Shown here: positions 1 to 64,000 of the stretch, piece by piece
Position numbering within the stretch: position 1 is the first letter of the stretch
Layout: each line of letters opens with the position of its first letter
Source: Pseudomonadota bacterium
GTDB taxonomy: Bacteria > Pseudomonadota > Gammaproteobacteria > Burkholderiales > Methylophilaceae
DNA length: 64,000 nt
Direction: 5' to 3'
NCBI GenBank assembly: GCA_020053735.1
Contig: JAGVMP010000006.1
Location: 32,021 to 96,020 of the forward strand
The notes under the pieces: generated by a model
What the model saw: the letters and a program-made list of their open reading frames with translations, nothing else
The model's database searches: none
What the model was told of the DNA's origin: nothing
Translations under genes and position numbers: made by a program

Positions 1-1246
1 AATCAACTTTAAAATTCTCTAAAAATTCGTAGCTATCGTCGCTTTCGGTTTGAATCTCTAGCAAACGTTGTAACCATTGGTGTGTTTGCTGTTGCAAGGT
101 CGTCAAGTTTGCGTCAGTGGTCTTATACATCCAATGTGCAGCCACACCCGCATTGGCGACTTTGTGCATATCTTCACTGCGCATTTGCACTTCGATTGGC
201 GTGCCAAATGGACCAAATAAAGTGGTGTGAAGCGATTGATAACCGTTGGCTTTAGGGATAGCAATATAGTCTTTAAACTTACCTGGAATAGGCTTATACA
301 GCGCATGCAGTGTGCCCAGCGTTAAATAACAAGTGGGCGTATCTTTAACCAAAATACGAAAGCCATAAATATCGTGAATTTGCTCTAACGCCGTGGCTTT
401 ATTGGCCATTTTGCGATAGACACTGTATAAATGTTTTTCGCGGCCTTTTACATCGGCATCGATATGCGCTGTGGCTAAGGCTTTCTGGATTGACTCTAAA
501 ATCTTGCTGATGACCTCCTTGCGGTTACCCCGTGCTACCTTAATAGCCTTGGCAATCACACGGTGGCGCATCGGGTGCAAGTACTTAAAGCTTAAATCTT
601 CCAGTTCCTGGTAAATTAAATTCAAGCCCAATCGATTGGCAATGGGCGCATAAATTTCTAAGGTTTCTTGCGCAATGCGTTTTTGCTTGTCTGACTTCAT
701 GGCCTCTAGCGTTTGCATATTGTGCAATCTGTCCGCTAGTTTGACTAAAATCACCCGCACGTCTTGGCTCATGGCCAACAACATTTTGCGGAAATTCTCG
801 GCCTGCGCCGCAGCAGCGCTCTGAAATTCAATTTTGTCCAGTTTAGTGAGGCCTTCCACCAAATCGGCCACCTGCTTGCCAAATTGATTACTTATTTCAG
901 CAATTGGCACGCCTGTGTCTTCCACCACATCATGCAGCAGCGCGGCTAACAAGGTAGGTAAGTCCAAATGTAACTTAGCTAAAATGCACGCCACCGCGAC
1001 TGGATGGGTAATGTAAGGTTCGCCCGTTTTGCGCGTTTGACCTTGATGTGCAAATGCCGCATAGCGATAGGCCGCCCACACTTGTTCAATGTCGGCTTGG
1101 TTAAAATATTCTTTAAGTAAAAGTGAAAGAGCTGAGGTTTCAACATCTGCCGGCAACAAAGGTGGCTCGGCAGCTTGAAATGTGTCGATGGTGGTTGGGT
1201 GGTTAGCGCCTAATTTAACACCTAAAGTTGTCGCCGTTTTTGGCAT
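1..1246 (-). CDS. spoT: RelA/SpoT-family (p)ppGpp synthetase/hydrolase, partial (3' end outside window)
   Basis: Manual reverse translation from ATG at 1246: MPKTATTLGVKLG...AYRYAAFAHQGQTRKTGEPYITHPVAVACILAKLHLDLPTLLAALLHDVVEDTGV, an HD-domain SpoT N-terminus; follows gmk-rpoZ as is usual. Confidence 0.92.
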   Translation of the reverse strand, partial: MPKTATTLGVKLGANHPTTIDTFQAAEPPLLPADVETSALSLLLKEYFNQADIEQVWAAYRYAAFAHQGQTRKTGEPYITHPVAVACILAKLHLDLPTLLAALLHDVVEDTGVPIAEISNQFGKQVADLVEGLTKLDKIEFQSAAAAQAENFRKMLLAMSQDVRVILVKLADRLHNMQTLEAMKSDKQKRIAQETLEIYAPIANRLGLNLIYQELEDLSFKYLHPMRHRVIAKAIKVARGNRKEVISKILESIQKALATAHIDADVKGREKHLYSVYRKMANKATALEQIHDIYGFRILVKDTPTCYLTLGTLHALYKPIPGKFKDYIAIPKANGYQSLHTTLFGPFGTPIEVQMRSEDMHKVANAGVAAHWMYKTTDANLTTLQQQTHQWLQRLLEIQTESDDSYEFLENFKVD

Positions 1247-1273
1247 TGCAGTTGCATATTAAAAACAATTCAC

Positions 1274-1486
1274 TTACGGATGTACGCGGTTCAAAATCTC
1301 AATGCCCACTTTGCCCGCTGCAATTTCACGCAAGGCCAACACGGTTGGCTTGTCTTTTTGATTTGGGCTGTGCACAAAAGGGTCTGAGCCGTTAGCCAAT
1401 TGGCGCGCGCGATAGGCCGCCACTAAAGTTAATTGAAAACGATTTGGGATTTTATCTAAACAGTCATCTACAGTAATACGAGCCAT
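1274..1486 (-). CDS. rpoZ: DNA-directed RNA polymerase omega subunit
   Basis: [30 protein letters not shown]; between gmk and spoT. Confidence 0.95.
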
Positions 1487-1524
1487 GGTGTTGTCCTTTA
1501 CATATGTACTTTAAATTAAGTTCT

Positions 1525-2136
1525 TTAAGTTAGCTTCTGAACCAGCGCTGCGTGGCGCTGTAGTTGTGATTGCGTTTTTAACCTGCTGGCACGAATGATT
1601 GCCAACAAGTCTTGCAACGCTACATCGAATTTATCGTTGATTGTAACATAGTCGAACTCCACCACATGACTCATTTCCTCACGGGCCACTACGAGTCGCT
1701 TTGCAATCACTTCAACGCTGTCCTGCCCGCGACCAAATAATCTCTCAGAGAGCGCTTCTACTGAAGGCGGCAAGATAAAAATGCTGATACTTTGCGGGTA
1801 AATGTTGCGTACTTGCGCCGCACCTTGCCAGTCGATTTCTAAAATCACATCATTACCAGCTTGCAAGGCAATATCTACGCCACTTTGCGCAGTACCATAT
1901 TTGGCGCCGTGAACGTCAGCGCTCTCTAAAAAGCCACCTGCATTTAAAATCTGTAAAAACTCGACCTCGTCCACAAAATGGTAATGCACGCCGTTTTGCT
2001 CGCCTTGGCGAGGTTTACGTGTGGTATGTGAAACTGACAACTTAACTTGGCTATCCTTCGCCAGCAGTTCTTTCACCAAACTGGTTTTGCCCGCGCCCGA
2101 TGCTGCAGTGATAATAAATAAATTGCCCTCAATCAT
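1525..2136 (-). CDS. gmk: Guanylate kinase
   Basis: P-loop ITAASGAGKTSLVKELL and SVSHTTRKPRQGEQNGVHYHFV. Confidence 0.96.
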   Translation of the reverse strand: MIEGNLFIITAASGAGKTSLVKELLAKDSQVKLSVSHTTRKPRQGEQNGVHYHFVDEVEFLQILNAGGFLESADVHGAKYGTAQSGVDIALQAGNDVILEIDWQGAAQVRNIYPQSISIFILPPSVEALSERLFGRGQDSVEVIAKRLVVAREEMSHVVEFDYVTINDKFDVALQDLLAIIRASRLKTQSQLQRHAALVQKLT

Positions 2137-2162
2137 TATACGAATTCCTATCTAGTACCAAC

Positions 2163-2891
2163 CTAGCACCAATCTGGGCTTGGAAGCGCCGAGAATACTT
2201 GCTTAAGGCCAGCACCCCAACCTTGCCGAATGGTTGAGTAATACGGGTCGTTTTCGCTAATACGCTGTTTGCAATCGGCATGCAGACTATCTGTGCGATA
2301 AATCAACAAATCAATAGGTGCTGCCACAGAAACATTACTGCGTATGGTGGAATCGAACGAAATGAGCAAACATTTCACAGCATCCATCATATCGGTGTTG
2401 TATTTCACTACACGATCAATAATCGGTTTCCCATATTTAGTTTCGCCAATTTGAACATAAGGCGTCTCATGATTAATTTCGATAAAATTGCCCGCTGCAT
2501 ACACATTAAATAATCGCGGTGCCTCACCTTTAATTTGACCGCCAATCAAAATACTGGCATTGAAATCAATATCATGGTCTTTCAAAAAAGAGCCATCGCG
2601 CGCAAAAGTAGCGCGCATTTCATCGCCAACCAAAGCCGCAGCCTCAAACAAGCTGCCCACATTATTAAGATGTTTGTTATCAGTGTCGCTTAATTTTAGT
2701 TTTAGCGAATTCACCACGGATTGTGTAATGGCTAAATTTCCCGCGGTTAACAACACAATCACGCGCTCATTTTTTACCTCGAAAATATGCATTTTTGAAG
2801 CAATCGCCACTTGATCGAGCCCAGCATTGGTGCGGGTGTCAGAGGCAAAAACCATGCCCTCCTCTAATAAAAAACCAACGCAATATGTCAT
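2163..2891 (-). CDS. Anbu-type (ancestral beta subunit) proteasome-like peptidase
   Basis: MTYCVGFLLEEGMVFASDTRTNAGLDQVAIASKMHIFE: Thr2 nucleophile after Met removal, SDTRTNAG and SKMHIF motifs; neighbours typical of Anbu loci. Confidence 0.88.
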   Translation of the reverse strand: MTYCVGFLLEEGMVFASDTRTNAGLDQVAIASKMHIFEVKNERVIVLLTAGNLAITQSVVNSLKLKLSDTDNKHLNNVGSLFEAAALVGDEMRATFARDGSFLKDHDIDFNASILIGGQIKGEAPRLFNVYAAGNFIEINHETPYVQIGETKYGKPIIDRVVKYNTDMMDAVKCLLISFDSTIRSNVSVAAPIDLLIYRTDSLHADCKQRISENDPYYSTIRQGWGAGLKQVFSALPSPDWC

Positions 2892-3011
2892 GATAATGAT
2901 GAGATCATAGAAAGTTTACAAAAAACAAATCATACCATTTTGGATAATGGCTGATGACAAAAAAACAGAAAGATTTTTTAACGAAATGACGGGCTGTTAA
3001 AAACCACATCT

Positions 3012-4214
3012 TTACATAAAACCTGCCGCCTCAGTGAGTTTAGCGACATTCTCTCGGGTAAAAAATCCATCAAAACTGCCATAACGTTGCACATATTCGA
3101 TAATCAGCGATGAATGTTCTGAGGCGTTGGAAAATATTTGCTTTAAGCCTTGCTCTTTAGAACCAATCACGTCCAGCAAAAAACCTTTGCCGTTTTCTGC
3201 AATCGCATTCACCACATAGTCAATATTCTCTTTGCCCTTATATTCGCCATCTTTTACCGAGATTGCCATATGGTGCAAACGTGGGCCGTAGTTGCGCACA
3301 AAGGTTTCGGTGGGTGAGGGTAAATGTTCTAAATGATTGATAAAATAAGGGCTATTGTTGGCTGTAAATACTTTGGCTGGGCTTTTGGATTCGGGAATTG
3401 CATGCGCACTTTTAGTGACATTGGTGGACGAATTTTGATCTTTAATATTATAAGCACCCCAAAAATAATAACTGGTGAGGGACAAATATTCTAGAATCGC
3501 CACTTCGCGGTTTTGGCTGTAAACCCGCGTTGCTAAATGATCGAGTGGTAATAATAAATCGGCAACACCTATTTTATTTTGTAAAGCTTTCGCTTCAAGG
3601 TAGGCGGCCTGCACATCAGGCTTAATGACGCTTACGCCCAGCGCATACACCCTCAATTCGTCTGGCTCGCGCTCTAAGTAAGCCACAATATTGTGCGTAT
3701 ATGGCGACGGTTTACTAATGGCTAAATTACCAGGCAGCTCAAGTTTTCGCGCATCGTCTTGATTAAAAAAACGAAAGCCTCGCTGCTGCTGAATTTTAAC
3801 CACACTGTGTAAATCGTCCACCCGAATAATTTCACCCATGTAACGGCTATTGGGTTTTTTGGCGCCTATCGGATAAACCTCATTTAGGCTTCTAAAAATG
3901 CCGCGCAAGTTAGGGTCTTTCACTTCGCGCAGTAAAATATCGGGGGAATTCAAGTCAATACGCAGTACATGGCTAAGATGCTGCTCAGTTTCTAACGTCA
4001 CCAAGTAATGATAGGGCGTCATCAGCGCCAGCTCAGCAATGTATTTGGTTGAATGTTCTGGATCCACCGAAATCATCAGCGCGTCTATCTCATGAATCAT
4101 GCCTGTTAAGCCAAGCTGATCACGCTCTTCTAACAGACGGATCAAGTTTTCTTCAAAAAATGCTGAATTTTCCTTATCGCCATGGCGATTAAATTGTAGT
4201 GAGTTGATTAGCAT
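3012..4214 (-). CDS. Uncharacterised protein with a C-terminal VOC/4-hydroxyphenylpyruvate dioxygenase-like domain
   Basis: C-terminal motifs LDHLATRV ... GPRLHHMAISV ... LIIEYVQRYGSFDGFFTRENVAKL resemble the H/H/E metal-ligand motifs and tail of HPPD-type VOC enzymes; the N-terminal half is not recognised. Confidence 0.6.
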   Translation of the reverse strand: MLINSLQFNRHGDKENSAFFEENLIRLLEERDQLGLTGMIHEIDALMISVDPEHSTKYIAELALMTPYHYLVTLETEQHLSHVLRIDLNSPDILLREVKDPNLRGIFRSLNEVYPIGAKKPNSRYMGEIIRVDDLHSVVKIQQQRGFRFFNQDDARKLELPGNLAISKPSPYTHNIVAYLEREPDELRVYALGVSVIKPDVQAAYLEAKALQNKIGVADLLLPLDHLATRVYSQNREVAILEYLSLTSYYFWGAYNIKDQNSSTNVTKSAHAIPESKSPAKVFTANNSPYFINHLEHLPSPTETFVRNYGPRLHHMAISVKDGEYKGKENIDYVVNAIAENGKGFLLDVIGSKEQGLKQIFSNASEHSSLIIEYVQRYGSFDGFFTRENVAKLTEAAGFM

Positions 4215-4221
4215 ATTTAAC

Positions 4222-5076
4222 TTACTGCTGTGCTTGTTGAGCTTGTTGTATTTCTTGCGCTTCTTTTAATAGCGCTATCTGATTCATTTTGTGTTGCTGG
4301 TGAATTGGCGCACCCGCTTGATTCACTACCACGCTAGTGGCCATCCCTTCTACCCCACCACCAGAGCGCATACCTGTCACAGGGCTAGCGGCACGGTAAT
4401 CTAAGCCAGTGGCCAAGCGAATATAAGTTTCACCCGCATGGCAGCCGTTAGATACATCAATGCTTTGCCAGACACTATCAAACCACACGTCCACCCATGC
4501 GTGGCTTTGCATCAAACTACCATCTTGGGTGAATAAGTAACCACTGACATAGCGCGCTGGGTAACCTAAGCTACGACAACAGGCAATAAATACATGCGCA
4601 TGGTCTTGGCACACGCCTTTGCCTAATTTAAATGCTTCAATCGCCGTGGTGGTCACTTCCGTTGCGCCTTTAATATAGCCCACTTTATCTACCAGTGCAT
4701 GCATTAAATCGTCAATCGGTTTGTGTCGGTAATTGGCTGCAAACGCAGTAATTGCCTCATCAGCTAGTGTTAACGGCGTATCACGCATATAAATAGCCAA
4801 TGGCAACGCCTGTTGCTGTGAGTAATCATTAACACCAGTTTCAACCTCACCCATCACCGTTACGCTTAACTCAGCATGTGGTTGATCAACTACCAAAGTA
4901 TGCGTGGTATTACCAAACGCATCTTCAAAACCGTCCAACTGACCTTGTGTTTTAATATCCCAGTACTTGACATGCTGACCAAAGCCACTTTGCGGCGTCA
5001 GCCGTAATTGTTGAATAGTATAGTTGACAGGCGAGCTGTATACATACTGTGTGTGATGTTCGATAATTAAACGCAT
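4222..5076 (-). CDS. Transglutaminase-like cysteine protease family protein
   Basis: MRLIIEHHTQYVYSSPVNYTIQQLRLTP, catalytic GKGVCQDHAHVFIACCRSLGYPARYVSGYL and SHAWVDVWF. Confidence 0.92.
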   Translation of the reverse strand: MRLIIEHHTQYVYSSPVNYTIQQLRLTPQSGFGQHVKYWDIKTQGQLDGFEDAFGNTTHTLVVDQPHAELSVTVMGEVETGVNDYSQQQALPLAIYMRDTPLTLADEAITAFAANYRHKPIDDLMHALVDKVGYIKGATEVTTTAIEAFKLGKGVCQDHAHVFIACCRSLGYPARYVSGYLFTQDGSLMQSHAWVDVWFDSVWQSIDVSNGCHAGETYIRLATGLDYRAASPVTGMRSGGGVEGMATSVVVNQAGAPIHQQHKMNQIALLKEAQEIQQAQQAQQ

Positions 5077-5123
5077 AATGGCTTATTCTAACAGGCTAGA
5101 CTGACTGGTTTTGTTAATAGAAT

Positions 5124-6071
5124 CTAACTAGCATTAATACTTAAAAAAGCACGTTGAATTTCTGCGCCTAATAGATTATTTGAATCAATAAAATCACTTA
5201 AAAACTCATGCAAACCGCGCTGAAAAATATCCTGCATTTTGCCGTAACGCAATTTGGCATGCAACTCGCCTGCAAGCCTTCTGCACTCTACCTGACGCCT
5301 GCCAGAAAGCTGTTCTAATATAGGCGTAATTTCATCCAAACAAGCATGTAGTGAGCGCGGCATATCACGTCTTAACACCAATAACTCTGCCACCCGCCAA
5401 GGCTCTATGGTATCGCTGAATATTTTTTGATAGGCCTGAAACGCCGAAACCGAGCGCAATACTGCGCTCCATTCATAATAATCAACTGCGCCACCTACTT
5501 CTTCTTCATCTGGCAACAGTAGATGGTATTTCACATCTAACAGCCGTGCGGTATTATCAGCTCGCTCAATAAACGTGCCCAAACGCACAAAACTAAAAGC
5601 ATCGTCGCGCAACATCGTGCCGAAACAAACGCCCCTAAATAAATGTGAACGCGCTTTTACCCAATCACAGAATTCTCGTAGCCCAGTTTTAGATAAGTCA
5701 GCGCCTCTAAATTGATCAAACTCCAGCCAGAGTGCGTTAATATTTTCCCAAGTTTCTGATGTCATATCGACACGAACTGCCCGTGCATTCTCGCGTGCAT
5801 TGCGTAGTGCGTTGTATATGCTAGAGGGGTTATTTACGTCCATCGACAAATAATGAATCACGTTAGCGGCATCTACACTACCGTATTCTTCTTCGTATAG
5901 ATCAACATTGCCTGCAATTTCTAATGCTGGAAGCCAAAGCGCAGCCTCACTTTGCGCAGCATTTGGCACTAGCGACATGCTATAAGTCACCTCCAATACC
6001 CGCGCCATGTTCTCTGCCCGCTCAATGTAACGCGCCATCCAATATAAATGATCAGCTGTTCTACTTAACAT
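5124..6071 (-). CDS. Alpha-E domain-containing protein
   Basis: MLSRTADHLYWMARYIERAENMARVLEVTYSMSL is characteristic; start overlaps the end of the upstream ATP-grasp gene. Confidence 0.92.
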   Translation of the reverse strand: MLSRTADHLYWMARYIERAENMARVLEVTYSMSLVPNAAQSEAALWLPALEIAGNVDLYEEEYGSVDAANVIHYLSMDVNNPSSIYNALRNARENARAVRVDMTSETWENINALWLEFDQFRGADLSKTGLREFCDWVKARSHLFRGVCFGTMLRDDAFSFVRLGTFIERADNTARLLDVKYHLLLPDEEEVGGAVDYYEWSAVLRSVSAFQAYQKIFSDTIEPWRVAELLVLRRDMPRSLHACLDEITPILEQLSGRRQVECRRLAGELHAKLRYGKMQDIFQRGLHEFLSDFIDSNNLLGAEIQRAFLSINAS

Positions 6072-7609
6072 GCTGGCTCGGCTATTTTTTGTTTAGCTTT
6101 TTGTTTGGTCTTTATCGTGGTTGCTTGTTTGGTTTCGCGCGAGGTTTCTGATCCTTGAGTATCTTCTAACACCTCAGCCTCTAACACCCAGGTGTCTTTG
6201 GTGCCACCGCCTTGAGATGAATTGACCACCAATGAACCCGCTTTTAATGCTACACGGCATAATGCCCCTGGCACTAAGGTGACTGTTTTTCCAGATAACA
6301 CAAACGGCCGCAAATCCACATGGCGCGGGGCAATACCTGCTTCTACCAACGTTGGGCAAGTAGATAGTGCAAGTGTAGGTTGCGCGATATAGTTGGCGGG
6401 TTTTGATACGATACGCAGTCTAAATTCTTCGATTTCTTTTTTAGTGGCCGCTGGTCCAACCAACATGCCATAACCACCAGAGCCCTGCACCTCTTTCACC
6501 ACCAGCTCATGCAAATGCGCTAATGTGTATTGCAAATCCTCTTCTTTACTCAGCTCGTAAGTAGGCACATTTTCTAGTAATGGCTCTTCATTCAAATAAA
6601 ACTTAATCATTTCAGGCACATAAATATAAGTCGCTTTATCATCTGCCACACCCGTACCAACTGCATTTGCCAAAGTCACGCCACCATTGCGATACACCGA
6701 TAACAGGCCAGGCACTCCCAACATAGAGTTTGGATTGAATACCAGCGGGTCGATGTAATCATCGTCAATCCGCCTGTAAATCACATCAACACGTTGTGGG
6801 CCTTGTGTGGTACGCATGTATACCGCATTGTTGCGCACAAATAAATCGGTACCTTCAACTAACTCAATACCCATTTGTTGCGCTAAAAACGCATGCTCAA
6901 AATACGCGCTGTTGTAAGCGCCTGGTGACAACAAAACTACGGTTGGTTCCTGACTGTTTGTTTGAGCAACCGCACGCAAATTTTTAAGTAATACTTGGGG
7001 GTAATGGTCCACTGGCGCCACAGAATAACGGCGAAATAAATCAGGGAAAAGCCGCATCATCATTTTGCGGTCTTCTAACATATACGACACACCAGAAGGC
7101 GTACGCAAATTATCTTCTAATACATAAAACTGCGACTCACTGGTGCGCACTAAATCTATCCCAGCAACATGCGCATATATTTGTCGTGGCACATCAACAC
7201 CCACCATCTCAGGCCGATATTGAGAGTTAGCTAAAATGCTTGAAGGTATGATGCCTGCTTGAATAATTTCTTGCTGATGATAAATGTCGTGTAAAAACAT
7301 ATTGAGTGCTTTTACGCGTTGAATTGCGCCCGCAGATAATTTCTCCCACTCATTTGCGGAGATTATTCTAGGGATGACATCAAATGGTATTAAGCGCTCA
7401 GCGCCATCTTCCTCACCATAGACATTAAAAGTAATACCGACGCGCCGAAACAATAACTCAGCCTCTTGGCGCTTGCTTTCTAGCTGGTGGTGAGGAATAT
7501 CTTTTAGCCAATTTTGATAAGCGCTATAAATCTGGCGCACTCGACTTTCATCTAGATCAACTGCATCTAATTGCATTTCGTCAAAAAAAGATTCTGTTGA
7601 TTTTTGCAT
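6065..7609 (-). CDS. Circularly permuted ATP-grasp type 2 protein
   Basis: RVGITFNVYGEEDGAERLIPFDVIPRII, YVLEDNLRTPSGVSYMLEDRKMMMRLFPDL, VVKEVQGSGGYGMLVGPAA. Confidence 0.93.
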   Translation of the reverse strand: MQKSTESFFDEMQLDAVDLDESRVRQIYSAYQNWLKDIPHHQLESKRQEAELLFRRVGITFNVYGEEDGAERLIPFDVIPRIISANEWEKLSAGAIQRVKALNMFLHDIYHQQEIIQAGIIPSSILANSQYRPEMVGVDVPRQIYAHVAGIDLVRTSESQFYVLEDNLRTPSGVSYMLEDRKMMMRLFPDLFRRYSVAPVDHYPQVLLKNLRAVAQTNSQEPTVVLLSPGAYNSAYFEHAFLAQQMGIELVEGTDLFVRNNAVYMRTTQGPQRVDVIYRRIDDDYIDPLVFNPNSMLGVPGLLSVYRNGGVTLANAVGTGVADDKATYIYVPEMIKFYLNEEPLLENVPTYELSKEEDLQYTLAHLHELVVKEVQGSGGYGMLVGPAATKKEIEEFRLRIVSKPANYIAQPTLALSTCPTLVEAGIAPRHVDLRPFVLSGKTVTLVPGALCRVALKAGSLVVNSSQGGGTKDTWVLEAEVLEDTQGSETSRETKQATTIKTKQKAKQKIAEPAC

Positions 7610-7804
7610 ACTTCAAAGTCTTTAATGTTTATTAAAGACACATGCAAAGCCCATGCCAATTAATTTTTTATTTTATATCAATTGCTTACAGCAAAATCCA
7701 AGCCTGCAATAGAATATATGCACTAAAATCGGGCATTAAGAATAAAGATTGATATTGGCTGGCAAGATATTGGTGCGCGATTTGAATCTAGGGGAGGAGT
7801 TAAA

Positions 7805-8710
7805 CTATTCAATATTTTGTATCTGCTCGCGCATCTGTTCAATCAGTACTTTAAGTTCCATGGAAATTTGGCTGGTTTCAATCGCCACCGATTTCGAGCC
7901 GAGCGTATTAGCCTCGCGGTTCATTTCCTGCATCAAAAAATCGAGGCGTTTACCTGCCGCAGCGCTGGCATTTAGAATACGTTTTACTTCATCGATATGA
8001 GTACTTAAACGCGATAATTCTTCATCTACATCAATACGCTGCGCAAATATGACCATTTCTTGCCGAATACGCTCATCGTCATTGCTGGCATGCGCCTCTG
8101 CCAATTTTGTACTCAGTTTTAACTGATATTGCTGAATCAACGCAGGCATCATCGGCTTTACTTTCGCCACGTATTGCTCAATCTGGGTAAGCCGCTCCAG
8201 AATAATGGCTTTTAACTTGCTGCCTTCACGCGCTTTGGCTGCAATTAAATCATCCAGCGTAGCATTTAAGGCAGTTTTTAAATCGTGCTCCAACGCCTCA
8301 GCATCTAGCGTTTCGTTTTGCAGGACGCCCGGCATTTGCAAAATCTCCAGCATATTCACGGGCTGTGTATGTGGAAAATATTGTGCAGCAGTTTTTGCGC
8401 TTTCAGCAATTTGTTGCAGGACGCTGTGATTAAGCATTGGTAAACCTTGCAGTGCATTACTGCGCACTAGGCTTAAGCGACAATCGACTTTGCCACGACC
8501 TAATTTTGCTTGAATCAGCTCACGTATCGCCGACTCAAAATGGCGTAAATTATCGTCTGGTTTAAGCTGTAACTCTAAATAGCGATGATTGACTGAACGC
8601 AACTCTACCAATAAAACGCCATAGCTGGTGTTGTATTCTTGCGACGCAAATCCTGTCATACTCAATGTCATGGTGCACTTTCTTAATGTAATTGTTGATA
8701 ATTGTATCAA
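7805..8710 (-). CDS. yicC: YicC family endoribonuclease-like protein (likely start at ATG 8671, MTLSMTGFASQEY)
   Basis: MTGFASQEYNTSYGVLLVELRSVNHRYLELQLKPDD and C-terminal KRLDFLMQEMNREANTLGSKS. Confidence 0.93.
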   Translation of the reverse strand: MIQLSTITLRKCTMTLSMTGFASQEYNTSYGVLLVELRSVNHRYLELQLKPDDNLRHFESAIRELIQAKLGRGKVDCRLSLVRSNALQGLPMLNHSVLQQIAESAKTAAQYFPHTQPVNMLEILQMPGVLQNETLDAEALEHDLKTALNATLDDLIAAKAREGSKLKAIILERLTQIEQYVAKVKPMMPALIQQYQLKLSTKLAEAHASNDDERIRQEMVIFAQRIDVDEELSRLSTHIDEVKRILNASAAAGKRLDFLMQEMNREANTLGSKSVAIETSQISMELKVLIEQMREQIQNIE

Positions 8711-8789
8711 ATCTCCATGATTTCATGAGAGAATATTCTCAATATCATACAATTGCTGTCATTATTGGCAGCTAAATTACTAGAAACAA

Positions 8790-9731
8790 ATGGCAACCAG
8801 CAAAAACCAGACTCTGCCCATTGGCTACATGCTACAAGACTACATTATCACTAAAGTCTTAAGCACGGGCGGCTTTAGCTTTGTGTACTTGGCGCAAGAC
8901 ATGAACAAAAATACAGTAGCCATTAAGGAATATATGCCCACTGGCTTGGCGCTACGCGAAGAAGGTGCCACTGTGCTGCTGGGTAACGATGATGATGCTT
9001 CTACTTTTAAGCACGGCCTAAAATGTTTTTTTGAAGAAGGCTTGGCGCTGGCTAAAATTGACCACAAAAACATCGTACGTGTGACCAATTTTTTTAGAGA
9101 AAACAACACCGTTTATATGGTGATGCAGTATGAGCGCGGTAAATCGCTACAGGATTACATCCTTTCTCAACCCGAACCTGTCAACGAAAAATTTGTGCGC
9201 CGCGTGTTTAGCGAGCTACTCAATGGCTTGCGTGAAGTGCACGCGCAGAAACTGCTGCATTTAGATATTAAACCTGCCAATATTTACATTCGGCTTGACG
9301 GATCGCCGGTGTTATTAGATTTTGGTTCGGCGAGACAAACGTTGACACAAGCGCAGTCCAAACTTTCCCCCAGCTACACGCCGGGCTTTGCACCACCAGA
9401 GCAGTATTTTGAACGTAAACAATTAGGGCCTTGGAGCGATATTTACAGCGTGGGTGCCAGCATGTATTCCTGCATGATGCGTTCTGCGCCAATTGCCGCG
9501 AATTTGCGCGTCAATGAAGATCACTTGGTACCTGCGATAAAAATAGGGAAAGGTATTTATACCGAGGAGCTATTAAAAACCATCGATGGCTGCTTAAAGC
9601 TAGATTACATGCAACGGCCACAAAGCGTTTTTTCGCTGCAAAAAACCCTGTTAGAAGTCGTCAAGCCCTTGCCTATTAAAAAGCCAAGTTTGGTCAATAA
9701 AATCAAGAATGTACTCAACAAGCCACTTTAA
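8790..9731 (+). CDS. Serine/threonine protein kinase
   Basis: Kinase motifs VAIKEYMP, LLHLDIKPANIYIRLDGSPVLLDFGSARQ, APPEQY. Confidence 0.94.
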   Translation: MATSKNQTLPIGYMLQDYIITKVLSTGGFSFVYLAQDMNKNTVAIKEYMPTGLALREEGATVLLGNDDDASTFKHGLKCFFEEGLALAKIDHKNIVRVTNFFRENNTVYMVMQYERGKSLQDYILSQPEPVNEKFVRRVFSELLNGLREVHAQKLLHLDIKPANIYIRLDGSPVLLDFGSARQTLTQAQSKLSPSYTPGFAPPEQYFERKQLGPWSDIYSVGASMYSCMMRSAPIAANLRVNEDHLVPAIKIGKGIYTEELLKTIDGCLKLDYMQRPQSVFSLQKTLLEVVKPLPIKKPSLVNKIKNVLNKPL

Positions 9732-9748
9732 GCTGACATTAAAAAATC

Positions 9749-10678
9749 ATGAAATTTACTATTTATCAAAATAGTCGCCAGGGACCAAGACCATACAACC
9801 AAGATAGGCTGGCTTACTCTTACAGCAAAGATGCGTTGTTGCTGGTGTTGGCTGATGGCATGGGCGGTCATCGTAATGGCGAAGTGGCCGCGCAACTTGC
9901 AGTAAAAACACTTACAGATGCATTTCAACGTTTGGCTGTGCCTTCACTTAGCAGTCCAGCCAAGTTTTTAATAGAACATATTCAACAAGTGCACGACATG
10001 ATTGAAAACGTGACGCAAGCTGAAGAGTTTGTAGAATCGCCGCGCACCACCATCGTCGCTGCCATTATTCAACGTGGCTATTTATGGTGTGCGCATGTTG
10101 GCGATTCGCGCTTGTATCACTTCCGTAATGGGCATTTGCTGTTTCGCACCGAAGACCACTCTGTTGTACAGTCGCTATACAAAAAAGGCATGATTACTAA
10201 AGACGAAATGGCCACGCACCCCTATAAAAACAAAATTTATAACTGCGTGGGTGGCGAAACTCCACCACAAATTGACTTGTCGGATAGGCACGAATTGCTT
10301 GAAGGTGACACCGTACTGCTGTGTACTGATGGCGTTTGGGGCGTAATAGACGACCAGCAAATTAAAGAAATTATTCAGCGCAATACCGATATTACTGCAG
10401 TGACTACCGATTTAATGGATAGCGCGGATTTTGCTAGTGACGAACGCGGTGACAACATGAGTGCGATTGGCCTGCAATGGGGCGACCGGCTTACTGGCCA
10501 AGTGGCAGTCTCAACTCAGCTGATGCCTTTGGGTGAAACGACCACCATTATGAACCCAGTGACGCAACAAGTAATAGATGGTAGTAATCCAATGGAACTA
10601 TCGGATGATGACATTGAGAACACCATCCTGGCGATTCAAAGCGCTTTAAACAAAACTCAGCAGAAACCTAAAATTTAA
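9749..10678 (+). CDS. PP2C-family serine/threonine phosphatase
   Basis: RPYNQDRLAYS, LADGMGGHRNGEVAAQ, AHVGDSRLYHFRNG, LCTDGVWGVIDDQ, DNMSAIGLQW. Confidence 0.95.
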   Translation: MKFTIYQNSRQGPRPYNQDRLAYSYSKDALLLVLADGMGGHRNGEVAAQLAVKTLTDAFQRLAVPSLSSPAKFLIEHIQQVHDMIENVTQAEEFVESPRTTIVAAIIQRGYLWCAHVGDSRLYHFRNGHLLFRTEDHSVVQSLYKKGMITKDEMATHPYKNKIYNCVGGETPPQIDLSDRHELLEGDTVLLCTDGVWGVIDDQQIKEIIQRNTDITAVTTDLMDSADFASDERGDNMSAIGLQWGDRLTGQVAVSTQLMPLGETTTIMNPVTQQVIDGSNPMELSDDDIENTILAIQSALNKTQQKPKI

Positions 10679-10773
10679 GTCGCCATTTATTTGATGGATT
10701 TTATTTCATAATTTATAAGGCACAGCACAATTCGCATCGCATATAATTGCCTTTTTATCAAAAAGCAAATCTC

Positions 10774-11517
10774 ATGCAAACCACTATTCACCAAACAAAT
10801 AGCCGCCCCAGCCAACGCAGCAATGATCAACTACGTAACATTGAAATTATCCGTCATTACACCAAGCATGCCGAAGGCTCGGTGTTGGTTAAGTTTGGAG
10901 ATACCCACGTTTTATGCACAGCGAGTGTTGAGGAAAAAGTCCCTGGATTTTTAAAGGGCAAAAACCAAGGCTGGGTAACAGCGGAATACGGCATGTTGCC
11001 ACGCAGCACTGGTAGTCGTATGGACAGAGAAGCGGCCAAAGGCAAGCAAAGCGGTCGTACTCAAGAGATTCAACGCTTAATTGGCCGCAGTTTGCGCGCG
11101 ATTATCGATCTTGAAAAACTGGGCGAGCGCAGCATCCACCTTGATTGCGATGTGATCCAAGCCGATGGCGGCACCCGCACCGCCAGCATTACGGGCGCCT
11201 ATGTGGCGTTGCATGATGCAGTTTCTACACTGTTAAAAAGTGGAAAAATTAGCCAAAATCCACTTAAACAAGGCGTAGCAGCGATTTCAGTGGGCGTGTA
11301 TAAAGGTGTGCCAGTACTGGATTTAGATTATATTGAGGACTCTGACTGTGACACCGACATGAATGTGGTGATGACTGCAGATGGCGGATTTGTAGAAATT
11401 CAAGGCACAGCCGAAGGTGAACCGTTTGACCGCGCCGCCATGAACAGCATGCTGGACTTGGCTGCTAGCGGCATTCACGAATTATTGGTAAAACAACAAC
11501 ACGCTTTAAACACATAA
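10774..11517 (+). CDS. rph: Ribonuclease PH
   Basis: [43 protein letters not shown]; start chosen at ATG 10774 (ORF-track start is 10747). Confidence 0.95.
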
Positions 11518-12111
11518 ATGTTGAATAAACTGGTGATTGCCAGCGGCAACCAAGGCAAGCTGGCAGAATTTCAAAGCTTACTAGCGCCATTAAATATTGA
11601 AGTGCTACCTCAATCGCATTTCAACGTTTCTGAAGCTGCCGAGCCACACTGTACTTTTATTGAAAACGCGCTAGCTAAAGCGCGCCATGCCAGCCTTGCC
11701 ACCCATTTACCTGCATTAGCGGATGACTCAGGTTTGTGTCTAGAAGCCTTGCCTGGCGTACCAGGCGTGCACTCGGCTTATTTTGCTGGCGAGCCTAGAA
11801 GCGATGCAAAAAATAACGCGCACTTAATGAGCGTGTTAAAGCAACACAGCAACCGCTTTGCTTATTATTATTGCTGCTTGGTGTTAGTACGCAAACATGA
11901 TGACCCGCAACCCTTGATAGCAGAAGGCGTTTGGGCAGGGTCGATTTTAAAAAAACCGCGCGGCGCGGGTGGCTTTGGTTATGACCCGATTTTTTTAGAT
12001 AGCATTACGGGAAAATCCGCCGCAGAACTGACGCCAGAGCTTAAAAATAAACTCAGCCACCGTGGTAAAGCGATGCGTAAGATGCTGCAACTCATTCAAC
12101 AATTAAACTAA
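11518..12111 (+). CDS. rdgB: XTP/dITP diphosphatase (RdgB/HAM1 family)
   Basis: VIASGNQGKLAEFQSLL, ALADDSGLCLEALPGVPGVHSA, GAGGFGYDPIF. Confidence 0.95.
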   Translation: MLNKLVIASGNQGKLAEFQSLLAPLNIEVLPQSHFNVSEAAEPHCTFIENALAKARHASLATHLPALADDSGLCLEALPGVPGVHSAYFAGEPRSDAKNNAHLMSVLKQHSNRFAYYYCCLVLVRKHDDPQPLIAEGVWAGSILKKPRGAGGFGYDPIFLDSITGKSAAELTPELKNKLSHRGKAMRKMLQLIQQLN

Positions 12112-12187
12112 GATATATTTAACCTAGTCACATTTAACCAAGACTAGTCATAATTTAACCAAGAGATAATTAACTAAGACGTATTTT

Positions 12188-12412
12188 ATGAAACCATTAC
12201 CGATTTGGGTGCGCAATGACGACAGTATTGTTGCCTGCACTGAAAAAATTAAAGTCATGCGCGAAAACTTTGAAGAGCTGCGCCAACTCGCACAAGATGC
12301 ATTTGAGGATGGCATACTGATGGAAGTGAGTGAGACACAAATGCGCGAGGTATTGCATCATTTTGTGGATGCGCTCATCAACCCTTACCCACAAGACAAG
12401 ATTAAGCATTGA
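12188..12412 (+). CDS. Small hypothetical protein (74 aa)
   Basis: ORF in gene-dense context, co-directional with rdgB and the GGDEF gene; family not recognised. Confidence 0.6.
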   Translation: MKPLPIWVRNDDSIVACTEKIKVMRENFEELRQLAQDAFEDGILMEVSETQMREVLHHFVDALINPYPQDKIKH

Positions 12413-12427
12413 ACAAGCGAACGTAAA

Positions 12428-13369
12428 ATGACTAACACCATAAATGATCTAAATGCTGATAGCGAAGTCTATAAAACGCTTTTAGAGTCCACCAAAGCTA
12501 TTCCATGGAAAATTGACTGGTCTACCATGAAATTTAGTTACATTGGACCACAAATCGAAAGTTTACTTGGCTGGTCACCCGCCAGCTGGCAAACTGCAAA
12601 TGATTGGATAGAGCGCATGCACCCTGATGATAGAGAGCGAGTGTCCAGCTTTTGCATTGCGCAATCCAAGGCGGGGGTTGATCACGAAGCAGATTATCGC
12701 GCACTCACAAAAGATAATCGCGCGGTATGGATACGCGATGTGGTGCATGTGGTGCGCAACGAAAATGGCGAAGTAGATTCTTTAATTGGCTTTATGTTTG
12801 ATATTGGTGAACGTAAAAAAGCCGAAGAAAAACTGATGCGACTGCAAAAAGAGTTGGAAGAGCTTTCTTACAGAGATGGCCTCACTGGGGTATTCAATCG
12901 ACGTATGTTTGATTCTGTTTTAGAAGCAGAATGGGCGAATGCACAATACAATCGCCAACCACTTTCACTGATTTTGTTAGATATTGATTATTTTAAGCAA
13001 TATAACGACCATTATGGCCATATTCAAGGTGATGATTGCTTGAAACTCATCGGCAAAACTTTAAGCGCAGCTGGCACCAGAACGCGCGATTTTTTTGCCC
13101 GCTTTGGTGGAGAAGAGTTTGTATTGGTGCTACCAGAAACAGATGAAAAAGCTGCGCTCGTAGTCGCTGAACGCTGTCGTGAGCTAATTTTTAAGGCACA
13201 AATTTCGCACGAAAAGTCTCAAGTCAACCCATATATTACCGTCAGTATTGGTATTGGCACCATCACGCCAACCCAGCAAGATAAGTCACTCGCGTTTATT
13301 AAAAAAGTAGACAAACGGCTATATCAGGCCAAGAAAAATGGCAGAAACTGTATTGTAGAAGCGAATTAA
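12428..13369 (+). CDS. PAS domain-containing GGDEF diguanylate cyclase
   Basis: PAS-like N-terminus (LGWSPASWQTANDWIERMHPDDRERV), GGEEFVLVLPET active-site motif. Confidence 0.94.
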   Translation: MTNTINDLNADSEVYKTLLESTKAIPWKIDWSTMKFSYIGPQIESLLGWSPASWQTANDWIERMHPDDRERVSSFCIAQSKAGVDHEADYRALTKDNRAVWIRDVVHVVRNENGEVDSLIGFMFDIGERKKAEEKLMRLQKELEELSYRDGLTGVFNRRMFDSVLEAEWANAQYNRQPLSLILLDIDYFKQYNDHYGHIQGDDCLKLIGKTLSAAGTRTRDFFARFGGEEFVLVLPETDEKAALVVAERCRELIFKAQISHEKSQVNPYITVSIGIGTITPTQQDKSLAFIKKVDKRLYQAKKNGRNCIVEAN

Positions 13370-13388
13370 TGTCGAGTTGCCGTTCTAC

Positions 13389-14624
13389 ATGATTCCAATT
13401 TATCCCGTCAACGATTTTAAAGTCATCAACACCCGCGCACCCGTTTTAGGTGAAGCCACGTTATCTGGCTTAAAAAATCCACCGCCCTTGTCTTTGTATA
13501 TTCATATTCCATGGTGTGTTAAAAAGTGCCCATATTGCGATTTTAATTCGCACGAAAGCAAGCTAGCGATTCCTGAAAAGCGCTATGTGGCGGCCTTAAT
13601 TAAAGACCTAGAACAATCTGTGCCACGCGTATATGGACGAAAGATCAAAAGCGTGTTTTTTGGTGGTGGGACGCCTAGTCTTTTTAGTGCGGAATCCATC
13701 GATGAAATTTTAAGCGCGGTGCGCATGCTCACCCCTTTAGAATATGGCGCTGAAATTACGCTGGAAGCGAATCCTGGAACTCTTGGTGCAAAAATACAGG
13801 ATACCGCTCATTTTCAAGGTTATAAGCAGGCTGGGGTCAACCGTATTTCACTCGGTATACAAAGTTTTAATGCCGATTATTTGAAGGCACTTGGCCGCAT
13901 TCACGATGACAAGCAAGCAATTCAAGCAGCCGAGTTAGCCTTGAAAACATTTGAGCGCGTCAATTTAGACGTGATGTATGCGCTGCCTAACCAAAGCCTA
14001 GAACATGCGCTACAAGATGCAAGGCAAGCAGTCGCGCTTAACCCAGACCATCTGTCTTTTTACCACCTGACTTTAGAACCCAACACGCCCTTCCACCGCA
14101 CGCCGCCTAGCCTGCCCAGTGATGATGTCAGTGCAGATATGCAAGATCAGATTGAAGTTTTGCTGGCTGACCATGGCTATGAACATTATGAAACATCGGC
14201 TTTTTGCAAACCGAATAGCCAGTCACGGCACAATCTCAATTATTGGCAATTTGGCGATTATTTGGGCATTGGTGCGGGTGCGCATTCCAAGCTAAGTTTT
14301 CATGACAAAATTACCCGTGAAACGCGCCACAAACATCCCAAAGCATTTATGGAAAATGCTGAAAACGGCAGCGCTGTGGACAACACTTGGACGATAGAAA
14401 AGTCTGATTTAGGCTTTGAATTTATGATGAACGCACTACGATTAACCAATGGTTTTGAAACAAAGCTTTTTCACGAGCGTACAGGCATGCCTTGGCAAGC
14501 AATATCCACGCGGGTTGCAGAGGCCCTTAAAAAAGGCTTAATTACACAAGATTTAAATCGACTGCAACCCACCTTGCTGGGTCAGCGCTACTTAAATAAC
14601 TTGCTGGAGCTGTTTTTAATTTAG
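13389..14624 (+). CDS. hemW: HemW-like radical SAM heme chaperone (coproporphyrinogen III oxidase-like)
   Basis: SLYIHIPWCVKKCPYCDFNSH, FFGGGTPSLF, RISLGIQSFN; start chosen at ATG 13389. Confidence 0.92.
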   Translation: MIPIYPVNDFKVINTRAPVLGEATLSGLKNPPPLSLYIHIPWCVKKCPYCDFNSHESKLAIPEKRYVAALIKDLEQSVPRVYGRKIKSVFFGGGTPSLFSAESIDEILSAVRMLTPLEYGAEITLEANPGTLGAKIQDTAHFQGYKQAGVNRISLGIQSFNADYLKALGRIHDDKQAIQAAELALKTFERVNLDVMYALPNQSLEHALQDARQAVALNPDHLSFYHLTLEPNTPFHRTPPSLPSDDVSADMQDQIEVLLADHGYEHYETSAFCKPNSQSRHNLNYWQFGDYLGIGAGAHSKLSFHDKITRETRHKHPKAFMENAENGSAVDNTWTIEKSDLGFEFMMNALRLTNGFETKLFHERTGMPWQAISTRVAEALKKGLITQDLNRLQPTLLGQRYLNNLLELFLI

Positions 14625-14649
14625 GCTGGCTAAACTAGTCTAGCTTAAA

Positions 14650-16083
14650 CTAAACTAGGAGCTCTTTGCGCGTATCGAGTAAGGCAATCAACATTAAAAT
14701 CTCGCTTACCACCGCTTTGCCAAAGCCGGCACGCTCGCCTCCGCGGTTATCGGTAATCAGATCACGCAAATAAGCAGTGGCTAATTCGCCTGGCCACACC
14801 CCACAAAGCTGCTCCATAATATGTGGGAACTCTTCTAAGCTTTCTGGCACGACCATTACCGTATTCACTGCCGCTTCCTTTTCGTGCCACACCGGCGTCA
14901 TCACATTAAAAGTGAGATGCATACTTTCTGCATACGTCTCAAATTGATCTTTTAAATTAAGTTTTCTAAACACTTCCAGCAAATACAACCAATGGTTAAT
15001 CGAGGCTTTTGGCTGCGACTCTATGGTCATTTTTAGATGCGCTATCGCATCTGTACCACGATTGACGCTCATCAACAATTTAGCCTCTTCTAGTGTTGAG
15101 TTCAACCTTGATTCCACCTCTTTCGCTGCCTGCTGTTGCAGGATGACTTCTGGACTGTCTTCTTTTGGTGGATTGGTTTTTTCAAAATAACCACTAAAAT
15201 CAGTGACCGTGTTTTGCATTTTGCTGGCAGTAAAACTGAACTTTTCAAACATATGCCCACGATATTTTTTAAGCGCAAAAGCGCCTAATAGCAACAAGCC
15301 TACTATAGCCAGTGCAGCTTTTACTAAATCCATATTCAGGTTATCAATGAAAGAAGTTTCAGCTGGCGAAACTTGCATAGCCTCTGACACTGGCGTTTGC
15401 TTAATCTCTTGATTTAAGTTTTTAAATACTTTTTTAGAAGGCTGCGTAGCGGCTGGTTCTGCTGCTGGTTCTGCCGCTAGGTTGTTTTGATTGGCTACGG
15501 GCGGCTCAATATTTACTGAATCAGCATTGGGTAAGTTAAGCGTTTTGTCAAAAATCAATTTCAGATCATCTAGCTTGGCCTGTAACACCACTATTTTTTC
15601 GTTTAGTTTTGATAGCTGCTCTTTTAAAAAAGCATTTTTATTGACTAACTCTTTATACTCTTGCTGCAGTTTTTCTGGCACTAGCTGTATCACCCGCTTC
15701 AGGCCATAGCTCATTGTTAAGGTTTGCTTGTTAGATTTATTGCTAGCTTTGACGGCGCTTTTAGAAAGCGATTTAAGTGTTGGAATGACCAATAAAGTGG
15801 GCGCATCAAAACGTGCTGACGCCTTGAGTTGAGATTGCGTATCCGCATTTAAACGCAAAGTTTTGGCCACAAATTGCTGTTGCATGGCACGATTTTTTGG
15901 GTAAAACATGCGCGCAAGGTCGTTCACACTTTCGCCTGGCAACATCGGCCACGTCATGCTGCTAGCGGTTTCCTGCTCAGAGACCATGCTAGTATCTATC
16001 AGCAACGCATCCTCTGCGCTGGCCACAAAACTACTGCCAAACATCAGCGCAAGCAATCCGATAAGATAAAAAGCGCGCCTCAA
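14650..16083 (-). CDS. FimV-like membrane protein
   Basis: Signal peptide, MTWPMLPGESVNDLARMFYPKNRAMQQQFVAKTL, TM helix and a C-terminal TPR-like region. Confidence 0.7.
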   Translation of the reverse strand: MRRAFYLIGLLALMFGSSFVASAEDALLIDTSMVSEQETASSMTWPMLPGESVNDLARMFYPKNRAMQQQFVAKTLRLNADTQSQLKASARFDAPTLLVIPTLKSLSKSAVKASNKSNKQTLTMSYGLKRVIQLVPEKLQQEYKELVNKNAFLKEQLSKLNEKIVVLQAKLDDLKLIFDKTLNLPNADSVNIEPPVANQNNLAAEPAAEPAATQPSKKVFKNLNQEIKQTPVSEAMQVSPAETSFIDNLNMDLVKAALAIVGLLLLGAFALKKYRGHMFEKFSFTASKMQNTVTDFSGYFEKTNPPKEDSPEVILQQQAAKEVESRLNSTLEEAKLLMSVNRGTDAIAHLKMTIESQPKASINHWLYLLEVFRKLNLKDQFETYAESMHLTFNVMTPVWHEKEAAVNTVMVVPESLEEFPHIMEQLCGVWPGELATAYLRDLITDNRGGERAGFGKAVVSEILMLIALLDTRKELLV

Positions 16084-16089
16084 GATAGA

Positions 16090-17487
16090 TTAACTTAACA
16101 ACTTACGCGCACGTGCAATTGCTAGTTTAACTTGGGTAGGCGCGGTGCCGCCAATGTGGTTACGGCTAGCAACAGATCCTTCTAGGGTCAGTACTTGATA
16201 CACATCTTCGTTAATCATGGCGCTAAATTTTTGCAATTCACTCAAAGGCAAATCGGCCAAATCACAGCCTTGTTGCACGCCGTGTTTCACTGCCAACGCG
16301 ACCACTTCATGTGCGTCTCTAAAAGCCATGCCTTTTTTCACCAAATAATCAGCTAAATCGGTAGCTGTAGCAAACCCTTCAAGTGCGGCTTGCCGCATAT
16401 TGGTTTTATTCACGGCAATGCCGCGCAGCATGTCCGCATAAATCGCCAGCGTCACCAACACCGTATCCGCCGTATCAAATAGCGGCTCTTTATCTTCTTG
16501 ATTATCTTTGTTGTAGGCCAGCGGCTGACCTTTCATCAAGGTCAGCAAAGCGACCAAGTGACCATTCACGCGCCCCGTTTTACCGCGCACCAGTTCTGGT
16601 ACATCGGGATTTTTCTTTTGCGGCATAATGGATGAGCCAGTACAAAACCTGTCGGCGATATCAATAAATGCAAATCTTGGGCTAGACCATAAAATCAGCT
16701 CCTCAGAAAAACGGGATAAATGCGTCATCAAAATAGCACTGGCGGCGCTAAACTCTATGGCAAAATCTTTATCGGAAACCGCATCTAGTGAGTTCTCACA
16801 CACGCCATCAAAGCCTAATGTTTTCGCCACCATGTCGCGATCTATCGGGTAACTGGTACCTGCCAGTGCGGCAGCGCCCAGTGGCAAATGATTGATGCGT
16901 TTTCTACAATCTGCAAACCGTGCAGCATCCCGCTTTAGCATCTCAAAATAAGCCATTAAATGGTGACCAAAGGTTACGGGTTGTGCGACCTGTAGATGCG
17001 TGAAACCTGGCATGATAGTGTCAGCATGCTGTTCAGCTAAATCTAAAATACTCAATTGCAGATTTTTAATGCCCACCAAGATGTCATCTGTAGTGGCACG
17101 CAACCATAGCCGTACATCTGTTGCTACTTGGTCATTCCTGGAGCGGCCAGTATGTAAGCGCTTACCTGCATCACCAATTTTGTCGGTAAGGCGCTTTTCT
17201 ATATTCAAATGCACATCTTCTAAATCTAGCAACCATTCAAAGGTGCCGGCTTGAATCTCAGCCAAAATTTCAGCCAAGCCTTTTTCGATGGCGGCAACAT
17301 CATTTTTGCTAATGATGTCTTGCTGACCCAACATGTGTGCATGTGCAAGCGACCCCTGAATGTCGAATTCAGCTAAGCGTTTATCAAAATTGACTGATGC
17401 GGTGTATTTTTTTACCAGCTCTGCTACTGGTTCGCTGAAGCGTCCAGACCAACTTTTTTGTTTATTATCTAATGAATTATTTGACAC
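16090..17487 (-). CDS. argH: Argininosuccinate lyase
   Basis: [51 protein letters not shown]. Confidence 0.96.
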
Positions 17488-17574
17488 GCTGTTTCGCTTT
17501 AATTTTAATGTTTAATTGTAAAAATTACGTTAATAATAATATACTTAACGCAATATTATAACCAAGTATACGCT

Positions 17575-18579
17575 GTGCGCAAAAATAGTCGGCTACCTAA
17601 CTTTCAAAATCTTGGCATTCAGCTACGAATATTGCTGATTGTGAACATATTAGCAACAATGGCCGCTATTTTACTTAGCCAAAATTTAGCTGATTTTTTA
17701 CCCTTGCTGGCACAATTATCAGCTTTGGTTCAGCCAGTGTTGCTACTCAGCATGTTAGGTTTATATATGTTACAGCCACTGCTAGTTAAGTTTAAATATT
17801 GGCAAGGCGTGGCACTGATTATTTTGTTAGAAATAAGCTTCACTTGGCTGGTGTTTCGCTTCATTAATCAATTATTCGCGTTTAATAACGGTCCAGAAAT
17901 CTTCCGCGCTTGCTTGCTCACAGCCATTGTGACGGCCATTGTGATGTATTATTTTTACTTGCAAGAACGTGCGTATTCGCCTGCAATTGCCGAGGCGCGA
18001 TTGCAAGCATTGCAAGCGCGCATACGCCCCCATTTTTTGTTTAACAGCATTAACGCAGTACTATCGCTGATTCGTAGCCAACCCAAGCGGGCCGAAACTG
18101 CGCTTGAAGACATGGCGGATTTATTTCGTGTGCTGATGAGTGAAAACCGAGATTTGGTGCCACTGGCGGAAGAAATAAGCTTATGCCACAAATATTTAGA
18201 TTTAGAAAAATTACGGCTAGAAGATAGACTTAAAATCACTTGGCAAATAGATGATATGCCATCGGACGCCATGATACCGCCGCTGATTCTACAGCCCTTG
18301 TTAGAAAATGCGGTGTACCACGGCATTGAGCCTTTGCCTGAAGGCGGTGAGGTAGTGGTCAGCGTCTATACAAAGCTTAAAGAGCTAAACATTACCATCA
18401 GTAACCCTTACGCACCGCAAAACGACAAACATGCAGGCAATAAAATGGCCATGAAAAACATTAAAGAGCGCCTAAAACTGCATTTTGATTTAGAAAGCTC
18501 ACTCAAAACCGAAAGCAAAAATAACCGCTATTATGTGCACATTCGCATGCCTGCAAAAATTAAACTTTATGATACTTAA
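17575..18579 (+). CDS. LytS/AlgZ-type sensor histidine kinase (GTG start)
   Basis: LQALQARIRPHFLFNSINAVLSLIRSQPKRAETALEDMADLFRVLM; upstream of a LytTR regulator. Confidence 0.92.
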   Translation: MRKNSRLPNFQNLGIQLRILLIVNILATMAAILLSQNLADFLPLLAQLSALVQPVLLLSMLGLYMLQPLLVKFKYWQGVALIILLEISFTWLVFRFINQLFAFNNGPEIFRACLLTAIVTAIVMYYFYLQERAYSPAIAEARLQALQARIRPHFLFNSINAVLSLIRSQPKRAETALEDMADLFRVLMSENRDLVPLAEEISLCHKYLDLEKLRLEDRLKITWQIDDMPSDAMIPPLILQPLLENAVYHGIEPLPEGGEVVVSVYTKLKELNITISNPYAPQNDKHAGNKMAMKNIKERLKLHFDLESSLKTESKNNRYYVHIRMPAKIKLYDT

Positions 18580-18582
18580 GCT

Positions 18583-19320
18583 GTGCAACAAACCCTTAAA
18601 ATTTTAATTGCCGATGACGAAGCGCCTGCCAGAAGCCGTATGCGCGATTTGCTCGGAGATATTGCACACGTCGAAATTGTGGCAGAAGCCAAGAATGGTA
18701 AAGAAGCCATAGATTTAGCCGAATCCTGTAAGCCTGATGTGATGCTGTTGGATATTCGCATGCCAGTGATGGATGGCATAGAAGCCGCGCAACATGCACA
18801 AAAATTAGAGCCTAAACCACACATTATTTTTACTACCGCGTTTGACGCTTATGCGATTAAAGCATTTGATTTAAATGCAATAGATTATCTGCTGAAACCT
18901 ATTCGACAAGAACGTCTGCAAGCTGCTATAAACAAAGCGCATGCCCTGCAGCCCAATCAGATAGCGGCTCTCAAGCCATTGCAAAAGGCTCGTTCACATT
19001 TGAGCATACACGAGCGTGGCCGCGTGTTGCTGGTGCCAATAGAAACAATTGTTTATTTGCGTGCCGAACTTAAGTACATCACGGTGCGTACTGTTGAGCG
19101 CGAATATTTAATTGAGGAATCGTTGACACATTTAGAAGTGGAATTTGGCGAGCGCTTTATCAGATTGCATCGAAACTGCCTTGTTGCGCCGCAATTTATT
19201 ACTGGCTACGAAAAACGCCTGAATGACGACAACGAACAGCAATGGGTGGCGTTACTTAAACACATCCCCGAAACCATTGCCATTAGTCGGCGCCAGCAGC
19301 ACTTAGTAAAACAAAGCTGA
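18583..19320 (+). CDS. LytTR-family (AlgR-like) response regulator (GTG start)
   Basis: Receiver LIADDEAPARSRMRDLL, DVMLLDIRMPVMDGIEAAQ; C-terminal LytTR region FIRLHRNCLVAPQFI. Confidence 0.93.
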   Translation: MQQTLKILIADDEAPARSRMRDLLGDIAHVEIVAEAKNGKEAIDLAESCKPDVMLLDIRMPVMDGIEAAQHAQKLEPKPHIIFTTAFDAYAIKAFDLNAIDYLLKPIRQERLQAAINKAHALQPNQIAALKPLQKARSHLSIHERGRVLLVPIETIVYLRAELKYITVRTVEREYLIEESLTHLEVEFGERFIRLHRNCLVAPQFITGYEKRLNDDNEQQWVALLKHIPETIAISRRQQHLVKQS

Positions 19321-19349
19321 GCAACTCAATATTCTAAGTTACTTAATAC

Positions 19350-20021
19350 TTATTTCTTACTTCTCTCAAAGTCTTCAATCACCCTAGCCGCCCAATCTTT
19401 GCCGCCCAAACCAAATGCAATCGCCAGCGCCAAAAAGAACGCGCCAAACACAATTACAAATAAAGAGTAAATGAGCTGCATGCCGATACCCAGCTGCTCT
19501 AGCGCTACAAATACCGAAAATATTTGTATGCCATATTCAGCCGACGTACTCACTGCGAGTGCATGTGGAAACTTGATGCTATGCAACCAGGCAAACACCA
19601 ATCGGTTCACAAATCGCGCTAGCAGCGTACCAAAAACCACCACCAAAATAGCCACAATAATATGCGGCAAATAGCCTGCCAGTTGCTGCAGCAAGGTCGC
19701 TACTTGTGTCATTTCTAGTGAGTTTGCACCAGTGATTACAAACAGCAGAATGACTAGCCAGTACATCACTTGGCTAATAATACCGCTCATGGTGAGGTTG
19801 TAGTTGCCACTGTTCATAAATGCCTCAAGCCCTGATTTTTGCGCGAATTTATCAAATTGGGTGATTGTTAAAATGCGTTTTACTGCCGAGCGGACTAGCT
19901 TAGCCACTATCCATCCCACAAATATAATCACCAATACAGCCAATAATTTAGGCACAAAATTCACCATCTGTAGCCAAAATTGATTCAGTGAGCTCATAAA
20001 AATATCGATTTGGTATTGCAT
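19350..20021 (-). CDS. Mechanosensitive ion channel-like membrane protein
   Basis: FVPKLLAVLVIIFVGWIVAKLVRSAVKRIL and further TM repeats (MscS TM-helix type). Confidence 0.85.
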   Translation of the reverse strand: MQYQIDIFMSSLNQFWLQMVNFVPKLLAVLVIIFVGWIVAKLVRSAVKRILTITQFDKFAQKSGLEAFMNSGNYNLTMSGIISQVMYWLVILLFVITGANSLEMTQVATLLQQLAGYLPHIIVAILVVVFGTLLARFVNRLVFAWLHSIKFPHALAVSTSAEYGIQIFSVFVALEQLGIGMQLIYSLFVIVFGAFFLALAIAFGLGGKDWAARVIEDFERSKK

Positions 20022-20205
20022 AACATCTCCTAAATTTTATTAACAATCAACCCTTTAGGCTAATTTTGGTTGAGCAAGCCTTGCTTAAAATTATATTATT
20101 CTGCTTCAGACTTTAGCTTAACCTAAAATGTAGCACTTTTTGTAAAAGATTGTAAAAGCCTGAATAAAACATGAGCAAAAATAGCGCTGTGATAAAATTG
20201 CCACC

Positions 20206-21147
20206 ATGAAAACATCACCTAAAAAACTCGTTATTGCCTCGCGTGAAAGTGCGCTGGCCATGTGGCAAGCCAATCATATTCAAGCACGCCTACAAGCCTT
20301 ATACCCTAACTGCGATGTGCAAATTTTGGGGATGACCACGACTGGCGACCAAATTCTAGATTCGCCGTTATCACGCATTGGCGGCAAAGGTTTATTTGTA
20401 AAAGAGCTTGAAATGGCGCTGGCGGATGGTAGCGCTGATTTAGCGGTACACAGTATGAAGGACGTGCCAATGAATCTTCCCGAAGGCTTTATGATGGCGG
20501 CCACGGGTGAACGTGAAGACGCGCGCGATGCGTTTGTCTCAAACAATTTTGCTAATTTACAAGCCTTACCGCATGGCAGCATTGTCGGTACTTCTAGCTT
20601 ACGCCGCCAAAGCCAATTGCAACATCGCTTTCCTCACCTCAAAATCGAGTCTCTACGCGGCAACGTGCAAACAAGGCTGCGCAAATTGGATGAAGGCCAA
20701 TACGCCGCAATTATCCTTGCTGCAGCGGGTTTAATTCGGCTGGGCTTAGGTACGCGTATTCGCGATTTTATTTCGCCAACAGATAGCATCCCGGCCGTAG
20801 GGCAAGGTGCGCTAGGCATTGAAATCAACGCAAATCGCACTGATCTAATTGAAATTCTCGCACCATTAAATCATATCGATACACAGCTTTGCGTAGAAGC
20901 TGAACGTGGCTTTAGTCGTGCTTTAGCGGGCAGTTGCACCGTGCCACTTGGTGCCTATGCATTGCGCGATGGCGAGGATATTAATATGACTGGTTTTGTA
21001 GCTAGCGTGGATGGCACACAATTGCTGCGAGAAAATATAACTGGCTTGGCAGCCAATGCAGAAGCGGTTGGTAGAGCATTGGCAGATAAACTGATTGCGC
21101 GCGGTGCGGATAAAATTTTGGCTGCGCTAGAGCACATAAAGCCTTGA
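20206..21147 (+). CDS. hemC: Porphobilinogen deaminase (hydroxymethylbilane synthase)
   Basis: [73 protein letters not shown]. Confidence 0.97.
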
Positions 21148-21195
21148 ACATACAAAATGAACCCATTTTTTAAATCCGTACGTTGTTTGCTTGTC

Positions 21196-21259
21196 ACCGT
21201 TCGTGGTGAGCTTGTCGAACCATGCTAACTTGCCCTTCGACAAGCTCAGGGCGAACGGT
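21196..21259. repeat. REP-like palindromic repeat pair between hemC and hemD
   Basis: ACCGTTCGTGGTGAGCTTGTCGAACCATGCTAACTTGCCCTTCGACAAGCTCAGGGCGAACGGT: outer arms ACCGTTCG/CGAACGGT, inner GAGCTTGTCGAA/TTCGACAAGCTC. Confidence 0.8.
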
Positions 21260-21267
21260 AGCTTAAG

Positions 21268-22038
21268 ATGACAAATAAACCACTAAATGGCGTTGGCATT
21301 GCTATTACACGACCTGTAGACCAAGCTAAAAAATTAGCTGAATTAATTCGCAATTCAGGTGGCAACCCCATTGTATTCCCTCTTATTGAAATTACAGCGC
21401 TTAACGATTACAGGCAATTTGATGCGATCATTAGCCATATTGATAAATACGATTGGGCGATTTTTATTAGTAGCAACGCCGTGCAAAATGGCATGCCGCG
21501 AATCATTAAACAAACCGCAAAACTTGGCATCCCAAGCAATCTAAAGTTTGCTGCCATTGGCCCAGTCACTGCCAATGAATTAAAAAATTTTAGCGTTAAA
21601 GATGTACTGATTCCACAAAACCGTTTTGATAGTGAATCTTTACTTGAATTGCCAGAGATGCACCATGTGGAGGGCAAAAAAATACTGCTGGTGCGTGGCG
21701 TGGGTGGCCGCGATGTTTTAGCAGAAACCCTTAGAGAACGTGGTGCGCAAGTGACTTTTGCTGAATGCTATCAACGCACAAATCCGCAAACCAACTGTGA
21801 TTTATTGGCGCAACTTTATAATGAACATAGATTGCAAGGCATTGTCATTACTAGCAGTGAAGCCATGCGCCACCTACTAGATTTAGCAGGCGATACAGAC
21901 TGGTTAAAAAATATCATTTTGTTTGTAAACCACGCCAGAATTGCTGAGTTACCTATGCAGTTAGGGTTGAAAGTAACTGTGGCAAATGCAGCTGGCGATG
22001 AGGCTATGTTAGCTTTGGTGCTGGGTTCGCAAACGTAA
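21268..22038 (+). CDS. hemD: Uroporphyrinogen-III synthase
   Basis: LNGVGIAITRPVDQAKKLAELIRNSGGNPIVFPLIEI; downstream of hemC. Confidence 0.93.
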   Translation: MTNKPLNGVGIAITRPVDQAKKLAELIRNSGGNPIVFPLIEITALNDYRQFDAIISHIDKYDWAIFISSNAVQNGMPRIIKQTAKLGIPSNLKFAAIGPVTANELKNFSVKDVLIPQNRFDSESLLELPEMHHVEGKKILLVRGVGGRDVLAETLRERGAQVTFAECYQRTNPQTNCDLLAQLYNEHRLQGIVITSSEAMRHLLDLAGDTDWLKNIILFVNHARIAELPMQLGLKVTVANAAGDEAMLALVLGSQT

Positions 22039-23026
22039 ACGCATCACTAAAAAACTCATCTGCTAACAAGCCTTGCTGCACAAAGCTTGTGTGTGCAACT
22101 TCACACATACCAGGTGCGCCACACACATAGGCTTGATAGCTACTTAAGTTTTTATGGTCTGCTAATACGGCCTCGTGCACTAAGCCTACCCTACCTTGCC
22201 AATTGCCATCTTGTGGCTCTGAAATCACAGGGATATAAGTTAAATGTGGCGTAAATTCTGCCCACTTTTCGCACAGTTCATGCATGTATAAATCTTTTAG
22301 CTGGCGCGCGCCACGATACAAAATAATGTCGCGCTGAATATTATTGAACAGCATGTGCTCAATAATGCCTTTAACGGGCGCAAACCCCGTGCCGCCTGCC
22401 ACGAAAATAATTGGCTTGTCGGAATCTTCGCGTAAAAAGAAGTTACCAAAGGGTGCCTCAATGCGCAAAATGGCTTTTTCTACCAGCTCGTTGGCCACAT
22501 ATTCACTAAACACGCCACTGGGTATCACCCGAATATGCAACTGCAAAAATTCAGCATCATGCTGCGCATTGGCAATAGAAAACGCACGCCGTTTGCCATC
22601 TTTTAAAATAAACTCAATGTACTGACCTGCCTTAAATTGTAAGCGCTCACTTGTGGGTAATTGTAGGTGCAGTGCAATCACATCATGCGCGAGTTGCTCT
22701 TTTTTGGCCACGCGAGCGGGCAAAATGCGCGGCTTAATACCTGCCAAACCACCTACTTCGCGACATTCAATTGTTAAATCTTCTAAGGCCATGGCGCAAC
22801 ACAACAATGCGTTTCCAGCAGCTAATTCGGCATCACTCATGGCGCTACTTTGGTAATCATTGTGCAAGACTTTGCCAGAGATAAGTTTAGCCTTACACGA
22901 ACCGCATGCGCCATTGCGACAACCATAAGGCAGGTTAATACCCGCATCAATGGCGGCTTGTAACACAGTTTGACTGGGGCGCACATCAAACTTATGGCCA
23001 CTATTTTTGATGGTGACTTTATTCAT
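22004..23026 (-). CDS. 2Fe-2S ferredoxin / FAD / NAD(P) oxidoreductase (CDP-6-deoxy-delta-3,4-glucoseen reductase-like)
   Basis: YGCRNGACGSCKAKL 2Fe-2S motif, KRAFSIANA, FVAGGTGFAPVKGIIEHML; converges with hemD (35 bp overlap). Confidence 0.9.
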   Translation of the reverse strand: MNKVTIKNSGHKFDVRPSQTVLQAAIDAGINLPYGCRNGACGSCKAKLISGKVLHNDYQSSAMSDAELAAGNALLCCAMALEDLTIECREVGGLAGIKPRILPARVAKKEQLAHDVIALHLQLPTSERLQFKAGQYIEFILKDGKRRAFSIANAQHDAEFLQLHIRVIPSGVFSEYVANELVEKAILRIEAPFGNFFLREDSDKPIIFVAGGTGFAPVKGIIEHMLFNNIQRDIILYRGARQLKDLYMHELCEKWAEFTPHLTYIPVISEPQDGNWQGRVGLVHEAVLADHKNLSSYQAYVCGAPGMCEVAHTSFVQQGLLADEFFSDAFTFANPAPKLT

Positions 23027-23066
23027 AAGCGACTTTGTTCATATTATTTTCTATTTTTTAACTTGT

Positions 23067-23513
23067 TTATTTTTTATCGTCGTCTATTTTAGTGTATTCG
23101 CCTTCAATCACATCGTCATTAGCTGCTTTTGTGTAAGTTGATTGTTGGTATTGGTTATTAGTCGTATTATTTTGAAAACTTGAGCCCGGACTTGGCTTAC
23201 TAATCGGGATTAGCAATAGAATCACCGCGATGATATCTGTGATAATGCCAGGAACAATCAGCAACACGCCCGCCATCATATTGCGTGCACTACCCAGCAA
23301 GGTTTTGATGGGATTACCGCCAGATGATAAACTTTGCATCATTTTAGCGGAAATGAGTAATTTTTCGCCCCGAATGAGTTGTAAGCCTAAGGAGCCAATC
23401 ACGACTAAGTATAACAGCAGCCACCAACCGTATTCTTCGCCAAGTTGTATCAGCAGAAATATCTCGACAAATGGAAAAGCGAGTAAAATTAACATAATTA
23501 GAAAACGCATCAC
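23067..23513 (-). CDS. FxsA family membrane protein
   Basis: FLIMLILLAFPFVEIFLLIQLGEEYGWW...AGVLLIVPGIITDIIAVILLL. Confidence 0.9.
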   Translation of the reverse strand: MMRFLIMLILLAFPFVEIFLLIQLGEEYGWWLLLYLVVIGSLGLQLIRGEKLLISAKMMQSLSSGGNPIKTLLGSARNMMAGVLLIVPGIITDIIAVILLLIPISKPSPGSSFQNNTTNNQYQQSTYTKAANDDVIEGEYTKIDDDKK

Positions 23514-23621
23514 TTAAATCTCTTTCTACTTGGAACTCTCTTAGCTATATATTCTCTTAGTTGGGGCAAAAATCGTTATTGCAACTTATTTTTGCGTGTT
23601 AAGGCGCGCAACTAAAAACTT

Positions 23622-25298
23622 ATGAAACCTATTTTAAACCTTATTTTCATTTTATTGACCTGCGTTAGCATGCAAACGTTGCATGCGGCTGAATCTAGTA
23701 AAGGCGCCAGTTTATTTACCGACTCCATAGAAGAGGAAGAATTTTTATCGCCCGATGACGCCTTTAAGCTAGACATTGTGCAAAAAGACGCCAATAGTTT
23801 AAGTGCAAATTTTAAAATTCAACCTGGTTATTATCTTTATAAAGAGCGCATCAAATTTGTATTGGCGCCAGATTCAACAGCAAAAATTGTCAATATAGAG
23901 CTGCCAAAAGGCGACATGAAAGATGACCCGAATTTTGGCAAGCAAGAGGTGTATCACCACGATTTTTCCGCAAATATTATTTTAAGCAATGTAACTGACA
24001 ACGTAAAAATTAAAGCACGCCACCAAGGTTGTAGCGAAAAAGGCCTGTGTTACGCGCCACAAACCAAAGACTTTGATATCGCCTTTAATGAAGTATCGCC
24101 AGCGGGCAATATTGGAGCGGCTTCTGGCGATGCTGTTATGGGCTCGAGCGAAAATAACGATGACAAAGTCACTACTGCACTTAAAAGCGGCAATTTGTGG
24201 CTGATCATCGCAGGCTTTTTTGTGGCGGGCTTGCTACTGTCGTTTACACCTTGCGTGTTACCAATGATCCCAATTTTATCCAGCATTATTGTTGGTAGCC
24301 AAGCTAAACAAAGTAAACCTTGCAAGCTGCATGCGTTTGGCTTATCGGTGGCTTATGTATTGGGTATGGCGCTCAGCTACACCTTGGCAGGCGTGGCGGC
24401 GGGGCTTTCTGGTAGTTTAATTTCGCAAAGCCTACAAAGCCCGTGGATATTAGCGCTGACAGCATTACTATTTGTAGCATTGGCGTTCTCCATGTTTGGC
24501 TTTTATGAGCTTAAATTGCCCAGCGCGCTTGAAAATAAAATTTTAGGAGTTAGTCAAAAACTCAAAGGCGGCGAATTTTTAGGCGTATTTATTATGGGTG
24601 TTATTTCTGCGCTCATTGTGAGCCCATGTGTGGCGGCGCCTTTGGCGGGTGCGCTGATTTACATCGGTCAAACGCATAATGTGTTGCTGGGTGGTGTTGG
24701 GTTATTTGCGCTCGCTATCGGCATGGGCGTTCCATTGTTGCTGATTGGCGCCTCGGCTGGTAGCCTGTTACCCAAAGCTGGTGCTTGGATGACGATAGTG
24801 CGCAACCTATTTGGCGTGCTAATGCTGGTAATGGCAGCCTACCTTGTATGGCCAATATTACCGAATGCGATTACCCAGCCTGCCAATAAAGTACTGGACA
24901 AAGTACTTGGCCTAGAAGCCACATCGCACCTGCCTTTTCAGCGGGTCAAAAGCGTGACGGAACTAGACGCGGCAATTAAAAATGGCAAGGGCAAAACCGT
25001 GATGCTCGATTTTTATGCGGATTGGTGCACCTCGTGCAAAGAAATGGAAAAATTCACTTTTAGCGATGCGCAAGTACAAGCTACGCTTAAAGATGTAGTG
25101 TTATTGCAGGCTGATGTCACCGAAAACAATGCGGATGACCAAGCACTACTCAAACGTTTTAATTTATTTGGCCCACCTGGCATCATCTTTTTTGATGCGG
25201 CAGGCAATGAAATTAAAAGCCGTGTTATCGGCTACAAAAGTGCAGAAGACTTTACAAAAATATTGAACCAAGTTTTCAACCAACAGGTAACGCAATAA
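23622..25298 (+). CDS. dsbD: Thiol:disulfide interchange protein DsbD
   Basis: FTPCVLPMIPILSSIIVGSQ, IVSPCVAAPLAGAL, C-terminal thioredoxin FYADWCTSCKEMEKFTF. Confidence 0.96.
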   Translation: MKPILNLIFILLTCVSMQTLHAAESSKGASLFTDSIEEEEFLSPDDAFKLDIVQKDANSLSANFKIQPGYYLYKERIKFVLAPDSTAKIVNIELPKGDMKDDPNFGKQEVYHHDFSANIILSNVTDNVKIKARHQGCSEKGLCYAPQTKDFDIAFNEVSPAGNIGAASGDAVMGSSENNDDKVTTALKSGNLWLIIAGFFVAGLLLSFTPCVLPMIPILSSIIVGSQAKQSKPCKLHAFGLSVAYVLGMALSYTLAGVAAGLSGSLISQSLQSPWILALTALLFVALAFSMFGFYELKLPSALENKILGVSQKLKGGEFLGVFIMGVISALIVSPCVAAPLAGALIYIGQTHNVLLGGVGLFALAIGMGVPLLLIGASAGSLLPKAGAWMTIVRNLFGVLMLVMAAYLVWPILPNAITQPANKVLDKVLGLEATSHLPFQRVKSVTELDAAIKNGKGKTVMLDFYADWCTSCKEMEKFTFSDAQVQATLKDVVLLQADVTENNADDQALLKRFNLFGPPGIIFFDAAGNEIKSRVIGYKSAEDFTKILNQVFNQQVTQ

Positions 25299-25849
25299 TG
25301 GCGAATAAAATGACATCTAACAAAATCAATGCCATCCTCATTTCACTAATACTACTTGCCTCGATTGGCTTTGGTTTTCAATATTTTTTTAACAGCGGGT
25401 ATAGTGGGCATGGCAACAGTAAATCTACCCAACCATTATTTGCCGCGACATTTCCTGACGAAAACGGCAAACCACAAAGCCTGCAGCAATATGCAGGTAA
25501 AACAGTGGTGCTCAATTTTTGGGCGACTTGGTGCGAGCCGTGCCGCGAAGAAATGCCAGAACTTTCGGCGCTACACGATGCCAACAAAGATAAAAATGTC
25601 GTGGTGCTGGGCATAGCCGTAGACGACGTGGCAGCAATTAGTGAGTTTGTGAAAGACACTAAAGTAAGCTACCCACTATTTGCAGCCGAGATGCAAGGCA
25701 TGGAAATCGCCAGCAATCTTGGAAACGATAAAAGCGTACTACCATTTACCGTCATTATTAATGCCGACGGCAGCGTGGTCAAAACTTACTTTGGCCGTAT
25801 CAGTAAAGCCTTGTTAGAAAAAACACTGGTTACCCTCATAGCAAAATAA
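25298..25849 (+). CDS. TlpA/ResA-family thioredoxin
   Basis: VVLNFWATWCEPCREEMPELSAL. Confidence 0.93.
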   Translation: MANKMTSNKINAILISLILLASIGFGFQYFFNSGYSGHGNSKSTQPLFAATFPDENGKPQSLQQYAGKTVVLNFWATWCEPCREEMPELSALHDANKDKNVVVLGIAVDDVAAISEFVKDTKVSYPLFAAEMQGMEIASNLGNDKSVLPFTVIINADGSVVKTYFGRISKALLEKTLVTLIAK

Positions 25850-26027
25850 ATCAAAAACATTGACCGCAAAATAGTTTAGCTTTGTATTCAAATACTTAAG
25901 CCTTGTTACCTCTACAACTTCGCCCAATTTCAGTGAATTTGCTGGACAAAAACGCACAACTTCGGCAAACTCGCGTTTATGAAGTTGTACAAAAAACATA
26001 TAAAAAGGCAAGTTAAAGGGGTTTGTG

Positions 26028-26489
26028 ATGGTCACTAAGTCGGTATTAGTGGTGCATGGCCCCAACTTAAATTTGCTGGGCATGCGCGAACCTGCGCATT
26101 ACGGTAATGCTACGTTGGCAGATATTAACAACAGCTTGCTTGCCCAAGCCAAACAAGCGGGTATTACGCTTGAGGCATATCAAAGCAATGCTGAAGCGGA
26201 AATCGTCGCTAAAATTCAATCTTTAGCCAGTCCTTCATCAGCAAACCATAAAGTCGATTTTATTATCATCAACCCAGCTGCTTTTACGCATACTTCAGTT
26301 TCTATTCGCGATGCTATTTCTGCCGTGAACATTCCATTTATCGAAGTGCATTTATCTAACGTATATGCACGCGAAAGCTTTAGGCATCATTCTTATTTTA
26401 GTGATATTGCAGTAGGTGTTATCAGCGGCTTGGGGGCCGAAGGTTACAACGCGGCACTACAATTTGCAATTCACAAACTTAACCAATAA
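26028..26489 (+). CDS. aroQ: 3-dehydroquinate dehydratase type II
   Basis: [43 protein letters not shown]. Confidence 0.95.
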
Positions 26490-26517
26490 TTAAGCAAACA
26501 AATATATAGAGGTTATT

Positions 26518-26976
26518 ATGGACTTACGTAAACTTAAAAAACTCATTGATTTGGTCGAAGAGTCTGGCATTTCTGAACTGGAACTGACAGAAGGCGAAGA
26601 AAAAGTGCGCATTAGCCGCGCCCTAATGCCAAGTTCTGCACCTGTTACACATTATATGGCTGCACCACAAACTACGCCGATGCCAGCAAGCCATGCCACG
26701 CCAGTACCAGTTGCTACCGCACCAGTGGTGGCCGAAGTGGAAGGCCATGTCGTGAAATCGCCAATGGTAGGCACCTTCTATCGCTCATCATCACCCGATG
26801 CAAAAGCCTTTGTGGATGTAGGCAGCAAAGTAGCAGTTGGCGAAACTTTATGTATTATCGAAGCCATGAAGCTGCTTAACGAAATTGAATGTGACTTTGC
26901 GGGCGAAATTAAAAAAATCCTTGTTGAAAATGGCCAACCGGTTGAATACGGCGAACCGCTGTTTATAATTAATTAA
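26518..26976 (+). CDS. accB: Acetyl-CoA carboxylase biotin carboxyl carrier protein
   Basis: Biotinylation motif [15 protein letters not shown]; followed by accC. Confidence 0.97.
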
Positions 26977-26992
26977 GTGTGATTGGCTAAGC

Positions 26993-28345
26993 ATGTTTGA
27001 AAAAATACTCATCGCAAATAGAGGCGAGATCGCGCTTAGGGTTCAACGCGCTTGCCGTGAGCTTGGCATTAAAACCGTTGCTGTACATTCCGAGGCCGAT
27101 AAAGAGGCTAAATATGTAAAGCTCGCCGATGAATCTGTTTGCATAGGCCCAGCAGCCTCTAATTTAAGCTATTTAAATATTCCCGCAGTTATCAGTGCGG
27201 CTGAGGTAACGGACGCACAAGCGATTCACCCAGGCTACGGATTTTTATCTGAAAATGCCGATTTTGCCGAGCGTGTTGAGCAAAGTGGCTTTGTGTTTAT
27301 TGGGCCTCGTGCCGAAACCATTCGCCTGATGGGTGATAAAGTATCCGCCAAAGATGCCATGAAAAAAGCCGGTGTACCTTGTGTGCCTGGCTCTGAAGGC
27401 GCGCTACCAGATGACCCTGCGGAAATTATTAAAACCGCAAAACGCGTAGGCTACCCAGTAATTATTAAAGCAGCTGGCGGCGGCGGCGGGCGCGGCATGC
27501 GCGTGGTGCATACCGAAGCTGCGTTAGTTAACGCCGTAGCCATGACCAAGGCGGAGGCGCAAGCGGCATTTGGTAACCCGATGGTGTATATGGAGAAGTT
27601 TCTAGAAAATCCACGCCATATCGAAATTCAAATATTAGCTGACCAACATGGCAATGCAGTCTACTTAGGAGACCGCGATTGTTCGATGCAACGTCGCCAT
27701 CAAAAAATTATTGAAGAGGCCCCATCGCCGTTATTGAGTACAAGAGTACGCGACAAAATTGGGGAGCGTTGTGCAGAGGCTTGCCGCAAAATTAAATATC
27801 GTGGTGCAGGTACATTCGAATTTTTATATGAAAATGGCGAGTTTTACTTTATTGAAATGAACACCCGCCTTCAAGTTGAACACACTGTAACAGAAATGAT
27901 TACTGGGCTAGACTTAGTGCAGCAGCAAATTTTTGTGGCGAATGGTGAAAAGTTAAAATTCCGTCAAAAAGATATAGTGCTGCGCGGTCACGCTATAGAA
28001 TGTCGCATTAACGCCGAAGACCCGTATAATTTCGTGCCTTCTCCTGGCAAAATTAGCACTTTCCACATGCCCGGCGGACCAGGTGTGCGTATTGATACGC
28101 ATGCTTATTCTGGCTACACCGTGCCGTCTAATTACGATTCGATGATAGGTAAACTCATTACTTATGGGGCTACGCGCGAGCAAGCGATTGCACGCATGCG
28201 CATTGCGCTCTCAGAAATGATGATTGATGGCATTAAAACCAACATTCCACTGCATGCAGATTTAATGGCGGATGCGGCTTTTCATTTAGGTGGCACCAGT
28301 ATTCATTATTTAGAGCAGAAGTTAGGCATTGGCCACAACAAGTAA
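26993..28345 (+). CDS. accC: Acetyl-CoA carboxylase biotin carboxylase subunit
   Basis: [38 protein letters not shown]. Confidence 0.98.
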
Positions 28346-29247
28346 TGGCTTGGCTGTTACTTAAAATTGAAGCGACTGAGCAAACTGCCGATGCCATCAG
28401 CGATGCCCTGATGGATATTGGTGCGTTGTCAGCCAGCATCGAAGACGCCAATGCTGAAACGCCAGCCGAGCAAGCGATTTTTGGCGAGCCCAGCAGCCGC
28501 GACATTCATTACCCGCCACCCGGAATTTGGCAACACAATATTGTAACGGCCATGTTTGATGAAACTGCTGACGTAGAAGCCGTTATTAGTACTTTATGTC
28601 AAGCAACTGGTATTGCTAGCTTCAAACACAGCACTGAAACTATCGCCGAGCAAGATTGGGTGCGTGCCACACAAGCGCAATTCGACCCAATTAAAATTAA
28701 CGATAAATTATGGATTGTGCCCAGCTGGCATGACGCCCCAAGCCCAGATGCAATTAACATTGTGCTAGACCCTGGCTTGGCGTTTGGCACGGGCAGCCAC
28801 CCAACGACTGGCCTGTGTTTAGAATGGCTTACTAAGCAAAAGTTAGCCAATCAATCCATGTTAGATTACGGTTGTGGATCTGGCATTTTAGCCATTGCCG
28901 CAAAAAAATTAGGTGCGATGCGTGTAGTAGGCGTAGATATTGACACGCAGGCTATTATTGCCAGCAATTATAATGCGCAGCAAAACCAGGTAAGTGTTGA
29001 TTTTTTTGATGCCGACAGTTTTAGTCATCAAATGTTTGACGTTGTAGTAGCGAATATTTTATCCAGCGCACTGATGGTACTGGCACCCGCACTGGCCAAG
29101 TATTGCAAAACAGGCGGTAAATTGGCATTATCGGGTATATTACAAGAACAACATGAATTGTTGATTGCACGCTATAGCGAATGGTTTAATATGGATGTAC
29201 CCATACAAAAAGACGCTTGGATATTGCTAACAGGCACCAAACGATGA
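28345..29247 (+). CDS. prmA: Ribosomal protein L11 methyltransferase
   Basis: DPGLAFGTGSHPTTGLCLEWL, MLDYGCGSGILAIAAKKLGA, VVANIL. Confidence 0.95.
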   Translation: MAWLLLKIEATEQTADAISDALMDIGALSASIEDANAETPAEQAIFGEPSSRDIHYPPPGIWQHNIVTAMFDETADVEAVISTLCQATGIASFKHSTETIAEQDWVRATQAQFDPIKINDKLWIVPSWHDAPSPDAINIVLDPGLAFGTGSHPTTGLCLEWLTKQKLANQSMLDYGCGSGILAIAAKKLGAMRVVGVDIDTQAIIASNYNAQQNQVSVDFFDADSFSHQMFDVVVANILSSALMVLAPALAKYCKTGGKLALSGILQEQHELLIARYSEWFNMDVPIQKDAWILLTGTKR

Positions 29248-30173
29248 ATTACATCACCGCCTGCCCCGCTTGCGAAACCCAGTTTTTGCTCACCAAAGAA
29301 CACTTAAAGGCACACCGCGGCAAGGTGCAGTGTGGTAATTGTGAGCATATTTTTAACGCAAAAAATAGACTTACTGAAGTTTCTGATGATATTCAAAGTA
29401 CGGCTGAATATAATGCCAGCCTGAGTATCGATACGCAGCAGCTTGATGAAAAACCTATTGATGCTGTATTAAGCAATGTGCTGGAAAACGTACCTAGCTT
29501 ACAGGATTTGACCTCATCGCCAACTGAAGCCAGCGAAATGGATGCAAGTCAGCAACAAGCCATTCAAAATGCCTATTTTGATGAATCAACTATCCATCCA
29601 AACCCCGATATAGTTGAAGCTTATGATGCAGAGCCTTTCCATACGCCAATCACGATTGAAGATTTAAACCCCGATGTAAGATTTGGCAAGCCCAAACTAA
29701 AAACCAATTATTGGCTGATATTTTTTTGCTTGTTGTTAGCATTGTTGGCAGGCTTACAAAGCCTTTATGCCATGCGCACACAAATCACTGCAGAATACCC
29801 ACAATTTAAACCGCTGCTCATGCAAGCTTGTGCAGCGCTAAAATGCGAAATACCTCTGCCAAAAAATCTTGATTTACTCTCCATTGATGATTCAGACATG
29901 CAAGAGGACGAAGATCATGAACACGTGATTAAATTTACGAGTTTACTCATTAATAATGCAAACTATGTGCAAGCCTACCCCAACATTGAGCTGACACTAA
30001 CAACTACCGATGACCAACCTGTATTAAGAAGACTTATTCAGCCTAGAGAGTACCTAAAAGCCAATACCAATGCGGCACTTGGCATAGGTGCTCGTGAAGA
30101 AGTACGAGTCAATCTAGCCATTAATGTAAAAGATTTAGCAGTGGCTGGTTACCGCGTTTTAGTAGTGTACTAA
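29244..30173 (+). CDS. DUF3426-type zinc-ribbon protein
   Basis: CPACETQFLLTKEHLKAHRGKVQCGNCEHIFNA, single TM helix, C-terminal DUF3426-like region; start chosen at ATG 29244. Confidence 0.85.
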   Translation: MNYITACPACETQFLLTKEHLKAHRGKVQCGNCEHIFNAKNRLTEVSDDIQSTAEYNASLSIDTQQLDEKPIDAVLSNVLENVPSLQDLTSSPTEASEMDASQQQAIQNAYFDESTIHPNPDIVEAYDAEPFHTPITIEDLNPDVRFGKPKLKTNYWLIFFCLLLALLAGLQSLYAMRTQITAEYPQFKPLLMQACAALKCEIPLPKNLDLLSIDDSDMQEDEDHEHVIKFTSLLINNANYVQAYPNIELTLTTTDDQPVLRRLIQPREYLKANTNAALGIGAREEVRVNLAINVKDLAVAGYRVLVVY

Positions 30174-30295
30174 GCTTATCTCATGATTTTCATTAGTCAT
30201 TATTCATAACAACACATAGGCTTTACTTTCAACGAATCTGTACTATGTGAGTCATAAATTGCGTAGTACCTATTAATTTACTCAGGAGAATTATT

Positions 30296-30367
30296 ATGTG
30301 GACAACACCAGCTGCTACTGAAATGCGTTTCGGTTTCGAAGTAACAATGTATGTTATGAATAAATAA
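30296..30367 (+). CDS. pqqA: PqqA, coenzyme PQQ precursor peptide (23 aa)
   Basis: MWTTPAATEMRFGFEVTMYVMNK*: E15-x3-Y19 arrangement of PqqA; AGGAG Shine-Dalgarno upstream, hairpin terminator downstream; below ORF-track length cutoff. Confidence 0.9.
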   Translation: MWTTPAATEMRFGFEVTMYVMNK

Positions 30368-30392
30368 GTTGAACAATTACTTGTTCTAAGTT

Positions 30393-30417
30393 AAAAAGGC
30401 GCCTTGTGCGCCTTTTT
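30393..30417 (+). terminator. Rho-independent terminator after pqqA
   Basis: AAAAAGGCGC CTTGT GCGCCTTTTT hairpin with T run. Confidence 0.85.
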
Positions 30418-30467
30418 AATTTGGCGCGCCAAGTGTAGGCTACGCCTTTTATTTTTCTAGAGTTTAT

Positions 30468-31376
30468 TTAATGACTCACCACTTTCATATAATCTGAATT
30501 AATTGCTTTAATTGCTTCGGCAATTTTATCTACCGCCTCTAGCCTAACAAAGCTTTTACGCCAGGCAATAGCAATACGCCTAGTTGGCGCGGGGCTAACG
30601 AATGGAATCACTTTGATGAGCGGGTTATTGTAGCGCGCTGCGGTGGCCGAGCACGGCAACACAGTGATGCCTAAATTAGATGCCACCATGTTGCGTATGG
30701 TCTCTAGTGAGTTACCCTGCAAAATCTCGCCCTTACGCGATAATTCTGGGCACGCTTGTGTGACTTGGTTACTAAAGCAGTGGCCACTATTTAGCAGCAG
30801 CACTTTTTCGTCAGATAACTCTTCAGGTTTAATATGTTTACGTGCCGCCCAATGGTGGTTGCTAGGGACCACCACGTCAAACTCTTCGTCATACATCGCG
30901 CGATATTGCAAGCCAGCCACATCGAACGGCAATGCGACAATGGCGACATCTAACACGCCGTTTTTAAGCTGACTCTCTAAATTGGCGGTCAAGTTTTCTT
31001 CAACCTCTAGCGGCATATCGGGTGCGGTTTTACGTAGTATTGGGATAATTTCTGGCAACAAGTAAGGTCCGATTGAATGGATCAAACCTAACTTTAATGG
31101 GCCTTTTAATTGATTTTTGCCCAACTCTGCTAATTGTTTGATGCGGGCGGTTTCTTCTAAAACGCGTGATGCTTGCTCTACAATTTGCGCACCGATTTCT
31201 GTCATGGAGACATCAGTCCTACTACGTTCAAAGATGATGACTTTTAACTCTTCTTCTAACTTTTTAATGGCTAAACTCAAGGCTGGCTGAGTCACAAAGC
31301 ACTTTTCAGCTGCCCGCCTAAAGTTGCGTTCTTGCGCCACTGCTACGATAAATTTTAATTCGGTTAGGCTCATCAA
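30468..31376 (-). CDS. LysR-family regulator, OxyR-like
   Basis: MSLTELKFIVAVAQERNFRRAAEKCFVTQPALSLAIKKLEEEL; Cys in LLNSGHCFSNQV; divergent from catalase. Confidence 0.9.
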   Translation of the reverse strand: MMSLTELKFIVAVAQERNFRRAAEKCFVTQPALSLAIKKLEEELKVIIFERSRTDVSMTEIGAQIVEQASRVLEETARIKQLAELGKNQLKGPLKLGLIHSIGPYLLPEIIPILRKTAPDMPLEVEENLTANLESQLKNGVLDVAIVALPFDVAGLQYRAMYDEEFDVVVPSNHHWAARKHIKPEELSDEKVLLLNSGHCFSNQVTQACPELSRKGEILQGNSLETIRNMVASNLGITVLPCSATAARYNNPLIKVIPFVSPAPTRRIAIAWRKSFVRLEAVDKIAEAIKAINSDYMKVVSH

Positions 31377-31535
31377 TTACTCTAATTCATCATTATTTTT
31401 TATCATACTTTGATTAATAAAATTAATCAAATATATCAAAACATACAATTATGCAAATCGAAGGTGTATGCATAAAATAGCCTTTATGCATCGCAAAAAA
31501 TTACTTTTTGAGTGATGCCTGATTAGGAGAGTGGC

Positions 31536-31610
31536 ATGACAAAAACCATACTAGGTAAAACGAACCAAATACTGATTGAACTGCTAGCAGATTTCGCTGC
31601 TAGTAATTAG
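31536..31610 (+). CDS. Putative 24-aa leader peptide upstream of catalase
   Basis: ATG 31536 preceded by TAGGAGAG; MTKTILGKTNQILIELLADFAASN*; 3' end overlaps a CTAGCAG/CTGCTAG hairpin. Confidence 0.35.
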   Translation: MTKTILGKTNQILIELLADFAASN

Positions 31611-31637
31611 GCACTAAATTTTGAGGAGAAGCTTACG

Positions 31638-33074
31638 ATGAAAAAAAGATTAACTACCGCCGCTGGTGCACCAGTGCCCGACAACCAAAACACCATGACC
31701 GCTGGCCCACGTGGGCCAGTATTGTTGCAGGACATTTGGCATCTTGAAAAACTTGCACATTTCGATCGTGAAGTCATACCAGAACGCCGCATGCACGCTA
31801 AAGGTTCAGCTGCATATGGCACATTTACTGTGACACACGATATTACAAAATATACACGCGCTAAAATATTCTCAGCGATTGGTAAAAAAACTGAGCTAAT
31901 AACACGGTTTTCTACAGTTGCTGGCGAACGTGGTGCAGCAGATGCCGAGCGAGATATTCGTGGTTTTGCCATGAAGTTTTACACTGAAGAAGGCAACTGG
32001 GATTTGGTTGGCAATAACACTCCGGTATTCTTTTTGCGCGATCCGCTTAAATTTCCCGATTTAAATCATGCCGTGAAACGCGACCCAAAAACCAATATGC
32101 GCAGTGCTGAAAACAATTGGGATTTTTGGACATTATTGCCTGAAGCATTGCATCAAGTGACGATTGTAATGAGCGATCGCGGTTTACCTAAATCGTATCG
32201 GCATATGCACGGTTTTGGTAGCCACACCTTTAGCTTTATTAGCGCTGATAATAAACGTTCTTGGGTTAAATTCCACTTTCGTACTCAGCAAGGCATTCAG
32301 AACCTGACTGATGCTGAAGCGACTGAATTGGTAGGTAGTGACCGTGAAAGTGCGCAACGTGATTTGTTTGAGAGTATTGAGAATAAAGACTTTCCTCGTT
32401 GGAAAATGTTTATTCAGGTAATGCCAGAGAATGAAGCGGGTACTTATCACCTCAACCCGTTTGACTTAACCAAAGTATGGCCCCATGGCGATTATCCTTT
32501 AATCGAAGTTGGCGTATTAGAGCTTAACCGAAATCCTGAAAACTACTTTGCAGAGGTTGAGCAGCTTGCGTTTAACCCAGCCAATGTGGTGCCTGGCATC
32601 AGCTTTTCGCCAGATAAAATGTTGCAATCACGCTTATTTTCATATGGTGATGCACAGCGTTACAGATTGGGCGTGAATCATCACCAAATCCCTGTCAACG
32701 CGCCTAAGTGCCCATTTCACAGCTATCACCGTGACGGAGCCATGCGGGTAGATGGCAACCAAGGGGCAACCATTGGATACGAACCTAATAGTAAAGGTGA
32801 ATGGCAAGAACAGCCAGATTTTAGCGAACCGCCATTGGCTATTGAAGGCATGGCAAACCATTGGAATCACCGCGTGGATGAAGATTACTACTCTCAACCA
32901 GGCAACTTGTTCCGCTTGATGACGCCAGCACAGCAACAAGTGTTGTTTGATAACACCGCACGTTCAGTGGGTAGTGCCTCGCTTGAGGTTCAAAAACGCC
33001 ATATTAGTAACTGCACCAAAGCCGACCCAGCTTATGGCGCTGGCGTTGCCAAAGCACTAGGCTTAAGTGTTTAA
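31638..33074 (+). CDS. Heme catalase (clade-3 KatA-like)
   Basis: [43 protein letters not shown], heme-ligand region [15 protein letters not shown]. Confidence 0.96.
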
Positions 33075-33085
33075 GTTAGCTAAAT

Positions 33086-33126
33086 AAAAAGCCCGCCTCG
33101 ATTAAAGATTCGAGGTCGGGATTTTT
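33086..33126 (+). terminator. Hairpin terminator after catalase
   Basis: AAAAAGCCCGCCTCGA...TCGAGGTCGGGATTTTT. Confidence 0.75.
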
Positions 33127-33197
33127 AATTTGTAAGCAACGCGCTATACGCGCGACAAACACATAACATAACTGATTAATTGTTGGCTGGTATAAAA

Positions 33198-33362
33198 ATG
33201 AAAACTTGGATGTGTATCGTGTGTGGCTTGATTTACGAAGAAGAAAAGGGCTGGCCAGAAGACGGCATTCCCGCTGGCACGGCGTGGGAAGATGTGCCAG
33301 CCGATTGGAAGTGCCCAGAGTGCGGCGCAAGTAAAGCAGAGTTTGAAATGGTGGAGTTTTAA
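33198..33362 (+). CDS. Rubredoxin (54 aa)
   Basis: MKTWMCIVCGLIYEEEKGWPEDGIPAGTAWEDVPADWKCPECGASKAEFEMVEF, two CxxC(G) knuckles; start chosen at ATG 33198. Confidence 0.96.
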   Translation: MKTWMCIVCGLIYEEEKGWPEDGIPAGTAWEDVPADWKCPECGASKAEFEMVEF

Positions 33363-33435
33363 TGGTGAGATAAGGTGTTGCTGTTTTTAAATTTGGCGTA
33401 CTATTAAGCTAATACTTTTATACATAATATACGCT

Positions 33436-34056
33436 ATGAAAAACATTCTAGTTGCCAATCCTAAAGGCGGCAGTGGCAAAACCACCATTGCCACCAACCT
33501 TGCTGGCTATTTTGCTGCGCAAAATCATCGAGTAATATTGTCAGACTTGGACCGTCAGCAATCTGCAACAGGTTGGCTAGAAAGGCGCCCAAAAGCTTTC
33601 CCCACGATTCTGGGGCTTCCTTCTAAAGCAAAATCTACCGCAAAAGCAGAATGGACAATTTTTGATTCGCCAGGTGGTTTTCGTGATGAAAAGCTATCTG
33701 ATGCAGTTAAACAAGCTGATTGTATTCTTGTGCCAGTGCAGCCCTCTGCATTTGATATTGGCGCCACGCAAGATTTTTTAGACTTACTCAATGAAGAAAA
33801 GGCTGTCCGCAAAAACAAAACTTTTGTCGCCTTGGTAGGAATGCGGGTAAATTACAGAACCAACGCAGCAGCAAAACTAGCTGAGTATATGGAGCAAACC
33901 AATTTGCCGGTGCTGACTTATTTGCGCAATGCGCAAGTTTACGTAACAGCTGCCGAACAAGGTTTAAGCATATTTGAGATGCGCCCATCGCTGGTTACGC
34001 AAGACGTCGAGCAGTGGGCACCGATGATAGATTGGATATTGGAAACCACCCAATAG
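33436..34056 (+). CDS. Orphan ParA-family ATPase
   Basis: Deviant Walker A NPKGGSGKTTIATNLAGYFA; no adjacent parB. Confidence 0.92.
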   Translation: MKNILVANPKGGSGKTTIATNLAGYFAAQNHRVILSDLDRQQSATGWLERRPKAFPTILGLPSKAKSTAKAEWTIFDSPGGFRDEKLSDAVKQADCILVPVQPSAFDIGATQDFLDLLNEEKAVRKNKTFVALVGMRVNYRTNAAAKLAEYMEQTNLPVLTYLRNAQVYVTAAEQGLSIFEMRPSLVTQDVEQWAPMIDWILETTQ

Positions 34057-34106
34057 TCCAACGCATATAAGTTGATTTTTAACTTAAAAACGACCACATT
34101 AAACAA

Positions 34107-34159
34107 AAAATAGATGCCCTGTAGGCCGTATGGATATTGGCTTACAGGGCATCTATTTT
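34107..34159. terminator. Long hairpin between convergent parA-like and exoD genes
   Basis: AAAATAGATGCCCTGTA / TACAGGGCATCTATTTT 17-bp perfect arms. Confidence 0.75.
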
Positions 34160-34173
34160 AAACTCTATTGCAT

Positions 34174-34800
34174 TTAAAATTGAAACATTGCCAACGCTTC
34201 TTTGCCAAAATACCACAGCATAAAAAAGAAGGCGCCAAAGTAAACGACCGTTACAATTAACCAAAAAAACGCGATGTAAAACATCAAGCCATCTTCTTCC
34301 AGCTCGCCGATACAATAAAACAATATGGCTAAACCTGGCAGCATATTGTTAAGGGGTAATACGCCAAATGGAATAGCCATTAAAGCTCCGCCCGCCATCA
34401 AGATAAAGCCACCAACTTTTTGTCCGCGCTTACCATTTACCAATGTCAAATGGCGCGGCTTGGTAAATTTTCTGCAAAAGCCAAGAATTTTAAGGCAAAC
34501 GTTCACCAACACTTGCCAAGTATTTTCAGAGAATTCCACCGCGCGTAATTTTTCTGGTAATACCGGTGACTCATGACCACGAAACAACTGCCAACCCAAA
34601 GTGGCAAAAGCCACACCGCCTAGCACCGTGATGGGCCCCAGCGGCAGAGGCTGCAAGAATGGCAACACCAAAATAATCGCAATAAATGCATAACCTGCCT
34701 CATCTAAAGTATCTAGCGCCTCGCCTAAAGTCAGTGGTTTATGTTTTGCTTGCTCAGCAAACTGCTGCAAAGTTTTTACTAGCGTTGCGTAATCACACAT
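34174..34800 (-). CDS. ExoD-like exopolysaccharide biosynthesis membrane protein
   Basis: LTLGEALDTLDEAGYAFIAIILVLPFLQPLPLGPITVLGGVAFATLGWQL. Confidence 0.88.
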   Translation of the reverse strand: MCDYATLVKTLQQFAEQAKHKPLTLGEALDTLDEAGYAFIAIILVLPFLQPLPLGPITVLGGVAFATLGWQLFRGHESPVLPEKLRAVEFSENTWQVLVNVCLKILGFCRKFTKPRHLTLVNGKRGQKVGGFILMAGGALMAIPFGVLPLNNMLPGLAILFYCIGELEEDGLMFYIAFFWLIVTVVYFGAFFFMLWYFGKEALAMFQF

Positions 34801-34956
34801 GAAATAGACTATCCTTAAAATTTTTAATGATTATCGCCTAAATGCTTTAACACATGACAACATTTTTGTAGAGATTGCACAAATGCAATGCAACCTTTGA
34901 TTTGGCATATGTTTTAAGGCTTATTTTTAACTTAAACCTGCTTAATTAAAACATAA

Positions 34957-35015
34957 AAAAATGCCCTGTGAGGCAATATCCATGGGGGTTGTAGAGGCAT
35001 CATTTTTATAGTTGA
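34957..35015. repeat. Second hairpin element, related in inverted orientation to the one at 34107-34159
   Basis: Reverse complement shares ATGGATATTG..CT.ACAGGGCAT.T.TTTTA with 34107-34162. Confidence 0.55.
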
Positions 35016-35026
35016 TGTATTACGTT

Positions 35027-35257
35027 TTAAGATGGCTTTTTAGTTACTGCTGCCAAAATAAACAGCAAGACTGCCAATATCCATAACGGCCAATAAAAAA
35101 CTCCAACTATAGCAAACAAAATACCAAGGGTTGAGGCACAACCAACGGGCTTTTTGTAAAAGGACTCGTTAATCTCGACTATGTCTTTACCACAGTGTTT
35201 GCACACTTTGGCTTCATCTTGTAGGTCAGGCTCTGCACAGAATGGGCAAGTTTTCAT
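35027..35257 (-). CDS. Small zinc-ribbon membrane protein
   Basis: MKTCPFCAEPDLQDEAKVCKHCGKDI plus TM helices. Confidence 0.8.
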   Translation of the reverse strand: MKTCPFCAEPDLQDEAKVCKHCGKDIVEINESFYKKPVGCASTLGILFAIVGVFYWPLWILAVLLFILAAVTKKPS

Positions 35258-35323
35258 AAAAGCTAATGTTTGAAATAATTGGCTTGATTTTGAACATCTA
35301 ACTTAGTAGATTGAATAAGAATA

Positions 35324-35497
35324 TTATTTTTCATTAATTTCCTTTGATTTTAACAATAGGCTTTGTAATTGTTTTTCTAATGATTCAACCATAATGGATG
35401 CCATTTTGAAGTGTTCGGTTGGCTTATCTTTCCAAGCATCTCTCTCACTTTGTGCGTTAGCAATTTTTAATTGTAACTTTTGTATTTCTTCATCCAT
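35324..35497 (-). CDS. Small hypothetical coiled-coil-like protein (57 aa)
   Basis: Manual translation MDEEIQKLQLKIANAQSERDAWKDKPTEHFKMASIMVESLEKQLQSLLLKSKEINEK*; AGGAG-like SD upstream; below ORF-track cutoff. Confidence 0.55.
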   Translation of the reverse strand: MDEEIQKLQLKIANAQSERDAWKDKPTEHFKMASIMVESLEKQLQSLLLKSKEINEK

Positions 35498-35547
35498 GTT
35501 TAACTCCTAACAAAATAAGTAAACAAAAATTTAATTCTACAAAACAA

Positions 35548-37960
<2,413 letters not shown>

Positions 37961-38010
37961 AATCGTTTCTTTACTATTTATTTTAAGGTTTAATACTTTT
38001 TAGTTAATTT

Positions 38011-38028
38011 TCGTTTCACGTGAAACGA
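38011..38028. promoter_or_regulatory. parS site (ParB binding), gyrB-dnaN intergenic
   Basis: TCGTTTCACGTGAAACGA perfect palindrome; near-consensus parS. Confidence 0.85.
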
Positions 38029-38038
38029 GATATTTAAT

Positions 38039-39154
38039 TTATATACGCATTGGCATCACAACGTATTTGTAGTTTTCATCGTTTGGCACCGTAATTAAGC
38101 AACTGCTATTGGCATCGGCAAACGAAAAATTGATTGTTTCATCGTTCACATTATTCAACACATCAATTAAATAAGTGACGTTAAAACCAATATCCAAGGC
38201 ATCTTTAGCATAAACGATTTCCAACTCTTCCTCGGCTTCTTCTTGCTCTGTATTGGTGCTAATCAGTTTTAAATTGTTGTTGCTGAGTACCATACGAATA
38301 CCACGATATTTTTCATTCGATAAAATAGAAGCGCGTTGCATCGCAGTAAGCACGGCCATGCGATTTACACTGAAGGTGTTTTGATGACCAACCGGGATTA
38401 CACGATGATAGTCTGGGAATTTACCATCTATCACTTTAGAGATTAGCCGAATCTCATTAAACGCAAAATTAACTTGACCTGCATTCAACTCAATATTAAC
38501 TTCATTTTCACTATCGTCCAGTAATTTAATTAATTCGACGACTGTTTTGCGCGGCAAAATGACTTCGGTTTTATCGTAATTTTTATTCAAGGTAGTTGAT
38601 GTAAAACTTAAACGATGGCCATCGGTGCCAACTATATTCAATTTATTTTCGTTTACTTCTAATAACAAGCCATTTAGATAATAGCGAATATCTTGTTGCG
38701 CCATAGCAAACTCAACTTGTTTAAGTAGTTTTTTTAGTGCAATTTGGCTAATTTGAATACTGGTATTGCTATCTGCCACTTTAGTCATCACTGGGTAATC
38801 GGCTGCAGGCAAAGTTTGTAAGTTAAAGCGACTTTTACCTGCTTTAACCGTGATGCGACTGTCGGTACTGGCCATGTCTATATCCACTGCCTCTGGCAAT
38901 GAGCGGCAAATATCGAGTAATTTTTTAGCAGAAATCGTCGTAGATAATTCACCACTAAACTTACTTTCAATATTTAAAGAAATTTGCATTTCTAAATCTG
39001 TCGCTGTAAGTTGGATATTACTATTTTTAGCTTCTAGCAATAAATTTGAAAGGATGGGTAATGTATGACGACGTTCAACAATACTACTCACATTAGTGAG
39101 AGGTTTTAATAACACTTCGCGGTTAATTTTAATTTGCATAATAGTGAGTTCCAA
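38039..39154 (-). CDS. dnaN: DNA polymerase III beta subunit (likely start at ATG 39139)
   Basis: MQIKINREVLLKPLTNVSSIVERRHTLPILSNLLLEA; C-terminal YVVMPMRI; between gyrB and dnaA. Confidence 0.97.
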   Translation of the reverse strand: MELTIMQIKINREVLLKPLTNVSSIVERRHTLPILSNLLLEAKNSNIQLTATDLEMQISLNIESKFSGELSTTISAKKLLDICRSLPEAVDIDMASTDSRITVKAGKSRFNLQTLPAADYPVMTKVADSNTSIQISQIALKKLLKQVEFAMAQQDIRYYLNGLLLEVNENKLNIVGTDGHRLSFTSTTLNKNYDKTEVILPRKTVVELIKLLDDSENEVNIELNAGQVNFAFNEIRLISKVIDGKFPDYHRVIPVGHQNTFSVNRMAVLTAMQRASILSNEKYRGIRMVLSNNNLKLISTNTEQEEAEEELEIVYAKDALDIGFNVTYLIDVLNNVNDETINFSFADANSSCLITVPNDENYKYVVMPMRI

Positions 39155-39431
39155 AAAATGAATTCTGCCTGTTTTTTTTAATAGTTTTTAAATGGTTAAT
39201 TAGTTGTTTAATATATATTTAAAAATAATAGTAATAATAATGTGTGCTTTTTCTGTTGATACTACTTAATTACTTAATAAAATTAGTAACTTATTTAAAT
39301 TTAAAGTTGTGATAAAGTGCCTTTATAGCTGTGCATAATTTGTGCATAAAAATAACATAGTTTTAATAATACGTCTTACGCAAATTCTATCCACAATCTA
39401 ACCAAGCTTTAATCACAAATTTTTTTAGTTT
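39155..39431. other. Putative oriC: AT-rich region plus DnaA-box cluster
   Basis: dnaN-dnaA intergenic; DnaA-box-like sites TGTGATAAA 39308-39316, TGTGCATAA 39330-39338 and 39341-39349, CTATCCACA 39387-39395, TTAATCACA 39409-39417; very AT-rich 39170-39300. Confidence 0.75.
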
Positions 39432-40835
39432 TTAGTCTCTAATTACCTGTGTTAAAAAGCCAATATCCCGCGCAATGGATTGATCGTTTAATCTTAACTG
39501 CTCTATCTCTTCGCATGCATGCATGACGGTGGTGTGATGACGGCTACCAAATGCTTCACCAATTTCTGGAAAACTATGATTGGTGAGCTCTCTTGCCAAA
39601 CTCATAGCAACCTGTCGAGGTCGAGCAAAATTACGTGAGCGTTTTTTGCTATGCATTTCACTTACTTTAATTTTGTAATAATCCGCTACCGTTTTTTGTA
39701 TGTTTTCAATGGTAATTTGGCGACCACGCACCGCGATTAAATCGCGCAGCGCTTCTTTTGCCAATGCAGTATCAATCGCATGGCCAGTAAAATTGGCCAT
39801 GGCGACAATGCGGTTAAGTGCGCCTTCTAGTTCACGTACACTAGAACGAATTTGCTTGGCCACAAAAAAAGCCACGTCTTCATGCAGGTTGATTTTTGAC
39901 TCTTCGGCTTTTTTAAGTAAAATAGCCACCCGCATTTCAAGCTCCGGTGGTTCAATCGCCACGGTAAGCCCCCAACTAAAGCGGGTACGTAAACGCTCAT
40001 CTACATCAATAATCTCTTTTGGGTACGTGTCACAGGTAATGACAATTTGTTTTTTTTCTTCAATTAAGGTGTTAAACGCATAAAAGAACTCTTCTTGAGT
40101 ACGCGTTTTTTTTGCAAAAAATTGAATATCGTCAATCAACAACAGATCAAGTGAATGATACTGCCGTTTAAATTCATCAAATGCTTTATTTTCGTAGGCT
40201 TTTACCACATCCGACACATAACGCTCTGCGTGTAAATAACGAATTTTGGCTTCGGGATCTTGTTGTTTGAGCTGGTTGCCAATCGCTTGCAATAAATGGG
40301 TTTTTCCAAGCCCCACGCCACCATAAATAAATAGTGGATTATAGGCTTGCCCTGGGTTTTCAGCGACCTGTATGGCGGCAGCACGTGCTAATTGGTTAGC
40401 GCGACCAGTTACATAATTATTAAAGTTAAAACTTGGGTTAAGGCCTGAGTTGCGCTCACCAACACGCCTGTTAGTGCTATCTTTTAAAATAGCACTGGAG
40501 GTTATTTTAGTTTCATCAAATCCATTGAGTAATGAGCTGGTATTTTTAGCGGGTTTTTGGACAACATTCTTCTGTGTAGTGGTTTTTTTTAAAGCGACTT
40601 TGTCACTAATGGCCAATTCAATTAGGGTGTTATGTGGTAATAGTTCTGCGGCTATCGTTTCAATTTTTCCTAAAAAACGATCTTTGACCCATTGTTGAAC
40701 AAATTTATTAGGCGCAAGTAGGCGTATGGCGTTATCACTTACCTCCAGCTGTAAGGGCTTGATCCAAGTATTAAATTGTTGCGCAGACAGCTCTTGTTCA
40801 AAGCGACTAAGGCAGATAGGCCAAAAGTTTTCCAT
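39432..40835 (-). CDS. dnaA: Chromosomal replication initiator protein DnaA
   Basis: FIYGGVGLGKTHLLQAIGN, LLIDDIQFFA, C-terminal GEAFGSRHHTTVMHACEEIEQL. Confidence 0.98.
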   Translation of the reverse strand: MENFWPICLSRFEQELSAQQFNTWIKPLQLEVSDNAIRLLAPNKFVQQWVKDRFLGKIETIAAELLPHNTLIELAISDKVALKKTTTQKNVVQKPAKNTSSLLNGFDETKITSSAILKDSTNRRVGERNSGLNPSFNFNNYVTGRANQLARAAAIQVAENPGQAYNPLFIYGGVGLGKTHLLQAIGNQLKQQDPEAKIRYLHAERYVSDVVKAYENKAFDEFKRQYHSLDLLLIDDIQFFAKKTRTQEEFFYAFNTLIEEKKQIVITCDTYPKEIIDVDERLRTRFSWGLTVAIEPPELEMRVAILLKKAEESKINLHEDVAFFVAKQIRSSVRELEGALNRIVAMANFTGHAIDTALAKEALRDLIAVRGRQITIENIQKTVADYYKIKVSEMHSKKRSRNFARPRQVAMSLARELTNHSFPEIGEAFGSRHHTTVMHACEEIEQLRLNDQSIARDIGFLTQVIRD

Positions 40836-40975
40836 CTGTTGCTGGGAACCCCTGTGTTTTTTATTATATTATTGATTATATTAAGATTTATTTTTAATCA
40901 AAACTTAATAAGCGATATTTTTAATGTTAAAATTACTCATTAACAGGCTCACTATTTTAGCCTGTTTAATCCTAC

Positions 40976-40984
40976 TTATCCACA
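40976..40984 (+). promoter_or_regulatory. Consensus DnaA box in dnaA-rpmH intergenic
   Basis: Exact TTATCCACA. Confidence 0.7.
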
Positions 40985-41094
40985 GGCAAATCCATATTTA
41001 TTTTAGTATATTTAATAGTAAATATACATTGACAAAATAGGGGGTTATCGGGTTTAATGTCGGGCTTTGCAGCATTTGCAAGTTGGAGAAATGA

Positions 41095-41229
41095 ATGAAA
41101 CGTACTTATCAACCATCTAAAACACGTCGTGCACGTACACACGGATTTTTAGTGCGCATGAAAACTAAAGGTGGCCGCGCAGTGATTGCTGCTCGTCGCG
41201 CTAAGGGTCGTGCACGCTTAGGCCTTTAA
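41095..41229 (+). CDS. rpmH: 50S ribosomal protein L34 (44 aa)
   Basis: [44 protein letters not shown]; below ORF-track cutoff. Confidence 0.98.
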
Positions 41230-41278
41230 AATTTAGGCTGAGAAGGCCTAGGTCTTAAATTAAGTGAGCACATAATTG

Positions 41279-41614
41279 GTGGAGTTTAGATTACCTAAAC
41301 AAGCCAAATTAGTAAAAACGGATGATTTTTCATCCGTTTTTAATTTGCGCAAACGTATTGCGAATAAACACTTAGTCATGCGCTATCGGCCGAGTGACAA
41401 TAAAGGCGCGCGCTTGGGTTTAATCGTGGCAAAAAAAACGGCTAAGTTAGCTGTGCAACGCAATTATATGCGTAGAGTACTTAGAGAATTGTTTAGATTA
41501 AATCAACACCAGTTGCCAGCCGTGGATTTGGTGATACAGGTGCAAAAGGTGTTTACTAAACCAGACTTTTTAGAGATAAAGCAAGCATTTGAGTCTTTGT
41601 GCAAAAAACTATGA
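41279..41614 (+). CDS. rnpA: Ribonuclease P protein component (GTG start likely)
   Basis: [34 protein letters not shown]...[13 protein letters not shown]. Confidence 0.94.
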
Positions 41615-41823
41615 CGATTATTTTAGTGGCATTAGTTAAAGGCTATCAACTGGCGTTGAGTCCGTTTTTTGGTCAGCAATGTCGTTTTACACCAACCTGC
41701 TCACAGTATGCGATTGATGCTTTGCAAATCCATGGTTCGGCAAAGGGGTTGTGGTTAACAGCAAAAAGAGTATTGCGCTGTCACCCATGGCATGCAGGCG
41801 GGCACGACCCAGTACCTAAATAA
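41611..41823 (+). CDS. yidD: Membrane protein insertion efficiency factor YidD
   Basis: [29 protein letters not shown]...[13 protein letters not shown]. Confidence 0.96.
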
Positions 41824-41919
41824 TCAGCACCAATACAATAATATGTTTCAAATTAAAGTATTATTTAGCTAAATAATTTAAACAGAAATTTACATTAGAA
41901 ATTTATCTCAGAAGAATAT

Positions 41920-43605
41920 ATGGATACACGCCGTTTAGTTTTATTTGTCATTTTTTCATTTTCTATCATGATGTTATGGGATGCTTGGCAGCAAAAAAAT
42001 CTCCCAGTCACTTCCGTTCAACAAGGGACTACGCAGCAACAGGTAGAACAAGGCGTTCAGACTCCCCCTACAACGACAGGTAACACCACCACAGTTGATA
42101 ACGCTGCCTTTAAACTCGAGCAAGGCCAGCGCATTAAAGTAAATACGGATTTGTTTACGGCCGAAATTGACACCATGGGTGGTGATTTACGTCGCTTGAT
42201 ATTAAATAAACATCGCGCTGAAGAGGCTAAAAACGGCAATTTTGTGTTGATGGATGATGCGCAGCAGCCAATGACTTATGTTGCACAAACCGGCTTAATT
42301 GGCGCAGGCTTACCAAACCATAAGTCTTTATTTACTAGCACAGCCAGTAGTTATACTTTGGCAGATGGCGATGAAAGTCAACAAGTTCGGCTATCTTGGC
42401 AAGGCTCTGGCGAGACAAATGGTATTACAGTAGATAAGGTTTATACCTTTCATCGCGGTAGCTATTTAATTGATGTGAGTTACGAGATAGTTAACGGTGG
42501 GGCAACGCCAGTAACTACATCGGTTTACTACCAAGTTGTGCATGATAGTGAATCGAATCAAGGTTCCGCCATGATGCCTACTTTTACTGGTGGCGCTTTT
42601 TATACTGAGGCGGACAAATTTACCAAGATTAATTTTGCTGATATGGCAGAAGATAGCCTCTCTAAAACCAGCAAAGATGGTTGGATTGGATTAGTGCAAC
42701 ATTATTTTGCTAGCGCTTGGATTCCTAAGGCTGGAGAGACGCGGGAGTTTTACACCAAACAGTTATCTGATAATTTATTTTCAATTGGCGTGGTAACACC
42801 AAGCCCTAGCATTTCGCCGGGTGCAACAGTTGAGGTAGGCGCAAAATTATTTGCTGGCCCACAAACCCATGCAGATTTAAAAGCGGCCGCGCCAGGCTTG
42901 GAGTATGCAGTAGATTACGGTTGGTTAACTGTAGTAGCTGAACCTTTATTTTGGGTGCTTTCAAAAATTTACTCGTTGGTAAACAATTGGGGCATTGCGA
43001 TTATTTTACTCACTGTGTTGATAAAAGCAGCATTTTATCCACTTTCAGCGGCCAGTTATAAATCGATGGCACAGATGCGTGAGCTTGCACCGCGTTTGCA
43101 AAGTATGAAAGAAAAATTTGGCGACGATAAACAAAAAATGCAGCAAGCGATGATGGAGATGTATCGTACTGAAAAAATTAATCCGATGGGGGGCTGTTTG
43201 CCTATTCTGATTCAGATACCAGTGTTTATCGCGCTGTATTGGGTGTTGCTGGGTTCGGTTGAGTTACGCCATGCGCCATTTTTTGGCTGGATACAAGACT
43301 TATCAGCACCCGATACGCTATTCGGCACACTGCCTTGGTTGAATATGCCCATTGGTTTGCTGCCGATATTAATGGGTGCTACCATGATTATTCAAACGCA
43401 TCTGAACCCAGCGCCAACGGATCCGATTCAAGCTAAAGTGATGAAGATTATGCCCATCGTGTTTAGCATTTTCTTTTTCTTCTTTCCCGCTGGTTTGGTG
43501 CTGTATTGGTTAGTAAATAATATTTTATCTATTTGGCAACAATGGTATGTGAATAAATCGATTCATGCTGCCGCGCTTGCTAAAAAAGGCAATGCAAAAA
43601 AATAG
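41920..43605 (+). CDS. yidC: Membrane protein insertase YidC
   Basis: MDTRRLVLFVIFSFSIMMLWDAWQ; C-terminal NWGIAIILLTVLIKAAFYPLS...KINPMGGCLPILIQIPVFIALYW. Confidence 0.97.
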   Translation: MDTRRLVLFVIFSFSIMMLWDAWQQKNLPVTSVQQGTTQQQVEQGVQTPPTTTGNTTTVDNAAFKLEQGQRIKVNTDLFTAEIDTMGGDLRRLILNKHRAEEAKNGNFVLMDDAQQPMTYVAQTGLIGAGLPNHKSLFTSTASSYTLADGDESQQVRLSWQGSGETNGITVDKVYTFHRGSYLIDVSYEIVNGGATPVTTSVYYQVVHDSESNQGSAMMPTFTGGAFYTEADKFTKINFADMAEDSLSKTSKDGWIGLVQHYFASAWIPKAGETREFYTKQLSDNLFSIGVVTPSPSISPGATVEVGAKLFAGPQTHADLKAAAPGLEYAVDYGWLTVVAEPLFWVLSKIYSLVNNWGIAIILLTVLIKAAFYPLSAASYKSMAQMRELAPRLQSMKEKFGDDKQKMQQAMMEMYRTEKINPMGGCLPILIQIPVFIALYWVLLGSVELRHAPFFGWIQDLSAPDTLFGTLPWLNMPIGLLPILMGATMIIQTHLNPAPTDPIQAKVMKIMPIVFSIFFFFFPAGLVLYWLVNNILSIWQQWYVNKSIHAAALAKKGNAKK

Positions 43606-43608
43606 CTT

Positions 43609-44952
43609 ATGTTAAAACCTGGTGAAACCATTGCCGCCATCGCCACTGCAAGTGGCGCGGGTGGTATCGGGGTGGTACGGGTTTCGGGCGCGTTGTGTCA
43701 GAGTATTGCCAATCAAATTCTGGGCCACTGCCCTGCTCCACGCTACGCAGCCTATTTATCTTTTTACGATAGTAACCATATACTCATCGATCGTGGCATT
43801 GCGATTTATTACCAAAATCCTCATTCATACACTGGTGAAGATGTACTGGAGCTGCAGGCGCACGGCGGCACCGCCTTAATGCAAATGTTGTTGGCGCGTT
43901 GTATTGAATTAGGCGCACGCCAAGCAGAGCCAGGTGAGTTTACCCGTCGGGCTTATTTAAATGACAAGATTGATTTAGCACAAGCCGAGGCGGTGGCAGA
44001 TGTGATTAATGCATCCACTATGGAAGCTGCGCAAAGTGCCATGCGATCCCTATTGGGCGAATTTTCAAATAGCATTAACACAGTGTTGACCAAGCTGATT
44101 GATTTGCGCATGTACGTTGAGGCGTGTTTAGATTTTCCTGAGGAAGAAATCGATTTTATTACCCAAGGCAACGTCGCTGAAAAATTAGCCAAGATTATTG
44201 CAGAATTAAAAACCGTGTTTTCTAAAGCCAAGCAAGGCAGTTTATTGCGCGAAGGGATGCAAGTGGTGTTAGTTGGTCAGCCTAATGTTGGTAAATCAAG
44301 CTTAATGAATCAATTAAGTGGCGAAGAAGTGGCTATAGTGACCCCAATCGCAGGGACAACGCGGGATGCGATTAAAAACTCTATCCAAATCAATGGGTTG
44401 CCATTGCATATCATAGATACTGCGGGCTTGCGCGACACGGACGACGAGGTGGAAAAAATTGGCATCGCTCGAACTTATCGGGCGCTAGAAAACGCGCAGG
44501 TTGCATTATTATTGGTTGATGCAGCTCATAGTATTGGAGACGACGAAAAATCGATTTTAGGCCACTTACCGCAAGAAATTGCTAAAATTTGGGTGCATAA
44601 TAAAATCGATACCACCCAAGAGACAGCCAAAAGTGTCCAACAAACCAATGAAACGCATATTTATCTTTCCGCAAAAACTGGCGATGGTATTGATTTGTTA
44701 AAGCTGCATTTATTACAACTTGTAGGTTTTGAGCAAAATGCAGAAGGTATTTTCATGGCGCGCACACGCCATTTAACTGCACTAAAGCAAGTGGATGTGC
44801 ATTTGCTGCAAGCGCAAAGTATGATGCATCAATCGGAATTAATAGCCGAAGAGCTACGTTTAGCACAAGAAGCACTCAGTAGCATTACTGGAGAATTTAC
44901 ACCAGATGATTTACTCGGTGAAATCTTTAGCAAATTTTGCATTGGAAAGTAA
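43609..44952 (+). CDS. mnmE: tRNA uridine-5-carboxymethylaminomethyl modification GTPase
   Basis: [37 protein letters not shown]-terminal [10 protein letters not shown]. Confidence 0.98.
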
Positions 44953-44966
44953 AAGAGATACAAATA

Positions 44967-44993
44967 AAAAAGGCGATAATAATATCGCCTTTT
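44967..44993. terminator. Hairpin terminator between convergent mnmE and DUF2853 gene
   Basis: AAAAGGCGATAATAATATCGCCTTTT. Confidence 0.75.
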
Positions 44994-45008
44994 GCTTGAG
45001 AATAATTG

Positions 45009-45341
45009 TTATTTTTTAACAAACATTTCAAGTTTTTTGAAATGCTCGGCCAATAAGTAGTAAAAAGCTAAGCGAGATTTAAAACGATCATCCTTCATTT
45101 TTCCGCATACAGCGTCAATCGCCCCATTTAGATCTGCATCCGAATTAGTTAAAGCTAGTTTTTTCTTTAAGAAATTCGTACGTATGGTATCTTTTTCTCC
45201 ATCGTCACCGCAAGCAACATACTGAGAATCATTTTTTGAAAGCACCAAAGCATAATTTTTAGCTAAGCCATCAAGTGCAGCGGTATGTACTTTAGTGGCG
45301 TATTTTGCAGCGATTGCTTTATGTTCTTGTAAGTCAGCCAT
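45009..45341 (-). CDS. DUF2853 family protein
   Basis: AAKYATKVHTAALDGLAKNYAL...FLKKKLALTNSDADLNGAIDAVCGKMKDDRFKSRLAFYYLLAEHF. Confidence 0.8.
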   Translation of the reverse strand: MADLQEHKAIAAKYATKVHTAALDGLAKNYALVLSKNDSQYVACGDDGEKDTIRTNFLKKKLALTNSDADLNGAIDAVCGKMKDDRFKSRLAFYYLLAEHFKKLEMFVKK

Positions 45342-45497
45342 GTATTTCTCCTAAATATTTTAAATTATTAATTAGATACTGTGCAGCAACGTTAAGCATA
45401 AAACGTTTGGATTACTTTACACTTCAGCGTATACACTACTATAGGCGTGTTTTCTCCTATTCGTCAATAGCATGCGGCTGTAAAGTTTTGCAGGGTG

Positions 45498-45513
45498 TGT
45501 TTCACGTGAAACA
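45498..45513. promoter_or_regulatory. parS site upstream of mnmG
   Basis: TGTTTCACGTGAAACA exact consensus palindrome. Confidence 0.93.
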
Positions 45514-45627
45514 TCGGCCTAAATTTCAGTTTTAAATGACTTAAGCACGAGATTGCGTTAAACTTTCACCTCTTTGTTATTTAAGCGTTTTTTAGCTAAA
45601 ACTTGATTAAAGCGATGAATTTTAACC

Positions 45628-47550
45628 ATGAACTACCCTAGTATTTTTGATGTAATTGTAGTGGGCGGCGGCCATGCGGGTACCGAGGCTGCGTTAGCGG
45701 CTGCGCGCATGGGGCAAAAAACTTTGCTGCTAACACACAGCATCGAAACGCTTGGCCAAATGTCATGTAATCCTAGTATCGGCGGTATTGGTAAGGGCCA
45801 TTTAGTTAAAGAAATCGATGCGCTGGGCGGCGCAATGGCAGCAGCGACTGATGAAGCTGGTATTCAATTTCGCATTTTAAATTCTAGTAAAGGCCCAGCA
45901 GTGCGTGCTACACGGGCGCAGGCAGACCGTGTGCTATACAAGGCGGCTATCAGAAAGCGCTTAGAAAACCAACCGAACTTGTGGCTGTTCCAGCAAGCGG
46001 TTGATGACATTATTTTAGATGGCGAACGGGTTGCTGGTGTGGTGACGCAGATCGGCTTGCGCTTCAGTGCTAAAAGTGTGGTGCTGACCGCGGGTACGTT
46101 TTTAGGTGGTTTGATTCATGTGGGTTTGCAAAATTATGGTGCTGGCCGCGCAGGCGACCCGCCATCAATCAGTTTGGCCGCGCGATTGCGCGAGCTGAAT
46201 TTACCCGCAGGCCGTTTAAAAACTGGTACGCCGCCACGCATCGATGGCCGCTCAATTAATTATAGTGTGATGCAAGTACAGCCAGGCGATAACCCTTTGC
46301 CAGTATTTTCATTTTTAGGCAATGCAGTGCAGCATCCTGCGCAAATGCCTTGCTGGATTACGCATACCAACGAGCGCACGCATGACATTATTCGCAGCGG
46401 TTTAGACCGCTCGCCTATGTACACTGGCGTTATTGAAGGTGTTGGGCCGCGTTACTGCCCGAGTGTAGAAGATAAAATTCATCGCTTTGCAGATAAGGAA
46501 TCACATCAAATTTTTCTAGAGCCAGAAGGCTTAACAACGAATGAAATTTATCCGAATGGTATTTCTACCAGCTTGCCATTTGATATTCAGCTATCCTTGG
46601 TGCGCTCAATCAATGGCCTGGAAGGCGCATATATATTGCGCCCTGGCTATGCCATTGAATATGATTACTACGACCCGCGTGCTTTAAAAAGTAGCTTGGA
46701 AACCAAAGCCATTCAGGGTTTATTTTTTGCGGGGCAAATTAACGGGACAACAGGTTATGAAGAGGCTGCAGCACAAGGCTTGTTGGCGGGCGTAAATGCA
46801 GCGCTTTATGTGCAAGAAAAGGACAGTTGGTGCCCTGCTCGCGACGTGGCGTATTTGGGCGTATTGGTAGATGATTTAATTACTTCTGGCGTGACCGAGC
46901 CTTATCGCATGTTTACAAGTCGTGCCGAATACCGTTTACAACTAAGAGAAGATAATGCTGATATGCGCTTGACCACCAAAGGCCGTGAATTGGGTTTGGT
47001 GGATGATGCGCGCTGGGCGCATTTTAGTCGCAAACAAGAGGCAGTAGTGCGTGAGCAGGAACGTTTGAGAAAAACATTTGTACAGCCAACGCTAGAAGAT
47101 GTTTCACGTGAAACACAAGAGATAGTATTAGGCAAAGCGCTTGATCATGAGTATAGCTTGTTTGAGTTATTGCGCCGGCCAGAAGTAAGCTACGATGCGC
47201 TGCAGCGCTTGATGTCAGATGCTGAAAATTTTGCTGTGGAAACTTTGAGTGATGATGTAAAAGAACAAGTAGAAATTGCAGCTAAGTATCAGGGCTACAT
47301 CACGCGCCAACAAGAAGAGATTGCTAAACAAATAGGCAGTGAAAATGTTAAGTTGGTCGATGTCGACTATGCTGACATACATGGATTAAGCATAGAGGCG
47401 CGACAAAAGTTAATCATGCATCAACCTGAAACCATTGGCCAAGCCAGCCGCGTTTCGGGCATTACACCAGCTACCATTTCATTGTTGCTGGTGTACTTAA
47501 AGCGTAAATATAAAAAACAGGCAGGTCAGATAAACATTGAGGCGGCATGA
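45628..47550 (+). CDS. mnmG: tRNA uridine-5-carboxymethylaminomethyl modification enzyme MnmG (GidA)
   Basis: [52 protein letters not shown]. Confidence 0.98.
47100..47115. promoter_or_regulatory. parS site inside mnmG coding sequence
   Basis: TGTTTCACGTGAAACA, in frame encoding (D)V-S-R-E-T. Confidence 0.93.
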
Positions 47551-48182
47551 CGCAAGCAGCGCTGTTGGCTGCAGGCATTGCAGAGATGGGGTTGGATGTT
47601 CCTGCAGAAACTCAACAGAAATTATTGGCTTATTTAGCGCTATTACAAAAGTGGAACAAAGTGTATAACCTGACAGCAGTACGCAATCCGCTTGATATGG
47701 TGACATTACATTTGTTGGACAGCCTAAGCGTACTGCCTCATGTGAAGGCTAAGAATTTGCTGGATGTGGGCAGTGGTGGTGGCTTGCCAGGTATTGTGTT
47801 GGCGATATGTTTACCAAGTTTGCAAGTGACTACAATTGATACGGTGCAGAAAAAAGCGATTTTTATGCGTCAAGTAAAAGGTGAGTTGGGGCTGGATAAT
47901 TTGCAGGTAGTGCATGCGCGAGTAGAAAGTTTCAAACCAGCAGAAAATTTTGAGGTAATAATCTCGCGCGCTTTTTCAGAGTTGGCATTGTTTGTTAAGT
48001 TAACCAAAAATTTGTTGGTAAAAAATGGCCATTGGCTAGCTATGAAAGGCCAAGTGCCGCATCATGAGTTGGATACAGTAGAGCTTGTAAGTTTAAACAT
48101 AAAAGTACAAAAAATTATTCCGCTAACGGTGGCGGGTTTAGGTGCTGAAAGACATTTGGTAGTTTTAGAGAATAATGAATGA
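47547..48182 (+). CDS. rsmG: 16S rRNA (guanine527-N7)-methyltransferase
   Basis: [55 protein letters not shown]. Confidence 0.96.
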
Positions 48183-48964
48183 AAATACTAGCAATTACTA
48201 ACCAAAAAGGCGGCGTGGGCAAAACGACCACTTGCGTCAATTTAGCTGCAAGTTTAGCCGCTAATTATAAAAAAGTGCTGTTGGTAGACTTGGATCCACA
48301 AGGCAATGCCAGCACAGGTAGTGGCGTAGACAAGGCGCACTTAAAACATAGTATTTATCATGTGCTGATCGGCAAAAAAACGTTGAACGAAGTGATTGTA
48401 AGTAGTGAAAAAGGCGGCTATCACGTGGCGCCATCTAACCGAGAGTTGGCGGGCGCCGAGGTGGAGTTGGTGAATGAGTTGGCACGCGAGACGCGCTTAA
48501 AACAGGCACTAAATAATCTGGAGCAAAAATATGACTACATATTGCTTGATTGCCCCCCTGCCCTCAATTTGGTGACGGTGAATGCGCTCACCGCAGCCGA
48601 CAGCGTGATGATTCCGATGCAGTGCGAATATTATGCGCTGGAAGGCTTATCTGATTTAGTCAATACCATCAAAAAAGTGCGTGTTAATTTAAACGCCAAG
48701 TTGGAAATAGAAGGTTTACTGCGCACTATGTTTGATAATCGCAATATGCTTGCACAACAAGTATCGGCGCAGTTGGTTAGTCATTTTGGCGATAAAGTTT
48801 ATAAAACCGTCATTCCGCGCAATATACGTTTGGCAGAGGCGCCTAGCTATGGCCTACCCGCGCTTATTTACGATAAGGCATCGCGTGGTGCACAGTCTTA
48901 TTTAGAGTTAGCAAAAGAAATAATACTTATAAATCAGATAGTTAAGGATAATAAGCATGGTTAA
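48179..48964 (+). CDS. parA: Chromosome partitioning ATPase ParA
   Basis: ITNQKGGVGKTTTCVNLAASLA, DLDPQGNASTGSG; paired with parB and parS. Confidence 0.97.
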   Translation: MKILAITNQKGGVGKTTTCVNLAASLAANYKKVLLVDLDPQGNASTGSGVDKAHLKHSIYHVLIGKKTLNEVIVSSEKGGYHVAPSNRELAGAEVELVNELARETRLKQALNNLEQKYDYILLDCPPALNLVTVNALTAADSVMIPMQCEYYALEGLSDLVNTIKKVRVNLNAKLEIEGLLRTMFDNRNMLAQQVSAQLVSHFGDKVYKTVIPRNIRLAEAPSYGLPALIYDKASRGAQSYLELAKEIILINQIVKDNKHG

Positions 48965-49808
48965 ACCAAAAGGTTTGGGGCGAGGCTTAGATGCATTATT
49001 GGCAAACGACGAAGAGGCGGTTGATGTAGAAGGTGCACAGCGCATGCTCAACGTGACACAGTTGCAGCCAGGCAAATACCAGCCGCGAAGCTACATGGAT
49101 GACGCCGCTTTGCAAACGCTTGCGGATTCGATAAAAAACCAAGGTATTATGCAGCCTATTTTGGTGCGTGAAGTTGGCGTAGATAAATTTGAAATTATCG
49201 CGGGCGAGCGTCGTTGGCGCGCCAGCCAAATTGCTGGTCTGTCGCAAGTGCCAGTACTGGTACGCGAAATTGCAGATGACTCTGCGCTGGCAATGGCCTT
49301 AATTGAGAATATTCAGCGCGAAAATTTAAATCCACTAGAAGAAGCGCAAGGCATTAAACGCTTAATCGATGAGTTTGCCATGACGCATGAAAAAGCTGCT
49401 GACGCGGTGGGTCGTTCGCGCACAGCAGTTTCGAATATATTGCGTTTGCTCACTTTAACGCATGCCGTGCAAGATTTGCTGATGCACAATAAATTAGATA
49501 TGGGCCATGCCCGTGCCCTGATTGGTTTGGATGCAGCTCAGCAAATTATGTTGGCTAATAAAGTTGTGCAACAACAGTTGTCAGTGCGCGATGTAGAAAA
49601 TTTAGTTAAAAAATTGGGTGCAGAAGCACAGGCAAAGCCACACAAAACCAGTGTCAATCGTGACGTTTTAGCTTTACAAAACAACCTAAGTGAAAAAATT
49701 GGTGCAAGCGTGAGTATTTCTGCAAATGCAAACGGCTCGGGTACGCTAAAAATTAATTATGCTAACTTAGACCAGCTTGATGAGATTATTAAAAAAATAT
49801 CCCGCTAA
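48957..49808 (+). CDS. parB: Chromosome partitioning protein ParB
   Basis: KGLGRGLDALLANDEE, QPRSYMDDAALQTLADSIKNQGIMQPILVRE, GERRWRASQIAGL. Confidence 0.97.
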   Translation: MVKPKGLGRGLDALLANDEEAVDVEGAQRMLNVTQLQPGKYQPRSYMDDAALQTLADSIKNQGIMQPILVREVGVDKFEIIAGERRWRASQIAGLSQVPVLVREIADDSALAMALIENIQRENLNPLEEAQGIKRLIDEFAMTHEKAADAVGRSRTAVSNILRLLTLTHAVQDLLMHNKLDMGHARALIGLDAAQQIMLANKVVQQQLSVRDVENLVKKLGAEAQAKPHKTSVNRDVLALQNNLSEKIGASVSISANANGSGTLKINYANLDQLDEIIKKISR

Positions 49809-49911
49809 GTGCTTATTGGGCTTGACTAAAATTACGTAATAATTCAAAATCGCGGGCTCTGCTAATAAGCCAAATTTTAAAGAGTACTGCATCTTTAAAA
49901 ACATAATAATT

Positions 49912-50298
49912 GTGATGAAAAATACAATATCGACCGCGATTTTCAGCAAAATGTTGCGTTTGCAAATGGTTGTAACAGCGTTGATCACAATCGGCGCACT
50001 GGTGCTTTTTGGTTTTAATGCTGGGGTTTCAGGGTTTATCGGTGGGTTTTCGGTGATGTTTGCCGCATTTTTTGCAACAAAAATTGCAAATCGTGAAGTT
50101 AAAACGCCATCAGGGGCACTGTTTAATTTGTTAAAGGCAGAGGCCCTTAAGATATTAATCATTATTGCGGTATTGTTTTTTGTATTTAAGTTCTACAAGC
50201 AACTTGTTCCACCTGCTTTGTTGGCGGGCGTAGCGGCGGCGGCGCTGATTTCGGGCGCGGCGATTGGCAAACTGAACAAAGCAGATATAAAAATATAA
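49912..50298 (+). CDS. atpI: ATP synthase subunit I
   Basis: Four-TM small protein immediately upstream of atpB. Confidence 0.85.
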   Translation: MMKNTISTAIFSKMLRLQMVVTALITIGALVLFGFNAGVSGFIGGFSVMFAAFFATKIANREVKTPSGALFNLLKAEALKILIIIAVLFFVFKFYKQLVPPALLAGVAAAALISGAAIGKLNKADIKI

Positions 50299-50314
50299 TT
50301 AAAGTTCGTGATAA

Positions 50315-51247
<933 letters not shown>

Positions 51248-51317
51248 CGTGCGAAGCAGATAGTCACGTTTTTGTAGTAGTTTTTTGTTTTAATTTATAG
51301 TAATAATTTTCACTTGA

Positions 51318-51605
<288 letters not shown>

Positions 51606-51681
51606 TAATTTATCTAGTTGGCGGTGTGACTATTTATTTAGTGCTATGCCGCTCATTTAAAAGCCAATATCTGGAAACAAC

Positions 51682-52152
51682 ATGAATATTAACTTAACAT
51701 TAATTGCTCAAGCAGTCGCCTTTGCAATCTTGATATGGTTTACGGTTAAATACGTTTGGCCGCCATTATTAAATGCAATTGAAACACGTCAAAAAGAAAT
51801 TGCAGATGGTTTGGCCGCAGCATCAGAAGGCAGAAGTGCTTTAGAGGTTGCAGCAAAAACATCTGAAATCACTTTAAACGAAGCAAAACAGAAAGCCAGT
51901 GAAATTATTGGTCAAGCAGAAAAACGCGCAACACAAATCGTTGATGAAGCTAAAGATAACGCTAAAGAAGAAGGTGAGCGTATTTTGGCTGGCGCTAAGG
52001 CTGAGATTGATCAAGAACTAAACCGTGCCAAAGAAGGTTTACGAGCGCAAGTATCTAGTTTGGCAGTTGCAGGCGCTGAGAAAATTCTGCGTAAAGAAAT
52101 TGATGCAAAAGCACATTCTGACATGCTTTCTAAACTCGCGGCGGAGCTATAA
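51682..52152 (+). CDS. atpF: F0F1 ATP synthase subunit B
   Basis: [44 protein letters not shown]. Confidence 0.97.
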
Positions 52153-52155
52153 CTG

Positions 52156-52692
52156 ATGGCTGAAATATCCACCATCGCAAGGCCATATGCGGTCGCTGCT
52201 TTCAAGCTTGGTAAAGAGAGCAAATCGCTTGCCAAGTGGTCTGAAATGTTGGGGCTTGCTGCAGCTGTCGCTTCAGATGCGAAGATGCGGGCTTACATTG
52301 AAAACCCAAAAGTGCTCAGTAGTGATTTGCAGGACGCTTTTTTAAAAGTGTGTGGCAATCAGCTTAATGAAGGTGGACAAAACCTGATTAAGGTGTTGGT
52401 TGAGTATGGCCGTTTATCGATTTTGCCAGCCATTACCAGTGCGTTTGAAGAGCTTAAGGCGCAAGATGAAGGTGTGTTAGAAGCACAAATTATCGCCGCC
52501 TCAAAATTAAGCGCAGCAGAAACTAAAGATTTGGTAAAACGCCTGGAAGAAAAATTCGGTAAAAAAGTTGAAGCCACAGTTTCGATAGATGCTGAAATTA
52601 TTGGCGGCATTAAAATTATTGTTGGCGATACCGTGATAGATGCGTCCGTCAAAAATCAGTTACAAAATTTAGCCTACACGCTTACCGCATAG
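52156..52692 (+). CDS. atpH: F0F1 ATP synthase subunit delta
   Basis: MAEISTIARPYAVAAFKLGKE; ...GGIKIIVGDTVIDASVKNQLQNL. Confidence 0.96.
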   Translation: MAEISTIARPYAVAAFKLGKESKSLAKWSEMLGLAAAVASDAKMRAYIENPKVLSSDLQDAFLKVCGNQLNEGGQNLIKVLVEYGRLSILPAITSAFEELKAQDEGVLEAQIIAASKLSAAETKDLVKRLEEKFGKKVEATVSIDAEIIGGIKIIVGDTVIDASVKNQLQNLAYTLTA

Positions 52693-52736
52693 GCATAGAC
52701 AGTAAAATTTAGGCAAAGAAAACATTAGGAGCCACA

Positions 52737-54278
52737 ATGCAGTTATCTACATCAGAAATCAGTGAACTGATTAAAAGCAGATTAGAGAATTTTTCTACTT
52801 CCGCAGAAGCGCGTACGCAAGGCACGGTAATTTCAGTGACTGATGGTATTGTGCGTATTCACGGCTTATCAAACGTAATGGCCGGCGAGATGATCGAGTT
52901 CCCAGGCAACACGTTTGGCCTTGCTTTAAACCTAGAGCGCGACTCTGTCGGCGCAGTGGTTTTAGGTGATTACGAACACATTACCGAAGGCGACACGGTT
53001 AAGTGTACGGGTCGTATTTTGGAAGTGCCAGTCGGCCCAGAGTTAATCGGCCGTGTAGTCAATGCATTAGGTCAGCCAATTGATGGCAAAGGTCCTGTCA
53101 ATGCAAAAATGACGGATAAGATTGAAAAAGTGGCACCAGGTGTGATTGCCCGTAAATCGGTATCACAGCCTGTGCAAACTGGTTTGAAATCAGTGGACTC
53201 GATGGTACCGGTTGGCCGTGGTCAACGTGAGTTGATTATTGGCGATCGTCAAACAGGTAAAACCGCGGTAGCAGTAGACGCGATTATTAACCAAAAAGGT
53301 CAAAATATGACCTGCGTTTATGTCGCGATTGGTCAAAAGGCTTCTACGATTGCTAACGTGGTACGTAAGCTTGAAGAAAACGGTGCGATGGCTTACACCA
53401 TTGTGGTAGCTGCCGCAGCATCTGATTCAGCTGCACTGCAATTCTTGGCACCATATGCGGGTTGTACCATGGGCGAATATTTCCGTGACCGCGGTGAAGA
53501 TGCTTTGATTGTTTATGATGACTTAACCAAACAAGCGATTGCTTACCGTCAAATTTCATTGCTATTACGCCGTCCACCAGGCCGTGAAGCTTATCCAGGT
53601 GATGTATTCTACATTCACTCACGTTTGTTAGAGCGTGCTGCGCGTGTAAACGAAGATTATGTTGAAAAATTCACTAACGGCGCAGTTAAAGGTAAAACTG
53701 GTTCATTGACTGCATTGCCAGTGATTGAAACAGCAGCTGGTGACGTTTCAGCATTCGTTCCTACTAATGTGATTTCGATTACAGATGGTCAGATTTTCTT
53801 GGAAACTGACTTGTTCAATGCTGGTATTCGCCCAGCCATTAACGCGGGTATTTCAGTATCTCGCGTGGGTGGTGCTGCACAAACTAAAGTCATCAAAAAA
53901 TTGGGTGGCGGCGTACGTTTGGCATTAGCACAATATCGTGAATTGGCTGCGTTTGCGCAGTTCGCTTCAGATTTGGATGAAGCAACACGTAAACAGTTAG
54001 ACCGCGGTCGTATGTTTACTGAGTTGATGAAACAAGCACAATATGCACCATTAAGCGTTTCAAAAATGGCGATTACTTTGTTAGCTGCGAACAAGGGCTA
54101 CTTTGATGATGTGCCAACCAATAAAGTATTGGCTTTTGAAAGTGCGTTACACGGTTTCATGGGTTCTAAATACGCTAAATTAATGGAAGGTATCGAATCT
54201 AGCAAAGACTTAGCTGGCGATAACGAAAAAGCGGTTGAAGCGGCAATTCAAGACTTTAAAGCTACAAATGCCTATTAA
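52737..54278 (+). CDS. atpA: F0F1 ATP synthase subunit alpha
   Basis: [48 protein letters not shown]. Confidence 0.99.
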
Positions 54279-54311
54279 TGGCGCTTATTAATTACTCATT
54301 AGGCAAATAAA

Positions 54312-55250
54312 ATGGCTGGTAGTAAAGAGATTAGAACCAAGATTAAGAGCGTTGAAAATACGCGCAAGATCACCAAGGCAATGGAAATGGTGGCTGCATC
54401 TAAAATGCGTAAAGCGCAAGATAGAATGCGCGCAAGCCGCCCCTATGCTGAAAAAATTCGCCAAGTGGCTGCACATATGTCGCATGCCAACACGGAGTAT
54501 AAACACGCATTTTTGCTTAAGCGTAACGCTGTAAAAAATGTGGGTTTGATTGTTGTAAGCTCAGACAAAGGGCTATGCGGTGGTTTAAACACCAATATGC
54601 TGCGTTTATCTGTAAACCAAATGAAAGCTTGGGAAGCAGAGGGCAAAAAAATCGTGGTTAGTGCCATGGGTAATAAAGGGTTTAGCTTTATGACGCGCGT
54701 AGGCGCAGAAGTTAAATCGCATATCACTGGCTTGGGCGATGTGCCACATTTAGAAAAATTAATTGGCACTATTAAAGTGATGTTGGATGCTTATGCAGCT
54801 GGAGAAATCGACCAGTTGTATATCTGCTATACCAAATTTATTAATACCATGAAGCAAGAGCCAGTGATGCAACAATTGTTGCCATTGAGTGATGAGCAGC
54901 TAGGCGCACATCCGCATCATGACAAAGTTGAGCTGCACTCACCTAGCGACGTGGTTAAGAGCGCAGTGCATATTGGTATTGCTAAAGGTCATTGGGATTA
55001 CATTTATGAGCCAGACGCGCAAATGGTGATTGATGAACTGATGACACGCTATGTGGAATCGTTGGTATATAACGCAGTGGCGGAAAATATGGCATCAGAG
55101 CAATCATCACGTATGGTAGCGATGAAATCAGCCTCTGATAACGCGAAGAACGTGATTGGTGAGCTTAAATTGGTTTATAACAAAGCACGTCAAGCAGCAA
55201 TTACCAAAGAAATTTCAGAAATCGTTGGAGGCGCTGCAGCGGTATCCTAG
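54312..55250 (+). CDS. atpG: F0F1 ATP synthase subunit gamma
   Basis: [36 protein letters not shown]. Confidence 0.98.
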
Positions 55251-55367
55251 GCGATTGGGCGATACTAATATTTGCATCGCAAATGTTATGTAGAGACCAA
55301 AATCGCATAGGCAGCAGCAGTATCTTAATAAAGAATTTAATTAAATCTGACTAAATATAGAAGTTAG

Positions 55368-56828
<1,461 letters not shown>

Positions 56829-56860
56829 TAGTTAGTTTACAGACAATAGTTTAAGGATAA

Positions 56861-57286
56861 ATGATGGCAAATACAGTTCATATTGATGTGGTCAGTGCAG
56901 AAGCAAGCATCTTCTCAGGTGAAGCCGAGTTTGTGGTTGCGCCCGCTAGCGCGGGCGAAGTGGGTATCTACCCAAATCATGCGCCGATGATTACCACCAT
57001 CAAACCAGGTGCATTGCGCATTAAACAAACAGATGTGGCAGAAGAAACACTGATTTTTATTTCTGGCGGCATGTTAGAAGTGCAGCCAGGTATTATTACA
57101 GTGTTGGCAGATACAGCAGTACGCGGCCACGATTTAGATGAAGCCAAAGCTATTGCAGCAAAAGCCGCAGCTGAAGAAGCTATGAAAAACCGCACAAGTG
57201 AGATGGATTACGCTAAAGCGCAGGGTGAATTGGCTGAAGCGGTGGCACAGATTCAAGCGATTCAAAGACTACGTAAACCACATTAA
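56861..57286 (+). CDS. atpC: F0F1 ATP synthase subunit epsilon
   Basis: [49 protein letters not shown]. Confidence 0.97.
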
Positions 57287-57300
57287 TTTGTGTGCAGTGC

Positions 57301-57326
57301 AAAAAGGCAGCCTCGGCTGCCTTTTT
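57301..57326 (+). terminator. Rho-independent terminator after atpC
   Basis: AAAAAGGCAGCCTCGGCTGCCTTTTT. Confidence 0.88.
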
Positions 57327-57374
57327 TGTTATACTTTTAACTATTAGTTTGCATACAAAAATTCAACGGAAATT

Positions 57375-58748
57375 ATGAGTAATTTAAACATCGTCATACT
57401 TGCGGCTGGTAAAGGCACTCGCATGCATTCCAATCAACCCAAAGTGCTACATAAAATTGGTGGCAAGCCTATTTTGGGGCATGTGATTGCATGCGCCAAA
57501 GCGTTGAATCCAGAAAAGATCATAGTGGTGTATGGCTTTGGTGGCGAGATTGTACGTGAGGCTTTTTTACACGAAAATATTATTTGGGTGAATCAAGCCG
57601 AGCAACTCGGCACTGGACATGCTGTTCAGCAAGCACTGCCACATTTAGATGTAGATGCTAACACCTTGATTTTGCTAGGCGATGTACCTTTGGTGGATGT
57701 TGAAGCTTGTAAAGGCCTGATAGCACAAGCCAATAATCAACTGGCTATTTTGTCATTTATAAAGGCAGACCCCACAGGTTATGGTCGTATTGTGCGAAAT
57801 AACCAATTGGTGACCGCGATTGTAGAGCATAAAGATGCCACTGAAGCGCAGCGAAAAATTCAAGAAGTTAACACTGGCATCATGGCCATGCCCAACCAGT
57901 ATTTAACAAGTTGGCTATCTGAACTCACAAATAATAACGCGCAAGGCGAATATTATTTAACCGATATTGTCGCGTTGGCAGTAAGGCAGAATATTGCAGT
58001 AGTGGCTGAGATGACAGAAGATGAGTTTTCGGTAACGGGGATTAATTCAAAAGGTGATTTAGCGCAAATCGAGCGTGAGCATCAAATCCGCACTGCCAAT
58101 AAATTAATGCAACAAGGCGTTACATTAAAAGATCCTGCCCGCTTAGATGTGCGCGGTAATTTAAGCTGTGGCCGTGATAGTGAAATAGACGTGAATTGTG
58201 TGTTCGAAGGCAATGTAACTTTAGGCGACAACGTAAAAATAGGCGCCAATTGCGTAATTAAAAATGCAACAATAAAAGCCAATGTGCAGATTTTAGCCTT
58301 TACACATATTGATGATGCCGAAATTGGCGAAAATAGCCGTATTGGGCCATATGCAAGATTGCGACCAGGGACTATCCTACAAAATGATACGCATGTGGGT
58401 AATTTTGTCGAACTGAAAAATGCCCAAGTTGACGTTGGCAGTAAAATCAATCATTTAAGTTATGTGGGTGACGCTACAATTGGTAAAAATGTAAATATTG
58501 GTGCGGGCACCATTACTTGTAATTACGATGGCGCCAATAAATTTAAAACTGTTATCGAAGACGAAGCGTTTATTGGTTCCGATACGCAGCTTATCGCCCC
58601 AGTCACAATTGGCAAGCGCGCGACAATTGCGGCAGGCTCGACCATTACCAAAGATGCGCCTGCAGATGCACTCACGTTCTGCCGTACCAAAGATCAAAAA
58701 TCAATTATGGGCTGGAAACGGCCACAAAAGCTTAAAAGGCCTGATTGA
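57375..58748 (+). CDS. glmU: Bifunctional UDP-GlcNAc pyrophosphorylase / glucosamine-1-phosphate acetyltransferase
   Basis: NIVILAAGKGTRMHSNQPKVLHKIGGKPILGHV; left-handed beta-helix hexapeptide repeats. Confidence 0.98.
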   Translation: MSNLNIVILAAGKGTRMHSNQPKVLHKIGGKPILGHVIACAKALNPEKIIVVYGFGGEIVREAFLHENIIWVNQAEQLGTGHAVQQALPHLDVDANTLILLGDVPLVDVEACKGLIAQANNQLAILSFIKADPTGYGRIVRNNQLVTAIVEHKDATEAQRKIQEVNTGIMAMPNQYLTSWLSELTNNNAQGEYYLTDIVALAVRQNIAVVAEMTEDEFSVTGINSKGDLAQIEREHQIRTANKLMQQGVTLKDPARLDVRGNLSCGRDSEIDVNCVFEGNVTLGDNVKIGANCVIKNATIKANVQILAFTHIDDAEIGENSRIGPYARLRPGTILQNDTHVGNFVELKNAQVDVGSKINHLSYVGDATIGKNVNIGAGTITCNYDGANKFKTVIEDEAFIGSDTQLIAPVTIGKRATIAAGSTITKDAPADALTFCRTKDQKSIMGWKRPQKLKRPD

Positions 58749-58790
58749 AAACCAGAGTTAAAAATAGTTAATTAAGAAAGACCAGAATAT

Positions 58791-60635
58791 ATGTGCGGTA
58801 TTGTCGGTGCTGTTGCCAGTAGAAACGTGGTTTCAACCCTTATTGAAGGCCTTAGCCGTTTAGAATATCGCGGTTACGATTCGGCAGGCGTTGCGATACT
58901 TAATAGCAACGGCATAGAGCGTGTACGGGCTGTGGGGCGGGTTGCAGCCATGCAAGAAAAAGTAATTGATGCCAATTTAACGGGTATGGTCGGTATTGGT
59001 CATACGCGCTGGGCCACGCACGGCGGCGTCACTGAGAGCAACGCGCACCCACACGTTTCAAAAGGTGAAATTGCCGTAGTGCATAACGGCATTATCGAAA
59101 ACCACGATGAACAACGCGACAGATTAAAAAAGCTGGGTTATGAATTCACTTCGCAAACCGATACCGAGGTCATCGCGCATCTCATTCACTATTATCATCA
59201 AGATTTGAACTTGCTAGCTGCTACACAAAAAGCCATGGCCGAGCTGACGGGTGCATTCGCTATCGGTGTGGTTTCGGTGAAAGAGCCAGAGCATATGATT
59301 ACAGCACGCCTGGGATGCCCGTTGTTATTGGGTCTTGGCGAGGGTGAAAATTTTATTGCATCTGATGTTTCTGCGGTTTTATCAGTCACCCGTAAAGTGA
59401 TTTATCTGGAAGATGGTGATGTGGCAGATATTCGGCGTGATGGTGTGATTATTTATGGACGCGATGGTTTTGGTAACGATGGTGTTGAAGTAACACGCAA
59501 AATTCACATGAGCGACGTTTCGCTAGCCAGTTTAGAGCTTGGCCCTTACGCGCACTTTATGCAAAAAGAGATTCACGAGCAACCACGTGCGCTAACAGAC
59601 ACCATCGAAGCGCTGATTGACGATAATAAATTTTCATCGGAGTTGTTTGGTAAGGCGGCTGGTGAGGTGTTCAGCAAAATCGATAGCGTATTGATTTTGG
59701 CCGCAGGCACCAGCTATTATGCCGCGCTCACCGCCAAATATTGGCTGGAATCCATCGCTAAATTGCCCTGCAATGTAGAAATCGCCAGCGAATATCGCTA
59801 TCGCCAATCGGTGCCCAATCCCAAGCAGCTGATTGTCACCATTTCACAATCGGGCGAAACGCTCGACACCATGGAAGCGCTTAAACATGCAAAATCACTC
59901 GGCCAACATTTAACTTTGGCCATTTGCAATGTGCAAGAGAGCGCCATTCCGCGTGCTTCGCAGCTGGTTTTTTATACCCGCGCAGGTGCAGAAATCGGCG
60001 TGGCTTCTACTAAAGCTTTCACCACACAATTAGTGGCGCTATTTACTTTGGCAGCAACCTTGGCCAAACATCGTGGTTTATTAAGTATTGCGCAAGAGCA
60101 AGAACACTTGACCGCATTGCGCCAATTAGCAGGCAGTGTGCAGTTTGCGCTAAATTTAGAGCCGCAAATTCGCGAATGGGCGAAACGCTTTGCCGATAAA
60201 GAGCATGCACTCTTTTTAGGCCGTGGTGTGCACTACCCAATTGCGTTAGAAGGTGCGCTTAAGCTTAAAGAAATCTCTTACATTCATGCCGAAGCTTATC
60301 CTGCAGGCGAGCTTAAACACGGCCCGTTAGCGCTGGTAGATAACAATATGCCAGTGGTAGTGATTGCGCCAAACGATGCCCTACTAGAAAAAGTGAAATC
60401 GAATATGCAAGAGGTAAAAGCGCGTGGCGGAGAGCTATTTGTGTTTGCCGATGCCGATAGCCACTTTACTGAGTCCGAAGGGGTGCATGTCATCCGCACG
60501 CCACGCCATGTCGGCGTGCTATCCCCTATTTTGCATACTATCCCAGTGCAGATGTTGGCCTACCATGCGGCGTTGTTAAAGGGGACGGATGTGGATAAGC
60601 CGAGGAATTTGGCTAAGTCGGTGACGGTTGAGTAA
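58791..60635 (+). CDS. glmS: Glutamine-fructose-6-phosphate aminotransferase (isomerizing)
   Basis: [37 protein letters not shown]-terminal [11 protein letters not shown]. Confidence 0.99.
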
Positions 60636-60657
60636 AAACGTTTATTTACATACTAAT

Positions 60658-60732
60658 AAACTAAAATAGCCTATTGCACTATTTTAGTTTTTTGTTAAAA
60701 TCTAAAATAGTAAAGTTCTTAATTTAGATTTT
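60658..60732. promoter_or_regulatory. AT-rich inverted/direct repeats upstream of the Fic gene (operator candidates)
   Basis: AAACTAAAATAG(60658-60669)/CTATTTTAGTTT(60679-60690); third CTAAAATAG 60702-60710; AAAATCTAAA(60697-60706)/TTTAGATTTT(60723-60732). Confidence 0.55.
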
Positions 60733-60748
60733 ATTAAAAATAGTCATT

Positions 60749-61873
60749 ATGAAAAACTACAAATCTGGTAATTATGTTCAACAAGGACATTATAAAAGTT
60801 TTCAGCCAAGTTTGATTGATAGAGCTTGGGCTCTGGATAATATGGAGTTAATTCAGCTATTAGGGCAAGCCGATCGTGAGCTAGGTAAACTAGATATGTA
60901 CTCAGAATATATACCCAATATTGATTTGTTTATCAGTATGCATGTGCTTAAGGAGGCGACTCAGTCTAGTAAAATAGAAGGTACTCAAACGAATATGGAG
61001 GATGCACTTCTTGAAAAAGAAGATGTAGCCCTAGATAAGCGGGATGATTGGGAGGAGGTACAAAACTATGTGAAAGCAATGAATGAGGCGATTGATAAGT
61101 TAAAAGTACTACCCTTTTCTGCTAGATTAGTGAAAGAAACTCATCAGATTTTAATGCAAGGTGTACGAGGTAAGCATAAACAGCCGGGCCAATTTAGACT
61201 GAGTCAAAATTGGATAGGAGGAGCTAGCATTAACGATGCTGTGTTTATTCCACCAGTGCATCATTCAATAGAAGATTTGATGGGTGATATTGAACATTTT
61301 GTTCATAATGACCAACAACACTTTCCTGAGTTACTAAAAATTGCGCTTGTACATTATCAGTTTGAGACTATTCATCCATTTTTAGATGGAAATGGGCGCG
61401 TGGGAAGATTGTTGATTACTTTGTATTTAGTAAATAAGGGATTATTAAAACGGCCTGTATTATATTTATCAGACTTTTTTGAGCGGAATCGTGTTCATTA
61501 CTACGATAACTTGACCCGAGTTAGAGAGAAAAACGATATTTTGCAGTGGTTTAAGTTCTTTCTAGTTGGCGTAATTGAGACTGCAAAAAATAGTATTAAT
61601 GCTTTTGATAATATACTTAAATTACAAAAAGAAGTTGAGGCAAAAATACAAACCTTAGGAAGTAGAACCGCTAAAGCTCAAAAAATTGTGCAATATCTTT
61701 ATCAGCACCCTTTAATTGATGCAGCAAGAGTGGCTGAGTTAGCAGGGGTTTCAGCCTCGTCTGCTTATAAGTTAATAGTTGACATGGAAAATTTTGGGAT
61801 ATTAAAAGAGATTACAGGTAGTAAACGAGGCAGAATATTTATATTCCAAAGCTATTTAAATTTATTCAAATAA
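60749..61873 (+). CDS. Fic-family protein with C-terminal winged-helix domain
   Basis: HPFLDGNGRVGRLLITL Fic motif; inhibitory-helix-like SSKIEGT; C-terminal HTH-like AARVAELAGVSASSAYKLIVDMENFGILKEITGSKRGRIFIF. Confidence 0.95.
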   Translation: MKNYKSGNYVQQGHYKSFQPSLIDRAWALDNMELIQLLGQADRELGKLDMYSEYIPNIDLFISMHVLKEATQSSKIEGTQTNMEDALLEKEDVALDKRDDWEEVQNYVKAMNEAIDKLKVLPFSARLVKETHQILMQGVRGKHKQPGQFRLSQNWIGGASINDAVFIPPVHHSIEDLMGDIEHFVHNDQQHFPELLKIALVHYQFETIHPFLDGNGRVGRLLITLYLVNKGLLKRPVLYLSDFFERNRVHYYDNLTRVREKNDILQWFKFFLVGVIETAKNSINAFDNILKLQKEVEAKIQTLGSRTAKAQKIVQYLYQHPLIDAARVAELAGVSASSAYKLIVDMENFGILKEITGSKRGRIFIFQSYLNLFK

Positions 61874-61913
61874 CATAAGTATTTACACCTACGTGAAAAT
61901 ATAAATAAGTTAG

Positions 61914-62165
61914 GTTGCCCGACTGCAAGTCACTATCTTTTGTTTGTTCATACCCGCAAGGGCATGTCCGCCAAGTACCAGCTGTTTCACAGCGACCTTG
62001 GCGCCAAAAGTAACCAAAGTAAACGACATCCCATGCCATGACCTTCGGTTTCCTTGCCCTACTCAACAAATCAGGCGGCTGTGGAACTCGCTACGCTCAG
62101 ACAGTCCTCGCCGAAAACTCCTGATTCGTCTGCGTTGCTCGGCATGGCATCAGGAGAATTTAAAA
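61914..62165. repeat. Probable dispersed intergenic repeat element
   Basis: Contains TTGGCGCCAAAAGTAACC and partly inverted ends (ATGCCATG ~62033 / CATGGCAT ~62146); no credible CDS; resembles repeated intergenic sequence in other Proteobacteria from memory, not searched. Confidence 0.55.
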
Positions 62166-62187
62166 TCAAAAGCAGTTTGTAGGCAAT

Positions 62188-62218
62188 AAAAAAGCCTAGT
62201 TATTTAACTAGGCTTTTT
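62188..62218. terminator. Bidirectional hairpin terminator
   Basis: AAAAAGCCTAGTTA TT TAACTAGGCTTTTT. Confidence 0.85.
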
Positions 62219-62235
62219 ACATTAATGAATTACTC

Positions 62236-62472
62236 TTAATTGAGTGGTGTTGTTGACCATTCTTCCATCGCTTCTTCACCTGGGCGGTCTACTTTAACTT
62301 TACCATCGGCAGTTGAAACTACCCAATCCACTGGAATATAGTGATGTTGTCCACTTTCATCTCTTTTAAGCTTAATCGTGTCAGCGCCTTCTAAATGATC
62401 TACTTCTGCAAATTGACCATCTAATGAACATACAACAGGCATATCAGGTTTAATCGTATCTGTGTTAATCAT
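62236..62472 (-). CDS. DUF2171 family protein
   Basis: IKPDMPVVCSLDGQFAEVDHLEGADTIKLKRDESGQHHYIPVDWV. Confidence 0.85.
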   Translation of the reverse strand: MINTDTIKPDMPVVCSLDGQFAEVDHLEGADTIKLKRDESGQHHYIPVDWVVSTADGKVKVDRPGEEAMEEWSTTPLN

Positions 62473-62633
62473 GATGCTTCTCCAATATGGTTTAGGAAAA
62501 ATATCCTAAGCGCTATTAGATAATTATCCACCAATACATAGCATAGGCGTTTGTCTGATATTTTTGTAAGACTGTTGTAAGAATTCGCCTATGAGAATGC
62601 CCAGTAGATACTGGGCTACAATGGACCATTCTT

Positions 62634-63872
62634 TTACAACAGCCACCAGCCGACCCAAGTGGCAGCAACTTGCACAATCAATCCCAAGATGACTTTGTAT
62701 GAGAAATCTTTGCCGCCACTGATAACCGCCATTACCGCTTTTGAAACAGAGTTGACTGAAAAAGCGACCAAAATTGGTATCACAGCGCTTTCTGGGCTTA
62801 GTTTGCTTGCCGCTGCCAAAGAGGCTACAGAAATGGCAGAGGCATGAACGTCTGCTACACCTGCCACCCCTGAGGCGACCACAAGCCCTGCCTGACCAAA
62901 CCAGGCTTTTAAGGCGGCGGATGCTACTAGCGCAACAGCGATAACCGCTGCTAGTATTAGCGCAGTTTTTACGCTAAATGTTTTGGAGGGTTTGTTAATT
63001 TCTGTCTCGCTCTTTTGGAGAGAACTTAAGGTCACTACCAAGCCATAAATCGCAATCGAAACTCCACCAAAAGCGAGAGGCCACATAAGTGCCTGTAATG
63101 TTGGTGGGTGGATTACCGCGAGCAACATGGCTAGCTGCAAAATAGTAGCGAGGCTTGATAACGTTGCGCCTGCAACGGCCGAGCTTAATAGGATCGGGGT
63201 TTCTTTAGCGCGCGCACCCATCGCGCCAACTGTTGCAATGCTAGAAATAAAGCCTGATACCAACCCAGCAACAGGCAAGCCGATACGTCCACCTAACCAG
63301 CGTAATGCAAGATGACCCAGCGCGCTAATGGTCATTACCAATATAACAATCAGCCAGAGATTGCGCGGGTTGATGGCCTCAAATGGTCCGATAGCTTGAT
63401 TCGGCACGAGTGGCAAGATAATAAGCGTTGCGGCTGCCAGAATGAGAAAATCATTCAATTCATCTTTGGTGACGACACCGAGCACAAAGCCGTGAATAGG
63501 CTCTTTAGCCGCAAGCAGTATCGCTACGACGACAGCTAGTGCGGCAGCTAAAGCTGATGAGCTCATTGCTAGCCCACCCAAAATCATCGTAAATATCAGG
63601 GTAACTTCAGTCGTAAGTCCTGGTTCTTTACCTTGTTTATTAAAGTAAGCAATCGCTATAAAAATCATCACACAGAATATTGAAACGACAAGCAACCAAA
63701 AGTTGAACATGGTGCTGACTGCGCCTAGTAGTGAGGCGATGGTAAAAGTGCGAATGCCTGCGGGTGATTTTTCTGGCCCAGTACCTTTGCTACGCTCGCG
63801 CTCGGTGCCAATAAGCAGGCCAACACCTAAGGCGACTGCCAAATTAAGCCAGAGAGCATTATCAATTATCAT
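62634..63872 (-). CDS. MgtC/SapB-DUF4010 family membrane protein
   Basis: LAVALGVGLLIGTERERSKGTGPEKSPAGIRTFTIASLLGAVS plus multi-TM C-terminal domain. Confidence 0.9.
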   Translation of the reverse strand: MIIDNALWLNLAVALGVGLLIGTERERSKGTGPEKSPAGIRTFTIASLLGAVSTMFNFWLLVVSIFCVMIFIAIAYFNKQGKEPGLTTEVTLIFTMILGGLAMSSSALAAALAVVVAILLAAKEPIHGFVLGVVTKDELNDFLILAAATLIILPLVPNQAIGPFEAINPRNLWLIVILVMTISALGHLALRWLGGRIGLPVAGLVSGFISSIATVGAMGARAKETPILLSSAVAGATLSSLATILQLAMLLAVIHPPTLQALMWPLAFGGVSIAIYGLVVTLSSLQKSETEINKPSKTFSVKTALILAAVIAVALVASAALKAWFGQAGLVVASGVAGVADVHASAISVASLAAASKLSPESAVIPILVAFSVNSVSKAVMAVISGGKDFSYKVILGLIVQVAATWVGWWLL

Positions 63873-63915
63873 TTGGATTGCCCAAAAACATGATGATTAT
63901 TTGAGCTAACCCGCA

Positions 63916-64000
63916 TTTGACGGACACACTGAATTAAGCACATTGTTGTACATAATACCTATTTTCCATTTCCACTGGCGTTAAATAGCCCAACGATTGA
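63916..64000 (-). mobile_element. End of an IS3-family-like insertion sequence; C-terminus of the transposase (stop at 63934-63936), truncated by window edge
   Basis: Minus-strand translation SLGYLTPVEMENRYYVQQCA* matches the IS3 OrfB C-terminal pattern; TGACGGACAC near the end may be the terminal repeat. Confidence 0.7.

What the first reader, a model, noticed from the sequence alone, without database searches (positions are those of the whole stretch)
3012..4214. 400-aa protein with a divergent HPPD-type metal-binding signature
The C-terminal half carries LDHLATRV, GPRLHHMAISV and LIIEYVQRYGSFDGFFTREN in HPPD-like order and spacing, matching the two His and one Glu Fe(II) ligands plus the product-release helix region of HPPD-type VOC enzymes. 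The N-terminal half is not recognisable and no tyrosine-catabolism gene is nearby, so a role other than homogentisate formation is plausible.
Basis: partly seen in the sequence, partly recalled or inferred. Interest (0 to 1): 0.62.

Follow-up and report, generated by a model that had tools for sequence, protein, structure and literature searches.

The report
HPPD-like oxygenase in the Anbu operon
A conserved bacterial protein with no family name looks like an iron-dependent oxygenase of the HPPD type, and it travels with a widespread but unexplained gene set (ATP-grasp ligase, Alpha-E, transglutaminase and the proteasome-like Anbu), so it may reveal what chemistry that set performs.

Summary
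The 400-aa gene is real, but it lies on the minus strand (complement 3012-4214). Its residues H226, H315 and E373 align with the Fe(II) ligands of HPPD and are invariant in 55 aligned relatives. An AlphaFold2 model (pLDDT 83, pTM 0.88) has four VOC modules. Its best PDB matches are all HPPD or hydroxymandelate synthase, over the whole length (E 5e-15, 12-15% identity). The N-terminal half is therefore also HPPD-like. No Pfam or NCBIfam model describes the protein.

The gene is fourth in an operon: ATP-grasp, Alpha-E, transglutaminase, this gene, Anbu. The two Anbu papers read list only the other four. Of 80 relatives in Beta-, Gamma- and Zetaproteobacteria, 58 have ATP-grasp/Alpha-E genes within about 9 kb, with at least 13 rearrangements. 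In Methylophilaceae, 19 of 19 genomes with the gene also have Alpha-E, against 7 of 18 without it.

Best reading: a new HPPD-fold oxygenase family supplying an oxidative step to the Alpha-E/ATP-grasp/transglutaminase system. Fold and linkage are shown; oxygenase chemistry and substrate are inferred.

The parts
3012..4214 (-). 400-aa HPPD-fold VOC protein, the finding
   Evidence: ORF; no Pfam/NCBIfam/PDB sequence hit; AF2 pLDDT 83.4, pTM 0.88; Foldseek PDB top hits HPPD/HMS E 5e-15
3612..4214 (-). N-terminal half: two beta-alpha-beta modules without metal ligands, predicted HPPD N-domain equivalent
   Evidence: Secondary structure E40-50 H55-65 E69-75 E79-85 E92-98 and E123-132 H135-144 E164-167 E176-181; Foldseek alignments of 390-440 columns over a 400-aa query
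3012..3611 (-). C-terminal half: catalytic VOC domain with two modules and a C-terminal helix
   Evidence: BLASTP E 3e-9 to the chorismate mutase-VOC protein over residues 202-395; hhalign to HPPD in register; E221-230 to E371-376 and H387-399
3537..3539 (-). H226, predicted first Fe(II) ligand (LDHLATR)
   Evidence: Aligned to the HPPD LDH histidine; invariant in 55 of 55
3525..3527 (-). R230, at H226+4, same spacing as the DHxAxR motif of DUF1338 proteins
   Evidence: Invariant in 55 of 55; DHVAFR in DUF1338 proteins L155/L156
3270..3272 (-). H315, predicted second Fe(II) ligand (GPRLHH)
   Evidence: Aligned to the His of HPPD GEGIQH; invariant
3138..3140 (-). Q359 in KQIFS, equivalent of Gln in HPPD LLQIFT
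3096..3098 (-). E373, predicted third Fe(II) ligand (IIEYVQR)
   Evidence: Aligned to Glu of HPPD FFEIIQR; invariant
2163..2891 (-). Anbu (proteasome-fold peptidase homologue), Thr2/Asp18/Lys33 retained
   Evidence: Pfam Proteasome E 1.8e-8; residues read match the candidate catalytic Thr1/Asp17/Lys32(33) of Y. bercovieri Anbu (PMC6376114)
4222..5076 (-). Transglutaminase-like protein, 7 bp upstream of the VOC gene
   Evidence: Bact_transglu_N E 3e-21, Transglut_core E 5e-20; Cys/His/Asp motifs present
5124..6071 (-). Alpha-E protein
   Evidence: PF04168 E 3.4e-101
6065..7609 (-). Circularly permuted ATP-grasp protein
   Evidence: CP_ATPgrasp_2 E 4.5e-165; 7-bp overlap with Alpha-E

Best explanation
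The gene encodes a previously unnamed HPPD-fold Fe(II) oxygenase that serves as an accessory enzyme of the Alpha-E/ATP-grasp/transglutaminase system, which often includes Anbu. Proposed mechanism: Fe(II) is held by H226, H315 and E373; an alpha-keto acid, or a peptide end carrying one, chelates the iron; O2 decarboxylates it, as in HPPD, HMS and HglS; and the resulting Fe(IV)-oxo hydroxylates the same molecule. The product would be a hydroxylated acid that the ATP-grasp and transglutaminase-like enzymes attach to or remove from an amine or peptide, with Anbu trimming. R230 may hold an anionic group of the substrate. Shown: fold (predicted with confidence), equivalence of the metal ligands by alignment, purifying selection, operon and repeated linkage. 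Inferred: iron, oxygenase chemistry, keto-acid substrate and the role in the pathway.
For: Fold: AF2 with 55 relatives, pLDDT 83.4, pTM 0.88; all 50 listed PDB matches are HPPD or HMS, E from 5e-15. Ligands: sequence bridge to HPPD through a chorismate mutase-VOC protein, hhalign E 3e-10 to it and in-register alignment to HPPD; H/H/E plus Q359 and N389 invariant in 55. Selection: dN/dS about 0.02. Context: operon with gaps of -7, 47, 7 and 120 bp. Linkage: 35 of 37 Methylophilaceae and 23 of 43 other loci have ATP-grasp/Alpha-E within about 9 kb; no other neighbour family exceeds 12 of 80 loci; at least 13 arrangement changes on the gene tree. Co-occurrence: 19 of 19 versus 7 of 18 in Methylophilaceae (Fisher P 4e-5); 24 of 25 further genomes, mostly without local linkage, carry Alpha-E, against 59% of Pseudomonadota. 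Joint decay of VOC and Anbu remnants between yicC and gmk in G012.
Against: No direct significant sequence match to any VOC model in Pfam, and direct hhalign to HPPD alone is weak (E 0.009 for one comparison, probability 4.5%). The last module, which holds E373, has pLDDT 57-74. Identity to HPPD is only 12-15%. Alphaproteobacterial-type relatives are not linked to the cassette in the stretches examined, and 3 of 7 such genomes lack Alpha-E. VOC-fold enzymes include non-oxygenases. The function of the Alpha-E system itself is unproven, so the pathway role is indirect.
Confidence: 0.6

Rival explanations
1. It is a metabolic oxygenase in its own right, like HglS or HPPD, acting on a free dicarboxylic keto acid such as 2-oxoadipate, and sits near the Alpha-E genes only through shared regulation, for example under nitrogen limitation.
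For: R230 is at H226+4, the same DHxAxR spacing seen in DUF1338 proteins; Arg74 of HglS binds the distal carboxylate of 2-oxoadipate (PMC7286885). Alphaproteobacterial-type members lie away from the cassette, and some genomes lack Alpha-E.
Against: Repeated re-linkage to the same gene set, near-universal co-occurrence in Beta/Gamma/Zetaproteobacteria and joint decay. hhalign to DUF1338 proteins is not in register and PF07063 gives no match.
Confidence: 0.2
2. It is a VOC-fold metalloenzyme that is not an oxygenase (lyase, epimerase, hydrolase or amide-forming enzyme) acting on the product of the ATP-grasp/transglutaminase pair.
For: VOC enzymes are chemically diverse; the Gln before the second HPPD histidine is His314 here, and several invariant polar residues (R307, N308, R312) are not HPPD-like.
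Against: The H/H/E triad rather than a four-ligand site, the QIF motif and the C-terminal helix match HPPD and HMS, and best folds are all HPPD/HMS.
Confidence: 0.15
3. It is a true 4-hydroxyphenylpyruvate dioxygenase or hydroxymandelate synthase.
For: Fold and ligands.
Against: No match to TIGR01263 in the protein or anywhere in the genome; 12-15% identity; HPPD GxGxQH is GPRLHH here.
Confidence: 0.03
4. It is a catalytically dead, structural or regulatory VOC protein.
For: Not excluded by sequence.
Against: All proposed ligands and pocket residues are invariant across classes at about 39% overall identity, which is not expected of a dead site.
Confidence: 0.02

Closest known systems
4-hydroxyphenylpyruvate dioxygenase (HPPD, TIGR01263)
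   Same: Two-domain, four-module VOC fold over the full length; HHE Fe ligands at the same places; QIF[ST], E-x-x-Q-R and C-terminal GF..N..AL helix
   Different: 12-15% identity; not recognised by the HPPD model; Gln before second His replaced by His314; Arg230 and R307/R312 added; genomic context not tyrosine catabolism
Hydroxymandelate synthase (HMS; 2r5v, 3zgj)
   Same: Second-best structural match, TM-score up to 0.71 normalised on the target; same triad
   Different: No sequence-level membership; not in a glycopeptide or antibiotic cluster here
HglS / DUF1338 (PF07063, 2-hydroxyglutarate synthase)
   Same: HHE-type keto-acid oxygenase of VOC fold; DHxAxR motif spacing equals H226/R230
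   Different: No PF07063 match; profile alignment not in register; not among the 50 structures listed
Chorismate mutase-VOC fusion WP_088196659 of Sinorhizobium meliloti
   Same: Closest sequence relative of the catalytic half found outside the family: 25% over 194 residues, E 3e-9, shared GLKQIFS and triad
   Different: Single VOC domain fused to chorismate mutase, beside a non-ribosomal peptide synthetase
Anbu operon / Alpha-E-ATP-grasp-transglutaminase system
   Same: The four published genes are present in the published order around this gene
   Different: A fifth gene, an HPPD-fold enzyme, is inserted between transglutaminase and Anbu; not named among the operon members in the two Anbu papers read (PMC5666114, PMC6376114)

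Membership tests
VOC superfamily, HPPD-type fold | Four beta-alpha-beta-beta(-beta) modules in two domains | tested here: met
   AF2 element order and full-length Foldseek matches to HPPD/HMS, E 5e-15
VOC superfamily, HPPD-type fold | His-His-Glu metal triad in the C-terminal domain | tested here: met
   H226/H315/E373 aligned to HPPD ligands and invariant
VOC superfamily, HPPD-type fold | Ligands converge in three dimensions | not testable with these tools
HPPD (EC 1.13.11.27) | Match to the HPPD family model TIGR01263 | tested here: not met
   No hit for the protein at E 1; no hit in the genome
HPPD (EC 1.13.11.27) | Gln directly before the second His ligand (GxGxQH) | tested here: not met
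   His314 in all 55
HPPD (EC 1.13.11.27) | Converts 4-hydroxyphenylpyruvate to homogentisate | not testable with these tools
   Needs enzyme assay
HglS / DUF1338 | Match to PF07063 | tested here: not met
HglS / DUF1338 | Substrate-binding Arg (Arg74 of HglS) near the first His ligand | tested here: inconclusive
   R230 has the same H+4 spacing as the DHxAxR motif and is invariant, but no structural superposition was made
Anbu operon | ATP-grasp, Alpha-E, transglutaminase and Anbu genes in conserved order | tested here: met
   Window 7609-2163, minus strand; order as in PMC6376114
Anbu operon | Anbu with candidate catalytic Thr1, Asp17, Lys32/33 | tested here: met
   T2, D18, K33 counted with Met1
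Anbu operon | The VOC gene is a regular, co-inherited component | tested here: met
   58 of 80 loci linked; co-occurrence. Met for Beta/Gamma/Zetaproteobacteria only, and only a minority of Alpha-E genomes have the VOC gene
Known anti-phage defence systems | Match to a PADLOC model | tested here: not met

The most novel reading that the evidence does not exclude
This is a further family of intramolecular keto-acid oxygenases beside HPPD, HMS and HglS, and the missing oxidative enzyme of the Alpha-E/ATP-grasp/transglutaminase/Anbu system: it makes or destroys a hydroxylated acid that the ligases attach to, or release from, a peptide or polyamine. That would make the system a biosynthetic or tagging pathway for a new modified metabolite or protein mark.
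Probability: 0.4. Interest if true: 0.8.

Novelty: new variant of a known kind. Interest (0 to 1): 0.62.

Why it matters
Alpha-E, the marker of this gene set, occurs in 59% of 398 sampled Pseudomonadota genomes, yet the two Anbu papers state that the physiological role is unconfirmed and that Anbu showed no peptidase activity in their assays. A conserved partner with recognisable, assayable chemistry (Fe(II), O2, keto acid) gives a concrete handle on the substrate: O2 uptake, CO2 release and hydroxylated products can be measured. It also adds a family, unnamed in Pfam and NCBIfam, to the small HPPD/HMS/HglS group.

Tried and rejected
A first AF2 run with 17 near-identical relatives failed (pLDDT 35); adding distant relatives solved it. 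Pfam, NCBIfam and PDB sequence searches with the protein or its profile gave nothing useful. The weak NCBIfam hit to FlgE (E 0.027) and the Pfam Rotavirus VP1 hit were rejected as chance. The weak genome hit G930 (E 0.0073) was an unrelated ORF. Membership in DUF1338/HglS was tested and not supported by profile alignment. A defence role found no support. Searches of viral contigs, plasmids and E. coli found no family member (the E. coli search was DNA-level only). Promoter and terminator scans were near chance and not used. Literature search for the Alpha-E system found no functional work beyond the Anbu papers and co-occurrence notes; the key prediction paper (Iyer 2009) was not held, so I cannot say whether it mentions this gene.

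Full report
Observation. The ORF exists at the given coordinates, on the minus strand: complement(3012..4214), 400 aa, ATG start. By sequence alone it has no Pfam, NCBIfam or PDB match worth the name, and a profile of close relatives has none in PDB either.

Relatives. Close relatives (71-98%) occur in 18 of 36 other Methylophilaceae genomes, apart from one decayed remnant. A scan of GTDB species genomes found 224 encoding loci, of which 80 were kept, all at 70% identity or more, in Beta-, Gamma- and Zetaproteobacteria. More distant relatives at about 39% identity occur in a few genomes of another class, probably Alphaproteobacteria. The family is sparse: 7 of 398 sampled Pseudomonadota genomes. 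dN/dS within the genus is about 0.02.

What it is. The plasmid search gave one weak hit, residues 202-395 against a Sinorhizobium chorismate mutase-VOC fusion. The direct comparison has E 3e-9, and the profile comparison E 3e-10. That VOC domain in turn matches HPPD and HMS structures at E about 1e-14. A joint alignment puts H226, H315 and E373 over the three Fe(II) ligands of HPPD, Q359 over the Gln of LLQIFT, and GFFTRENVAKLTEA over the C-terminal GFGEGNFKALFESIE helix (which HPPD residues are the ligands is established knowledge). Profile alignment to HPPD alone falls in the same register over the whole C-domain but is weak (E 0.009). All these residues are invariant in 55 aligned sequences.

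Structure. With 17 near-identical relatives AF2 failed (pLDDT 35). With 55, including the distant ones, it gave pLDDT 83.4 and pTM 0.88. The element order is four modules: strands 40-50, 69-75, 79-85, 92-98; then 123-132, 164-167, 176-181; then 221-230, 249-257, 262-269, 280-286; then 314-320, 359-364, 371-376, ending in helix 387-399. All 50 listed PDB matches are HPPD or HMS, over 390-441 alignment columns, E from 5e-15, TM 0.51-0.60 on the query, 9-15% identity. So the N-terminal half is an HPPD-type N-domain. The weak point is the last module (pLDDT 57-74), which contains E373.

Context. In the window the gene lies in a tight minus-strand row: circularly permuted ATP-grasp (7609-6065), Alpha-E (6071-5124), transglutaminase-like (5076-4222), this gene (4214-3012), Anbu (2891-2163), guanylate kinase (2136-1525), with gaps of -7, 47, 7, 120 and 26 bp. 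The four flanking genes other than gmk are the published Anbu operon (PMC5666114; PMC6376114). The passages found in those papers name four operon members; the VOC gene is not among them. [quoted passage not shown]

Is the association real? With profiles built from the neighbours, 35 of 37 Methylophilaceae loci and 23 of 43 others have ATP-grasp/Alpha-E within about 9 kb, although many loci are cut short by contig ends. No other neighbour family exceeds 12 of 80 loci. The nearest cassette gene lies upstream or downstream, on the same or the opposite strand, and the arrangement changes at least 13 times on the gene tree, so the linkage is re-formed or kept through rearrangement. In some genomes the gene sits beside a second cassette: transglutaminase, an ATP-grasp-Alpha-E fusion, and a transglutaminase-DUF2126 amidoligase. 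In Methylophilaceae, 19 of 19 genomes with the gene have Alpha-E, against 7 of 18 without (Fisher P 4e-5; relatedness not corrected). Of 25 further genomes reached through loci, mostly without local linkage, 24 have Alpha-E; the background is 233 of 398. In G012 the operon has eroded between intact yicC and gmk, leaving C-terminal remnants of this gene and of Anbu. Exceptions: 3 of 7 genomes with the distant type lack Alpha-E.

Mechanism. HglS, HMS and HPPD bind a keto acid bidentately to Fe(II), decarboxylate it with O2 and hydroxylate the product (PMC7286885). The conserved triad, Gln359 and C-terminal helix make the same chemistry the best guess. R230 follows the first His by four residues, like the DHxAxR motif of DUF1338 proteins; Arg74 of HglS, a DUF1338 protein, binds the distal carboxylate of 2-oxoadipate. 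That these are equivalent is a lead, not a test. HglS membership failed its sequence test. The role in the pathway, modifying a building block or product of the ligase pair, is inference from linkage.

Verdict. The larger finding is a conserved, unnamed HPPD-fold enzyme that behaves as an optional fifth component of the Alpha-E/ATP-grasp/transglutaminase/Anbu system.

Noticed in passing
L117 (G012:C6:96000-115000), around 9445-9700: A same-genus genome keeps only C-terminal remnants of the VOC gene and of Anbu between intact yicC and gmk; ATP-grasp, Alpha-E and transglutaminase are gone, so the operon was lost as a unit.
   Followed up: partly
L049:12933-19181: A second cassette near the VOC gene in Methylophilus: transglutaminase, a CP-ATP-grasp-Alpha-E fusion (846 aa) and a transglutaminase-DUF2126 amidoligase. 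The ten VOC-positive Methylophilaceae genomes outside the window's genus all have two Alpha-E genes, whereas VOC-negative ones have one or none.
   Followed up: partly
L113:4746-5528: Sinorhizobium plasmid gene fusing chorismate mutase to an HPPD/HMS-like VOC domain, beside a non-ribosomal peptide synthetase, pabB and prephenate dehydrogenase: looks like an aromatic-acid-using natural product cluster.
   Followed up: no
8790-10678 (+): A Ser/Thr protein kinase-like gene followed by a PP2C-like phosphatase gene (by sequence reading), next to and divergent from the operon; conserved in position in several Methylophilaceae loci (clusters c8 and c4).
   Followed up: no
14650-16083 (-): A 477-aa ORF beside the argininosuccinate lyase gene with no Pfam match at E 1e-5.
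   Followed up: no
L118:3959-5152 (-): In one MAG the VOC gene has a stop codon six codons before the usual C-terminal end and G310 changed to E; may be sequence error.
   Followed up: no
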